Shown here piece after piece: positions 1 to 38,152 of a DNA stretch of 38,152 bases. The stretch comes from Prochlorococcus sp. AG-459-N19 (GTDB lineage: Bacteria > Cyanobacteriota > Cyanobacteriia > PCC-6307 > Cyanobiaceae). Both the position numbers and the translations under genes were made by a program. Location of the stretch: the NCBI GenBank assembly GCA_003209375.1, contig QCRF01000009.1:1-38152 (forward strand), written 5' to 3'. Positions within the stretch are counted from its first letter, which is position 1. Each line of letters begins with the position of its first letter. A model generated the notes under the pieces. That model was not told where the DNA came from, made no database searches, and saw nothing but the letters and a program-made list of their open reading frames with translations.

Positions 1-1141
1 GTTTACCTTCTGGAGCCAAAGACGAGTCAAGCAAAGTAGGTATAGAAACAAAAATAACTCCCTTTTCACTTTCTAATTCATCCCAATTTTCAACAATTAT
101 ATGATGACAATTAAGATTATCGGTTATTAGATTTTTTTCTACCCCAAGGTGAATCGAAACAAAAGAAGGTGAGGGTTTATAAGTTTCTGACCACTTATAT
201 TCACTTTTTGGCACGTTTTTACTCAAAATCAATCCTTTTTTGTTTTCTCTTAATCCAAATGTATCCCATCTAGTGGAGTTAGATACAATTATGTTTGAAT
301 AAATTTCTTCCCCATTTGAAAGCTTAACTCCTATAGCCTTTTCATCCTTTAAAAGGATTTGTGTCACATTGGCTTTGTATCTAATTTTGCCTCCTAATTT
401 TTTAATCCCAGAAACTAACTTCTCTGCTATTATTCCTACTCCCCCTTTTGGATAATTTATACCTCCAGCATGTCTATCAGTAAAGACCATTCCCGCATTA
501 ATCATAGGAGTTTTAAGAGCCGGCATTACAGACCAACAAAAACATTCAATATCGATAAATTTTAAAAGTTCAGGATCTTTTATAAACTTTCTCGCAACAT
601 CTCCTGCATTTACAGGTAGCCATCTAGCTAACCCTAAACAAGATAATGGAGATTTAAAGAAAACTTTAAAAAGATAACTTGGATCCTCTATTGATAAAAG
701 GGGCATTGAATCTAAACACTTAAATACACTTGCACAAGTATCGTAGAATTTCTTGATACCTTTTTTTTCATTAGGGTAATTCGCTGATAATTTATTTATA
801 AATTGCTCATAATTTTTATCTACAGAAATATTAAAATTGTTTGGCAAATGGTATTCCAGTTGTACAGGATCAGGAATAGTTTCGCATTTTTCATTTACAT
901 CCTTTAGAGCACGAGTTAATAAATTGGTATAACCTTTATCTCCAAATCCAAAGATCATTGAAGCGCCAACATCAAAGGTATATCCCTTTCTCTTGAAAGA
1001 GCCCCCACTTCCTCCAGGAATAATATATTTCTCAAGAACTAGTACGTGAGCCCCCTTAGAAGCTAGTTGTGATGCTGTTACTAAGCCTCCTATCCCTGAG
1101 CCAATAATAATTGCATCGAAATTTTCCTTATTGAATTCCAT
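1..1141 (-). CDS. crtH: Carotenoid (prolycopene) isomerase-like FAD oxidoreductase, 3' end off the window
   Basis: The frame opens at an ATG (complement of 1139-1141) and runs off the left edge, giving about 380 residues. The N-terminus has a dinucleotide-binding signature (AIIIGSGIGGLVTASQLASK) followed by a second FAD-contact stretch, LEKYIIPGGSGGSF. Further in are conserved patches such as GGINYPKGGVG and a carotenoid-desaturase-like middle. Enzymes of this group convert poly-cis lycopene to the all-trans form in carotenoid synthesis at the thylakoid. The gene is followed upstream on the same strand by trmFO, 23 bases away, so the two are probably co-transcribed. CrtI/CrtO-type relatives share the fold, so isomerase is the best guess rather than proven. 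The C-terminus is not visible. Confidence 0.8.
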   Translation of the reverse strand, partial: MEFNKENFDAIIIGSGIGGLVTASQLASKGAHVLVLEKYIIPGGSGGSFKRKGYTFDVGASMIFGFGDKGYTNLLTRALKDVNEKCETIPDPVQLEYHLPNNFNISVDKNYEQFINKLSANYPNEKKGIKKFYDTCASVFKCLDSMPLLSIEDPSYLFKVFFKSPLSCLGLARWLPVNAGDVARKFIKDPELLKFIDIECFCWSVMPALKTPMINAGMVFTDRHAGGINYPKGGVGIIAEKLVSGIKKLGGKIRYKANVTQILLKDEKAIGVKLSNGEEIYSNIIVSNSTRWDTFGLRENKKGLILSKNVPKSEYKWSETYKPSPSFVSIHLGVEKNLITDNLNCHHIIVENWDELESEKGVIFVSIPTLLDSSLAPEGK

Positions 1142-1164
1142 GTTGGGATCTTTGATAATTAATT

Positions 1165-2577
1165 TTAGTAAATTTTGCTAAGTAAGTGGTCTTTTTCAAA
1201 ACAAGTATTTAGTTTATTTTTAAAATCATTTAAGGCTTCTGTAGATCTTTCTTGATAAGCTTTATACCTCAATCTTTTATCTTTTATCTTCGTAGTTAGT
1301 TCAGGAACTAAACCAAATGAAGCTGGCATTGGTTGGAATTTATTCTTTTTCTGATTAGACAATATTTGATTTTTATTACTGATAAAATTTATTAGAGAAC
1401 CAATCATCGATTCCCCAGGAAAACTTACTGGTTTATTACCCTTTGCTAATAAAGATGCATTTATTCCTGCAAGCAAACCGCCCGCTGCTGCTGCTGCATA
1501 ACCTTCTGTCCCCGTAATTTGCCCCGCAGCAAAAAGATTTTCTCTTTTCATAAACTGCAATGTCGGTAAAAGTAATTTTGGAGATTCTAAAAAAGTATTT
1601 CTATGCATTACTCCAAAACGTACAAACTCAGCATTTTCTAAACCAGGAATCATCCTAAATATTCTTTTTTGCTCTGACCATTTGAGATTAGTTTGAAAAC
1701 CTACCATATTCAGTAATTTCCCTTCTAAATCTTCTTTCCTTAATTGGACAACTGCATGAGGTCGCTTTTTCAACCTATTTTCCCTATCAAATAAATCTCC
1801 CCATTTTGGATCCCACAACCCGATAGATTTTAAGGGCCCGTATCTCATTGTATCAACTCCTCTTCTAGCAATTTCTTCGATAGGTAAGCAAGCTTCAAAA
1901 AAATTTGCCGATTCTTTTTCAAAGTCTTTTAAATTAGCTTGTTCTCCTTCTATTAATTGATTTCTGAAATTGTTATATTCATCCTTTCCCATAGGGCAGT
2001 TAAGATAAGCAGGATCGCCTTTGTCATATCTACTTGCTTTAAATACAATCTCTTGATCAATAGTATCTCCATAAATAATAGGACTAGCGGCATCAAAAAA
2101 ATGACACGCATCAATGCCTGTAAAAGCTTGAATTTTATAGGATAACTGATCGGCAGTTAATGGACCAGTTGCGAGGATAGTAATATTTTCTTTGTTAGGG
2201 AGATCCAATTGCTCAAATCTCTTAATTTCAATTAAAGGATGATTAGATAAAGCTTCAGTTAAAGCGAAACTAAATTTAGATCTATCAACAGCCAAAGCGC
2301 CTCCAGCTGGCACGGCAAATTTGTCTGCTGTTTGAACTATTAATGATTTAAAAATTCTAAGTTCTTTTTGCAATAAACCTGCAGCTCTATCAGGACTTAA
2401 AGCTCCAAAACTGTTGCTACAAACCAATTCCCCAAACTCACTCGTATGATGAGCTGGAGTTGACTTGATGGGTCTCATTTCAACCAATTTAACTCGTATA
2501 CCAGAATTAGCTACCTGCCAAGCAGCTTCAGAACCTGCAAGGCCTGCTCCGATTATAATTACTTCTTTATCTATCAA
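1165..2577 (-). CDS. trmFO: tRNA (uracil-5-)-methyltransferase TrmFO
   Basis: This 470-residue flavoprotein uses methylenetetrahydrofolate to make ribothymidine at position 54 of tRNA. The N-terminal FAD motif is [16 protein letters not shown]. The family block [24 protein letters not shown] follows, and the C-terminal FAD site reads [20 protein letters not shown]. Length is normal for the family. Translation seems to begin at a TTG, with AAGGA about 12 bases upstream that overlaps the psbY stop region; no ATG fits before the FAD motif. It lies 6 bases after psbY and 23 bases before crtH on the same strand, so a psbY-trmFO-crtH transcript is likely. Confidence 0.95.
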
Positions 2578-2583
2578 ATCAGA

Positions 2584-2700
2584 TTAATCCTTGCCCAAAA
2601 AGTCTCTATTAAATTGCTCTCTTGCTGGTTTTTGTATATTGAATATGACCCAAGCTAAAGCAGCTATGATTGGTGCGAAGACTACAATTGTTCTGAGCAT
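2584..2700 (-). CDS. psbY: Photosystem II protein PsbY
   Basis: A 38-residue single-pass membrane protein, beginning [20 protein letters not shown] and ending in a charged stromal tail ([15 protein letters not shown]). This matches the short single-helix PsbY of picocyanobacteria, a peripheral low-mass subunit of photosystem II in the thylakoid. It starts the minus-strand run psbY-trmFO-crtH and ends 6 bases before the trmFO start. Confidence 0.85.
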
Positions 2701-2876
2701 TTTTTAAAATATATTGTCTAAATTTTATTTTACATTTCTTCTGTAAATTTAGAGAGAATTTTGAATTATTTATTTAATAAGTTAAGAATTATATTTCTAT
2801 TTTTCAACTCAAGATAAAAAGTTGTTTTTTTTGCCTTAAAAAGGGATAATTTCATATGTACTCAATTTTACAAAAT

Positions 2877-2948
2877 GGGTCGCTAGCTCAGCGGTAGAGC
2901 ATCCGGCTTTTAACCGGCTGGTCCTGAGTTCGAATCTCAGGCGACCCA
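2877..2948 (+). tRNA. tRNA-Lys (anticodon UUU)
   Basis: A 72-nt cloverleaf. The acceptor stem GGGTCGC (2877-2883) pairs with GCGACCC (2941-2947), with discriminator A at 2948. The D arm reads GCTC...GAGC, the anticodon loop CTTTTAA gives UUU, and the T arm is CTGAG-TTCGAAT-CTCAG. No CCA is encoded. The outermost anticodon-stem pair looks like a T-C mismatch. Confidence 0.95.
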
Positions 2949-3462
2949 CGTTATTAATTAAGTGCATTTTTTAAAATTTGATGATAAAACATATCCTTAA
3001 CTCAAAGTAACACTTTTTCATAATTGTTATATTAGATTTATTGTTTAGTATTTCGAAAATTTCAAAGAATTGTTGATAGCAACTATTTGATTTTATGAAT
3101 GTATCTTGTAAGGAAAAATAATTAATTAATTTATTCAATTTTCCACTTTAATTTTTAGCTCATATTCCTCAAAATTTGCAATAATCCTTATCTTTAAAGC
3201 TCCATATAATTTATTTCTTGGAAATGAGTCAAAACTTAAACTAATTTGAATCCTGTATCAAGTAAAAATAAATAATTAATAGAAATCAACCCCAAAAGAA
3301 ATTAAGTGATTCGGAAATAAAGGCAATACATTTATGTCTCACTATTGATATTTTGAAGCAAAATTTCTGATTAATACGGCAATTTAAAAAAATAATAAAA
3401 AATAACTTTACAAAGCTTCATAAAAGCTGTTACAATATTTAACAAATATAACTTTTATTATC
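2949..3462. other. Non-coding gap of 514 bases
   Basis: No convincing ORF or stable hairpin was seen. It is strongly AT-rich. TACAAT at 3431-3436, 26 bases before the next ATG, could be the -10 element of the short hli gene; the -35 region is poor. This would suit a light- or stress-controlled promoter, but that is inference. Confidence 0.4.
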
Positions 3463-3570
3463 ATGACTCCTGAAGCAGAACGTTTTAATGGTTGGGCAGC
3501 AATGTTAGGTTTCGTTGCAGCAGTTGGTGCATATGTAACAACTGGTCAAATTATTCCAGGTTGGTTTTAA
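3463..3570 (+). CDS. Short high-light-inducible (Hli) protein
   Basis: A 35-residue one-helix protein: after MTPEAE the segment ERFNGWAAMLGFVAAVGAYV is the chlorophyll-binding helix typical of Hli/SCP proteins (consensus ExxNGRxAMxGF). The usual Arg after NG is Trp here. Hli proteins sit in the thylakoid, bind chlorophyll and carotenoid, and protect photosystems during high light and other stress. It is very short, essentially the helix alone, which is common in Prochlorococcus. A rho-independent terminator follows (3615-3671), so it is a single-gene transcript. Confidence 0.88.
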   Translation: MTPEAERFNGWAAMLGFVAAVGAYVTTGQIIPGWF

Positions 3571-3614
3571 GCATTAATTGCTTTTAATATCTTTAGATAC
3601 CATATATCATCAAT

Positions 3615-3671
3615 AACCCCAAATGTTAGAGTTTTAGTTTTTTAAATTCTTTACCATTTGAGGTTTTTTTT
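3615..3671 (+). terminator. Terminator of the short hli gene
   Basis: AACCCCAAATGTT (3615-3627) pairs with ACCATTTGAGGTT (3653-3665), a long stem with a GT pair or mismatch, followed by a run of T. It sits 45 bases after the hli stop. Confidence 0.7.
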
Positions 3672-3854
3672 TGGGTAAAATTTTTAGAAATCTAAAATTA
3701 TTAAAAATTGTAAGCTTAATATATATTACTAATATGAAACAAAGCGTGATTACATGTTTCTTAGATATAAAGGACTATGTTTTTAAAGAATATACTTCTA
3801 TATTCAGATTAACCTAATTGATAATAAATCAAAAATTTTACTAACTTTTTAATT

Positions 3855-3980
3855 TTAATTTTTTTTTTCTATATTATCTAAACAAGTTGAGCATAACAAA
3901 TGGCCTTTTTTTACCCAAAATGTTTTAGTTGATCTTTCAATATCTTTTCTACAAATTAAACACTTGAATATTGGCGTCAT
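3855..3980 (-). CDS. Tiny two-CxxC (zinc-ribbon-like) protein
   Basis: A 41-residue protein beginning MTPIFKCLICRKDIERSTKT. It has two cysteine knuckles, CLIC (residues 7-10) and CSTC (30-33), spaced as in a small zinc ribbon or treble-clef finger, with basic residues between them. It may bind nucleic acid or another protein, but no function is assigned. It stands alone between the hli terminator and the porin terminator. The metal-site geometry is the main reason to believe it is a real gene. Confidence 0.6.
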   Translation of the reverse strand: MTPIFKCLICRKDIERSTKTFWVKKGHLLCSTCLDNIEKKN

Positions 3981-4084
3981 AAATAATATTACTTTTTTAA
4001 AGTTTATCAAATTAAAATTTTTAGCTATTTTCTCTTAATAAATTAGGATAAAAAGATTTGACTGATTTTAATTACTCTCTATAA

Positions 4085-4113
4085 AAAAAGACCTGCTAAA
4101 TGCAGGTCTTTTT
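4085..4113 (-). terminator. Terminator of porin gene 1 (possibly bidirectional)
   Basis: AAAAAGACCTGC, a TAAAT loop and GCAGGTCTTTTT form a near-perfect hairpin with T-runs in both directions, 34 bases past the porin stop. An identical copy lies behind the second porin. Confidence 0.85.
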
Positions 4114-4146
4114 AATGTGCGTAAGATTTCTAAATTAAAATTTAAT

Positions 4147-5337
4147 TTAGAAGCTAAATGATGTTTTAACCATTACACCAGTTTGATCAGGAGTTCCCGC
4201 TGTAGCTTGCTCCTTGATGAAAACAAGTGGTGTTATTGTCATACCATCATTTACTGGGTATGAATAATAAGCTTCATACATTAGCTCTTCTGTTTGGTGC
4301 TCGAGCTGACCGCCAGATGTACCTACAGCAGCGCCTAGTTCTCCAGGACCAACTTCTCCATTAACTCCAACAAAGTAGTTGATTGACTCGTCTTCTGTTG
4401 CAACAGCACCGCCAATGTCACCAATTTCATAACCAGCACTTAAATTTAAACCACTATCAAATGAGTAGTAACCGTTTAATGCTGTGTATACACTTTCGTT
4501 TATACCGTTAGTACCAGTTTCGATTGATCCATAAGTTACAGAAAGTCCGTAATTATCAGCTGAGTAAGCTACGTTAGCAGCGATTGCATCAAGAGTTTCC
4601 TTAGTCATAAGACCTTCGCCTGCAGTTCCCGCACCCGCATAACCAACGGCAGCAGTAAAGCCATTACCGAAGTCATAACTTGCTCCGAACGCAGTTCCAC
4701 CATTAGTGATTCCAGCATTTACATTACCGCAATCATCTAATGTGTTAGATGGTCCACCATAAACACAAGCTGTAGTGAATAGAGCGCTTCCGTCTGTGTT
4801 GTCACCTACGATTGCAGTCAAACCACCAATTGGGAATGTGTATGAAACACCATCAACAGTTAAGGCATCACCTGTAGCGTTTTGATCGAACTCAGCAAGT
4901 GGACCTGATGCAGAACTACTTGAAGTAGGTGCATTACCAGCATCAATAGAGATATCAAGTGAATCTTCACCAGTAAAACTAGTGTTTAGGTCAATCTGGA
5001 AACCGTAAGCAGCCTGAAGATCTTCGTCTCCATCAGTTACTCCAGTTGAAATACCCTTACCATCTAAAGCACCAATGGCGAAGTCAGCTGAGAATGATGC
5101 AGTTGTTGTTTCTGAAAAACTTCCATCATGGGAATGACTATCAACTAATCCCTCCCCGCCTGCGAGTAAAGAACTCTTTTTAAATTCATCATTATTAAAA
5201 GAGTTAGCTAAATCTATACTCTCTATGTCAGAGTATTTTGAAATATCATTGAGATTAACCTCTGTAGCATTTGCAGCTAAAGGAGATAATAATCCTAAAG
5301 CAGCTGGAGCTACCAACAAACGTTGGAAAAGCTTCAT
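4147..5337 (-). CDS. Outer-membrane porin-like protein, copy 1
   Basis: A 396-residue exported protein. The signal peptide is MKLFQRLLVAPAALGLLSPL, with cleavage likely after ANA. The mature part is Gly-, Ser- and Asp-rich with alternating hydrophobic strands, ending in Phe (KTSFSF), the usual last residue of an outer-membrane beta-barrel. It resembles the short porins of Prochlorococcus that admit small nutrients. Residues from SFSETTTASFSADF to the end are identical to copy 2. The N-terminal mature segment (about 25-90) differs: it is acidic, with a SHSHDG stretch in place of the copy 2 coiled-coil. The start is supported by GAGGA about 8 bases upstream. It has its own terminator, with a 150-base gap between the copies. 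Confidence 0.8.
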   Translation of the reverse strand: MKLFQRLLVAPAALGLLSPLAANATEVNLNDISKYSDIESIDLANSFNNDEFKKSSLLAGGEGLVDSHSHDGSFSETTTASFSADFAIGALDGKGISTGVTDGDEDLQAAYGFQIDLNTSFTGEDSLDISIDAGNAPTSSSSASGPLAEFDQNATGDALTVDGVSYTFPIGGLTAIVGDNTDGSALFTTACVYGGPSNTLDDCGNVNAGITNGGTAFGASYDFGNGFTAAVGYAGAGTAGEGLMTKETLDAIAANVAYSADNYGLSVTYGSIETGTNGINESVYTALNGYYSFDSGLNLSAGYEIGDIGGAVATEDESINYFVGVNGEVGPGELGAAVGTSGGQLEHQTEELMYEAYYSYPVNDGMTITPLVFIKEQATAGTPDQTGVMVKTSFSF

Positions 5338-5428
5338 AAATTGTCCTCACACAATTGTAGTAATCATAAAATAGATTAAATAATTGCCATTAACAAGTGG
5401 CAGTAGACAAAAAAAAAGTTGTCTAAAA

Positions 5429-5457
5429 AAAAAGACCTGCTAAATGCAGGTCTTTTT
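5429..5457 (-). terminator. Terminator of porin gene 2
   Basis: Identical to the hairpin at 4085-4113 (GACCTGC-TAAAT-GCAGGTC with T-runs). It is part of the 1,033-base exact repeat shared by the two porin genes. Confidence 0.85.
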
Positions 5458-5490
5458 AATGTGCGTAAGATTTCTAAATTAAAATTTAAT

Positions 5491-6639
5491 TTAGAAGCTA
5501 AATGATGTTTTAACCATTACACCAGTTTGATCAGGAGTTCCCGCTGTAGCTTGCTCCTTGATGAAAACAAGTGGTGTTATTGTCATACCATCATTTACTG
5601 GGTATGAATAATAAGCTTCATACATTAGCTCTTCTGTTTGGTGCTCGAGCTGACCGCCAGATGTACCTACAGCAGCGCCTAGTTCTCCAGGACCAACTTC
5701 TCCATTAACTCCAACAAAGTAGTTGATTGACTCGTCTTCTGTTGCAACAGCACCGCCAATGTCACCAATTTCATAACCAGCACTTAAATTTAAACCACTA
5801 TCAAATGAGTAGTAACCGTTTAATGCTGTGTATACACTTTCGTTTATACCGTTAGTACCAGTTTCGATTGATCCATAAGTTACAGAAAGTCCGTAATTAT
5901 CAGCTGAGTAAGCTACGTTAGCAGCGATTGCATCAAGAGTTTCCTTAGTCATAAGACCTTCGCCTGCAGTTCCCGCACCCGCATAACCAACGGCAGCAGT
6001 AAAGCCATTACCGAAGTCATAACTTGCTCCGAACGCAGTTCCACCATTAGTGATTCCAGCATTTACATTACCGCAATCATCTAATGTGTTAGATGGTCCA
6101 CCATAAACACAAGCTGTAGTGAATAGAGCGCTTCCGTCTGTGTTGTCACCTACGATTGCAGTCAAACCACCAATTGGGAATGTGTATGAAACACCATCAA
6201 CAGTTAAGGCATCACCTGTAGCGTTTTGATCGAACTCAGCAAGTGGACCTGATGCAGAACTACTTGAAGTAGGTGCATTACCAGCATCAATAGAGATATC
6301 AAGTGAATCTTCACCAGTAAAACTAGTGTTTAGGTCAATCTGGAAACCGTAAGCAGCCTGAAGATCTTCGTCTCCATCAGTTACTCCAGTTGAAATACCC
6401 TTACCATCTAAAGCACCAATGGCGAAGTCAGCTGAGAATGATGCAGTTGTTGTTTCTGAGAAACTACCTGCTTCAAAATTGTTAAGTCTTGCTTCTAAAC
6501 CGTCTACACGACTGTTAGTTACAGCAAGTTCTTCAGCAGGGTTGAAGTCATTAATAGTAACTTCATTTGCTGTAGCAGACATAGGAGCTAAGAGCCCTAG
6601 TGTCGCAGGTGCTACAAGCAAGCTTTTGAAAAGCTTCAT
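5491..6639 (-). CDS. Outer-membrane porin-like protein, copy 2
   Basis: 382 residues from the chosen ATG at 6639 (MKLFKSLLVAPATLGLLAPM signal peptide; GAGG 9 bases upstream). An in-frame extension of 21 residues further upstream lacks a signal-peptide start and was not used. After the signal comes a short helical heptad segment, NSRVDGLEARLNNFEAGSF, like the periplasmic coiled-coil of cyanobacterial porins. The barrel is identical to copy 1 and ends in Phe. Copy 2 looks like the more complete porin and copy 1 has an unusual plug or linker. The two may be differently regulated, since their upstream regions differ. Confidence 0.82.
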   Translation of the reverse strand: MKLFKSLLVAPATLGLLAPMSATANEVTINDFNPAEELAVTNSRVDGLEARLNNFEAGSFSETTTASFSADFAIGALDGKGISTGVTDGDEDLQAAYGFQIDLNTSFTGEDSLDISIDAGNAPTSSSSASGPLAEFDQNATGDALTVDGVSYTFPIGGLTAIVGDNTDGSALFTTACVYGGPSNTLDDCGNVNAGITNGGTAFGASYDFGNGFTAAVGYAGAGTAGEGLMTKETLDAIAANVAYSADNYGLSVTYGSIETGTNGINESVYTALNGYYSFDSGLNLSAGYEIGDIGGAVATEDESINYFVGVNGEVGPGELGAAVGTSGGQLEHQTEELMYEAYYSYPVNDGMTITPLVFIKEQATAGTPDQTGVMVKTSFSF

Positions 6640-6819
6640 AAATTTCCTCACACGAAATTTAAAGTACACCTCAAGATAGTGTATTAAGGCATGCAAAATC
6701 AAGTATCAACGACTACATTTTTGAATAATTTGTGCCACTTTCTAAACCTATACAATCTTTTTTATCTACAATCAATCAATTAATTTTGTTTTTCGAATAA
6801 AAAAATTAATTTTAGGAAT

Positions 6820-6984
6820 TTATATTTTTTTGGAAATTTTGAAAGAAACTTTTTTTGTTTTATATTTTTTCTCTTTTTTATTATCAACTGCATCAACGTA
6901 CCATCCAGAAGCTAATCTAGTGTCAATTTCTTCGTAACTTACTTTTTGATTTAATTTGTTTAAGGATTTCTTTTTATAATCCAT
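6820..6984 (-). CDS. Small basic hypothetical protein
   Basis: 54 residues, Lys-rich at both ends (starts MDYKKKSLNKLNQKVSYEEI; ends KVSFKISKKI), with a central DTRLASGWYVDAVD. Not recognised. The basic tails and the single aromatic motif could suit a nucleic-acid or membrane-surface partner, but nothing more can be said. It lies alone, upstream of the porin pair. Confidence 0.5.
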   Translation of the reverse strand: MDYKKKSLNKLNQKVSYEEIDTRLASGWYVDAVDNKKEKKYKTKKVSFKISKKI

Positions 6985-7204
6985 AAATTTTGTATATTTA
7001 GTTTGATTGTAAAAAATATAGCATTTAAAAAGAATTTGAGCAGTAGAAAGTTTGATAAAAGTTTATTAGCTGTTTTTAATAATTACTTTTGGATTTTACT
7101 TTCCTGAAATCTTTAGAAAAAAGAAAAAAAATCTTTGATTTACCTCGACAAAAAAAAATATTAGTTATATTTTTTGAAAATAAACCTGAGGAGCACAAGG
7201 TAAA

Positions 7205-7309
7205 ATGACTCAACTAAGTCTTTTAGTACATTCTATTCCTAGAGATTTGACAGAATTTGTATTTTTTTTAGTAGTTGGATTCACAGCAGGTTCAATGGGA
7301 ATCATCTGA
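7205..7309 (+). CDS. 34-residue single-pass membrane protein
   Basis: MTQLSLLVHSIPRDLTEFVF followed by FLVVGFTAGSMGII: one hydrophobic helix with a short N-terminal head. A good ribosome site (GAGG, 15 bases upstream, with AAGG nearer) precedes the ATG. Size and shape fit the low-mass subunits of photosynthetic complexes (Psb/Pet type), but I cannot match it to a named one. It stands alone between porin copy 2 and apt. Confidence 0.5.
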   Translation: MTQLSLLVHSIPRDLTEFVFFLVVGFTAGSMGII

Positions 7310-7586
7310 TAGAAATAATTATTGTTCGAATAACTCCCCATAAAACTTTATCCTTTACACAAATAATGCTTTCTAATATTAGGAAGTATTTAGTGGTACG
7401 TTTAGCAACTTTATATAATGGATGTATTGAAATTGCCGATTATACAATTCATAAACATAGGAATTTTTAGATTTCGATTAGGGATTACAAATCATTTAGT
7501 GAAAGTTAGTGAGTTAAAAGTCAGTAAAATGGATCTTTAAAATCCTATTCAATTTTTATGATTTTGATATTTAAATGTGTTTTATT

Positions 7587-8099
7587 TTAAAAAGTTATAG
7601 ATGATTCAATAGGATAATTTAGTTTTAATTTGCCTTCCAATTTCATTAACTCAACAACAACTAGAACTCCTATGACTTTTTTATTGTTACTCTCAAGAAT
7701 CTTCGAAACACAATTGACCGTTCCGCCAGTAGCTAATAAATCATCAACAATGGCAAAAGAGCTATATTTCTGTAGGGCCTTTTTTTGAATAGAAAGTGTA
7801 TTTTCACCATATTCTAAGCTGTAGTTCTTTTCAACAAGTTCTCCTGGGAGCTTCCCGGGTTTTCTTGCAACGATCATTGGCTTTGAAACTTGCAAAGAGA
7901 TCGCAGAACCAAAAATAAATCCTCTAGCATCTATTGAAATTATCGCTTCCGCATTTTTTATAATTTGACTAGAAGACATCTTTAAAATAAGTTCCTTGAA
8001 TATTCTTGGTTCCTGAATAATTCCAAGAACATCTTTGAACTCAACCCCTTTTTTTGGATAATCTTTGTAATTATCAATAAATTCTTTAAGACTCTTCAT
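7587..8099 (-). CDS. apt: Adenine phosphoribosyltransferase
   Basis: 170 residues, the usual length. It makes AMP from adenine and PRPP in purine salvage in the cytosol. The PRPP-binding loop is FAIVDDLLATGGTV (about residues 115-128). Upstream conserved parts are KGVEFKDVLGII (18-29), SIDARGFIFGSAIS (55-68) and ARKPGKLPGE (78-87). It faces away from the tRNA-Pro array and marks the last clearly core gene before the island-like region. Confidence 0.95.
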   Translation of the reverse strand: MKSLKEFIDNYKDYPKKGVEFKDVLGIIQEPRIFKELILKMSSSQIIKNAEAIISIDARGFIFGSAISLQVSKPMIVARKPGKLPGELVEKNYSLEYGENTLSIQKKALQKYSSFAIVDDLLATGGTVNCVSKILESNNKKVIGVLVVVELMKLEGKLKLNYPIESSITF

Positions 8100-8430
8100 T
8101 TCTTTTTAATAAGTATTAGTTGAATAATCTGTCTCATATTTTCTTAATACTAGCTAGACGAATTTTTTTCTAAATATAACTAAAAAGATTTAAATTACAC
8201 CTCAATCAAATAAGAAATAAACATATAGATCTTTTTAGAAATAATATTTAATAACTATTGATAGCAAGAGTGAATTTAAGGCACCCTCTTTATTTACTTA
8301 GAGGTAAGTTTAAAAAATTAGTGAGAGATACGTAAGAGAAAGCATATCAATACCTAAAAAATATTTTTTTACAAAAAATTTTACTATTTACTCTTTTATA
8401 GATGACTGTTATGAACTAATATCTTAAGAG
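8100..8430. other. Gap of 331 bases before tRNA-Pro
   Basis: AT-rich, with no ORF or RNA structure that I would defend. It holds the apt upstream region and presumably the tRNA-Pro promoter. Confidence 0.4.
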
Positions 8431-8504
8431 CGGGGCGTGGCGCAGCTTGGTAGCGCGGGTGCTTTGGGAGCACTAGGTCGCAGGTTCGAATCCTGTCGCC
8501 CCGA
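8431..8504 (+). tRNA. tRNA-Pro (anticodon UGG), intact integration target
   Basis: A 74-nt cloverleaf: CGGGGCG (8431-8437) pairs with CGCCCCG (8497-8503), discriminator A. The anticodon loop TTTGGGA holds UGG and the T arm is GCAGG-TTCGAAT-CCTGT. Its 3' half from the anticodon stem, plus trailing sequence to 8528, recurs three more times downstream, as expected of a tRNA used as an attachment site by a tyrosine recombinase. The intact gene sits at the left end and all partial copies lie to its right in the same orientation. Confidence 0.97.
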
Positions 8505-8526
8505 CTCTTAAAAACCAAGTCATACT

Positions 8527-8553
8527 AGAGAGTTACCCAAACTCTCTTTTTTT
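8527..8553 (+). terminator. tRNA-Pro terminator
   Basis: AGAGAGTT (8527-8534) pairs with AACTCTCT (8540-8547), then a T-run. Equivalent hairpins with different stem sequences follow each downstream tRNA fragment. Confidence 0.85.
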
Positions 8554-8576
8554 ATGTTTATGTCTCAAAGTGAGAA

Positions 8577-8598
8577 AGGGGAGCTGTAGGGGGAGCTC
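8577..8598. repeat. Unit A left subterminal tandem repeat
   Basis: GGGGAGCT occurs twice at 12-base spacing (8578-8585 and 8590-8597), 49 bases after the attachment core, with GTCTCA just before (8562-8567). The same arrangement recurs at the right end (10504-10526) and in modified form in unit B. Confidence 0.7.
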
Positions 8599-8715
8599 AT
8601 AGGATGTACTTTGATGTATTTAGTGCCTTTATATTTTCGTTTACTTAGAAATTCAGTAAAAAAACTAAGATTAGGTGTAATTTAGATTCATAAATATTTT
8701 TAGACTAAAAATGCA

Positions 8716-10398
8716 ATGAGACAGAATTTATCTATCTCAAAATGGCTTGAAAACAAATTTGGAGAGAATATTCCTAATGATTGCTTGGATGCTCATAAAG
8801 AAAATTTTTTATCTCTACTACCTCCAGAACTAATTAATTCCTACAAACAGGATTTAGAATTTCCAATGCCATTATTTTTACCTAACACAAAACTATATGA
8901 AATAGGTATTGAATATCAACAGTTGGCAGAAGCAGAGATTAAAAAAAAAGAGAGTGATATAGAGCTAGGCAATGTAAATGAGGAAGATATTGACATAACT
9001 GATATTGCACTTCTAACAAGTGTAAGCAATTCGATTATAAACAGTACAAACTTTTATCCAGATTTTGATTATTTAAGTAAAGAAATAATTGAAGAACTAA
9101 AAAAAGAAGATAGTCAAAAAAGTTGGGAAGAATCAATGGGGAAATATGGATTTAATGGTAATTGGGAAGAGCTATATAATCTTTTTTCACCAGTTGGATT
9201 AATGAATGCATATACCTGGATGTCATCTATCGATATTAGTGCCACGGATGATAGTAGTTCAGAAGAAAAAGAATATGTCTTTGGAGAACTATTCAAAGGA
9301 AATGCTCCAGAATGGAAAGTTTATATTCCTGTTACTATATTCAGCCGATATAAAACTAACGATCAAATAAGTAAGAAATTAAAAGATTATCAATTAGTAA
9401 ATGAGATAATCAAAGAATCTGGAATAACATTCTCTTATAATGTAGAGATGGAAAATAACACAGAAGATAAAAATAAAAATCCTCAGGGTAAAAATTGGAA
9501 TATCTTCAAGAAGATTGGTGAAAATAGAAAAAGGATAGCCGAAGAAAAAGAAGCATTACTTAAAAAATCGATTGAAGAAAAAAAATTGAAAAAAGAAAAA
9601 GAGGAAAATGCTGCTAAGCAAAAAGCAGAATCTTGGTCTGAGCAAATAATTAAACTTATTACTGATAATAAAGATGCTATTTATAAAGATTATCAAAATA
9701 GCCAATATACAGATCAATATGGCAATGAAGAAAGTGATTTCTTTGATTTTGAAGAGCTTTATGAATTAGAAGATCTTTATGGCTTGAGTAATTATGAATT
9801 TCAAGATGAAATCGATAATAAACTATCTTCAGGATTCAATTATTTTTTTAAAAGTGTAATCCTAAGAGATATTGAATTTAATGACTTTATAGATGGTTGG
9901 AAGGCTTATGAAAAAATCTATTCGCCTAGAGACAAAGATGGAAAACCTTCCACCTGGCAATCTTTATTAGTTATAAAATGGCTTTTTGAATATAGTATCT
10001 TTCCTATTGCAAAAGCTGTTGATGAATACAACCAAAAGAAACTAGATGCAGGATTTGATGATGATATGAGCGGAGAAGAATTTGAAACATATTGTGCAAA
10101 TATTCTTATTGAGGCTGGGTGGAATGTAGAACAAACTCCTTCAACAAATGATCAAGGAACAGACCTAATCGCTTATGTAGAGGATTATAAAGTTTGCATT
10201 CAATGTAAAAAGTACTCTAATCCAGTAGGGAATAAGGCTGTACAAGAAATTATTGCCGGGACACTGTTTTATCAAGGTACTCATTCAGTTGTGGTTTCAA
10301 ATGCGGGCTTTACAAAATCTGCAATTTCTTTAGCAAAATCCAGCAATGTAATACTTTTGAATGACTCTGAATTAGAAGAATTAGAAAACTTTATTTAA
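8716..10398 (+). CDS. Mrr-like restriction endonuclease domain protein
   Basis: 560 residues. Residues 1-260 are unrecognised and acidic. Residues 260-305 form a Lys/Glu-rich helix, probably a coiled coil. Residues 305-450 are helical and unrecognised. The last 110 residues form a PD-(D/E)xK fold of the Mrr_cat type: FETYCANILIEAGWNVE, then NDQGTDLIAYVEDYKVCIQC, with D483, Q496 and K498 as the likely D and QxK active-site residues. Such enzymes cut foreign, often methylated, DNA, so it is a candidate solo defence gene. Its specificity could lie in the unknown N-terminal part. It is the only gene of unit A and has no methylase partner. The 5' spacer contains the subterminal repeats. Confidence 0.82.
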   Translation: MRQNLSISKWLENKFGENIPNDCLDAHKENFLSLLPPELINSYKQDLEFPMPLFLPNTKLYEIGIEYQQLAEAEIKKKESDIELGNVNEEDIDITDIALLTSVSNSIINSTNFYPDFDYLSKEIIEELKKEDSQKSWEESMGKYGFNGNWEELYNLFSPVGLMNAYTWMSSIDISATDDSSSEEKEYVFGELFKGNAPEWKVYIPVTIFSRYKTNDQISKKLKDYQLVNEIIKESGITFSYNVEMENNTEDKNKNPQGKNWNIFKKIGENRKRIAEEKEALLKKSIEEKKLKKEKEENAAKQKAESWSEQIIKLITDNKDAIYKDYQNSQYTDQYGNEESDFFDFEELYELEDLYGLSNYEFQDEIDNKLSSGFNYFFKSVILRDIEFNDFIDGWKAYEKIYSPRDKDGKPSTWQSLLVIKWLFEYSIFPIAKAVDEYNQKKLDAGFDDDMSGEEFETYCANILIEAGWNVEQTPSTNDQGTDLIAYVEDYKVCIQCKKYSNPVGNKAVQEIIAGTLFYQGTHSVVVSNAGFTKSAISLAKSSNVILLNDSELEELENFI

Positions 10399-10470
10399 TC
10401 TATTACTTAACAAAACTACTCTTAGAAAAATTCCTTAAAGATTTTTATGAATAAGAACTTTTTTGTATAG

Positions 10471-10501
10471 GCGACCTACAAAGTCAATGGCACTAGGTCG
10501 C
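10471..10501. repeat. Inverted repeat with attachment-core relic
   Basis: GCGACCTA (10471-10478) and TAGGTCGC (10494-10501) could form an 8-bp stem with a 15-base loop. The right side, GCACTAGGTCGC (10490-10501), equals 12 bases of tRNA-Pro (8470-8481). It could act as the nuclease gene's terminator or be a leftover of an older junction. Confidence 0.5.
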
Positions 10502-10503
10502 TC

Positions 10504-10592
10504 AGGGGGGAGCTAGAGGGGGAGCTAGGGTCACATATTAAGTATATAAATGTATATACTTTGTACGATATTGAGTCTCAAATTAGTTCCAC
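10504..10592. repeat. Unit A right subterminal repeats
   Basis: GGGGAGCT twice with 12-base spacing (AGCT at 10511-10514 and 10523-10526), then GTCTCAAATTAGTTCCAC at 10575-10592. The G-rich pair ends 128 bases, and the GTCTCA box begins 79 bases, before the next core copy; unit B has almost the same distances. Confidence 0.7.
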
Positions 10593-10653
10593 TCACTTGG
10601 TTACAACCTAGTCATAGCTTGATTTTATTCAATAATCTCAAATGATCAAAGGA

Positions 10654-10723
10654 GTGCTTTGGGAGCACTAGGTCGCAGGTTCGAATCCTGTCGCCCCGAC
10701 TCTTAAAAACCAAGTCATACTAG
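10654..10723 (+). repeat. tRNA-Pro 3' fragment, copy 2 (attachment core)
   Basis: Exact 70-base copy of 8459-8528: anticodon arm, T arm, 3' acceptor strand and the trailer up to the terminator. The 5' half is replaced by unrelated DNA, so no functional tRNA can form. Confidence 0.93.
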
Positions 10724-10746
10724 CGAGTCTCCCAACTCGCTTTTTT
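10723..10746 (+). terminator. Terminator carried by attachment copy 2
   Basis: GCGAGT (10723-10728) pairs with ACTCGC (10735-10740) and a T-run follows. The structure matches the tRNA-Pro terminator while the stem sequence differs on both sides. Confidence 0.75.
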
Positions 10747-10772
10747 ATTGTCTTTCAGTCTCATAAGCCAAA

Positions 10773-10807
10773 AGGGATCTGTAGGGGGATCTAGAATCTT
10801 CGAAGAT
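10773..10807. repeat. Unit B left subterminal repeats
   Basis: GGGATCT occurs twice at 12-base spacing (10774-10780, 10786-10792), 50 bases after the core. The perfect palindrome ATCTTCGAAGAT follows (10796-10807), then an inverted GATCCCC. GTCTCA at 10758-10763 precedes it, as in unit A. Confidence 0.65.
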
Positions 10808-10820
10808 CCCCTATGGGTGC

Positions 10821-11069
10821 TTAAAAGTAGCTATTGAAGATACTTGTTTTCTTCCATCCTTCCTCTAATAATTCCTTATATTCTTTCCTGGCTGATTCGA
10901 TTGTTTCCACTCTGCTTCCCTTCATAACTGGTTTACTACTTCTCTTATAAACACAACCATAGGAAATCATCATTGCATCAATAGAAGGAGAAGGTTTAGA
11001 TACATCCTCAAATGGTTCAAAAACTTTTATTCTGCTCCAGTCCTTATTTATAAGAGTAAATTTTTCCAT
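10821..11069 (-). CDS. DUF1651-like small protein, paralog 1
   Basis: 82 residues: MEKFTLINKDWSRIKVFEPF, a central SYGCVYKRSSKPVMKGSRVE, and a C-terminal ARKEYKELLEEGWKKT motif. Nearly the same protein is encoded at 24162-24437, with relatives at 21396 and 36532. The family is picocyanobacterial and of unknown role. The gene follows a 37-residue membrane-protein gene by 2 bases on the same strand. Its 3' end runs into the unit B left palindrome, which may serve as its terminator. Confidence 0.75.
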   Translation of the reverse strand: MEKFTLINKDWSRIKVFEPFEDVSKPSPSIDAMMISYGCVYKRSSKPVMKGSRVETIESARKEYKELLEEGWKKTSIFNSYF

Positions 11070-11071
11070 TA

Positions 11072-11185
11072 CTACTTATATGTATTGAGTAATGCTATGT
11101 AAATTCCCAACAATATGAATATTGACATACCTACACCGATAACTTCATTTGGTTGATTATTCCAAAGCTCCTGAAAATATCCCAT
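11072..11185 (-). CDS. 37-residue membrane protein of the WNNQP family, copy 1
   Basis: MGYFQELWNNQPNEVIGVGM then a hydrophobic helix ending YIALLNTYK. Homologous to 17527-17640 and to a broken copy at 15008-15130, so units B, C and D each hold one. Single-pass, function unknown. It is the first gene of a two-gene run with the DUF1651-like gene, 2 bases apart. Recurrence across cassettes is the best evidence that it is real. Confidence 0.7.
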   Translation of the reverse strand: MGYFQELWNNQPNEVIGVGMSIFILLGIYIALLNTYK

Positions 11186-11292
11186 AAAAAATTTATTCTC
11201 TAGTTAAGAATATTAAAGAAAATAATTATGGAACGAATAGAAAAGTATTTCGAAGAAATTGAAAAGATAATATAAAGATTTAACTTTCTATT

Positions 11293-11529
11293 ATGTGGAC
11301 AAACATTGTGAGCTTTGGGATGATAGAAAAAAGAATGGAAGAAAATTTGATTACTAAATTTGATGACACTTCTTGGCAGAAAGAGTTCTTGGAGATGAAG
11401 CCGCATTCAACCTCAGACGTAAGACTTCTAATGCAAGGTGCAAAAGGATTCAGAGAGGCTTGGCACTTAGGTTCTCTGCATGAGGAATACAAAATCATGA
11501 AACGTAGAGAGCACCAACAACAGCAGTAA
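11293..11529 (+). CDS. Small hydrophilic hypothetical protein
   Basis: Up to 78 residues from the ATG at 11293; starts at 11320 (after a GGG-rich stretch) or 11335 are equally possible and would leave 69 or 64 residues. The core reads FDDTSWQKEFLEMKPHSTSD and QGAKGFREAWHLGSLHEEYK, ending in HQQQQ. Not recognised. Opposite-strand frames here look non-coding. The transcript would converge on the minus-strand RNA element at 11606. Confidence 0.55.
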   Translation: MWTNIVSFGMIEKRMEENLITKFDDTSWQKEFLEMKPHSTSDVRLLMQGAKGFREAWHLGSLHEEYKIMKRREHQQQQ

Positions 11530-11605
11530 CTAAATAACGAATACCAAAATACAAAAAGCCTTATTAATTAACAAGCTGAAGGTTTTAGAAGTAAATTTCA
11601 TAAAC

Positions 11606-11795
11606 AAAAAAAGGGCGTTAGATTCGCCCTAAATAAAAAAGCTTGATAATCCCCATCACCCAGCTCTTTAAATAAATCCTAGCACTACATATGGTGTTTG
11701 TAAGTATTAAAAAATTACCTATCAATGGGGTTGTTTGTTCCTTTTTAATTTGTCATGATAGAAATCCCCATCATCCAGGCTCGCAAGGGTCCTTT
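11606..11795 (-). ncRNA. Structured RNA element, copy A
   Basis: About 190 bases closely matching 23970-24161 on the other strand, with no reading frame conserved. In transcript order: a TGATGGGG arm (complement of 11766-11773), a CCCCATTG arm (complement of 11723-11730), a second TGATGGGG arm (complement of 11651-11658), then a terminator GGGCG...CGCCC plus seven T (11606-11629). The first two arms pair through G-U where copy B has Watson-Crick pairs. Downstream is only a 23-codon frame (MKFTSKTF...), possibly a decayed relative of the gene that follows copy B. Either a free sRNA or a leader; not matched to a named Yfr RNA. Confidence 0.65.
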
Positions 11796-11923
11796 TTTTT
11801 GCCCTTAAAAAAAAATATGTGAAAGATTCAAAAAGCAACATATACATATAACAATCTCTCTAGATGCTCAAAAAATCCGTCACAAAGTATTAGGATACTT
11901 TTATTAAAGCTAAGGTATGCAAT

Positions 11924-12178
11924 ATGTCTCTAAAGAATCAAACTAATGATCTTTATCCATGGGATTATCAAATAGGAGATGATAATTTCCAATTAGAACC
12001 TTGGATTCTAGAGAAAGGAAAAGAATTTGTCTCTATTCAGAAAAATATAGATGACAAAGGTTTTTTTTATTTACAAAAGAATAAGGAGAAACGTCTTTCT
12101 CTTAACTCTTTACAAATAAAATCGACTTATAATCAACTGATGAATTTTGGATATAAGTTACGAATAAGCGAGATTTAA
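11924..12178 (+). CDS. Hypothetical protein, 84 residues
   Basis: Hydrophilic, starts MSLKNQTNDLYPWDYQIGDD and ends MNFGYKLRISEI; many Lys, Asn and aromatic residues and no membrane helix. The last part (STYNQLMNFGYKLRI) loosely recalls the C-terminal helix plus strand of DUF1651-like proteins, but this is weak. It is convergent with the RRM gene 51 bases away. Confidence 0.55.
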   Translation: MSLKNQTNDLYPWDYQIGDDNFQLEPWILEKGKEFVSIQKNIDDKGFFYLQKNKEKRLSLNSLQIKSTYNQLMNFGYKLRISEI

Positions 12179-12229
12179 TTTTTTTTTTGATTTGTAGTAA
12201 TAATTTTCAGAATCGCAAACGAATAATAA

Positions 12230-12517
12230 CTAATTATTTCTATTAAATTTTTTGAATTTTTTATTGTTGGGTCTGTCTCTTTTCTCAGCCTCATTGACCC
12301 TTATCTCTCTTCCCATCCATTCAACATCTTGAAGATCATCTATAGCTTTTTTTTCAGAATTATGATCATTTAAATCCACGAAAGCGAAACCTCTTTTTCT
12401 TCCTGTTTCTCTATCAAGAGGTAAATAACATTTTTTAACTACTCCATAATTACTAAAAAGTTGTTCAAGATCTTCGACCTCAGTTTCCCAAGATAAATTT
12501 CCAATAAAAATAGTCAT
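12230..12517 (-). CDS. RRM-type RNA-binding protein
   Basis: 95 residues with one RNA recognition motif: RNP2 is IFIGNL (3-8) and RNP1 is KRGFAFVDL (about 40-48). A short basic, Asn-rich tail (NNKKFKKFNRNN) follows. Cyanobacterial Rbp proteins of this build act in cold or light-stress RNA handling and mRNA localisation. It lies between a hypothetical gene and the DUF1330 gene, inside unit B. Confidence 0.92.
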   Translation of the reverse strand: MTIFIGNLSWETEVEDLEQLFSNYGVVKKCYLPLDRETGRKRGFAFVDLNDHNSEKKAIDDLQDVEWMGREIRVNEAEKRDRPNNKKFKKFNRNN

Positions 12518-12647
12518 TTCTTTAATTTTTTTTATGAAGGTATAAATAGTTGCTTTGGACTAGTGAAGTTATCTCCAATCAAATGCTTCCATTGTTCTTA
12601 CTCTAACTCTTTATTCGCTTCATAACGAGTAGGAGAACTTAGATATC

Positions 12648-12989
12648 TTACTTTCCCATTGCTCTTCTCAGCTTTGCAGCCTCATCTAAACCTTCCATAA
12701 TAGTAAATGTAGAATTTTCAGTAGCTTCTTTTCTTATCTTTGAAAGTTCTCTATATTCTTCAGATTCATAAGCTTCGACCGCATCTTTCATGGAAGGGAA
12801 TTCACAAATAACGGCTAAATTAGCATCTTCTGTCCTCTCTTTTCCTTGGGGCTCTGTATCTTTTGCAAAGATTTGGCCTCCAACCTCTTTCAGCCATGGT
12901 CCAACTTTATTTACATATTCATCAAATAGATCTTGATTAATTATTTTTGCAGTCGATATCCAGTAACCTTTAGCTCCTCTCTTATTCAT
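12648..12989 (-). CDS. DUF1330-like dimeric alpha/beta-barrel protein
   Basis: 113 residues. The family pattern is clear: KGYWISTAKI at the start, a Gly-Gly turn (LKEVGGQIFAKD), CEFPSMKDAVEAYESEEYRE and a terminal MEGL. DUF1330 proteins form ferredoxin-like dimers related to antibiotic-biosynthesis monooxygenases; the reaction is unknown. One of about eight proteins with such a fold in the window. Confidence 0.85.
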   Translation of the reverse strand: MNKRGAKGYWISTAKIINQDLFDEYVNKVGPWLKEVGGQIFAKDTEPQGKERTEDANLAVICEFPSMKDAVEAYESEEYRELSKIRKEATENSTFTIMEGLDEAAKLRRAMGK

Positions 12990-13015
12990 TCATTTACATA
13001 TGTATTTCAAATAGA

Positions 13016-13150
13016 CTACATCATTTCGTATTGATCAAATTTATTTTTTAACTTTGCTGCTTTATGGATTAATCCAACTGCCTCTTTTCTTCCAGTAGCT
13101 TGTTGAGCCTTGCGCATTAAGTCAGCATATTTTTTGTTTAGTTTTTTCAT
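13016..13150 (-). CDS. 44-residue basic helical protein, paralog 1
   Basis: MKKLNKKYADLMRKAQQATG, then RKEAVGLIHKAAKLKNKF. The protein at 29502-29636 has the same length and pattern (MKKINKKYYEIMRQADNAVG, RKEVVSLLKKAA). A two-helix, TPR-like or DNA-binding miniature is possible; the function is unknown. Conservation between two distant loci supports a real gene. Confidence 0.7.
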   Translation of the reverse strand: MKKLNKKYADLMRKAQQATGRKEAVGLIHKAAKLKNKFDQYEMM

Positions 13151-13377
13151 TTGTTTATTTGTTGAGTGTCATAGACACAGGCTTAATAAGTGATTGTCAT
13201 TTTTTGCATTTGCTCTATTGGATAGATCAAAACAATTTATTTATCAGAAAGTATTTGACTCTTGCAGGTGGGATTCTTTTTCAAAAATTCTTTAGCTGGT
13301 CAATATTGCTTAGTCATATCTCTACCTGAGATTTATTAACAATAACACAAGAACAAAAATAGATCTTTGAAAGATGC

Positions 13378-13671
13378 TTAACTCTCTAAATACCTGCAAA
13401 TAAATTCAAAGTTTTCGTAGTCCATAGTTATTGTCTTAAACCTATCTGTTTCTATTTTTCTATTCCCAAAATTCTGCAATTCAACTTTAATAGATGGATG
13501 TTTTATTGAGTACGAAGGAGTAAAGCCAATACGCTTTGCACGTTTATGCAAATCCTTTTTAAGTCGAGGATCGCAGCCACAGAACAAGATAGTTGGCCTA
13601 GAAGAATTACCTATGGAAGCATCAGTAATTCTTTGTTCTAAATCCGCCGCAATATTTTCAAGAACTTTCAT
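13378..13671 (-). CDS. Hypothetical protein, 97 residues
   Basis: Starts MKVLENIAADLEQRITDASI, then RPTILFCGCDPRLKKDLHKR, a basic region, and ENFEFICRYLES at the end. The FCGCDPRLKK segment looks like a strand and turn with two cysteines. No known family recalled. It stands alone in unit B. Confidence 0.55.
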   Translation of the reverse strand: MKVLENIAADLEQRITDASIGNSSRPTILFCGCDPRLKKDLHKRAKRIGFTPSYSIKHPSIKVELQNFGNRKIETDRFKTITMDYENFEFICRYLES

Positions 13672-13967
13672 TTAATTTTTTTTTACTTCGAGAGGCATAA
13701 TTAATAACCAATATTATTTCTTGGGTTAGTTATGTAAATTATTAGATTTAGAACGTAATTAGCAGGCAAGTTTAATGGCTTCAAAAGTAGCAAAGCAGTT
13801 CCCTGAGTTACGTTAAATCCTTTTTCCTCCATAAATAAAACAAGGGGCTCATTCTTACATTCTAAATTGATTGTCAATTAATAAATTAGTAGAACGGTCT
13901 TGGATCAACAACTTAGTAAGTTAATTTAATTATTAAAAACTAGTATTAAATAAGTGATTTATGGATT

Positions 13968-14120
13968 ATGGAAATAATTTTCAAAAGAGAAACTTCATTA
14001 GGTCGAGAAACCTACGAAGAACTAGGTTTTAATTCCGAAGAAGATCTTGAATTAGAGATCTCAAGACTTACTGAATTTACGCCTGAATTTAAAAATAATC
14101 TAAAATCGTCATTAGTTTAG
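13968..14120 (+). CDS. Small acidic hypothetical protein
   Basis: 50 residues, MEIIFKRETSLGRETYEELG then EEDLELEISRLTEFTPEF. Acidic and helical, with no membrane segment. A second ATG seven bases upstream is out of frame and gives only a short peptide. The gap 13672-13967 before it contains nothing I could support. Confidence 0.5.
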   Translation: MEIIFKRETSLGRETYEELGFNSEEDLELEISRLTEFTPEFKNNLKSSLV

Positions 14121-14135
14121 AAAGTAAGGATTTCA

Positions 14136-14225
14136 TCATTTTGAAGTCATCTTGAAGGTTAGATACGCAAAGCCACCTAGTAATAACAAACTAACAACAC
14201 CATAAGTAATAGCTATTCCATACAT
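14136..14225 (-). CDS. 29-residue membrane peptide, possibly a decayed gene
   Basis: MYGIAITYGVVSLLLLGGFA plus YLTFKMTSK: one helix with a basic tail. The frame stays open upstream for about 17 more codons (DPNYFFDWLSDSH) but has no ATG. The ATG that follows the shared promoter/hairpin leader (14296) is in another frame and stops after 19 codons. A frameshift joining the two would give a roughly 50-residue protein, so this may be a pseudogene. Confidence 0.4.
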   Translation of the reverse strand: MYGIAITYGVVSLLLLGGFAYLTFKMTSK

Positions 14226-14297
14226 ATGAGAGTCACTTAACCAATCAAAGAAATAATTAGGGTCAATATCTTTTCAGCAATAAATCTTTTATACATT

Positions 14298-14341
14298 AAA
14301 AAAGGAGCTAATTGCCCCTTATTTTAGATCGACTGTCAATC
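14298..14341 (-). promoter_or_regulatory. Shared promoter/hairpin leader, site 1
   Basis: On the minus strand: TTGACAGTCGATCTAAAAT, then AAGGGGC-AATTA-GCTCCTT and a T-run ending at an ATG (14296). TAAAAT fits a -10 element. Near-identical copies precede the genes at 16335 and 19190. Confidence 0.6.
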
Positions 14342-14390
14342 ATTACTCATTATATGTACAGTATTATTTCACATTAAATATAAACAATAT

Positions 14391-14478
14391 TAGGGGGCTC
14401 TAGGGGGGCTCTAAGTTCTATAAACATATTGCATAATCTTCGAAGATTTAGCAATAAGCTGTCTCAAACTCGTTCCAC
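14391..14478. repeat. Unit B right subterminal repeats
   Basis: TAGGGGGCTC and TAGGGGGGCTC in tandem (14391-14411), the palindrome ATCTTCGAAGAT (14436-14447), and GTCTCAAACTCGTTCCAC (14461-14478). The G-rich pair ends about 128 bases, and the GTCTCA box begins 78 bases, before the core, matching unit A (128 and 79). Confidence 0.7.
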
Positions 14479-14538
14479 CATCTATAGTTAGTCTAGGCTA
14501 TAACTAAAGTCTTAAGGTTTTCTTAAAAATAACGCCCA

Positions 14539-14608
14539 GTGCTTTGGGAGCACTAGGTCGCAGGTTTGAATCCTGTCGCCCCGACTCTTAAAAACCAATT
14601 TATACTAG
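14539..14608 (+). repeat. tRNA-Pro 3' fragment, copy 3 (attachment core)
   Basis: Same 70-base core as copy 2 with three or so changes (T for C in the T loop at 14566; AATTTA for AAGTCA near the end). Confidence 0.9.
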
Positions 14609-14632
14609 CGTGTTTCCTAGACACGCTTTTTT
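14608..14632 (+). terminator. Terminator carried by attachment copy 3
   Basis: GCGTGT (14608-14613) pairs with ACACGC (14621-14626), then TTTTTT. Again the stem sequence differs from the other copies but pairing is kept. Confidence 0.75.
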
Positions 14633-14644
14633 ATTGGAAATTAT

Positions 14645-14677
14645 GTCGGTTACTTCCAGCCGACAAATCGCCGACAA
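14645..14677. repeat. Unit C left subterminal repeat
   Basis: GCCGACAA occurs twice at 11-base spacing (14659-14666, 14670-14677), with the inverted partial GTCGG at 14645-14649. One more GCCGACAA lies near the right end of the unit (16419-16426). Position relative to the core is like that of the unit A and B repeats. Confidence 0.55.
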
Positions 14678-14852
14678 TTGCATGATTTTTCTTAGTTGTT
14701 CCTAGATGTTCTCAGTTATTCAATATGACAGTTATGAACAAAAATGTATTTTAAATTTTTGGTGCAGCTTTAGCCCTTTTTTTGTTCCTAAAACCACACT
14801 ATTTATTTAATAACAACAGGAAGATAATAAAAGTAAAGATACAGGAGGTCTT

Positions 14853-14978
14853 ATGAAACTCATTACTCCTTTCACAATCCTCAATCAAAACTTCCACGAA
14901 ATGGATTCTATTAGAGAAGCAATGAACAAAAGAAGATCAGCAACTGAAAAATTGCATGAAAAATTCAAGAAAATATAA
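14853..14978 (+). CDS. 41-residue hypothetical protein with a strong ribosome site
   Basis: MKLITPFTILNQNFHEMDSI, then REAMNKRRSATEKLHEKF. AGGAGG lies 9 bases before the ATG, one of the best ribosome sites in the window. Helical and basic at the C-terminus; no recognised family. First gene of unit C. Confidence 0.55.
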   Translation: MKLITPFTILNQNFHEMDSIREAMNKRRSATEKLHEKFKKI

Positions 14979-15007
14979 AAATCACCAATTTGCTTTTTTA
15001 GTACTAA

Positions 15008-15130
15008 ATGGAATTTTTAAATTAGCTTTGGCATAATCAACCAAATACAATTATTGGGGTAGGTTTAGGGATATTAGTAATGCTGGATATTTATATAAAA
15101 TTACTCGATATATATCAATATTGTTTTTAA
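15008..15130 (+). pseudogene. WNNQP-family membrane protein gene, broken by a stop codon
   Basis: Reads MEFLN, then TAG (15023-15025), then LWHNQPNTIIGVGLGILVML and DIYIKLLDIYQYCF. The two intact relatives (11072-11185, 17527-17640) have MGYFQELWNNQP and MEFLTNFWNNQP at this place, so the stop falls where a sense codon is expected. Translation could only produce a five-residue peptide unless the stop is read through. Confidence 0.65.
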
Positions 15131-15190
15131 TCTTTAGGCCTTCTTCAACACATAAACTATGTGTTCATTATCTACCTCTTTGAAAAATAA

Positions 15191-15529
15191 TTAACCTGTG
15201 AATCCCATTTTCTGTTCTGCTGCCATTAATGAACCAACAAGCTTATGCTCTGCAACTTTTTCATTGTCAGTCATAACTGGTTTGATATCAAAATCTATAT
15301 CAAACTTAACTTTCCAAGGAGCAAAGTGTTCTGTCATTTTTATACCTGCTGAAGCTTGGACAATAATGTAAACATTATTTGAGTAAGAGGCATGATACCT
15401 TCCCAAAACTTTAAATCCTTCAAACTCATCATTCAATGTTCCATCTTCAATAACCTTTAAAAAAAGATCATAAGCTGCGCCCATTAGAGCAACATTTTTA
15501 AAAGTTGCAGTTACTAAATAAGTATTCAT
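15191..15529 (-). CDS. DUF3303-like protein, paralog 1
   Basis: 112 residues: MNTYLVTATFKNVALMGAAY, then DEFEGFKVLGRYHASYSNN, a strand, HFAPWKVKFDIDFDIKPVMT, and a C-terminal helix. The spacing matches DUF3303-like proteins at 19242, 19715 and 23555: short N-terminal strand, Gly/Asp turn, W-centred helix, ProVal strand. A dimeric alpha/beta-barrel fold is inferred. Function unknown. Confidence 0.65.
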   Translation of the reverse strand: MNTYLVTATFKNVALMGAAYDLFLKVIEDGTLNDEFEGFKVLGRYHASYSNNVYIIVQASAGIKMTEHFAPWKVKFDIDFDIKPVMTDNEKVAEHKLVGSLMAAEQKMGFTG

Positions 15530-15635
15530 TTGATTAAAAAATCTACAAATATTTTCTAAGATAAAGTATTTAAAATTGAGTAATAGATCTTGAAATGAAT
15601 ACTTGTATTATGAAACTTTCTTTTTTAAACAAGTA

Positions 15636-15944
15636 TCAATCATGATAACCAACTCTAGAAACAATATTTCCTGAAACAGGATCAGTAACTCCAAGTTCAG
15701 GAGACAACTCTTCCATGAATCCTCTAACCTCGTCAAGGTGAGCAATCATTGCTGGTCTTTGAGCTGCAATAGCTTCTGCACTTTTCCATATCCCAACAAA
15801 ACAGTAATCATAATTTCCAGTTTTAGCGATATATCTTTGAGTCATTCCCTCAAAACTTGTTTTATCTATTACTTCAAAATACTTATCTACACAATCTGAC
15901 TTTAATTTAAATCGAACAACATTCATAAAATTTTGAGCAGTCAT
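15636..15944 (-). CDS. ABM-like dimeric alpha/beta-barrel protein
   Basis: 102 residues: NVVRFKLKSDCVDKYFEVID, then YDYCFVGIWKSAEAIAAQRP and a long C-terminal segment. This is the strand-helix-strand pattern of antibiotic-biosynthesis-monooxygenase-like proteins. No catalytic residues can be named. The ATG follows directly after a perfect hairpin (AGAGGGA...TCCCTCT) and six T, with no ribosome site visible. Confidence 0.6.
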   Translation of the reverse strand: MTAQNFMNVVRFKLKSDCVDKYFEVIDKTSFEGMTQRYIAKTGNYDYCFVGIWKSAEAIAAQRPAMIAHLDEVRGFMEELSPELGVTDPVSGNIVSRVGYHD

Positions 15945-15985
15945 AAAAAAGAGGGATTTAATTCCCTCTAATATAGATCTGCTTT
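15945..15985 (-). promoter_or_regulatory. Shared promoter/hairpin leader, variant site
   Basis: On the minus strand: GATCTATATT, then AGAGGGA-ATTAAA-TCCCTCT, a T-run and the ATG at 15944. Layout is as at the other leader sites, but the stem sequence is different on both sides. Confidence 0.55.
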
Positions 15986-16029
15986 CATTAACTAACTATT
16001 AGCGCTGCAAAAAATAGAGGTTTCATTTT

Positions 16030-16335
16030 TTAATCACAGCAACTTTCTTTTGTTAATGAAGCAGTCCAAGAGGATTCTTCCATTGTTGACAAGTCAACTC
16101 TATGAGTTGCCATCCAGTCACCATTTGCCTCCACAAACTTTTGAACATTGCCTTCTGGCGCTTGATGAATAACAATAATTTTTTGAGGATCTTCCTTGCT
16201 TACTCCTCTGAAAAGAGGCTTAATATCAAATTCTGAATGCCTTTTATCTGCTTCTGCACTATCAAATATTGCAGCCCATTCATCGAAAGTGCTTTCAATT
16301 TTAAAAGTAAACACGGAAGTAACTGAACAAGACAT
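16030..16335 (-). CDS. DUF3764-like protein, paralog 1
   Basis: 101 residues from the ATG at 16335 (MSCSVTSVFTFKIESTFDEW); an in-frame upstream ATG at 16377 lies inside the promoter-like leader and was rejected. Motifs TFDEWAAIFDSAEADKRHSE, KPLFRGVSKEDPQKIIVIHQ and a W-containing helix match a picocyanobacterial family that I recall as DUF3764; the gene at 31567 is a relative. Ends in CCD. Function unknown; a small-ligand barrel is likely. Confidence 0.7.
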   Translation of the reverse strand: MSCSVTSVFTFKIESTFDEWAAIFDSAEADKRHSEFDIKPLFRGVSKEDPQKIIVIHQAPEGNVQKFVEANGDWMATHRVDLSTMEESSWTASLTKESCCD

Positions 16336-16380
16336 AAAAAAAGAGCTAGTTGTCCTTAATTTTAGATCGACTGTCAATCA
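16336..16380 (-). promoter_or_regulatory. Shared promoter/hairpin leader, site 2
   Basis: TTGACAGTCGATCTAAAAT on the minus strand, then a weaker hairpin AAGGAC-AACTA-GCTCTT, T-run, ATG at 16335. Same arrangement as sites at 14298 and 19191. Confidence 0.6.
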
Positions 16381-16418
16381 AATAAATACAAAATAAAATC
16401 TTTCCAAATATATTGATT

Positions 16419-16443
16419 GCCGACAAATAATGCTTAATTTGTC
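16419..16443. repeat. Unit C right subterminal repeat
   Basis: GCCGACAA (16419-16426) plus a partial inverted copy TTTGTC (16438-16443), about 90 bases before attachment copy 4. Confidence 0.5.
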
Positions 16444-16515
16444 AGGAAGAACTACGTAAAACTAAGCAAAAAACACTCATAGCTTGAAATGCTTGTACTG
16501 CACTAGACCTTTTAA

Positions 16516-16585
16516 GTTCTTTGGGAGTACTAGGTCGCAGCTTCGAATCCTGTCCCGCCGACTATTCAAAACCAAGTCATACTAG
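16516..16585 (+). repeat. tRNA-Pro 3' fragment, copy 4 (most decayed)
   Basis: Same stretch as the other copies but with about ten changes (for example CCCGCC for CGCCCC and ATTCAAAACC for CTTAAAAACC). It is the copy farthest from the intact tRNA and so, on a stepwise-insertion model, the oldest. Confidence 0.82.
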
Positions 16586-16608
16586 GTATTTACCTAGACT
16601 CTTTTTTT
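16582..16608 (+). terminator. Terminator-like hairpin at attachment copy 4
   Basis: CTAGGTA (16582-16588) and TACCTAG (16591-16597) pair, then CTTTTTTT after a short spacer. More degenerate than the others. Confidence 0.5.
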
Positions 16609-16618
16609 AATAGGGAAA

Positions 16619-16653
16619 TTGACATCACTCTCTTGATGTAAATTTTATGTCAA
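16619..16653. repeat. Unit D left subterminal inverted repeat
   Basis: TTGACATCA (16619-16627), TTGATGTAA (16633-16641) and TTATGTCAA (16645-16653) form overlapping direct and inverted copies, 34 bases after the core, at a comparable place to the repeats of units A to C. No matching right end was found. Confidence 0.45.
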
Positions 16654-16737
16654 TTTGAGATTTACTTAAAATTTCAGTTCCCCAAAATTTATTTTTTGGA
16701 TAGTCGATCTACAATAAGGGGAATTATCTACTTTTTT

Positions 16738-17121
16738 ATGTCAAGTACACAAGCCATAGAAAATTTAATTAATGGTTATGCAACCAGTGAAGATTCTGCT
16801 TTTCTGATACCGAATGCAACTGAAGACTTTTTGGCTGTAAGGCCAAGTGGAAATCCAATCTCTGCGCAGGGATTAGTTGGAATGTTTGATAGTAAAGACT
16901 TAGTTGCAGAATCCTCAGAACTAATTAAAACCCACAAAATCGAAATTTACGGTGAGATAGCATACGCAGTTTTCACTTTGAATGAAATCTTCAGTTATAA
17001 AGGAAATCAAAATAAAGATTTTTCGACTTATACTTGCATATTTAAAAATGAAAACGGTACATGGAAATATGCCTGGATGCAAAGATCACAAGGAACTACT
17101 GATATGAAATCTTGGGAATAA
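16738..17121 (+). CDS. NTF2/SnoaL-like small protein
   Basis: 127 residues from the ATG at 16738 (MSSTQAIENLINGYATSEDS). The in-frame TTG at 16696 was rejected because the extra residues are unlike the fold. Pattern: N-terminal helix, FLIPNATEDFLAVRPSGNPI, then antiparallel strands with AYAVFTLNEIFSY and DFSTYTCIFKNENGTWKYAW, which is the classic end of NTF2-like folds. Such proteins bind small molecules or act as stress proteins. AAGGGG lies about 14 bases upstream. Confidence 0.75.
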   Translation: MSSTQAIENLINGYATSEDSAFLIPNATEDFLAVRPSGNPISAQGLVGMFDSKDLVAESSELIKTHKIEIYGEIAYAVFTLNEIFSYKGNQNKDFSTYTCIFKNENGTWKYAWMQRSQGTTDMKSWE

Positions 17122-17207
17122 ATAAAACGCTTACTACTTGCACCGCAGGAAAATTAACGCTTGGTTATCCTGAATCAATAATCCCTGAAGAAATAACTTT
17201 TTAATTA

Positions 17208-17525
17208 ATGATGCGACTTATTCCGTTACCGATTTTTATTTGCATTTATCTATTCTCTTGGTGGAGATGTAAAAAAAATATTATCGATAGTGATAAGCAA
17301 CTAAAACCTTGCATTGATTGGGCATATATAAAAAATTTACCTCTCCCACCAAAACCTTCTTTTGTCGAGTTTTATATTGTTTATGTCTCTTCTTTTTTTA
17401 AATTTCCCTTTGGGATAATTATTCAACAACTACCTTTTGCGAAGAAAGTAAGATACTACGAAAGAGAAATGAAATTAATATTTGATAAATGGAATCTAGA
17501 AAAAATTAAAAAAATAATTAACTAA
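17208..17525 (+). CDS. Membrane-associated hypothetical protein
   Basis: 105 residues; helix at 2-20 (MRLIPLPIFICIYLFSWW), a polar middle with LPLPPKPS, a second hydrophobic stretch at about 55-75, and a Lys-rich end. Between the previous stop and this start is an open stretch (to 17203) that reads like a protein C-terminus without a start, perhaps a remnant. Function unknown. Convergent with the WNNQP gene, a base or two away. Confidence 0.5.
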   Translation: MMRLIPLPIFICIYLFSWWRCKKNIIDSDKQLKPCIDWAYIKNLPLPPKPSFVEFYIVYVSSFFKFPFGIIIQQLPFAKKVRYYEREMKLIFDKWNLEKIKKIIN

Positions 17526-17526
17526 T

Positions 17527-17640
17527 TTATTGATATGCCTGGAGTAAAGATATATAAATTCCTAATAATACAAATATTGCTACACCTATTCCCATAACTG
17601 TAGTGGGTTGATTATTCCAAAAATTAGTTAAAAATTCCAT
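17527..17640 (-). CDS. 37-residue membrane protein of the WNNQP family, copy 2
   Basis: MEFLTNFWNNQPTTVMGIGV then AIFVLLGIYISLLQAYQ. Close relative of 11072-11185 over the full length, including length 37. Single helix, N-terminal amphipathic head. Present in unit D. Confidence 0.7.
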   Translation of the reverse strand: MEFLTNFWNNQPTTVMGIGVAIFVLLGIYISLLQAYQ

Positions 17641-17652
17641 TGATTGGGAAGT

Positions 17653-17817
17653 TTAGATTTTTTTAGCTCTATGAGCTCTATTTACAACTTTTCTCAAAAT
17701 ATTATTTTTAATTGATAAATCAGAAATACAATAAAGAGTTAAAAACAAAACTACTTTTGCAAAAAATGAGATTTGCATAATAAAAAATAACTCTACACTC
17801 ATAAAAGCAAATTTCAT
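17653..17817 (-). CDS. Small two-helix membrane protein
   Basis: 54 residues from the ATG at 17817: MKFAFMSVELFFIMQISFFA, KVVLFLTLYCISD, then a basic tail NNILRKVVNRAHRAKKI. A longer start at 17898 adds 27 residues that are not membrane-like in a consistent way, so the shorter form is preferred. It ends 12 bases before the WNNQP gene on the same strand. Confidence 0.45.
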   Translation of the reverse strand: MKFAFMSVELFFIMQISFFAKVVLFLTLYCISDLSIKNNILRKVVNRAHRAKKI

Positions 17818-17969
17818 CAAAACTGCCAATTTTTTAGAACACCTAATAGGAGGTATTTTTAATAGTTGAATACGAAAGACTGAAAAAAAAAAATGCATTA
17901 AAGATAAACAGTCTTAGCGTGCGGAGAAGCTCCTGTTAGATATAAGATAGAGTTAATAGAAAGAGACTT

Positions 17970-18119
17970 ATGAAGGAATTAGAAGAAAATACTATCGAAC
18001 AAATAAGAACTCTTCTTAATTATTTAGAGCAAACAGATCTATTAAAAAACAAGGATATTCTTAGATGCTTAGATATAATAGCAAGAGAGTATGGCGGAGA
18101 AGTAGTTGACAAAAATTAA
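17970..18119 (+). CDS. Small helical hypothetical protein
   Basis: 49 residues: MKELEENTIEQIRTLLNYLE then NKDILRCLDIIAREYGGEVV. Acidic and helical. Its stop touches the ATG of the next gene with no gap, so the two are co-translated and probably act together. Confidence 0.6.
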   Translation: MKELEENTIEQIRTLLNYLEQTDLLKNKDILRCLDIIAREYGGEVVDKN

Positions 18120-18305
18120 ATGGCAATTCCAGATCAAAAAACAATATTGCTGGAACAAGCTTATGACGAACTAAAGGCAATTTGCACCAAGTTCCAAGAC
18201 CAATCCGGAGCTACAGATATGGAAGTAAAAACTTTACTTCGAGAACTTGCGAGGGTTTATGAAAAAGATATTGATGACAATTATGACATAGATTGGGAAG
18301 TTTAA
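18120..18305 (+). CDS. Small helical hypothetical protein (second of pair)
   Basis: 61 residues: MAIPDQKTILLEQAYDELKA, CTKFQDQSGATDMEVKTLLR, ending DDNYDIDWEV. Acidic, helical, with a conserved-looking acidic tail. Starts immediately after the previous stop. The pair lacks the features of known toxin-antitoxin families (no RelE, HicA or VapC-like motifs). Confidence 0.65.
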   Translation: MAIPDQKTILLEQAYDELKAICTKFQDQSGATDMEVKTLLRELARVYEKDIDDNYDIDWEV

Positions 18306-18340
18306 ATAAGTTTATTTGATAATTTTTTGCTATAAGTTAA

Positions 18341-18460
18341 TTGAGGCCAAACCTCGTCAGCACAATCTACTTTTGCTGCAAGAGATAAATTGATTCTATA
18401 TAGTTGCGAATCAATTTAATAACCCTTTCAGTACTTGGAATTTCTGGAAGGGTTTCTTGT
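18341..18460 (+). ncRNA. Candidate small RNA with three hairpins
   Basis: No ORF. In order: GAGG-CCAAA-CCTC (18343-18355), a single-stranded stretch, AAATTGATTC (18387-18396) pairing with GAATCAATTT (18408-18417), and AACCCTT (18421-18427) pairing with AAGGGTT (18448-18454) as a terminator-like hairpin followed by TCTTGTT. CTATAAG just before (about 18330-18336) fits a -10 element. Strand is inferred from this layout. The rest of the gap (18461-18689) shows nothing clear. Confidence 0.5.
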
Positions 18461-18689
18461 TACTGATATTTATTTAGTAATCGGTTATAAATTACCTACG
18501 ATACTATTACCTCAACTATTCCATAAATTGCATCGTATGGGTCGTAGTGACTCTGTCAAATCCCCTTAAAAAATAACTTCAATACTTCATAGCTATTTCC
18601 CAATGAGAATAACATCCATAAGATTTTTCTCTAATTAATTTGCATAATTTCTTACAACTGGTAATTTAAGTGGGCTTCAATAAATTTAA

Positions 18690-18914
18690 ATGCAAGATCA
18701 AAAAATTGAAAAGATAGCAGCTGTTGCAGTAAACATAACTAAGATGATGGTTATAATTTATCTAGGCTTCGTAGAAGTATTTAAAATTGCCAAATTATTT
18801 ATAGAGAATTTAAATACTGAATTTGATATTTCTCGAAAATGGGCTTCACAAAATTATTCAATTCTAAAAAAACGACTAGCGGAAGAGAAAGTAGCGGGTG
18901 TTATAGAAAATTAG
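18690..18914 (+). CDS. Small membrane-anchored hypothetical protein
   Basis: 74 residues: N-terminal helix with MMVIIYLGFVEVFKIAKLFI, then a basic amphipathic tail (KWASQNYSILKKRLAEEKVA). One membrane helix. Not recognised. Convergent with 18927, 12 bases away. Confidence 0.6.
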   Translation: MQDQKIEKIAAVAVNITKMMVIIYLGFVEVFKIAKLFIENLNTEFDISRKWASQNYSILKKRLAEEKVAGVIEN

Positions 18915-18926
18915 TAAGCGTTATAT

Positions 18927-19190
18927 TTACGCAACAAGTTTGATCGAATATACGGCATCCTTACATTTATTTTTTTTATCCCATTCCTTTGCGAAAGGAG
19001 ATTGCATCTCTGCACCTAATTTTTCTAAGTCGGTGCAGTTCATTAATAAATGAGATTTGTGTTCATTCACTTTTACAAACTCATAATCAGTTACAAACTC
19101 TTTGCACATTTCTTCAAGAAATAATGTCGTTACATCATTTTTAAATTCTTCAAATGTACAGCTAAAAGTTGAGATGATGAGAGTGTTCAT
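18927..19190 (-). CDS. Small alpha/beta hypothetical protein under the shared leader
   Basis: 87 residues: MNTLIISTFSCTFEEFKNDV, then KSHLLMNCTDLEKLGAEMQS and FAKEWDKKNKCKDAVYSIKL. Strand-helix-strand-helix-strand order suggests a ferredoxin-like barrel akin to its neighbours. The ATG directly follows the leader hairpin and T-run (19191-19236). No ribosome site seen. Confidence 0.65.
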   Translation of the reverse strand: MNTLIISTFSCTFEEFKNDVTTLFLEEMCKEFVTDYEFVKVNEHKSHLLMNCTDLEKLGAEMQSPFAKEWDKKNKCKDAVYSIKLVA

Positions 19191-19236
19191 TAAAAAAAGG
19201 AGCTAATTGCCCCTTATTTTAGATCGACTGTCAATC
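19191..19236 (-). promoter_or_regulatory. Shared promoter/hairpin leader, site 3
   Basis: TTGACAGTCGATCTAAAAT, AAGGGGC-AATTA-GCTCCTT and T-run on the minus strand, ending one base before ATG 19190. Almost identical to site 1 (14298). Confidence 0.65.
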
Positions 19237-19241
19237 TTGTT

Positions 19242-19514
19242 CTATGAGTAGACTTTGGCAACTATTGGACCAGCTTCTTCATCAGTAAATACAGGTGTGG
19301 TTTCCCAATTGAGAAATTCACCCCATTCCGCGGCATGTTGATATATTGCTTTTGGATCATCAGTCTTTAAAACTATCCAACCCTCTAGAGAACCGGGGGC
19401 GTGATATCTTCCAATCATCTCAACTCCAGGATAATCTCCCCCACCACCAAGAAATTTTTCTGCACCTTTTTGATGATATCCGGCCTTAAATGACCAATGC
19501 TGAACATAAAGCAT
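19242..19514 (-). CDS. DUF3303-like protein, paralog 2
   Basis: 90 residues from the ATG at 19514 (MLYVQHWSFKAGYHQKGAEK); a longer frame from 19616 adds 34 non-homologous residues and is rejected. GGGGDYPGVEMIGRYHAPGS, GWIVLKTDDPKAIYQHAAEW and TTPVFTDEEAGPIVAK match the family pattern. The unit end lies 5 bases from the leader of the gene downstream. Function unknown. Confidence 0.78.
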   Translation of the reverse strand: MLYVQHWSFKAGYHQKGAEKFLGGGGDYPGVEMIGRYHAPGSLEGWIVLKTDDPKAIYQHAAEWGEFLNWETTPVFTDEEAGPIVAKVYS

Positions 19515-19714
19515 TTTATTTTTAATTTTTATTGGCTTTCTATTACTAGCAAAAAATATAATTATTGAAAATGAATAGTTTTCATTGCCCATTTTTGAAG
19601 ATCCATAAGAAACCATTAATTAAGAGTGGAGGTCACATATACGATTCAATTGTTATTTCAAGCTACTTTAAATTGAAATTCAAACTAAAATAAGAGGAAA
19701 TTAGCACCTATTTT

Positions 19715-19999
19715 ATGCTGTTTCTAATTTCTTATAAATTCACTGATGCAAACGCCCAAGACAAGGGATCCAAAATGTTAAAAGAATGGTACGACGAAGG
19801 AGGGCCACAAAATAGACCAGAGGGTTATGACGTTAAATCCTGGATTTTCTTACCTCAACATGGCAATGGTTACTCTGTTGTAGATGCTGATTCTTTAGAA
19901 ACTATTTGGAAACAGTGGAGTCCTTGGAGAGAATTATTGGAATTCACTATTGAACCTTGTGCGGATTTAGATCAAACAGTTGCTCTATATTGTAAATGA
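19715..19999 (+). CDS. DUF3303-like protein, paralog 3
   Basis: 94 residues: MLFLISYKFTDANAQDKGSK, RPEGYDVKSWIFLPQHGNGY, DSLETIWKQWSPWRELLEFT and a PCADLD strand. Same fold and order as the other DUF3303-like copies, on the opposite strand. No leader motif found upstream. Confidence 0.78.
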   Translation: MLFLISYKFTDANAQDKGSKMLKEWYDEGGPQNRPEGYDVKSWIFLPQHGNGYSVVDADSLETIWKQWSPWRELLEFTIEPCADLDQTVALYCK

Positions 20000-20126
20000 A
20001 ACACTTTTTACTTGTATAAAAATATTAGACTTAGCAATTATGCAGCGATTCAAAAAAATAATGCTTATTTAACCTATTTAGCCTTTTTATTTTTTAATAT
20101 ATGAGAAATTAAAATTTTAAATAATA

Positions 20127-20381
20127 ATGAATAAATTTAAAGATAACTTTTCAAGTGAAAGCTTTTACCCAGATAGTAATTATTATCTTGACCAAGATAA
20201 TGCTCCTAAAGAGGACCCAATTACAGAAGATCAAAAATCCAATATAGGGGGAAGTTTTGAATGGCCAAATACCTATTGGTTCATCGCTGAAAGAACAAAT
20301 GGAAGGCTTGCGATGATAGGTTTCATGGCTGTCATTATTAACTATACCTTGTTTGGATGGATAGCTTATCCCATCCTTTAA
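20127..20381 (+). CDS. High-light-inducible (Hli) protein with long N-terminus
   Basis: 84 residues. A 50-residue soluble part with YYLDQDNAPKEDPITEDQ and a TYWFIAERTNGRLAMIGFMA helix carrying the full chlorophyll-binding signature ERTNGRLAMIGF, then TLFGWIAYPIL. A thylakoid photoprotection protein. Hli genes are often found in Prochlorococcus islands and cyanophages. The upstream 100 bases are AT-rich. Confidence 0.92.
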   Translation: MNKFKDNFSSESFYPDSNYYLDQDNAPKEDPITEDQKSNIGGSFEWPNTYWFIAERTNGRLAMIGFMAVIINYTLFGWIAYPIL

Positions 20382-20523
20382 ATCAGTAAGTCTAATTTTG
20401 ACAAAAATTATTTAGATAAATCTGAAATAAATTAGCTTCAATATGCTGCTTTTGTTGTAACTGAATTTGCTATTTATTTTGGCCAATCAACTTAAATTTC
20501 CAATTACTTTTATTGCCTTTTTA

Positions 20524-21246
20524 TTATTTATTTGTTTTTGAGGAGTTTTCGAGTAATCTATTTAATTCAGAGAGTTCTTCTTTATTAAGTTCTCTATATT
20601 TTCCTGTTGGCACGTCTAACTTAATATTCATAATTCTTACACGCTTTAGTGATCGTACTCTATATCCTAAGGCCTCACACATTCTTCTAATCTGACGGTT
20701 AAGTCCTTGTGTGAGTATTATTTTAAAATTTCTTGGACCCAATTGTTTTACGAAACAATTTTTAGTTATTGTGCCTAATATTGGAACTCCATTACTCATA
20801 CTTTGAATAAAGTCGCTATTAATAGGACGATTAACTTTTACAATATATTCTTTTTCATGATTATTTCTTGCTCTGAGTATTTTATTTACGATATCTCCAT
20901 CATTAGTTAAGAAAATCAATCCCTCACTGAGCTTATCTAATCTACCGATGGGGAAAATTCTTTTAGGATATTTAATGAAATCTATTACATTATTGGGTTC
21001 TACTTTTCTATCTGTTGTGCAAACAATTCCTACAGGTTTATTAAAGGCTAAGTATACGTTTTTTTGTCTCTTTGATTTTTCTATTCTTTTACCATTAACT
21101 TCAACTTGGTCACATTTTTCTACTTTAGTTCCAATTTCTGGAATTTTGCCATTAATGGTTACCTTTCCTTCTAGGATTAATCTATCTGCTTCTCTTCTAG
21201 AACAATAACCGACTTCACTTAAATATTTATTTATTCTGGTAGCCAT
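20524..21246 (-). CDS. rluF: 23S rRNA pseudouridine synthase RluF
   Basis: 240 residues: an S4 RNA-binding domain (1-60, RINKYLSEVGYCSRREADRL), then the RsuA-type catalytic domain with IGRLDKLSEGLIFLTNDGD (catalytic Asp in GRLD), ILRARNNHEKEYIVKV, SNGVPILGT and GLNRQIRRMCEALGY. From memory these blocks are strikingly close to enterobacterial RluF, including HEKEY and the MS-GVPILGT segment, and lack its basic C-terminal tail. It would modify U2604 of 23S rRNA. Placement in an island-like region suggests transfer; the weak leader motif at 21295 may drive it. Confidence 0.9.
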   Translation of the reverse strand: MATRINKYLSEVGYCSRREADRLILEGKVTINGKIPEIGTKVEKCDQVEVNGKRIEKSKRQKNVYLAFNKPVGIVCTTDRKVEPNNVIDFIKYPKRIFPIGRLDKLSEGLIFLTNDGDIVNKILRARNNHEKEYIVKVNRPINSDFIQSMSNGVPILGTITKNCFVKQLGPRNFKIILTQGLNRQIRRMCEALGYRVRSLKRVRIMNIKLDVPTGKYRELNKEELSELNRLLENSSKTNK

Positions 21247-21294
21247 TTTGGATGTTTAATTTTTATCTGCATTAAAAAATAATTTACTAATCTC

Positions 21295-21322
21295 CTAATA
21301 TTTTAGGTCGGGTGTCAATTTT
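21295..21322 (-). promoter_or_regulatory. Degenerate copy of the shared promoter motif upstream of rluF
   Basis: On the minus strand TTGACA, seven bases (CCCGACC), TAAAAT, matching TTGACA-N7-TAAAAT of the better sites. No hairpin/T-run touches the start; the ATG is 50 bases downstream. Confidence 0.4.
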
Positions 21323-21395
21323 AGTTAATATTCTCGTTATTGAATTTCAGATTATTTTCATCAGTAATTTATAACGCAAAGATCTAACTCTCTTT

Positions 21396-21641
21396 TTAAT
21401 TCCAATTTTTTTCAATTTTCCTCCATCCCTTAGAAAGTAATCTTTCATAAATTTCTCTAGCTAAATCTATTTCAACAGAAACTGTATTTGTCATTACTGG
21501 TGATTTATTTCCTAATCCCCCCACTATTTTTCCAGTATCTATAAACATATATTCAAAAACTCCATCAATACTCTTATCATTTTTCATAAATCTTTTAACT
21601 TCTGACCTATTTAAATTAATCAACCAATAAGATTTAGCCAT
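21396..21641 (-). CDS. DUF1651-like small protein, paralog 2
   Basis: 81 residues: MAKSYWLINLNRSEVKRFMK, IDTGKIVGGLGNKSPVMTNT and a terminal AREIYERLLSKGWRKIEKNW helix. Same length and end motif (helix then GW) as the paralogs at 10821 and 24162, though more distant. It follows the SRAP gene by 32 bases, so it is probably in its operon. Confidence 0.65.
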   Translation of the reverse strand: MAKSYWLINLNRSEVKRFMKNDKSIDGVFEYMFIDTGKIVGGLGNKSPVMTNTVSVEIDLAREIYERLLSKGWRKIEKNWN

Positions 21642-21673
21642 TAATCTAACCTTGAAATTAGTAAGCGTTCCAT

Positions 21674-22312
21674 TTAAAACAAACTCATTTGATCAGTTTC
21701 TTTTTTCTTTACATCCTCTACTAGCCAACCATCAGGGGACCAACTCATCATGATTGCAAATAATCCTCTTAATTCATCTGCATCTTTAACTTGCTCTGTC
21801 CATTGTTCCTCATATCCATTAGGAACGATCACAGGCATGCGGTGATGTAAAGGTTTAATTAAATCATTTGGTTCAGTTGTTAAAACGCAGCAACTCTCAA
21901 GTTCTGCTCCATCTAGTGAAGTCCACTTACTCCAAATTCCGCCCAACCAAAAAGTCTCATAATTCGATTTTCGAACACGATATTTTTTTTCAAAAAAACC
22001 GCTCGCAGGTATTAGGCACCTTTTATGTTTCCAACTTCCACTAAATAATTTTTTTTCTTCTACAGTTTCTGATCTTGCATTAAATGGTCTTGGTCTCTCT
22101 TTATCAAATGGGTCTCTGGCCCAAGGAGAAATAAAGCCCCATGTCATAAAAGTAGTTTTAATTCTTCCTTCGTTTTTAATTACAAGTACAGGATCATTAG
22201 GTCTTATTAGACTTTGAGTTTCATATTTAGAATCGAGTCCTCTTGGATAGTCTTGTTTCAAAACCTTTGGCAACTTCTCAAATTTAGTTTTAAGCTCAAA
22301 TCTTCCGCACAT
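21674..22312 (-). CDS. SOS-response-associated peptidase (SRAP/YedK/HMCES type)
   Basis: 212 residues. Cys2 (MCGRF) is the residue that bonds covalently to abasic sites in single-stranded DNA. N78/R80/E82 lie in FNARSETV, E108 in GFFEKK (usually GFYEW) and H156 in LHHRMPVI; these are the family positions. The C-terminal part is slightly long and ends in MSLF. It protects abasic sites from harmful processing during replication. A leader-like motif precedes it (22342-22383). Confidence 0.92.
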   Translation of the reverse strand: MCGRFELKTKFEKLPKVLKQDYPRGLDSKYETQSLIRPNDPVLVIKNEGRIKTTFMTWGFISPWARDPFDKERPRPFNARSETVEEKKLFSGSWKHKRCLIPASGFFEKKYRVRKSNYETFWLGGIWSKWTSLDGAELESCCVLTTEPNDLIKPLHHRMPVIVPNGYEEQWTEQVKDADELRGLFAIMMSWSPDGWLVEDVKKKETDQMSLF

Positions 22313-22341
22313 TGATTTTTAAAATATTTTTAAAACTCACT

Positions 22342-22383
22342 AAAAAAAAAGTTAATTTACCTTATTTTAGATCTACTTTCAGT
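22342..22383 (-). promoter_or_regulatory. Shared promoter motif upstream of the SRAP gene
   Basis: On the minus strand GTAGATCTAAAAT, then AAGGT-AAATT-AACTT and a T-run. Same order as the other leaders, but the ATG is about 30 bases further. Confidence 0.45.
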
Positions 22384-22483
22384 TTTCTCAAATAAAAAAC
22401 AATTTTTTGATCGTAGAAATTTTCTTATCCAAATAATTAAAAGAAAATATAGATATTGAAAAGCTTCCTCAAATTTAATTTGA

Positions 22484-22648
22484 ATGATTCAAACTTTAGA
22501 TATGGCAGATCCTGTTCTTTATTTATCTATGCTATTGGGACTTGGAGGAGTTTATGTATTAATCTCTTCCTTCCATGATGATGACGATGGTGATGATGAT
22601 GGAGAAAAATATATTTATAATCTCGAACAAACTTTTTTAGCGAGATAG
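22484..22648 (+). CDS. Small membrane protein with an Asp-rich tail
   Basis: 54 residues: MIQTLDMADPVLYLSMLLGL, a helix to about 27, then HDDDDGDDDGEKYIY and a short end. A second ATG at 22502 is in frame. The acidic cluster might bind divalent cations. The protein at 24689 has a similar plan (helix, then acidic tail GEDEDGI). Confidence 0.5.
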   Translation: MIQTLDMADPVLYLSMLLGLGGVYVLISSFHDDDDGDDDGEKYIYNLEQTFLAR

Positions 22649-22896
22649 ATGATTTGTTTATAAAAACACATTATCTTCAAAAGTTTCTTGCAAAAAAACA
22701 CTACCATTGAAAATAGTTCTACAGGAGTAACGAAAATATTTTTTTTTCTTTGAAAAATTTACTTTACAATTATATTAATTTTTAAATTAAGTTGTTGGTC
22801 CTCTATCCGTATATGATTGTGCCTTAAACCGTACATTTTTATTAGTCGATTGATAAGCATCCCTAGTTAGAACTTAGTTGTTACGGAGAAAATTAA

Positions 22897-23082
22897 ATGC
22901 CTTCAACGCCAATAAAATCTTGTAATAAGTATGTATTGAGTTACAAAGATTCATCAAATAAGACACATGAAGTAGGCTTCTACGCGCGAGATGCATACGA
23001 TTGCCTAATGCTTGCTAGAGAATTCAACACTTACGTTCATGACAATCCAGGATCTGTAATCAGAATCCAACAAAAATTTTGA
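22897..23082 (+). CDS. Small hypothetical protein, 61 residues
   Basis: MPSTPIKSCNKYVLSYKDSS, then FYARDAYDCLMLAREFNTYV and HDNPGSVIRIQQKF. A strand-helix-strand order; the ARDA...AREFN helix looks like a ligand- or RNA-facing surface. GGAG lies 10 bases before ATG. The next gene starts 12 bases on. Confidence 0.6.
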   Translation: MPSTPIKSCNKYVLSYKDSSNKTHEVGFYARDAYDCLMLAREFNTYVHDNPGSVIRIQQKF

Positions 23083-23093
23083 GGAAATTAATT

Positions 23094-23258
23094 ATGAATT
23101 TAAAAAGATCACCATTCGCAATTCAAGATAAAAATGCAAGAGATCTTGATAATGCAAAAGATTATCCAACAATTGCAGATTTAATGAGAGAACAGAAAGT
23201 TCCACAAGATTATACAAATACAGTCCACTATCGCAGAGATTTAGACTCTCTAGGTTAG
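23094..23258 (+). CDS. Small hypothetical protein, 54 residues
   Basis: MNLKRSPFAIQDKNARDLDN, YPTIADLMREQKVPQDYTNT, VHYRRDLDSLG. Hydrophilic. GAGG about 10 bases upstream overlaps the end of the preceding gene, so the two share a transcript. Confidence 0.6.
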   Translation: MNLKRSPFAIQDKNARDLDNAKDYPTIADLMREQKVPQDYTNTVHYRRDLDSLG

Positions 23259-23327
23259 TTTACGAGAATGGCTATTTACTAATTTTTAAAAAATTTACGA
23301 TTATGAATAATAGAATTGCTGATTCAT

Positions 23328-23495
23328 TCATAAGATAATATTTTCTTCCTCTAGTTTTTTTTTAAGCTCTACAGGCATATATGCAATATCTTTTTTTATT
23401 GCATTAATTGCATCTCTATACTTTTCAGGTTCAGCTAAAAGCATTTTTATTAAATTGTATTGACTTTCAATTTCTTCAGAAGAAAATTTTCCCAT
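23328..23495 (-). CDS. Small acidic helical protein, 55 residues
   Basis: MGKFSSEEIESQYNLIKMLL, AEPEKYRDAINAIKKDIAYM, then LKKKLEEENIIL. Fully helical by pattern; not recognised. A variant of the shared promoter motif lies just upstream. Confidence 0.6.
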   Translation of the reverse strand: MGKFSSEEIESQYNLIKMLLAEPEKYRDAINAIKKDIAYMPVELKKKLEEENIIL

Positions 23496-23509
23496 AAAAA
23501 TCTTTACTA

Positions 23510-23540
23510 CCCTTTTATATTAAATCAACAGTCAAACAAA
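23510..23540 (-). promoter_or_regulatory. Variant of the shared promoter motif
   Basis: On the minus strand: TTGACTGTTGATTTAATAT, then AAAAGGG. Similar start (TTGAC-GT-GAT) with TAATAT in place of TAAAAT; no clear hairpin before ATG 23495. Confidence 0.4.
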
Positions 23541-23554
23541 CAAAAGATTAACTT

Positions 23555-23866
23555 TTAGTTAGAGGCTGCTGCAATTTCTTTATGTACGGAAAGAAATTCT
23601 TTATCCGTTAGAACTGGTGTAACTTCAATTTCTACACCAAAATTATCTACCCAGACACTACTCCATTTCCAAATGTTCTGATGGTTTGAAGATTCAACTA
23701 TTGCCCAACCATTAGCTCCCTCAGGATTTACTACTCGATTAAGAACTTTAAACCCATCAAATTCATCACCTACGCATCCTCCTTCAACAAAACCCGCAAA
23801 AGCTTCGGCCCCTTGCATATGACTTTCTTGATCTGGGAATTGCCAGTGAACGATGTAAGTTTGCAT
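23555..23866 (-). CDS. DUF3303-like protein, paralog 4
   Basis: 103 residues: MQTYIVHWQFPDQESHMQGA, GDEFDGFKVLNRVVNPEGAN, GWAIVESSNHQNIWKWSSVW and VTPVLTDKEF. The clearest member of the four in this window. Function unknown; a dimeric alpha/beta barrel is inferred. Confidence 0.8.
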   Translation of the reverse strand: MQTYIVHWQFPDQESHMQGAEAFAGFVEGGCVGDEFDGFKVLNRVVNPEGANGWAIVESSNHQNIWKWSSVWVDNFGVEIEVTPVLTDKEFLSVHKEIAAASN

Positions 23867-23969
23867 GAATGAAATTATTTTTTTTATTATTAATTATCGA
23901 ATTTAAAAATTAAATAAAAAATCTTTAAACACTAATCAAAAAATGTTTAAGCTTAAAAGAAAAATAGCA

Positions 23970-24161
23970 AAAAAAAAGACTCTTACGAGCCTAGGTGATG
24001 GGGACTTCTATAATGACAAATTAAACAGAAACAAACAACCCCATCAATAGGTATTTTTAAATACTTACAAACACCATATGTAGTGCTAAGATTTTTAAAA
24101 AAGTTGGGTGATGGGGATTACCCTGCTTTTTGATTGGGGCGAAGCTAACGCCCTTTTTTTT
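23970..24161 (+). ncRNA. Structured RNA element, copy B (leader-like)
   Basis: Close relative of 11606-11795, inverted. CCTA/TGATGGGG (23990-24003) pairs with CCCCATCA/TAGG (24039-24051). A second TGATGGGG (24109-24116) can pair with the same CCCCATCA, so two exclusive folds are possible. A terminator GGGCG-AAGCTAA-CGCCC (24137-24153) with eight T follows, and the ATG of the DUF1651-like gene starts at 24162, directly after. Looks like a leader with transcription attenuation. Highly conserved interior includes ACACCATATGTAGTGCTA. No known riboswitch motif recognised. Confidence 0.65.
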
Positions 24162-24437
24162 ATGGAAAAATTTACTTTAATCAATAAAGCCAGATCGAGG
24201 ATTAAAGTATTTGAACCTTTTGAAGATAGTTCTAAGAACTCTTGCATGATTAATGCAATTTTAATCTCTTATGGTTGCGTTTTTAAGAGATCAAGTAAGC
24301 CAGTTATTAAAGGCTCCAGGGTTGAATCTATCGAAGACGCGAGAAATGAATATAAAAAACTTTTAGAGGAAGGGTGGGAAAAAACTTATAGATTCAATAG
24401 TTTAAAAAAAATGGTGAATAGGTACCCTAAAATTTGA
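24162..24437 (+). CDS. DUF1651-like small protein, paralog 3
   Basis: 91 residues: MEKFTLINKARSRIKVFEPF, SYGCVFKRSSKPVIKGSRVE, then ARNEYKKLLEEGWEKTYRFN. About two-thirds identical to 10821-11069, and about ten residues longer. The start was chosen at the MEKF ATG because the paralog starts there; it abuts the U-tract of the upstream terminator, so expression must depend on read-through. Function unknown. Confidence 0.75.
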   Translation: MEKFTLINKARSRIKVFEPFEDSSKNSCMINAILISYGCVFKRSSKPVIKGSRVESIEDARNEYKKLLEEGWEKTYRFNSLKKMVNRYPKI

Positions 24438-24523
24438 CATTATTAAAAATTAATTGCTAGATAAGCTTCAGAATGGAAGATTGAACATGAAAAATGACAT
24501 TTATTCAAATATTTAAGATTCAG

Positions 24524-24637
24524 ATGCTTTGGAAAGTTTTTTTTGAATGCATAACTTCTTGTAGCATCAATAGTGAGGGAATAGATTGCACAACAGCATA
24601 TTATAAAAAACATTTAGAACCAAACAATATCGATTAA
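24524..24637 (+). CDS. 37-residue Cys-containing peptide
   Basis: MLWKVFFECITSCSINSEGI, then DCTTAYYKKHLEPNNID. Three cysteines in ECITSC and DC could form a metal site or disulfide. Several Prochlorococcus short peptides have this look, but I cannot name it. Confidence 0.5.
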   Translation: MLWKVFFECITSCSINSEGIDCTTAYYKKHLEPNNID

Positions 24638-24688
24638 CCTTTTAAATTTTCATAAGCAAAGCTTATTGATAATTGTTATATTTTATCA

Positions 24689-24802
24689 ATGTTATTCCCA
24701 CCTCCTCAAGTTATTTTTGGTCTATTGCTTTTATCTATAGCAGTAGTTCTCATCTGGGACATTAGATACAATCCTTTTGGAGAAGACGAAGACGGAATTT
24801 AA
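24689..24802 (+). CDS. 37-residue single-pass membrane peptide with acidic tail
   Basis: MLFPPPQVIFGLLLLSIAVV, then LIWDIRYNPFGEDEDGI. One helix; acidic C-terminus, similar in plan to 22484. The stop lies 3 bases before the end of the convergent gene at 24806. Confidence 0.55.
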   Translation: MLFPPPQVIFGLLLLSIAVVLIWDIRYNPFGEDEDGI

Positions 24803-24805
24803 TCT

Positions 24806-24922
24806 TCAACTAGGAAGCTGATTTGTAGGTGGTGCATGAAATTGCCTTTTCTTTCTTTTGAGTCTTTTGTAAGCAACTAAACAGCCTAATAGTAACAATG
24901 TAATAGCTATTGAGTTAATCAT
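24806..24922 (-). CDS. 38-residue membrane peptide with basic tail
   Basis: MINSIAITLLLLGCLVAYKR then LKRKKRQFHAPPTNQLPS. A Cys at the end of the helix (LLLLGC) resembles a lipobox but no signal peptidase II context is convincing. Convergent with 24689. Confidence 0.5.
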   Translation of the reverse strand: MINSIAITLLLLGCLVAYKRLKRKKRQFHAPPTNQLPS

Positions 24923-25016
24923 ATCGAGTAGTTTTATATATATAAAAACAAATATGTTCTAAATATCAATGACTAAAGTTATTTTTTTCAAAAAGTGATT
25001 AATTATGGACTAATTT

Positions 25017-25109
25017 TTAATATTTAGCTTTTTCATTAGGTACATAAAACAACCATGAAAAAATGCTTATCTGTCCAAAAGTAATTGCTATACAAAAAGA
25101 ATAAATCAT
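25017..25109 (-). CDS. 30-residue membrane peptide, coupled to the next gene
   Basis: MIYSFCIAITFGQISIFSWL, then FYVPNEKAKY. Its ATG overlaps the stop of the upstream gene (ATGA at 25106-25109), so translation is coupled. Very short; the overlap is the main support. Confidence 0.4.
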   Translation of the reverse strand: MIYSFCIAITFGQISIFSWLFYVPNEKAKY

Positions 25110-25210
25110 TTTTTCTTATTTCTCATTTGATACTGCAGAACAGCTTTTAAATGTTGTACTTCTTTTTCTAAAGTCTCAATTCTTTTTTCTAGTTCTTCAT
25201 TAGTTGCCAT
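25106..25210 (-). CDS. 34-residue coiled-coil peptide
   Basis: MATNEELEKRIETLEKEVQH, LKAVLQYQMRNKKK. Heptad pattern throughout with a basic end; a miniature coiled coil. Coupled by ATGA overlap to the membrane peptide 25017. Confidence 0.55.
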   Translation of the reverse strand: MATNEELEKRIETLEKEVQHLKAVLQYQMRNKKK

Positions 25211-25298
25211 ATTTTTTAGAGATAAATTCATTGATATTTATACCATTAAAAAAGCGACTTGTTACTCATGGTAAATGTCTAATAAGTAATAGAACCTA

Positions 25299-25341
25299 TT
25301 GATGTGCATAATCTCTCTAGATAGATTATGCAGAGTATAAA
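25299..25341 (+). promoter_or_regulatory. Palindromic operator and promoter of the metal-handling operon
   Basis: GCATAATCT (25306-25314) and AGATTATGC (25323-25331) form a perfect 9-base inverted repeat with an 8-base spacer. TTGATG (25299-25304) and TAGATT (25322-25327) are 17 bases apart and could be -35 and -10, so a repressor bound to the repeat would block the promoter. TATAAA at 25336 is another possible -10. The first gene starts at 25356. Confidence 0.55.
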
Positions 25342-25355
25342 TTTAGGGGTAATTT

Positions 25356-25499
25356 ATGAGTGGAGATTATGAGACACTAGAAATAAATCAACCTAAAATT
25401 AAATATCATCAGGAAAGATCCGAAAATAATACAGAATGGTTAGATGAATTAATCAACCAAATTGAAGATATGAAAAACAATATATCCAAATCTGCTTAA
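25356..25499 (+). CDS. First small gene of the metal-handling operon
   Basis: 47 residues: MSGDYETLEINQPKIKYHQE, then RSENNTEWLDELINQIEDMK. Acidic, helical. GGGG 8 bases upstream may serve as ribosome site. Its stop overlaps the next ATG (TAATG). Confidence 0.6.
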   Translation: MSGDYETLEINQPKIKYHQERSENNTEWLDELINQIEDMKNNISKSA

Positions 25500-25615
25500 T
25501 GACAGAAAAAGAGTTGAAGGAATTAGAGAAATTTGCAAAAGAAAATGGATACAATAACGAGCTAAAAGATATATATTTAAGGGAAGTTATTGACAGTAAT
25601 AAAGAATACGAATGA
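25499..25615 (+). CDS. Second small gene of the metal-handling operon
   Basis: 38 residues: MTEKELKELEKFAKENGYNN, then LKDIYLREVIDSNKEYE. Acidic helical. Overlaps the previous stop by one base and the next start (ATGA), typical of a tight operon. Not recognised. Confidence 0.6.
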   Translation: MTEKELKELEKFAKENGYNNELKDIYLREVIDSNKEYE

Positions 25616-25842
25616 GATCAAATTTTCGACCAAATATTCGACTAGCTACAAATATTCTTTTAGTTATTGGTACCTTTTCTATTGCTTTAAAAATTGCTCC
25701 AATAGAAATGGTATATCAGGAAAAAAATTTATGCATTAAATATTTAAAACATCAAATAGATAGAGACAAACTTATCCAAAGACTAAAAATAGTTAAACAA
25801 GCAAATCCATCTAGTATTTGTGACTCTATCCTTAAAAGTTAA
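25612..25842 (+). CDS. Small membrane-anchored protein in the metal operon
   Basis: 76 residues: a helix at 8-30 (ATNILLVIGTFSIALKIAPI), then a soluble part with two Cys (CIKYLK..., SSICDS). The ATG overlaps the TGA of 25499. Ends 2 bases before the MauE-like gene. Function unknown; periplasmic orientation and a disulfide are possible. Confidence 0.65.
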   Translation: MRSNFRPNIRLATNILLVIGTFSIALKIAPIEMVYQEKNLCIKYLKHQIDRDKLIQRLKIVKQANPSSICDSILKS

Positions 25843-25844
25843 AA

Positions 25845-26297
25845 ATGAAGATAAAGTCATTTACCCCCTTAACTGCAGTCTTTGGTACTTCATTTTTGAT
25901 AACCATTTCATTGCTTAAAAGTTTCCAAATTTTTATGGGGATATCAATTTGTCTTTTAGCGATGCTCAAGCTTATGGATATTGAAGCTTTTGGAAAAAGT
26001 TATAAGAAATATGATTTACTATCGTCTAAATTTGATGGCTGGATATATATTTATCCTTTTTGCGAATTAATAATTGGAATAAGTTTTCTTAATTCTTCTC
26101 CACCCTCTTTAATTATTTTTATTGCCCTAATTCTTGGAATTTCTGGAATGATTTCAGTATTTAAGGCTGTTTATTTGGATAAACTAAAATTAAATTGTGC
26201 ATGTATTGGTGGATATGCAAAAACTCCTTTGGGAATTATTAGTTTTATCGAAAATCTTTTAATGGCAATTATGAGTGTCTTAATTTTGATTAAATAG
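25845..26297 (+). CDS. MauE/DoxX-like membrane protein
   Basis: 150 residues with four hydrophobic helices (about 8-25, 30-45, 70-110, 125-148). Between helices 3 and 4 is LKLNCACIGGYAKTPLGIIS; the CxC followed by GG and PLG is the kind of loop seen in the MauE/DoxX redox-associated family. It could pass electrons or handle thiols for a periplasmic metal protein. The next gene is DUF411, a common companion. Four-helix count and loop are seen; the role is inferred. Confidence 0.65.
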   Translation: MKIKSFTPLTAVFGTSFLITISLLKSFQIFMGISICLLAMLKLMDIEAFGKSYKKYDLLSSKFDGWIYIYPFCELIIGISFLNSSPPSLIIFIALILGISGMISVFKAVYLDKLKLNCACIGGYAKTPLGIISFIENLLMAIMSVLILIK

Positions 26298-26343
26298 CGA
26301 TTTAATAAATTTTCATTTATGGTTAATTTAAATAATAAATTTA

Positions 26344-26877
26344 ATGGTCGTAATTAGTATGGCACTTAATAAAATTTTTATAAAAAGAGGATTTTTAAAT
26401 TATCTAATTTTTTCTGGAATTCTTTTTACAAATATAATTTATTCAAATAAGAGTATTGCTTTAACTCAAGAAAATATAGATATCCCAAAAGTTGTTTCTT
26501 ACAGATCAGCATCATGTGCTTGTTGCAAAAAATGGATCAATCATTTAAGAGATAATGGATTAAAAGTTGTTGATAATATAGTTAAGGATATTTCAGTAAT
26601 TAAAAACCAATATCAAATTCCCAATAATCTAAGATCATGTCACTCCGCTCAAATAGCTAACTATACTATTGAAGGACATGTTCCGATTGAATCAATCAAT
26701 AAACTTTTTAGAGAAAAACCAAATATCAATGGGATAGCAGTTCCGGATATGCCACTTGGCTCTCCAGGGATGGAAATGCATTCTCACGACTCGCACTCTC
26801 ATGATTATGAGAACTACAAAGTAGTTTCATTTAGTAAAACTGGCAAAACAAAAATATTTGATAAAATCTCTCCTTAA
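26344..26877 (+). CDS. DUF411 metal-binding periplasmic protein
   Basis: 177 residues; an internal ATG at 26359 is also possible. Signal-like helix (about 18-35), then SYRSASCACCKKWINHLRDN with the CxCC metal motif, a second Cys-His (RSCHSAQIANYTIEGHVPIE), and the family hallmark GIAVPDMPLGSPGMEMHSHD followed by a His-rich stretch. DUF411 proteins bind copper or related metals and are linked to metal resistance. Thioredoxin-like fold is likely. Confidence 0.92.
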   Translation: MVVISMALNKIFIKRGFLNYLIFSGILFTNIIYSNKSIALTQENIDIPKVVSYRSASCACCKKWINHLRDNGLKVVDNIVKDISVIKNQYQIPNNLRSCHSAQIANYTIEGHVPIESINKLFREKPNINGIAVPDMPLGSPGMEMHSHDSHSHDYENYKVVSFSKTGKTKIFDKISP

Positions 26878-26899
26878 TATAAAAAACTTATTTGAAATA

Positions 26900-27121
26900 A
26901 TGCATATTTTTCTTAGAAATTTTAAATTTTTTATTTTTTTATTTTCCTTATCTCTAAATTTAAATAGTTATTCCCATGCACATATGAGGGGTACATTTCT
27001 TTCTGAAGAGGACGCCGAAAATAGATCTTTAGAACTTGGCTGCGAAGGAATACATAAGAATCAAGATAAATGGATGCCATGCAAAAACGAAAAAGAATTA
27101 CATATCTATTTGAGGAAATAG
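26900..27121 (+). CDS. DUF3721-like exported small protein
   Basis: 73 residues from ATG 26900: signal peptide (FLRNFKFFIFLFSLSLNLNS), cleaved near SYSHAH, then HMRGTFLSEEDAENRSLELG, CEGIHKNQDKWMPC. The HMRGTF...A..LGC..HK..DKWMPC pattern is DUF3721. Two Cys and His residues may bind metal. The frame could start earlier at a TTG (26858), but that would overlap DUF411 and destroy the signal peptide. Confidence 0.82.
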   Translation: MHIFLRNFKFFIFLFSLSLNLNSYSHAHMRGTFLSEEDAENRSLELGCEGIHKNQDKWMPCKNEKELHIYLRK

Positions 27122-27382
27122 ATGGAAAAATTAAAAACAAATCAAAGAAAAATTCACAGAAAAATAACCGCAATTTCAGCAATCCCCTTACTAATTACTA
27201 TTGTATCTGGGACAATTTATAGTATTCTTCAACCATTAGGAGTAGATGCTTTTTGGTTAATAAAATGGCATACGGGTAATTTTGGAATTATTAATTTGCA
27301 ACCTTTTTACTCAATATTTCTTGGTATAGCTTCAATAATCTCAGTAATATCTGGCGTTAAACTATTACAAAAAAAATCTTAG
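27122..27382 (+). CDS. Two-helix membrane protein (PepSY-like?)
   Basis: 86 residues: NQRKIHRKITAISAIPLLIT then a helix, WHTGNFGIINLQPFYSIF, and a second helix ending QKKS. The HRK-x-helix-x-WHTG layout resembles PepSY-associated membrane proteins. It follows the DUF3721 stop with no gap and is the last gene of the operon. Role in metal transfer is inferred from context. Confidence 0.6.
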   Translation: MEKLKTNQRKIHRKITAISAIPLLITIVSGTIYSILQPLGVDAFWLIKWHTGNFGIINLQPFYSIFLGIASIISVISGVKLLQKKS

Positions 27383-27410
27383 ATATATTCTAAACGAAGC
27401 CAAAATCTAA

Positions 27411-27608
27411 CTAATTAATACTATTTGCGCCTCCACTTACTAAGAAAATTATCGCTCCTAGTGCCATTGTTGCTACACCCATATAAGGGTATTTCTTAAT
27501 TCTTGATTTAGTAATTGGAAGCCATGAAAGGTATCTATCAGATTTATTTAATTCATTTTTTTGTCTAGGTGGCAATCCTAATTCTTCTCTTCTTTTAGCT
27601 TCGCCCAT
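27411..27608 (-). CDS. DUF2839-like small membrane protein, paralog 1
   Basis: 65 residues: MGEAKRREELGLPPRQKNEL, then PYMGVATMALGAIIFLVSGG. The MGEAKRR..LGLPPR start and single C-terminal helix are diagnostic of this cyanobacterial family. Role unknown. The paralog at 29816 has the same plan. Convergent with the metal operon. Confidence 0.85.
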   Translation of the reverse strand: MGEAKRREELGLPPRQKNELNKSDRYLSWLPITKSRIKKYPYMGVATMALGAIIFLVSGGANSIN

Positions 27609-27714
27609 AATCTTAAATTTGTTTATGTATCAATATTAAAAATTATGTTCTACACATGCGAGTTAACTTTATTAAAAACAGAGGTCCTTTGTAAATAAAC
27701 AAATTATTTAGAAT

Positions 27715-27861
27715 TTATTTAGCCTTCTTTAAATATAGATTCTTTGTATTTGCCTGATCTGATGTAAATAACAAAATTAAGATAGTTCCAACTAGAAATG
27801 AAAAAATCATTGTCAAACCAACAACTTCAACCATTTCATTAGGCAGATAATTTAGAAACAT
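27715..27861 (-). CDS. 48-residue single-pass membrane protein
   Basis: MFLNYLPNEMVEVVGLTMIF, SFLVGTILILLFTSD, then a basic NLYLKKAK end. Amphipathic head with Pro-Asn then a helix; same plan as the WNNQP family but no clear identity. Confidence 0.55.
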   Translation of the reverse strand: MFLNYLPNEMVEVVGLTMIFSFLVGTILILLFTSDQANTKNLYLKKAK

Positions 27862-28016
27862 TAATGAATAGATCTCTTATCTTAAACTTAGCAATTGTAT
27901 TTTTTATGTAAAGTAAGTATTCCTCCTTAAATTTCGAAAATAACTTTCAGAGCCTTTTTAATTTTTATTTATTTTTATTTGCGTGATAAATCTAGTTCTA
28001 GCCGATCACAATTTTC

Positions 28017-28307
28017 TTACTTAGCTATTCCTATTTTCTTAAGCAATTTAAGGTAAGGCAAGGCCCAATTACCAAAGGTAAAAGAGATTGTCGTATTTTT
28101 TGTGGTTGGAAATAATGTTTTAGAACGTGTAGAGGCTAATTTAGAAAATATCTTAATAGTCTCTACTTCTAGATTATCCATATACAATTTTTTTTGAACA
28201 CCTCGATCTTTCTTTTGGGGCAAATAATTTTCTATAAACCATAAAAATTGTTCTAAATTTGATTTATTGGGTGCGGTTTTAATTTGTTTATTTTTCTTTT
28301 TAAACAT
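28017..28307 (-). CDS. Hypothetical protein, 96 residues
   Basis: Very basic start (MFKKKNKQIKTAPNKSNLEQ), FLWFIENYLPQKKDRG in the middle, and FGNWALPYLKLLKKIGIAK at the end. Not recognised. No neighbours within 140 bases on either side that suggest an operon. Confidence 0.55.
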   Translation of the reverse strand: MFKKKNKQIKTAPNKSNLEQFLWFIENYLPQKKDRGVQKKLYMDNLEVETIKIFSKLASTRSKTLFPTTKNTTISFTFGNWALPYLKLLKKIGIAK

Positions 28308-28449
28308 ATTTATTTACCTCTTAATTACTGAATTAAATTTGCCATTTATATAATTTAAATCAATAGTAAAAGCATCAAAATTATATTCTTTTTAATAATC
28401 GATAATCGAAAAAATAAATTAATAATTACGATGTTTTTATAAAAATAAA

Positions 28450-28474
28450 AAAGAGAGGGATAAAACCCCCTCCT
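28450..28474 (-). terminator. Terminator downstream of the 56-residue gene
   Basis: On the minus strand GAGGGGG-TTTTAT-CCCTC then TCTTTTTT, just after the stop at 28499. Confidence 0.6.
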
Positions 28475-28498
28475 AATTGATCAGTTTCATAAAAGAAT

Positions 28499-28669
28499 TT
28501 AATTTTTTGAGTCTTTCAATTTCATTTCTTTTTGTGTTTTCCTGATTCTTTCTTCAAAGACTAATCTTCTGTATGGAGTAACTTCTCCACTTTTAGTAGC
28601 CAAAAGTTGGGCTTCATATAGCCTATTGGCTCTTTTGATTTTTTCTCTTACTTGTAAGAGGTTATTCAT
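28499..28669 (-). CDS. Small basic helical protein, 56 residues
   Basis: MNNLLQVREKIKRANRLYEA, QLLATKSGEVTPYRRLVFEE, then ERIRKTQKEMKLKDSKN. Basic and helical, with a terminator behind it. Unknown; nucleic-acid binding is possible by charge alone. Confidence 0.6.
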   Translation of the reverse strand: MNNLLQVREKIKRANRLYEAQLLATKSGEVTPYRRLVFEERIRKTQKEMKLKDSKN

Positions 28670-28858
28670 GGTCTTTTGCAGTTAATGAGAATCACGTTCC
28701 CTACTCCCATTTCATTCGTCCAGAGATATAAACTTGGATGAACGTAGGTGAACAATAATATCTTTAAAAAAATTCTGCGAGAGTAATTTTTACTAAATTT
28801 TTCTCAAAAAAATAAATATTGAATAGATAGTATAAACAAGGTTTTAATATATCCTAAA

Positions 28859-29134
28859 TTAGGATAAGAAAATTGTTTGCGACCCATCATTATTATCCTG
28901 AATCACTATTTTTTTATTAGGGAAAATATCTGATAATATTCTTTTCAAATTTGAATTTTCTGAATGAATTATATTACTCATATTTTTTGAATTAATTTTC
29001 CAATTTTCATCTACAAATAGTTCTTTATCATCATCTTTTTCATTCTCCAGTGATGTCTTATTTAGAATCTTAAGTAACAGTTCTGAATCATAATCTTTAA
29101 ATTCTTCAGGGCCTTCTTTTAATTTTTTAATCAT
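28859..29134 (-). CDS. Acidic hypothetical protein, 91 residues
   Basis: MIKKLKEGPEEFKDYDSELL, LENEKDDDKELFVDENWKIN and PNKKIVIQDNNDGSQTIFLS. Acidic middle and a strand at the end. Not recognised; start at the first ATG. Confidence 0.55.
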   Translation of the reverse strand: MIKKLKEGPEEFKDYDSELLLKILNKTSLENEKDDDKELFVDENWKINSKNMSNIIHSENSNLKRILSDIFPNKKIVIQDNNDGSQTIFLS

Positions 29135-29359
29135 TTTTTAGAAAACTAATGTTTCTAAATCTTGCATAAGAAATTTGAAGAATACAAGGTATTAATTACC
29201 TAAAAATATCTCTTAATATAAAAAATACAGATGCAATTAAAATAATTTTCTTTAGAAAATTTAATTCCAAAATAGCTTAAGAATGATATTTAAAAAGATT
29301 AATTAATCATTTACACCATTTATTTACTTGTTAGGTTGCAATTAAGGGAATCAGAAAAG

Positions 29360-29491
29360 ATGCCAAGAGTAATTAACAAAAAAATTAGACTTTTAAAATG
29401 GTTAAACTTAGGTATGATACTACCATTTATCATTATGGCTGCATCCTTATCAATGATTCTTTATGGTGTTTTATTTATCCTAATAAAATAG
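29360..29491 (+). CDS. 43-residue single-pass membrane peptide
   Basis: MPRVINKKIRLLKWLNLGMI, LPFIIMAASLSMILYGVLFI. Basic head then a long helix, inside-positive by charge. Convergent with 29502. Confidence 0.55.
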   Translation: MPRVINKKIRLLKWLNLGMILPFIIMAASLSMILYGVLFILIK

Positions 29492-29501
29492 TTTTTTTAA
29501 T

Positions 29502-29636
29502 TTAAGCAGCTAAGTTTTCCTCAGATTTAGACATAATTATTGCAGCTTTTTTTAATAAACTAACTACTTCTTTTCTTCCAACTGCATTATCAGCTTGACG
29601 CATTATTTCATAATATTTTTTATTTATTTTCTTCAT
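29502..29636 (-). CDS. 44-residue basic helical protein, paralog 2
   Basis: MKKINKKYYEIMRQADNAVG, then RKEVVSLLKKAA and KSEENLAA. Same length and pattern as 13016-13150. A palindromic element lies 30 bases before the start. Confidence 0.7.
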   Translation of the reverse strand: MKKINKKYYEIMRQADNAVGRKEVVSLLKKAAIIMSKSEENLAA

Positions 29637-29663
29637 AAATAGTTTTAATTTAATCTAAAATTA

Positions 29664-29685
29664 CAACACCATATGATGGTGTCAA
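29664..29685 (-). promoter_or_regulatory. Palindrome between promoter elements of the 44-residue gene
   Basis: ACACCAT (29666-29672) and ATGGTGT (29676-29682) form an inverted repeat with a three-base spacer. Read on the minus strand, TTGACA overlaps its start and a TGTAAT follows about 14-15 bases later. Operator-like. Confidence 0.4.
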
Positions 29686-29815
29686 CTGTAAATAATTCTC
29701 ATATATTATTTCTTTGATTATTTTTGCAAAATAAAAATTGCTCATTTATTATCCTTCAAGTTTTTAATTGATGACGCCAAAAAATCATAAATATCAAAAT
29801 TAATAATCCTTTTAA

Positions 29816-30031
29816 TTAAGCTATATTGAAGGATTTGAAAACATAAAATAAACCTCCGATTAGGATCAATATTGCAGCTCCATAAAAAAGAAAAGGGACA
29901 ATTGGATATTTATACAATATAGACCTTACTTTTTGTTGTATGGCTTTTTTATCAAGTTGAGGCAACTGGATATCTTCAGTTTTTTCTCTAGGCGGAATAC
30001 CTAAATTTTTTCTTCTCTTTGCCTCTCCCAT
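29816..30031 (-). CDS. DUF2839-like small membrane protein, paralog 2
   Basis: 71 residues from the ATG at 30031 (MGEAKRRKNLGIPPREKTED); nine extra upstream residues are not conserved in the family. One helix at the C-terminus (FLFYGAAILILIGGLFYVF). Its start lies 2 bases after the stop of 30034, so the two are co-transcribed. Confidence 0.85.
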   Translation of the reverse strand: MGEAKRRKNLGIPPREKTEDIQLPQLDKKAIQQKVRSILYKYPIVPFLFYGAAILILIGGLFYVFKSFNIA

Positions 30032-30033
30032 AA

Positions 30034-30264
30034 TTAATACTGAGGTATTCCCATACATTTTAAATAATTGTTATCAGCTAAATCTAAAATTTGATTCCAT
30101 TCTTCATGAGATGTTTCCAAATTATTTTTAAAATCTTTTTCAAATTTAAGAATACACCTTTTTTCTATATTTTCTGGAGAATTATAATTTCTTAAAAAAG
30201 AAACACTCAAATACGATAATGATGAAAAAACTATAATTATTTTAGCAATCCTAAAATTATTCAT
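30034..30264 (-). CDS. Small anchored or secreted hypothetical protein
   Basis: 76 residues: NNFRIAKIIIVFSSLSYLSV membrane or signal segment, then a soluble domain with two Cys (EKRCILKFEKDFKNN, NNYLKCMGIPQY). The paired Cys suggest an oxidised, extracytoplasmic protein. Upstream partner of the DUF2839-like gene. Confidence 0.6.
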   Translation of the reverse strand: MNNFRIAKIIIVFSSLSYLSVSFLRNYNSPENIEKRCILKFEKDFKNNLETSHEEWNQILDLADNNYLKCMGIPQY

Positions 30265-30346
30265 ACTTTAAATGATATTGCCTTATAAAAAAATAAGGTA
30301 CTTGTTGGTTTTATAATTAATTTAATCTATTAAAAACAATTATCAA

Positions 30347-30544
30347 ATGATAAATTCGGTGAATTTTAACCATTTGCCTATTCAGGATTTGGTTGTTTCA
30401 GGGTTAATAATCTTTATAATGTCGACGATTATTGCCAATATTTACGACCCATTATTAGGAATAACTTATGCATTTGGGAATATACTTACTCTTACCTTTT
30501 TGAGCTGGTTATACAAAGAGACTTGGAGTGATCCAAGTAAATAA
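30347..30544 (+). CDS. Two-helix membrane protein, 65 residues
   Basis: MINSVNFNHLPIQDLVVSGL, then a helix IIFIMSTIIANIYDP, LLGITYAFGNILTLTFLSWL and a short polar tail. Not recognised. Confidence 0.6.
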   Translation: MINSVNFNHLPIQDLVVSGLIIFIMSTIIANIYDPLLGITYAFGNILTLTFLSWLYKETWSDPSK

Positions 30545-30618
30545 ATCTAAAAAAGAAAAAAGATAAATAAAAAAACTACTTCTGTATTTTTAATTTCGAA
30601 GAATACTTTAAATTAACT

Positions 30619-30777
30619 ATGTACGTTGCAAGAAGAGAGAGTATCAAAAAAAATAATAAGCTTTCTAAGGTAGATTGGGGCATAACCATGAGTGGTACTA
30701 AAAATGATATATCTTTAAAAAAACGAATTCTGAAAGAAAATCAACCCTTTCATCATTTTTTATTCTCAAACTTATAA
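30619..30777 (+). CDS. Basic hypothetical peptide, 52 residues
   Basis: MYVARRESIKKNNKLSKVDW, TMSGTKNDISLKKRILKENQ, then a short hydrophobic end. No clear ribosome site or relative, so this may not be a gene. Confidence 0.35.
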   Translation: MYVARRESIKKNNKLSKVDWGITMSGTKNDISLKKRILKENQPFHHFLFSNL

Positions 30778-30818
30778 ATTTAATTTATCTTATAAAATCT
30801 CTGAGATATAGATTGATT

Positions 30819-31175
30819 TTAATTTGAAAAATATTTTTCAGCCCTCCTAAAGGCTTTTACTGCTCTTTTATAATCACGACTTTTTAAGTTTTCCTTACTT
30901 TTTTGTTCCAGCATTTTTACTATTTGATTTCTCTTTAGTTCATCAATTTTAAGCTTATGATCGAAAATAAGATCAAATTTTGAGGAATACAATCTAGATA
31001 ATTCTTCTCTATATTTTTCAATAATTTTCTCATCACAAGATTTGGATTTCAAAATTACATTAGCCTTCATTTTGTCATCTATTGCCCCTTTAAAATCTCC
31101 TTGTTTAAATTTCTTCTCACTTGATCTAGTTAACTTAATAATATTTGCCAATATCAATTCATTAGAATCTTTCAT
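30819..31175 (-). CDS. TPR-like helical protein, 118 residues
   Basis: Two related helical pairs: SSEKKFKQGDFKGAIDDKMK (about 18-37) and SKENLKSRDYKRAVKAFRRA (about 93-112). The K..GDFKGAI / K.RDYKRAV pattern is the second helix of tetratricopeptide repeats, so a small scaffold is likely. Partner unknown. Confidence 0.7.
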   Translation of the reverse strand: MKDSNELILANIIKLTRSSEKKFKQGDFKGAIDDKMKANVILKSKSCDEKIIEKYREELSRLYSSKFDLIFDHKLKIDELKRNQIVKMLEQKSKENLKSRDYKRAVKAFRRAEKYFSN

Positions 31176-31251
31176 TTATTCATCTGAGCCTAGGTTAATG
31201 CTATCAGAATAAAGAAAAAACAACTTTTTTAATAATCAAATAATTATATGA

Positions 31252-31551
31252 TTAACCAATAACAAGTCCTTTTTCAAGAAGTAAATCGAAAACCTCCACA
31301 CTTTTCGTTTTCCCAAATTGGGGGGATTTATGTAAATCTAATATTTCAGCAAGGCACATAATCCAATAAGTATCTTTTTTTAAATTTAGACCTTCACAAA
31401 TATGGGTGGGGGCCGATTTAAAACAGCCAAAATCTGTTGATATATTAATGTTCATGATTTGAGTTTCAAGTTCCAGGCTTAAAAGTTCTATTTCTTGCTC
31501 AGAAAGGGATGTCCCAAAAGAATATGATTCAATTAAAAGTTGATAATTCAT
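31252..31551 (-). CDS. Hypothetical protein, family shared with 36919
   Basis: 99 residues: LLIESYSFGTSLSEQEIELL, SAPTHICEGLNLKKDTYWIM, CLAEILDLHKSPQFGKTKSV. The protein at 36919 has the same plan (ELDFLEAEL, APKNICKKLGLDEKSCWQLC, NGQNRVDNFKKLI). A helical DNA-binding-like or regulatory domain is possible. No operon with the DUF3764-like gene is certain (15 bases apart, same strand). Confidence 0.6.
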   Translation of the reverse strand: MNYQLLIESYSFGTSLSEQEIELLSLELETQIMNINISTDFGCFKSAPTHICEGLNLKKDTYWIMCLAEILDLHKSPQFGKTKSVEVFDLLLEKGLVIG

Positions 31552-31566
31552 AAAAGATTTATTTTT

Positions 31567-31848
31567 TCAAGAAATCCATCGAGTTATTTTTGTACCCTCA
31601 TAAATATGCCCTGAAGCTTCAACAATAGGTTTTGTTTCAGGATTCATAAAAATATCGTATAGAACATTTTCTGGTCCTTGAAAAATTACAGTTGCCCTTT
31701 TAGGATCATCTATTGATTTACCAATATAAAACGTTTTTACACCCATTTCTTTAAACATCGACTGCTGCTCCTCAGCATTCATATGAGATTCATATTGTTC
31801 AAACGTATTACTTAGTTGAAAATCTAGAATAGTCGTTTCAATGGTCAT
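31567..31848 (-). CDS. DUF3764-like protein, paralog 2
   Basis: 93 residues from the ATG at 31848 (MTIETTILDFQLSNTFEQYE); the longer frame to 31890 has no family support. VKTFYIGKSIDDPKRATVIF parallels KPLFRGVSKEDPQKIIVIHQ of the 16030 gene. Ends TKITRWIS. Function unknown. Confidence 0.72.
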   Translation of the reverse strand: MTIETTILDFQLSNTFEQYESHMNAEEQQSMFKEMGVKTFYIGKSIDDPKRATVIFQGPENVLYDIFMNPETKPIVEASGHIYEGTKITRWIS

Positions 31849-31986
31849 GGTAGTTATAAGATGTTTTTTAGATTTTAAATCTTTTTGCAAAAAAATAATT
31901 GAATAAAGATTAGTTTTTATTAAGCAAGGTATTAACTAATTTTTACTTATGAGTTATAAATCAACTATAAAAAATAGATTTTAATT

Positions 31987-33330
31987 TTGGACTCAAAAAT
32001 TTCTCCAAGAGAACAATGGACTAGTAAGTTGGGATTCATTCTTGCAGCTGCTGGTAGCGCAGTAGGTCTTGGTAACCTTTGGGGTTTCGCCTACAGAGCC
32101 TCTCAAGGTGGAGGCGCTGCTTTTGTACTTTTATACGTACTAATCGTTTTAATTGTATGCCTTCCGGTATTTGTTGCTGAAATGGCTTTAGGAAGAAACG
32201 CTACCGCCAGCACATTGCTTGCACCAGTAAAGTTAGCTGGAAAAAATTGGTATCCATTAGGAATTCTTTTCTTTATAGCTCCCTTGGGAATAGCATCATA
32301 TTATTCAGTCATAATGGGGTGGACCGCAGATACCTTGTTCCATTCATTATTTTTTGGATTACCAAAAAATTTAAGTGAAGCAGAAACTTTTTTTGGCTCA
32401 ATTAGTAGTGGTAGCAGTGTTTTATTGGGGCACCTATTAAGTCTTGTTCTTACTGCCATAATAGTTTCATCAGGGATAAAAAAAGGAATCGAAAAGGTAA
32501 CAAGATTCTTTATGCCTATACTCTTTATAATTCTTCTATCTCTTGCAATATGGGCCACTTCACTTTCAGGCGCATGGGAAGGATATAAAACATTTTTGTT
32601 TAAATTTGACTTTGATGAATTAAGGAACCCTCAAACCATAAGAAACGCTTTTACTCAAGCTTTCTTTTCTTTAAGTTTAGGAATTGGAGTAATGGTGACT
32701 TACGCTTCCTATCTAAATAAAAAGAGTAATCTTCCAAAACTGAGTGTTGGAGTTGCATCATTGGATACTTTGGTGGGTCTTATGGCAGGACTTATTACTT
32801 TTCCGATTGTTTTAACGTTTGGTTTAAATAATGCTATTTCTGAATCAACAGTTGGCGCATTATTTATATCAATTCCTACGGGCCTTGGTTCATATGGAGC
32901 GGTTGGAAGAATTGTAGCTGTTGCATTTTTCGCACTAGCTTATATTGCAGCAATAACTTCCTCTGTTTCATTATTGGAAGTTCCAGTTTCCTCTTTAATG
33001 GATAAATTTGGTTTTAAAAGAGAAAAATCTGTTTGGCTGATAACTCTTTTCTTATTCTTAGCAGGCATTCCTTCTGCATTAAACTTAAACATTCTTGGAA
33101 CTATTGATTCTATTTTTGGAGGTGTATTACTTATCTTTGGTGGATTCTTGGTTACTTTCTTTATGGGATGGGTAGTACCTGGAAAGTTTAATGAAGAACT
33201 TAGTGATTCAAAAGTTGGAATCAAAACGACACGTTATTTGAAATTCATGACAAGATGGGTTGCGCCCCCAATTATTGGTTTTGGACTATTTATTAGTGTG
33301 TTTGATTTGCTTAAAGGCTGGGTAAGTTAA
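31987..33330 (+). CDS. Sodium-dependent transporter (SNF/NSS, LeuT-fold)
   Basis: 447 residues with about 11-12 membrane helices. REQWTSKLGFILAAAGSAVG, GLGNLWGFAYRASQGGGAAF and CLPVFVAEMALGRN are the first helices of sodium:neurotransmitter-symporter proteins, which take up amino acids or osmolytes with Na+. The usual Arg after GN.. is Gly here, so the extracellular gate differs from LeuT. Translation appears to start at TTG (31987), as no ATG lies between it and the conserved start. Followed by an AT-rich gap. Confidence 0.9.
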   Translation: MDSKISPREQWTSKLGFILAAAGSAVGLGNLWGFAYRASQGGGAAFVLLYVLIVLIVCLPVFVAEMALGRNATASTLLAPVKLAGKNWYPLGILFFIAPLGIASYYSVIMGWTADTLFHSLFFGLPKNLSEAETFFGSISSGSSVLLGHLLSLVLTAIIVSSGIKKGIEKVTRFFMPILFIILLSLAIWATSLSGAWEGYKTFLFKFDFDELRNPQTIRNAFTQAFFSLSLGIGVMVTYASYLNKKSNLPKLSVGVASLDTLVGLMAGLITFPIVLTFGLNNAISESTVGALFISIPTGLGSYGAVGRIVAVAFFALAYIAAITSSVSLLEVPVSSLMDKFGFKREKSVWLITLFLFLAGIPSALNLNILGTIDSIFGGVLLIFGGFLVTFFMGWVVPGKFNEELSDSKVGIKTTRYLKFMTRWVAPPIIGFGLFISVFDLLKGWVS

Positions 33331-33742
33331 AAATAAATAAAAATAAATAAAAATTATAATGTATAAAATTGAATAAATTTACTGCTATGTACTGCGGAAA
33401 TAGAGGGAGGGGTGCAATTCAAAAAAAGATAAAATAGTTTAACTTTTTCGCATTATTTTTGATCAAACTGAAAAAAATACTAGTCAATAATTAAGTATTT
33501 GCAATGGTTATTAATTAAAAAATTGATATGAAGGCTAAGTGCTTTGTTTATTACTAAAGTCTAAATATTTTTCTTAAGAAAAATTTTACTGCGGAACCTT
33601 TTTTAATGAAGTATTAAAATTTAACTTATATTTAATCTCGAACGTATCGGCAAAAACCATCCCTAATAGAAACTATATAAAATACATTTAGATGTTTTAT
33701 TTAAAGAAATTAGAACGCCTACAAGAATAGATAGCAAATTTG
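33331..33742. other. Gap of 412 bases between transporter and selO
   Basis: AT-rich, with tandem AAATAAAT at the start. TACTGCGGAA occurs twice (about 33383 and 33588). No ORF or strong hairpin found. It presumably holds the selO promoter. Confidence 0.35.
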
Positions 33743-35446
33743 ATGTCAACCAAATCTGATTCATTAAAAGGAAAGCTTACAGAAAATTTTTATGAATTTT
33801 CTCTACTATCTGACTATTCTTTTATGAATTCTCTTAAAGCAGATCCTAAATCAACAAAAGATGGAAATGATCATAAGCCGCGTTCAGTATATTCAGGTCA
33901 TTACGTACCAGTTGTTCCAACTGCTATTCCAGATCCAGAATATATTTCCCATAGCAACAAACTTTTTAAAGAACTAGGGCTAAGCTCAGATCTTACTAAA
34001 GACAAAAATTTTTGTCGTTTTTTCTCAGGTGATATTTCTGTTGCTAAATATCCAATGAGTCCTGTTGGTTGGGCAACAGGTTATGCATTATCAATTTACG
34101 GGACTGAATATACCCAGCAATGTCCTTTTGGAACTGGTAATGGTTATGGCGATGGCAGAGCAATTTCTGTTTTTGAAGGTTTATTCAATGGGAAAAGAAT
34201 GGAAATGCAACTTAAAGGAGGAGGTCCAACTCCCTATTGTCGTGGAGCAGATGGTAGAGCTGTCTTAAGGTCTAGCGTACGAGAATTTCTCGCACAGGAA
34301 TTAATGAATGCCTTGGGAATCCCTACCTCAAGATCTTTAACACTTTATGTCTCACGTTCAGAAATAGTTAGAAGACCGTGGTATTCCAAAGGGTCCAGAT
34401 ATTTTGAACCTGATATCATGATTGACAATCAAGCGGCAATTACTACGAGAGTCGCTTCATCTTTTCTACGTGTAGGCCAGATTGAACTTTTTGCAAGACG
34501 AGTTCGTAATAATACGCATGATCAGGCCCTCAATGAACTAAAAATGATAGTTCAACATCTAATTGATAGAAATTATAAAGATGAAATTGAATATGAGATT
34601 TCAATTGAAAGTAAAGTAATAAAACTGGCTTCTTTATACAGATCAAGACTTATATCACTTATAGCCAACTGGATGAGAGTTGGTTATTGCCAGGGTAATT
34701 TCAATAGTGATAATTGTGCTGCTGGAGGTTATACCTTGGATTATGGCCCCTTTGGATTCTGTGAATTATTTGATCCAAGATTTCAGCCATGGACAGGGGG
34801 AGGTGAACATTTCTCATTTTTTAACCAGCCTTCTGCAGCGGCAATCAACTTTAAAACATTCTGTTCATCTCTTAGTCCGTTACTTTCACAAAGCAAACAA
34901 GATCAAGAAAAGTTAGATCAAATCGAAAAAGACTTTTCTGAATTAATGAATAAGGAATTGATGAAAATGTGGGCAAACAAGCTTGGCTTAGAACATTACA
35001 ACGAAACTCTAATAAATGAATTTTTTAATCTCATGGTCATTTCAAGAGCAGACTATACAATTTTGTTCCGTAAACTATCTGAAATACCTGATAACTTAGA
35101 TTTTTTAAAAAACTGTTTCTATTTGCCAATTAATGACGAGCTCAATAATAGGTGGAAAGTATGGCTTCAAAACTGGCAATCAATCTTGAAGAAAGAGGGA
35201 AATATTAAAGCGAAATCAGCATCAATGAAATCCCTTAATCCAGTCTATACTTGGCGCGAATGGATGGTCGTTCCCGCATATGAAGAAGCTGAAAAAGGAA
35301 ATTACAAAAAAATTAAAGAGTTACAGGATGTCTTTAGCAATCCATATATAGAACAATCCTCAGAAATAGATCAAAAATATAATCGACTAAAGCCAAGCCA
35401 GTATTTTAACTATGGAGGAGTATCTCACTACAGCTGTTCTTCATAA
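33743..35446 (+). CDS. selO: Protein adenylyltransferase SelO
   Basis: 567 residues, a pseudokinase-fold enzyme that transfers AMP to proteins in the redox response. Seen: HYVPVVPTAIPDPEYISHSN near the start, KGGGPTPYCRGADGRAVLRS (about 155-175) with the conserved GxxxPYxRGxDGRAVLR, SVREFLAQELMNALGIPTSR, and NSDNCAAGGYTLDYGPFGFC (about 320-340) carrying the metal-binding N/D. Start at the ATG just after a TTG (33740). Members that replace GAGPTPYSR by GGGPTPYCR occur in cyanobacteria. Confidence 0.92.
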   Translation: MSTKSDSLKGKLTENFYEFSLLSDYSFMNSLKADPKSTKDGNDHKPRSVYSGHYVPVVPTAIPDPEYISHSNKLFKELGLSSDLTKDKNFCRFFSGDISVAKYPMSPVGWATGYALSIYGTEYTQQCPFGTGNGYGDGRAISVFEGLFNGKRMEMQLKGGGPTPYCRGADGRAVLRSSVREFLAQELMNALGIPTSRSLTLYVSRSEIVRRPWYSKGSRYFEPDIMIDNQAAITTRVASSFLRVGQIELFARRVRNNTHDQALNELKMIVQHLIDRNYKDEIEYEISIESKVIKLASLYRSRLISLIANWMRVGYCQGNFNSDNCAAGGYTLDYGPFGFCELFDPRFQPWTGGGEHFSFFNQPSAAAINFKTFCSSLSPLLSQSKQDQEKLDQIEKDFSELMNKELMKMWANKLGLEHYNETLINEFFNLMVISRADYTILFRKLSEIPDNLDFLKNCFYLPINDELNNRWKVWLQNWQSILKKEGNIKAKSASMKSLNPVYTWREWMVVPAYEEAEKGNYKKIKELQDVFSNPYIEQSSEIDQKYNRLKPSQYFNYGGVSHYSCSS

Positions 35447-35488
35447 AAGTTTAATCCTCATTCTGATAGAACAACTTTAGGAAAAATC

Positions 35489-35911
35489 TTATTTATTTAT
35501 GGCCGTAGGCATTCCAACTACTGATACAACTCCCACGTGAAGTATGGCCGGCTTCTTCCCAACATTTTTCACATAGTGGGGGCCCCCATTATTACTCTCT
35601 ATAAATGCATCACCTGCTTTAAAGAAATTAATTTCTTCACCCCTAACATGCTTTAATCTTCCTCTGGTGATATGAATCAACATTGGGGAAGGATGAGTAT
35701 GAATTGGAGTTTTCAAACCAACTGGAATTTTTACTTTTAAGAGTCTCAATTCAGGCTTACCCTCGAGATAATTAAAATTTTTACCACTTAGTCCTTTTGA
35801 ACTTTGAATAATAGGTATAACTTTAATCTTTTCTTCTGCAAGAGAGGGTTGAGGTAAAGCTAAAGTCCCAATAAAAAGAAAGCAAACTGGAATAAATTTT
35901 TTTAATTTCAT
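35489..35911 (-). CDS. Secreted cupin-domain protein
   Basis: 140 residues from ATG 35911: signal peptide (MKLKKFIPVCFLFIGTLALP, cleaved near SLA-EE), then a single cupin barrel with HTHPSPMLIHITRGRLKHVR and FFKAGDAFIESNNGGPHYVK. The HxH...H pattern gives a metal site. Substrate unknown. An in-frame ATG at 35935 adds eight residues only. Confidence 0.82.
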   Translation of the reverse strand: MKLKKFIPVCFLFIGTLALPQPSLAEEKIKVIPIIQSSKGLSGKNFNYLEGKPELRLLKVKIPVGLKTPIHTHPSPMLIHITRGRLKHVRGEEINFFKAGDAFIESNNGGPHYVKNVGKKPAILHVGVVSVVGMPTAINK

Positions 35912-35964
35912 TAGATATTTGAGTTTCACTAACAATAGGTAGTTTGCAAAAATAATAAACTAAT

Positions 35965-36126
35965 TTATTTTTTATATAACTTTTCTAATTGCTTAATTTC
36001 CTCCCTTAAATCCTTACCTCTATTATTTAATTTATTATTCTTAATAACTATTGGGATAATCCACCAGGCTTGAAGACCTAAAAAGATAAATACTAGGATC
36101 AATAATTCAAAAGTACCAGGCTTCAT
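35965..36126 (-). CDS. 53-residue single-pass membrane protein
   Basis: MKPGTFELLILVFIFLGLQA, WWIIPIVIKNNKLNNRGKDL, then a charged coiled tail REEIKQLEKLYKK. A helix plus cytosolic coiled coil; not recognised. Confidence 0.6.
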   Translation of the reverse strand: MKPGTFELLILVFIFLGLQAWWIIPIVIKNNKLNNRGKDLREEIKQLEKLYKK

Positions 36127-36199
36127 TTGATAAATAACCCTTCTTTGTTAATAATATTATCCTAAAAAATATTAAACATTCACGAGATATTAAATATTT

Positions 36200-36382
36200 C
36201 TATGCTGCCTCTAATTCAATGTTAAGTTCAATTCCCTTTGAAATGATTGCTTCTTTAAATTCAATAAGTTTGGAAATTATTCTTTGCTTCTCAGGTTCAG
36301 TTTTATGGATATCATCTACAACTTCCTGCATTGCAAGTGTTACTTTTTGTAGTTTGATTTCTAGATCTTCTCTGTAATTCAT
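36200..36382 (-). CDS. Small helical protein, 60 residues
   Basis: MNYREDLEIKLQKVTLAMQE, VVDDIHKTEPEKQRIISKLI, then KEAIISKGIELNIELEAA. Amphipathic helical hairpin by pattern. Unknown. Confidence 0.6.
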   Translation of the reverse strand: MNYREDLEIKLQKVTLAMQEVVDDIHKTEPEKQRIISKLIEFKEAIISKGIELNIELEAA

Positions 36383-36456
36383 AAGCTTAAAGAAATTATC
36401 TTATTTATTAAAAAACAAAATAATTATTAGTAAATAAGTACTTAACCTTAAAAGGA

Positions 36457-36521
36457 TTGACAGCAAAACAAGGAGGATATATTTTATAGTACAAACGTAT
36501 CAATAATCAGCCGGCTGATTA
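36457..36521 (+). promoter_or_regulatory. Consensus promoter and 18-base palindrome before the DUF1651-like gene
   Basis: TTGACA (36457-36462), 17 bases, TATTTT (36480-36485), with TATAGT overlapping. The perfect palindrome TAATCAGCCGGCTGATTA (36504-36521) follows, so it lies in the leader and could be an operator or an RNA hairpin 10 bases before the ATG. Confidence 0.6.
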
Positions 36522-36531
36522 AAGGTAAAGT

Positions 36532-36801
36532 ATGGATCCTAAGTACTCATTTGGTTGCAGCACTAGCAAACCTAACGGATGCCTACTAAATCCAGAAGGC
36601 AGCAGAATTATCTTTTTCGAAGAATGCAAAAACTCTCCTAAACCTAATTTAAAAATACATACTCATCTTTTCTACACAAATCACCTCGGAGAACCCGGAG
36701 GGTACAAATCCTCTGAAAAACTAAACATAGATTCAGCCTGGGAAAAGTGGCACGAACTACACCAAAAAGGATGGACAGAAGTATCTCATAATTACGGATA
36801 A
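36532..36801 (+). CDS. DUF1651-like small protein, paralog 4 (divergent)
   Basis: 89 residues: MDPKYSFGCSTSKPNGCLLN, FFEECKNSPKPNLKIHTHLF and a C-terminal SAWEKWHELHQKGWTEVSHN helix-strand with the GW motif. The N-terminal half, with its Cys and His residues, differs from the other copies. GGTAAAG is the ribosome site. Confidence 0.65.
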   Translation: MDPKYSFGCSTSKPNGCLLNPEGSRIIFFEECKNSPKPNLKIHTHLFYTNHLGEPGGYKSSEKLNIDSAWEKWHELHQKGWTEVSHNYG

Positions 36802-36918
36802 GTGATCCGGCCAAGAAAAAGCCTTTATAGATGAAAGGTGCAAACTAGCTCCCTTTTTTTTTTCTTGCTATACAAATAATAAAAGATGATTTAACTTCTT
36901 CTGCTTCAATGAAATATT

Positions 36919-37209
36919 GTGGAATTAACTGAGCTACTTAGGGATTACGTTGCTACAGAATTATTATCTAGTATTGAACTTGATTTTCTTGAAGCAGAAT
37001 TATGGGAAACTACTCAACATATCGCAGAACTAAATACAGTTATCAAAGCTCCAAAAAATATATGTAAAAAATTAGGACTTGATGAAAAATCTTGTTGGCA
37101 ATTATGTTGTGCAGCCGTTCTTGACTCCTCAAGACCATTAAAGAATGGACAAAATAGGGTTGATAATTTTAAAAAATTAATTAATCGATATAAAATAAGC
37201 TACATTTAA
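36919..37209 (+). CDS. Hypothetical protein, family shared with 31252
   Basis: 96 residues starting at GTG (MELTELLRDYVATELLSSIE), since the ATG at 36909 is out of frame and short. SIELDFLEAELWETTQHIAE and APKNICKKLGLDEKSCWQLC match the paralog at 31252. Ends close to 37222. Confidence 0.6.
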   Translation: MELTELLRDYVATELLSSIELDFLEAELWETTQHIAELNTVIKAPKNICKKLGLDEKSCWQLCCAAVLDSSRPLKNGQNRVDNFKKLINRYKISYI

Positions 37210-37221
37210 AAAAAAGACTCA

Positions 37222-37518
37222 ATGATACGTTTACTTATTGCATCAATTCTTTTTTTTATTCCACTAGGAGGTTTTGCGGATGAAAGGCAAAGAAAAATTG
37301 AGAATGAAGCTATAAATCTTGTAATTAAAAAATATGGAAAAGGCTTAGAAAATAGATTAAAAGGAACGGGAGTAATGCCCAGTTATCGAAGTTGGTATGA
37401 AAATGATTGTTTTGTAAGTATTGCCGCAGGTACATACCAAGAAGATACTTGGTCGGCAATGAAGTGGTTTAGCGTTAATGTCTGTTCTGAATCGGCTGAA
37501 ATTATGGAAAGTGAATGA
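37222..37518 (+). CDS. Exported hypothetical protein, 98 residues
   Basis: Signal peptide MIRLLIASILFFIPLGGFAD (cleaved near GFA-D), then NEAINLVIKKYGKGLENRLK and a domain with Cys (YENDCFVSI; VNVCSES) that could form a disulfide. The stop overlaps the next ATG (ATGA). Unknown. Confidence 0.65.
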   Translation: MIRLLIASILFFIPLGGFADERQRKIENEAINLVIKKYGKGLENRLKGTGVMPSYRSWYENDCFVSIAAGTYQEDTWSAMKWFSVNVCSESAEIMESE

Positions 37519-38152
37519 AGGAAACAAGACGCTTATTAGTTTTGCAGCATTTAGAAATAGAGGGGCCAGGTCTTTTTGAACAATTTGCTAAAGAAAAAGA
37601 TTTAAAAATAGAAATTATTCGTTTAGATAAAAAAAATGATCTGCCACAAACAAAAAAAGGTGACTTAATTTTAATTATGGGTGGACCGATGGGAGTTAAA
37701 GACATTGGGAGCGAAAGATATCCATGGCTTAAGTTAGAAAGAGATTTTATAAAACAAGAATTAGAAAATGAGAGACCTATAATAGGTGTTTGCTTAGGTG
37801 CTCAGTTGCTTGCGAGTGCTGCTGGAGGAGATATAGAAATTCTTAAATGTGGATCACCTCCAAAAGCATTACCAGAAATTGGATGGTCTCAAATTTTTAT
37901 TGACAAATCGAATAAAGACTTTAAAGCACTGTTTGAAGACCCTTTTCATGTACTGCATTGGCATGGAGATAGGATTTTATTACCTAATAAAGCAGTGCTC
38001 ATTGCTAGTAGTGCACGTTGTAAAGAACAGTTTTTTAGGATTGGTAATTTTGCTTACGGATTACAATTCCATATAGAGACGACGGAGGGAATGATAAATA
38101 ACTGGATTAAAAAAGATAAAGAATTTGTCTTTAAAGGATTGGGCTCAAATGG
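37515..38152 (+). CDS. Class I glutamine amidotransferase, 3' end off the window
   Basis: About 212 residues seen. LIMGGPMGVKDIGSERYPW, then the nucleophile elbow GVCLGAQLLASAAGG (catalytic Cys at about 98), ALPEIGWSQIFID and a GLQFHIETT segment with the catalytic His and Glu. The order fits the GMP-synthase-like or gamma-glutamyl type of class I amidotransferases that act on small molecules. Overlaps the preceding stop by four bases (ATGA). The C-terminus is cut. Confidence 0.88.
   Translation, partial: MKETRRLLVLQHLEIEGPGLFEQFAKEKDLKIEIIRLDKKNDLPQTKKGDLILIMGGPMGVKDIGSERYPWLKLERDFIKQELENERPIIGVCLGAQLLASAAGGDIEILKCGSPPKALPEIGWSQIFIDKSNKDFKALFEDPFHVLHWHGDRILLPNKAVLIASSARCKEQFFRIGNFAYGLQFHIETTEGMINNWIKKDKEFVFKGLGSN

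Follow-up and report, generated by a model that had tools for sequence, protein, structure and literature searches.

Two neighbouring porin genes of Prochlorococcus sp. AG-459-N19 were found to share one barrel while carrying different heads, and comparison across the genus makes it very probable that this tandem som pair undergoes recurrent, domain-limited concerted evolution by gene conversion between direct repeats. The pair lies in a window of 38,152 nucleotides (31% GC) at the start of contig 9 (QCRF01000009.1) of a 1.33 Mb assembly in 51 contigs that is 83% complete. The first-pass annotation had placed the pair at 4083-6639, a span that proved exact, and had read it as gene conversion with the heads kept apart. 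Identities, trees and tract edges strongly support that reading, with a pattern that extends across the genus.

An exact repeat behind two different heads

A repeat search in the window returned an exact direct repeat of 1,033 nt (4083-5115 and 5427-6459, offset 1,344), by far the longest repeat present; the runner-up exact repeat measured 42 nt. As annotated, both copies comprise barrel, stop codon and terminator, the copy at 5427-6459 belonging to the upstream porin gene with head 1 (P0002, 382 aa, 5491-6639) and the copy at 4083-5115 to the downstream gene with head 2 (P0001, 396 aa, 4147-5337), all on the minus strand. The terminators of the head-1 gene (5427-5453) and of the head-2 gene (4083-4109) lie within the repeat and are identical (AGACCTGC-ATTTA-GCAGGTCT followed by a T-run). 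Heads and barrels meet at the residues FSETT, and the heads are kept by type across genomes. Head 1 (6463-6639, 59 aa) consists of a signal peptide and a segment running from NEVTINDF to RVDGLEARLNNFEAGS, and head 2 (5119-5337, 73 aa) of a signal peptide and an acidic segment ending in LLAGGEGLVDSHSHDGS. The reported difference between heads and promoters was confirmed, with 47% protein identity between the heads and 82% DNA identity over the 100 nt upstream. The signal peptides had been called different as well; over the first ~20 residues they do differ, yet they are clearly homologous.

On one side the pair is flanked by trmFO (1165-2577, minus strand), a tRNA-Lys and an hli-like gene of 35 aa recognised from its sequence (3463-3570, plus strand), and on the other side by apt (7587-8099, minus strand). 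The annotations of trmFO and apt come from NCBIfam, and the gene order recurs in other genomes. One further relative is encoded on a different contig of the source genome (32% identical).

Judged by locus and sequence, the likely counterpart of the pair is the MED4 som pair PMM1119/PMM1121 (som-1/som-2), which shares the position between trmFO and apt, the heads and the Yfr1 target sites. The MED4 genes are reported to derive from a duplication and to be regulated targets of Yfr1, a small RNA (PMC6778093), and both are strongly transcribed (PMC3898218); neither of these two papers describes barrels homogenised behind distinct heads. In both porin genes of the window the ribosome-binding site carries GTGTGAGG, complementary to the Yfr1 motif, at 6646-6653 for head 1 and at 5345-5352 for head 2 (minus strand). 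This complement covers the ribosome-binding site in 74 of the 76 related genes examined, including both porins of the window, and marks the two as predicted Yfr1 targets, the regulation itself having been demonstrated only in MED4 and in an E. coli reporter (PMC6778093).

Both porins matched Pfam PF04966 (OprB), although over 30 residues only and with scores on either side of the gathering cut-off of 22.9 bits (25.7 bits for P0002, 22.7 bits for P0001). Scores against NCBIfam NF033921, the SomB-type cyanobacterial porins, were 43 and 67 bits with a cut-off of 100, and the som pair thus appears related to this model yet is not filed under it. A sequence search of solved structures gave no real relative. 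AlphaFold modelled both proteins as 16-strand beta barrels with short periplasmic turns and long outer loops, and Foldseek matched these models to OmpF, OprB and the Rhodopseudomonas blastica porin (E about 1e-12), so that both genes are predicted to encode general porins of the 16-strand fold. The first strand starts ~3 residues past the tract edge in the models.

Both heads were modelled with pLDDT below 50. The coiled-coil label of head 1 is putative and draws on its resemblance to a coiled-coil-like segment of another porin, one with a long head. Head 2 had been described as acidic and histidine-containing, which holds in this genome (DSHSHDG), but the histidines are not conserved in others. 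Compared by eye with the long head, head 1 is similar to its coiled-coil-like end and head 2 to its AGGEGL part. Because each resembles a different part, the two may be complementary truncations of the long head; automatic alignment of both heads to it did not resolve an origin by truncation.

Barrels and heads across the genus

We compared the porin loci of 40 other species-level genomes, in almost all of which the two head types were recognisable. Among 31 head-1/head-2 pairs, barrel DNA identity within a genome had a median of 99.9%, with 15 pairs exact and 23 at 99% or more; these pairs were taken from a similarity-ranked list, which biases the counts toward homogenised pairs. Between genomes the barrels were 55-58% identical in protein and about 76% in DNA. 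Barrels of paralogues within a genome are therefore more alike than those of orthologues between genomes. The heads behaved in the opposite way, with 47% identity within a genome and, between genomes, 82-83% for head 1 and 67% for head 2. The suggested comparison of strains for head and barrel exchange thus yielded barrels matched within genomes and heads kept by type. In five lineages the two barrels remain different (L043, L044, L045, L063 and L065), and two of these carry a distant barrel behind head 2 that is only 38% (L063) and 34% (L065) identical to their own head-1 barrel.

Independently of the similarity ranking, we chose 19 near-complete genomes (seven in a single contig and twelve in 2-5 contigs). 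Homogenised barrels were read directly in four of these and deduced from contig breaks in nine; in the rest the barrels were different, the gene was single or the pair was not found.

The two gene parts gave different trees. In the head tree the two types separate by a single change (support 99). The barrel tree requires 30 changes of head label, of which well-supported branches force 29, and groups 26 of the 31 pairs as sisters. Taken together, the trees indicate that homogenisation happened separately in many lineages, or continuously in most. Head 2 is orthologous across genomes, as are its promoter and its position with head 1 on one side and hli on the other.

The identical tract has sharp edges. 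Exact identity begins between -7 and +8 nt from the first barrel codon (FSETT) and ends 45-90 nt past the stop codon in nearly all pairs, near the end of the terminator, with earlier ends at 27 nt (L042) and 1 nt (L075). Averaged over 23 pairs, identity rose from 0.43 (12-7 nt ahead of the boundary) through 0.72 (final 6 nt) to 0.96 beyond it. The core barrel held nine differences in 21,402 sites, and in the stretch 50-90 nt past the stop codon identity dropped from 0.94 to 0.38. Terminator stems vary among lineages yet match within most pairs, which argues for copying rather than conservation. The flanks keep their orthologous history at these edges, as gene conversion would leave it.

The barrel is also the fast-evolving part. 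Its protein identity between genomes (57%) is below that of TrmFO (87%), Apt (69%) and head 1. Entropy per site was 1.78 bits in predicted extracellular loops and 1.07 bits in strands (p 3e-11), loop 3 being a conserved exception among the loops. Simple counting estimates for the four closest comparisons of homogenised lineages gave barrel dN/dS values of 0.46 (L040/L046), 0.52 (L038/L041), 0.33 (L039/L041) and 0.54 (L072/L073), against 0.07-0.14 for trmFO in the same few pairs. In L043/L045, whose two barrels have stayed different, the barrel value was 0.095. In all four comparisons barrel dS was below trmFO dS, which suggests that barrels move between lineages too. The hypervariable loops and raised dN/dS are consistent with surface selection, whatever exerts it; phages or grazers may plausibly favour a shared surface type.

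Several loci depart from the common arrangement. Head 1 is found on both copies in L050 and L058. In L061 (1971-4503) both copies carry a fused head with a head-1 start and a head-2 end, one of them frameshifted in the head, which may be an assembly effect. In some lineages a TPR/sulfotransferase gene lies between the porins and the barrels are still homogenised (e.g. L074:4976-6820).

The long-head porin lies ~10 kb from the pair in G171. We considered whether it shares the barrel of the pair and rejected this, as it is only 57-75% identical to the pair of its own genome; long-head porins of different genomes are 68-91% alike, with L177 and L182 as outliers. The long-head porin of G052 has taken head 1, with 160 of 176 head positions identical, versus 69% in the barrel, and most of the differences fall in the first 40 nt. 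Head 1 was observed on porins at the separate long-head locus in L163 (2658-3797) and L067 (3057-4202). The occurrence of head 1 at this locus points to occasional exchange between distant porin loci. Phage records screened as a barrel source gave only a partial match of 34% to a Synechococcus phage porin, and the best sequence matches in other genera of the family reached 37-38%. With regard to antigenic variation, in which silent donors feed an expressed copy, both porin genes are intact with ribosome-binding sites and the locus showed no array of silent cassettes.

Probable conversion and its alternatives

Homologous conversion between the direct repeats, a single ordinary process able to account for all these features, would overwrite the barrel and terminator of one copy with those of the other, repeatedly and in separate lineages, and the converted tract would reach the limits of homology, i.e. 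the head/barrel junction on one side and the terminator end on the other. Heads and promoters would stay distinct because their sequences have diverged and, presumably, because selection keeps them. The molecular event would be a RecA-type conversion or an unequal exchange between the repeats, and unequal exchange would also yield single-copy and double-head-1 loci. The pattern fits conversion but does not distinguish it from a replacement of both copies by imported DNA. Neither site-specific recombination nor a shufflon found any support, as the repeats are direct and the tract begins and ends where homology does.

The assembly of the window is probably based on short reads, from which a tandem loop may be resolved with a single consensus used for both copies. 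The exact identity in this cell could therefore hide a few differences, and in a 51-contig assembly one real barrel, or two diverged barrels, might have been written out twice. Two copies are nevertheless required, because the segment of head 2 and spacer has barrel on both sides and the order is shared with G171. In this single-contig genome trmFO, hli, the head-2 gene and the head-1 gene follow each other in the same order and the barrels are identical. Among the other single-contig genomes the barrels were identical in G108, 99.8% identical in G040 and 99.3% in G015, whereas G182 and G021 keep different barrels and G049 showed only one head-1 gene at the locus. In lineages L071-L075 the copies are 3.2 kb apart with a gene between them and still match. 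Nine of the twelve near-complete genomes in 2-5 contigs have a contig end 121-282 nt past the head-1 boundary, inside the barrel, where 0.007 ends are expected by chance (P about 2e-25), and G041 and G184 each have a further contig that ends within the terminator and 3' end of a porin, with hli nearby. A short-read assembler that meets a near-exact repeat stops in this way, and two real copies predict such breaks; for these nine genomes we infer homogenisation from the breaks rather than reading it. Single-cell contigs of L139, L141, L143 and L144 also stop just past the boundary. Mis-assembly is unlikely as a general cause because single-contig genomes are homogenised as well, and we give very little credence to an artefact in which the repeat was merely written twice.

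Separate recent duplications of the whole gene in each lineage would also produce matched barrels, and the double head 1 of L050 and L058 indicates that whole-gene copying occurs. The head tree disfavours this origin, as does the orthology of head 2 together with its promoter and location. Duplication would moreover need an in-frame landing at the same junction ~26 times, and we regard such an origin as extremely improbable.

Conversion might be real but neutral, close and similar direct repeats recombining often while selection only keeps the two heads. This would agree with a tract that fills the entire homologous stretch including the non-coding terminator, and with the more distant long-head porin keeping its own barrel, as expected if proximity sets the rate. 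The low conservation of the barrel relative to TrmFO, Apt and head 1, its variation in extracellular loops and its raised dN/dS relative to trmFO are less easily accommodated, although they fit selection on the surface and not specifically a matching of copies. We rate neutral conversion at nearly even chances. Alternatively, matched barrels might themselves be selected if escape from phages or grazers succeeds only when both highly expressed porins carry the new surface. Hypervariable loops, the raised dN/dS, the strong expression of both MED4 copies (PMC3898218) and the low barrel dN/dS of the lineages with two different barrels would agree with this. The last contrast rests on a single lineage pair, however, several lineages live with unmatched pairs and no phage using these porins was identified, which leaves selected matching a rather doubtful explanation. 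A same-surface function is attractive but no more likely than neutral conversion through proximity. Should such a function exist, its payoff may be, as a weaker reading, matched extracellular loops on both porins of a cell. Tentatively, the locus might then act as a device for one surface per cell, in which a new barrel, mutated or imported from another lineage, is spread by conversion to both highly expressed porins and completes a receptor change that the second copy would otherwise hide. Two distinct regulatory or anchoring roles would be left to the heads and promoters.

Related systems and other features of the window

Porins provide main entry routes through the outer membrane and often serve as phage receptors. 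The som locus belongs to an extremely abundant ocean phototroph, and its pore domain is homogenised repeatedly behind two heads that remain separate across a genus; it offers a natural experiment on surface change where receptors are duplicated. Since assemblies from short reads or single cells break or collapse here, the porins of Prochlorococcus are probably under-counted and their diversity underestimated. In Helicobacter pylori, the paralogous outer-membrane proteins babA/babB are homogenised in one part and distinct in the other, as is the som pair; there the shared ends are conserved and the distinct part differs, while in the som pair the shared part is the surface-exposed, fast-evolving barrel. 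The Brucella genes omp2a/omp2b resemble the som pair as neighbouring porin genes with gene conversion up to complete homogenisation and effects on surface loops (PMC7050475). They are oppositely oriented, their conversion tracts are segmental and differ in position, and expression is reported for omp2b only, whereas the som genes are direct repeats with fixed tract edges and heads kept apart. While porin gene conversion is thus known from Brucella, a literature search of mostly non-subscription papers found no earlier description of gene conversion for these porin genes.

The 3' end and flank of a tRNA-Pro (8431-8505) are copied at 10654-10735 (82 nt, 96%). Between the tRNA and its partial copy lies a gene of 560 aa (8716-10398) whose product ends in a restriction endonuclease domain of the Mrr type (PF04471, E 2e-24), and from its sequence the stretch 8431-10735 looks like a small element inserted at the tRNA. 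Another piece of the same tRNA-Pro 3' end at 14538-14598 suggests a second insertion at the same attachment site. The 42-nt exact repeat (14298-14339 and 19193-19234, with a partial third copy at 16359) lies in a stretch of short genes. The window further encodes a YdiU/SelO-like protein with scores below the NCBIfam cut-offs (33740-35446) and the cyanobacterial sRNA Yfr13 (18343-18440; Rfam, 95.6 bits).
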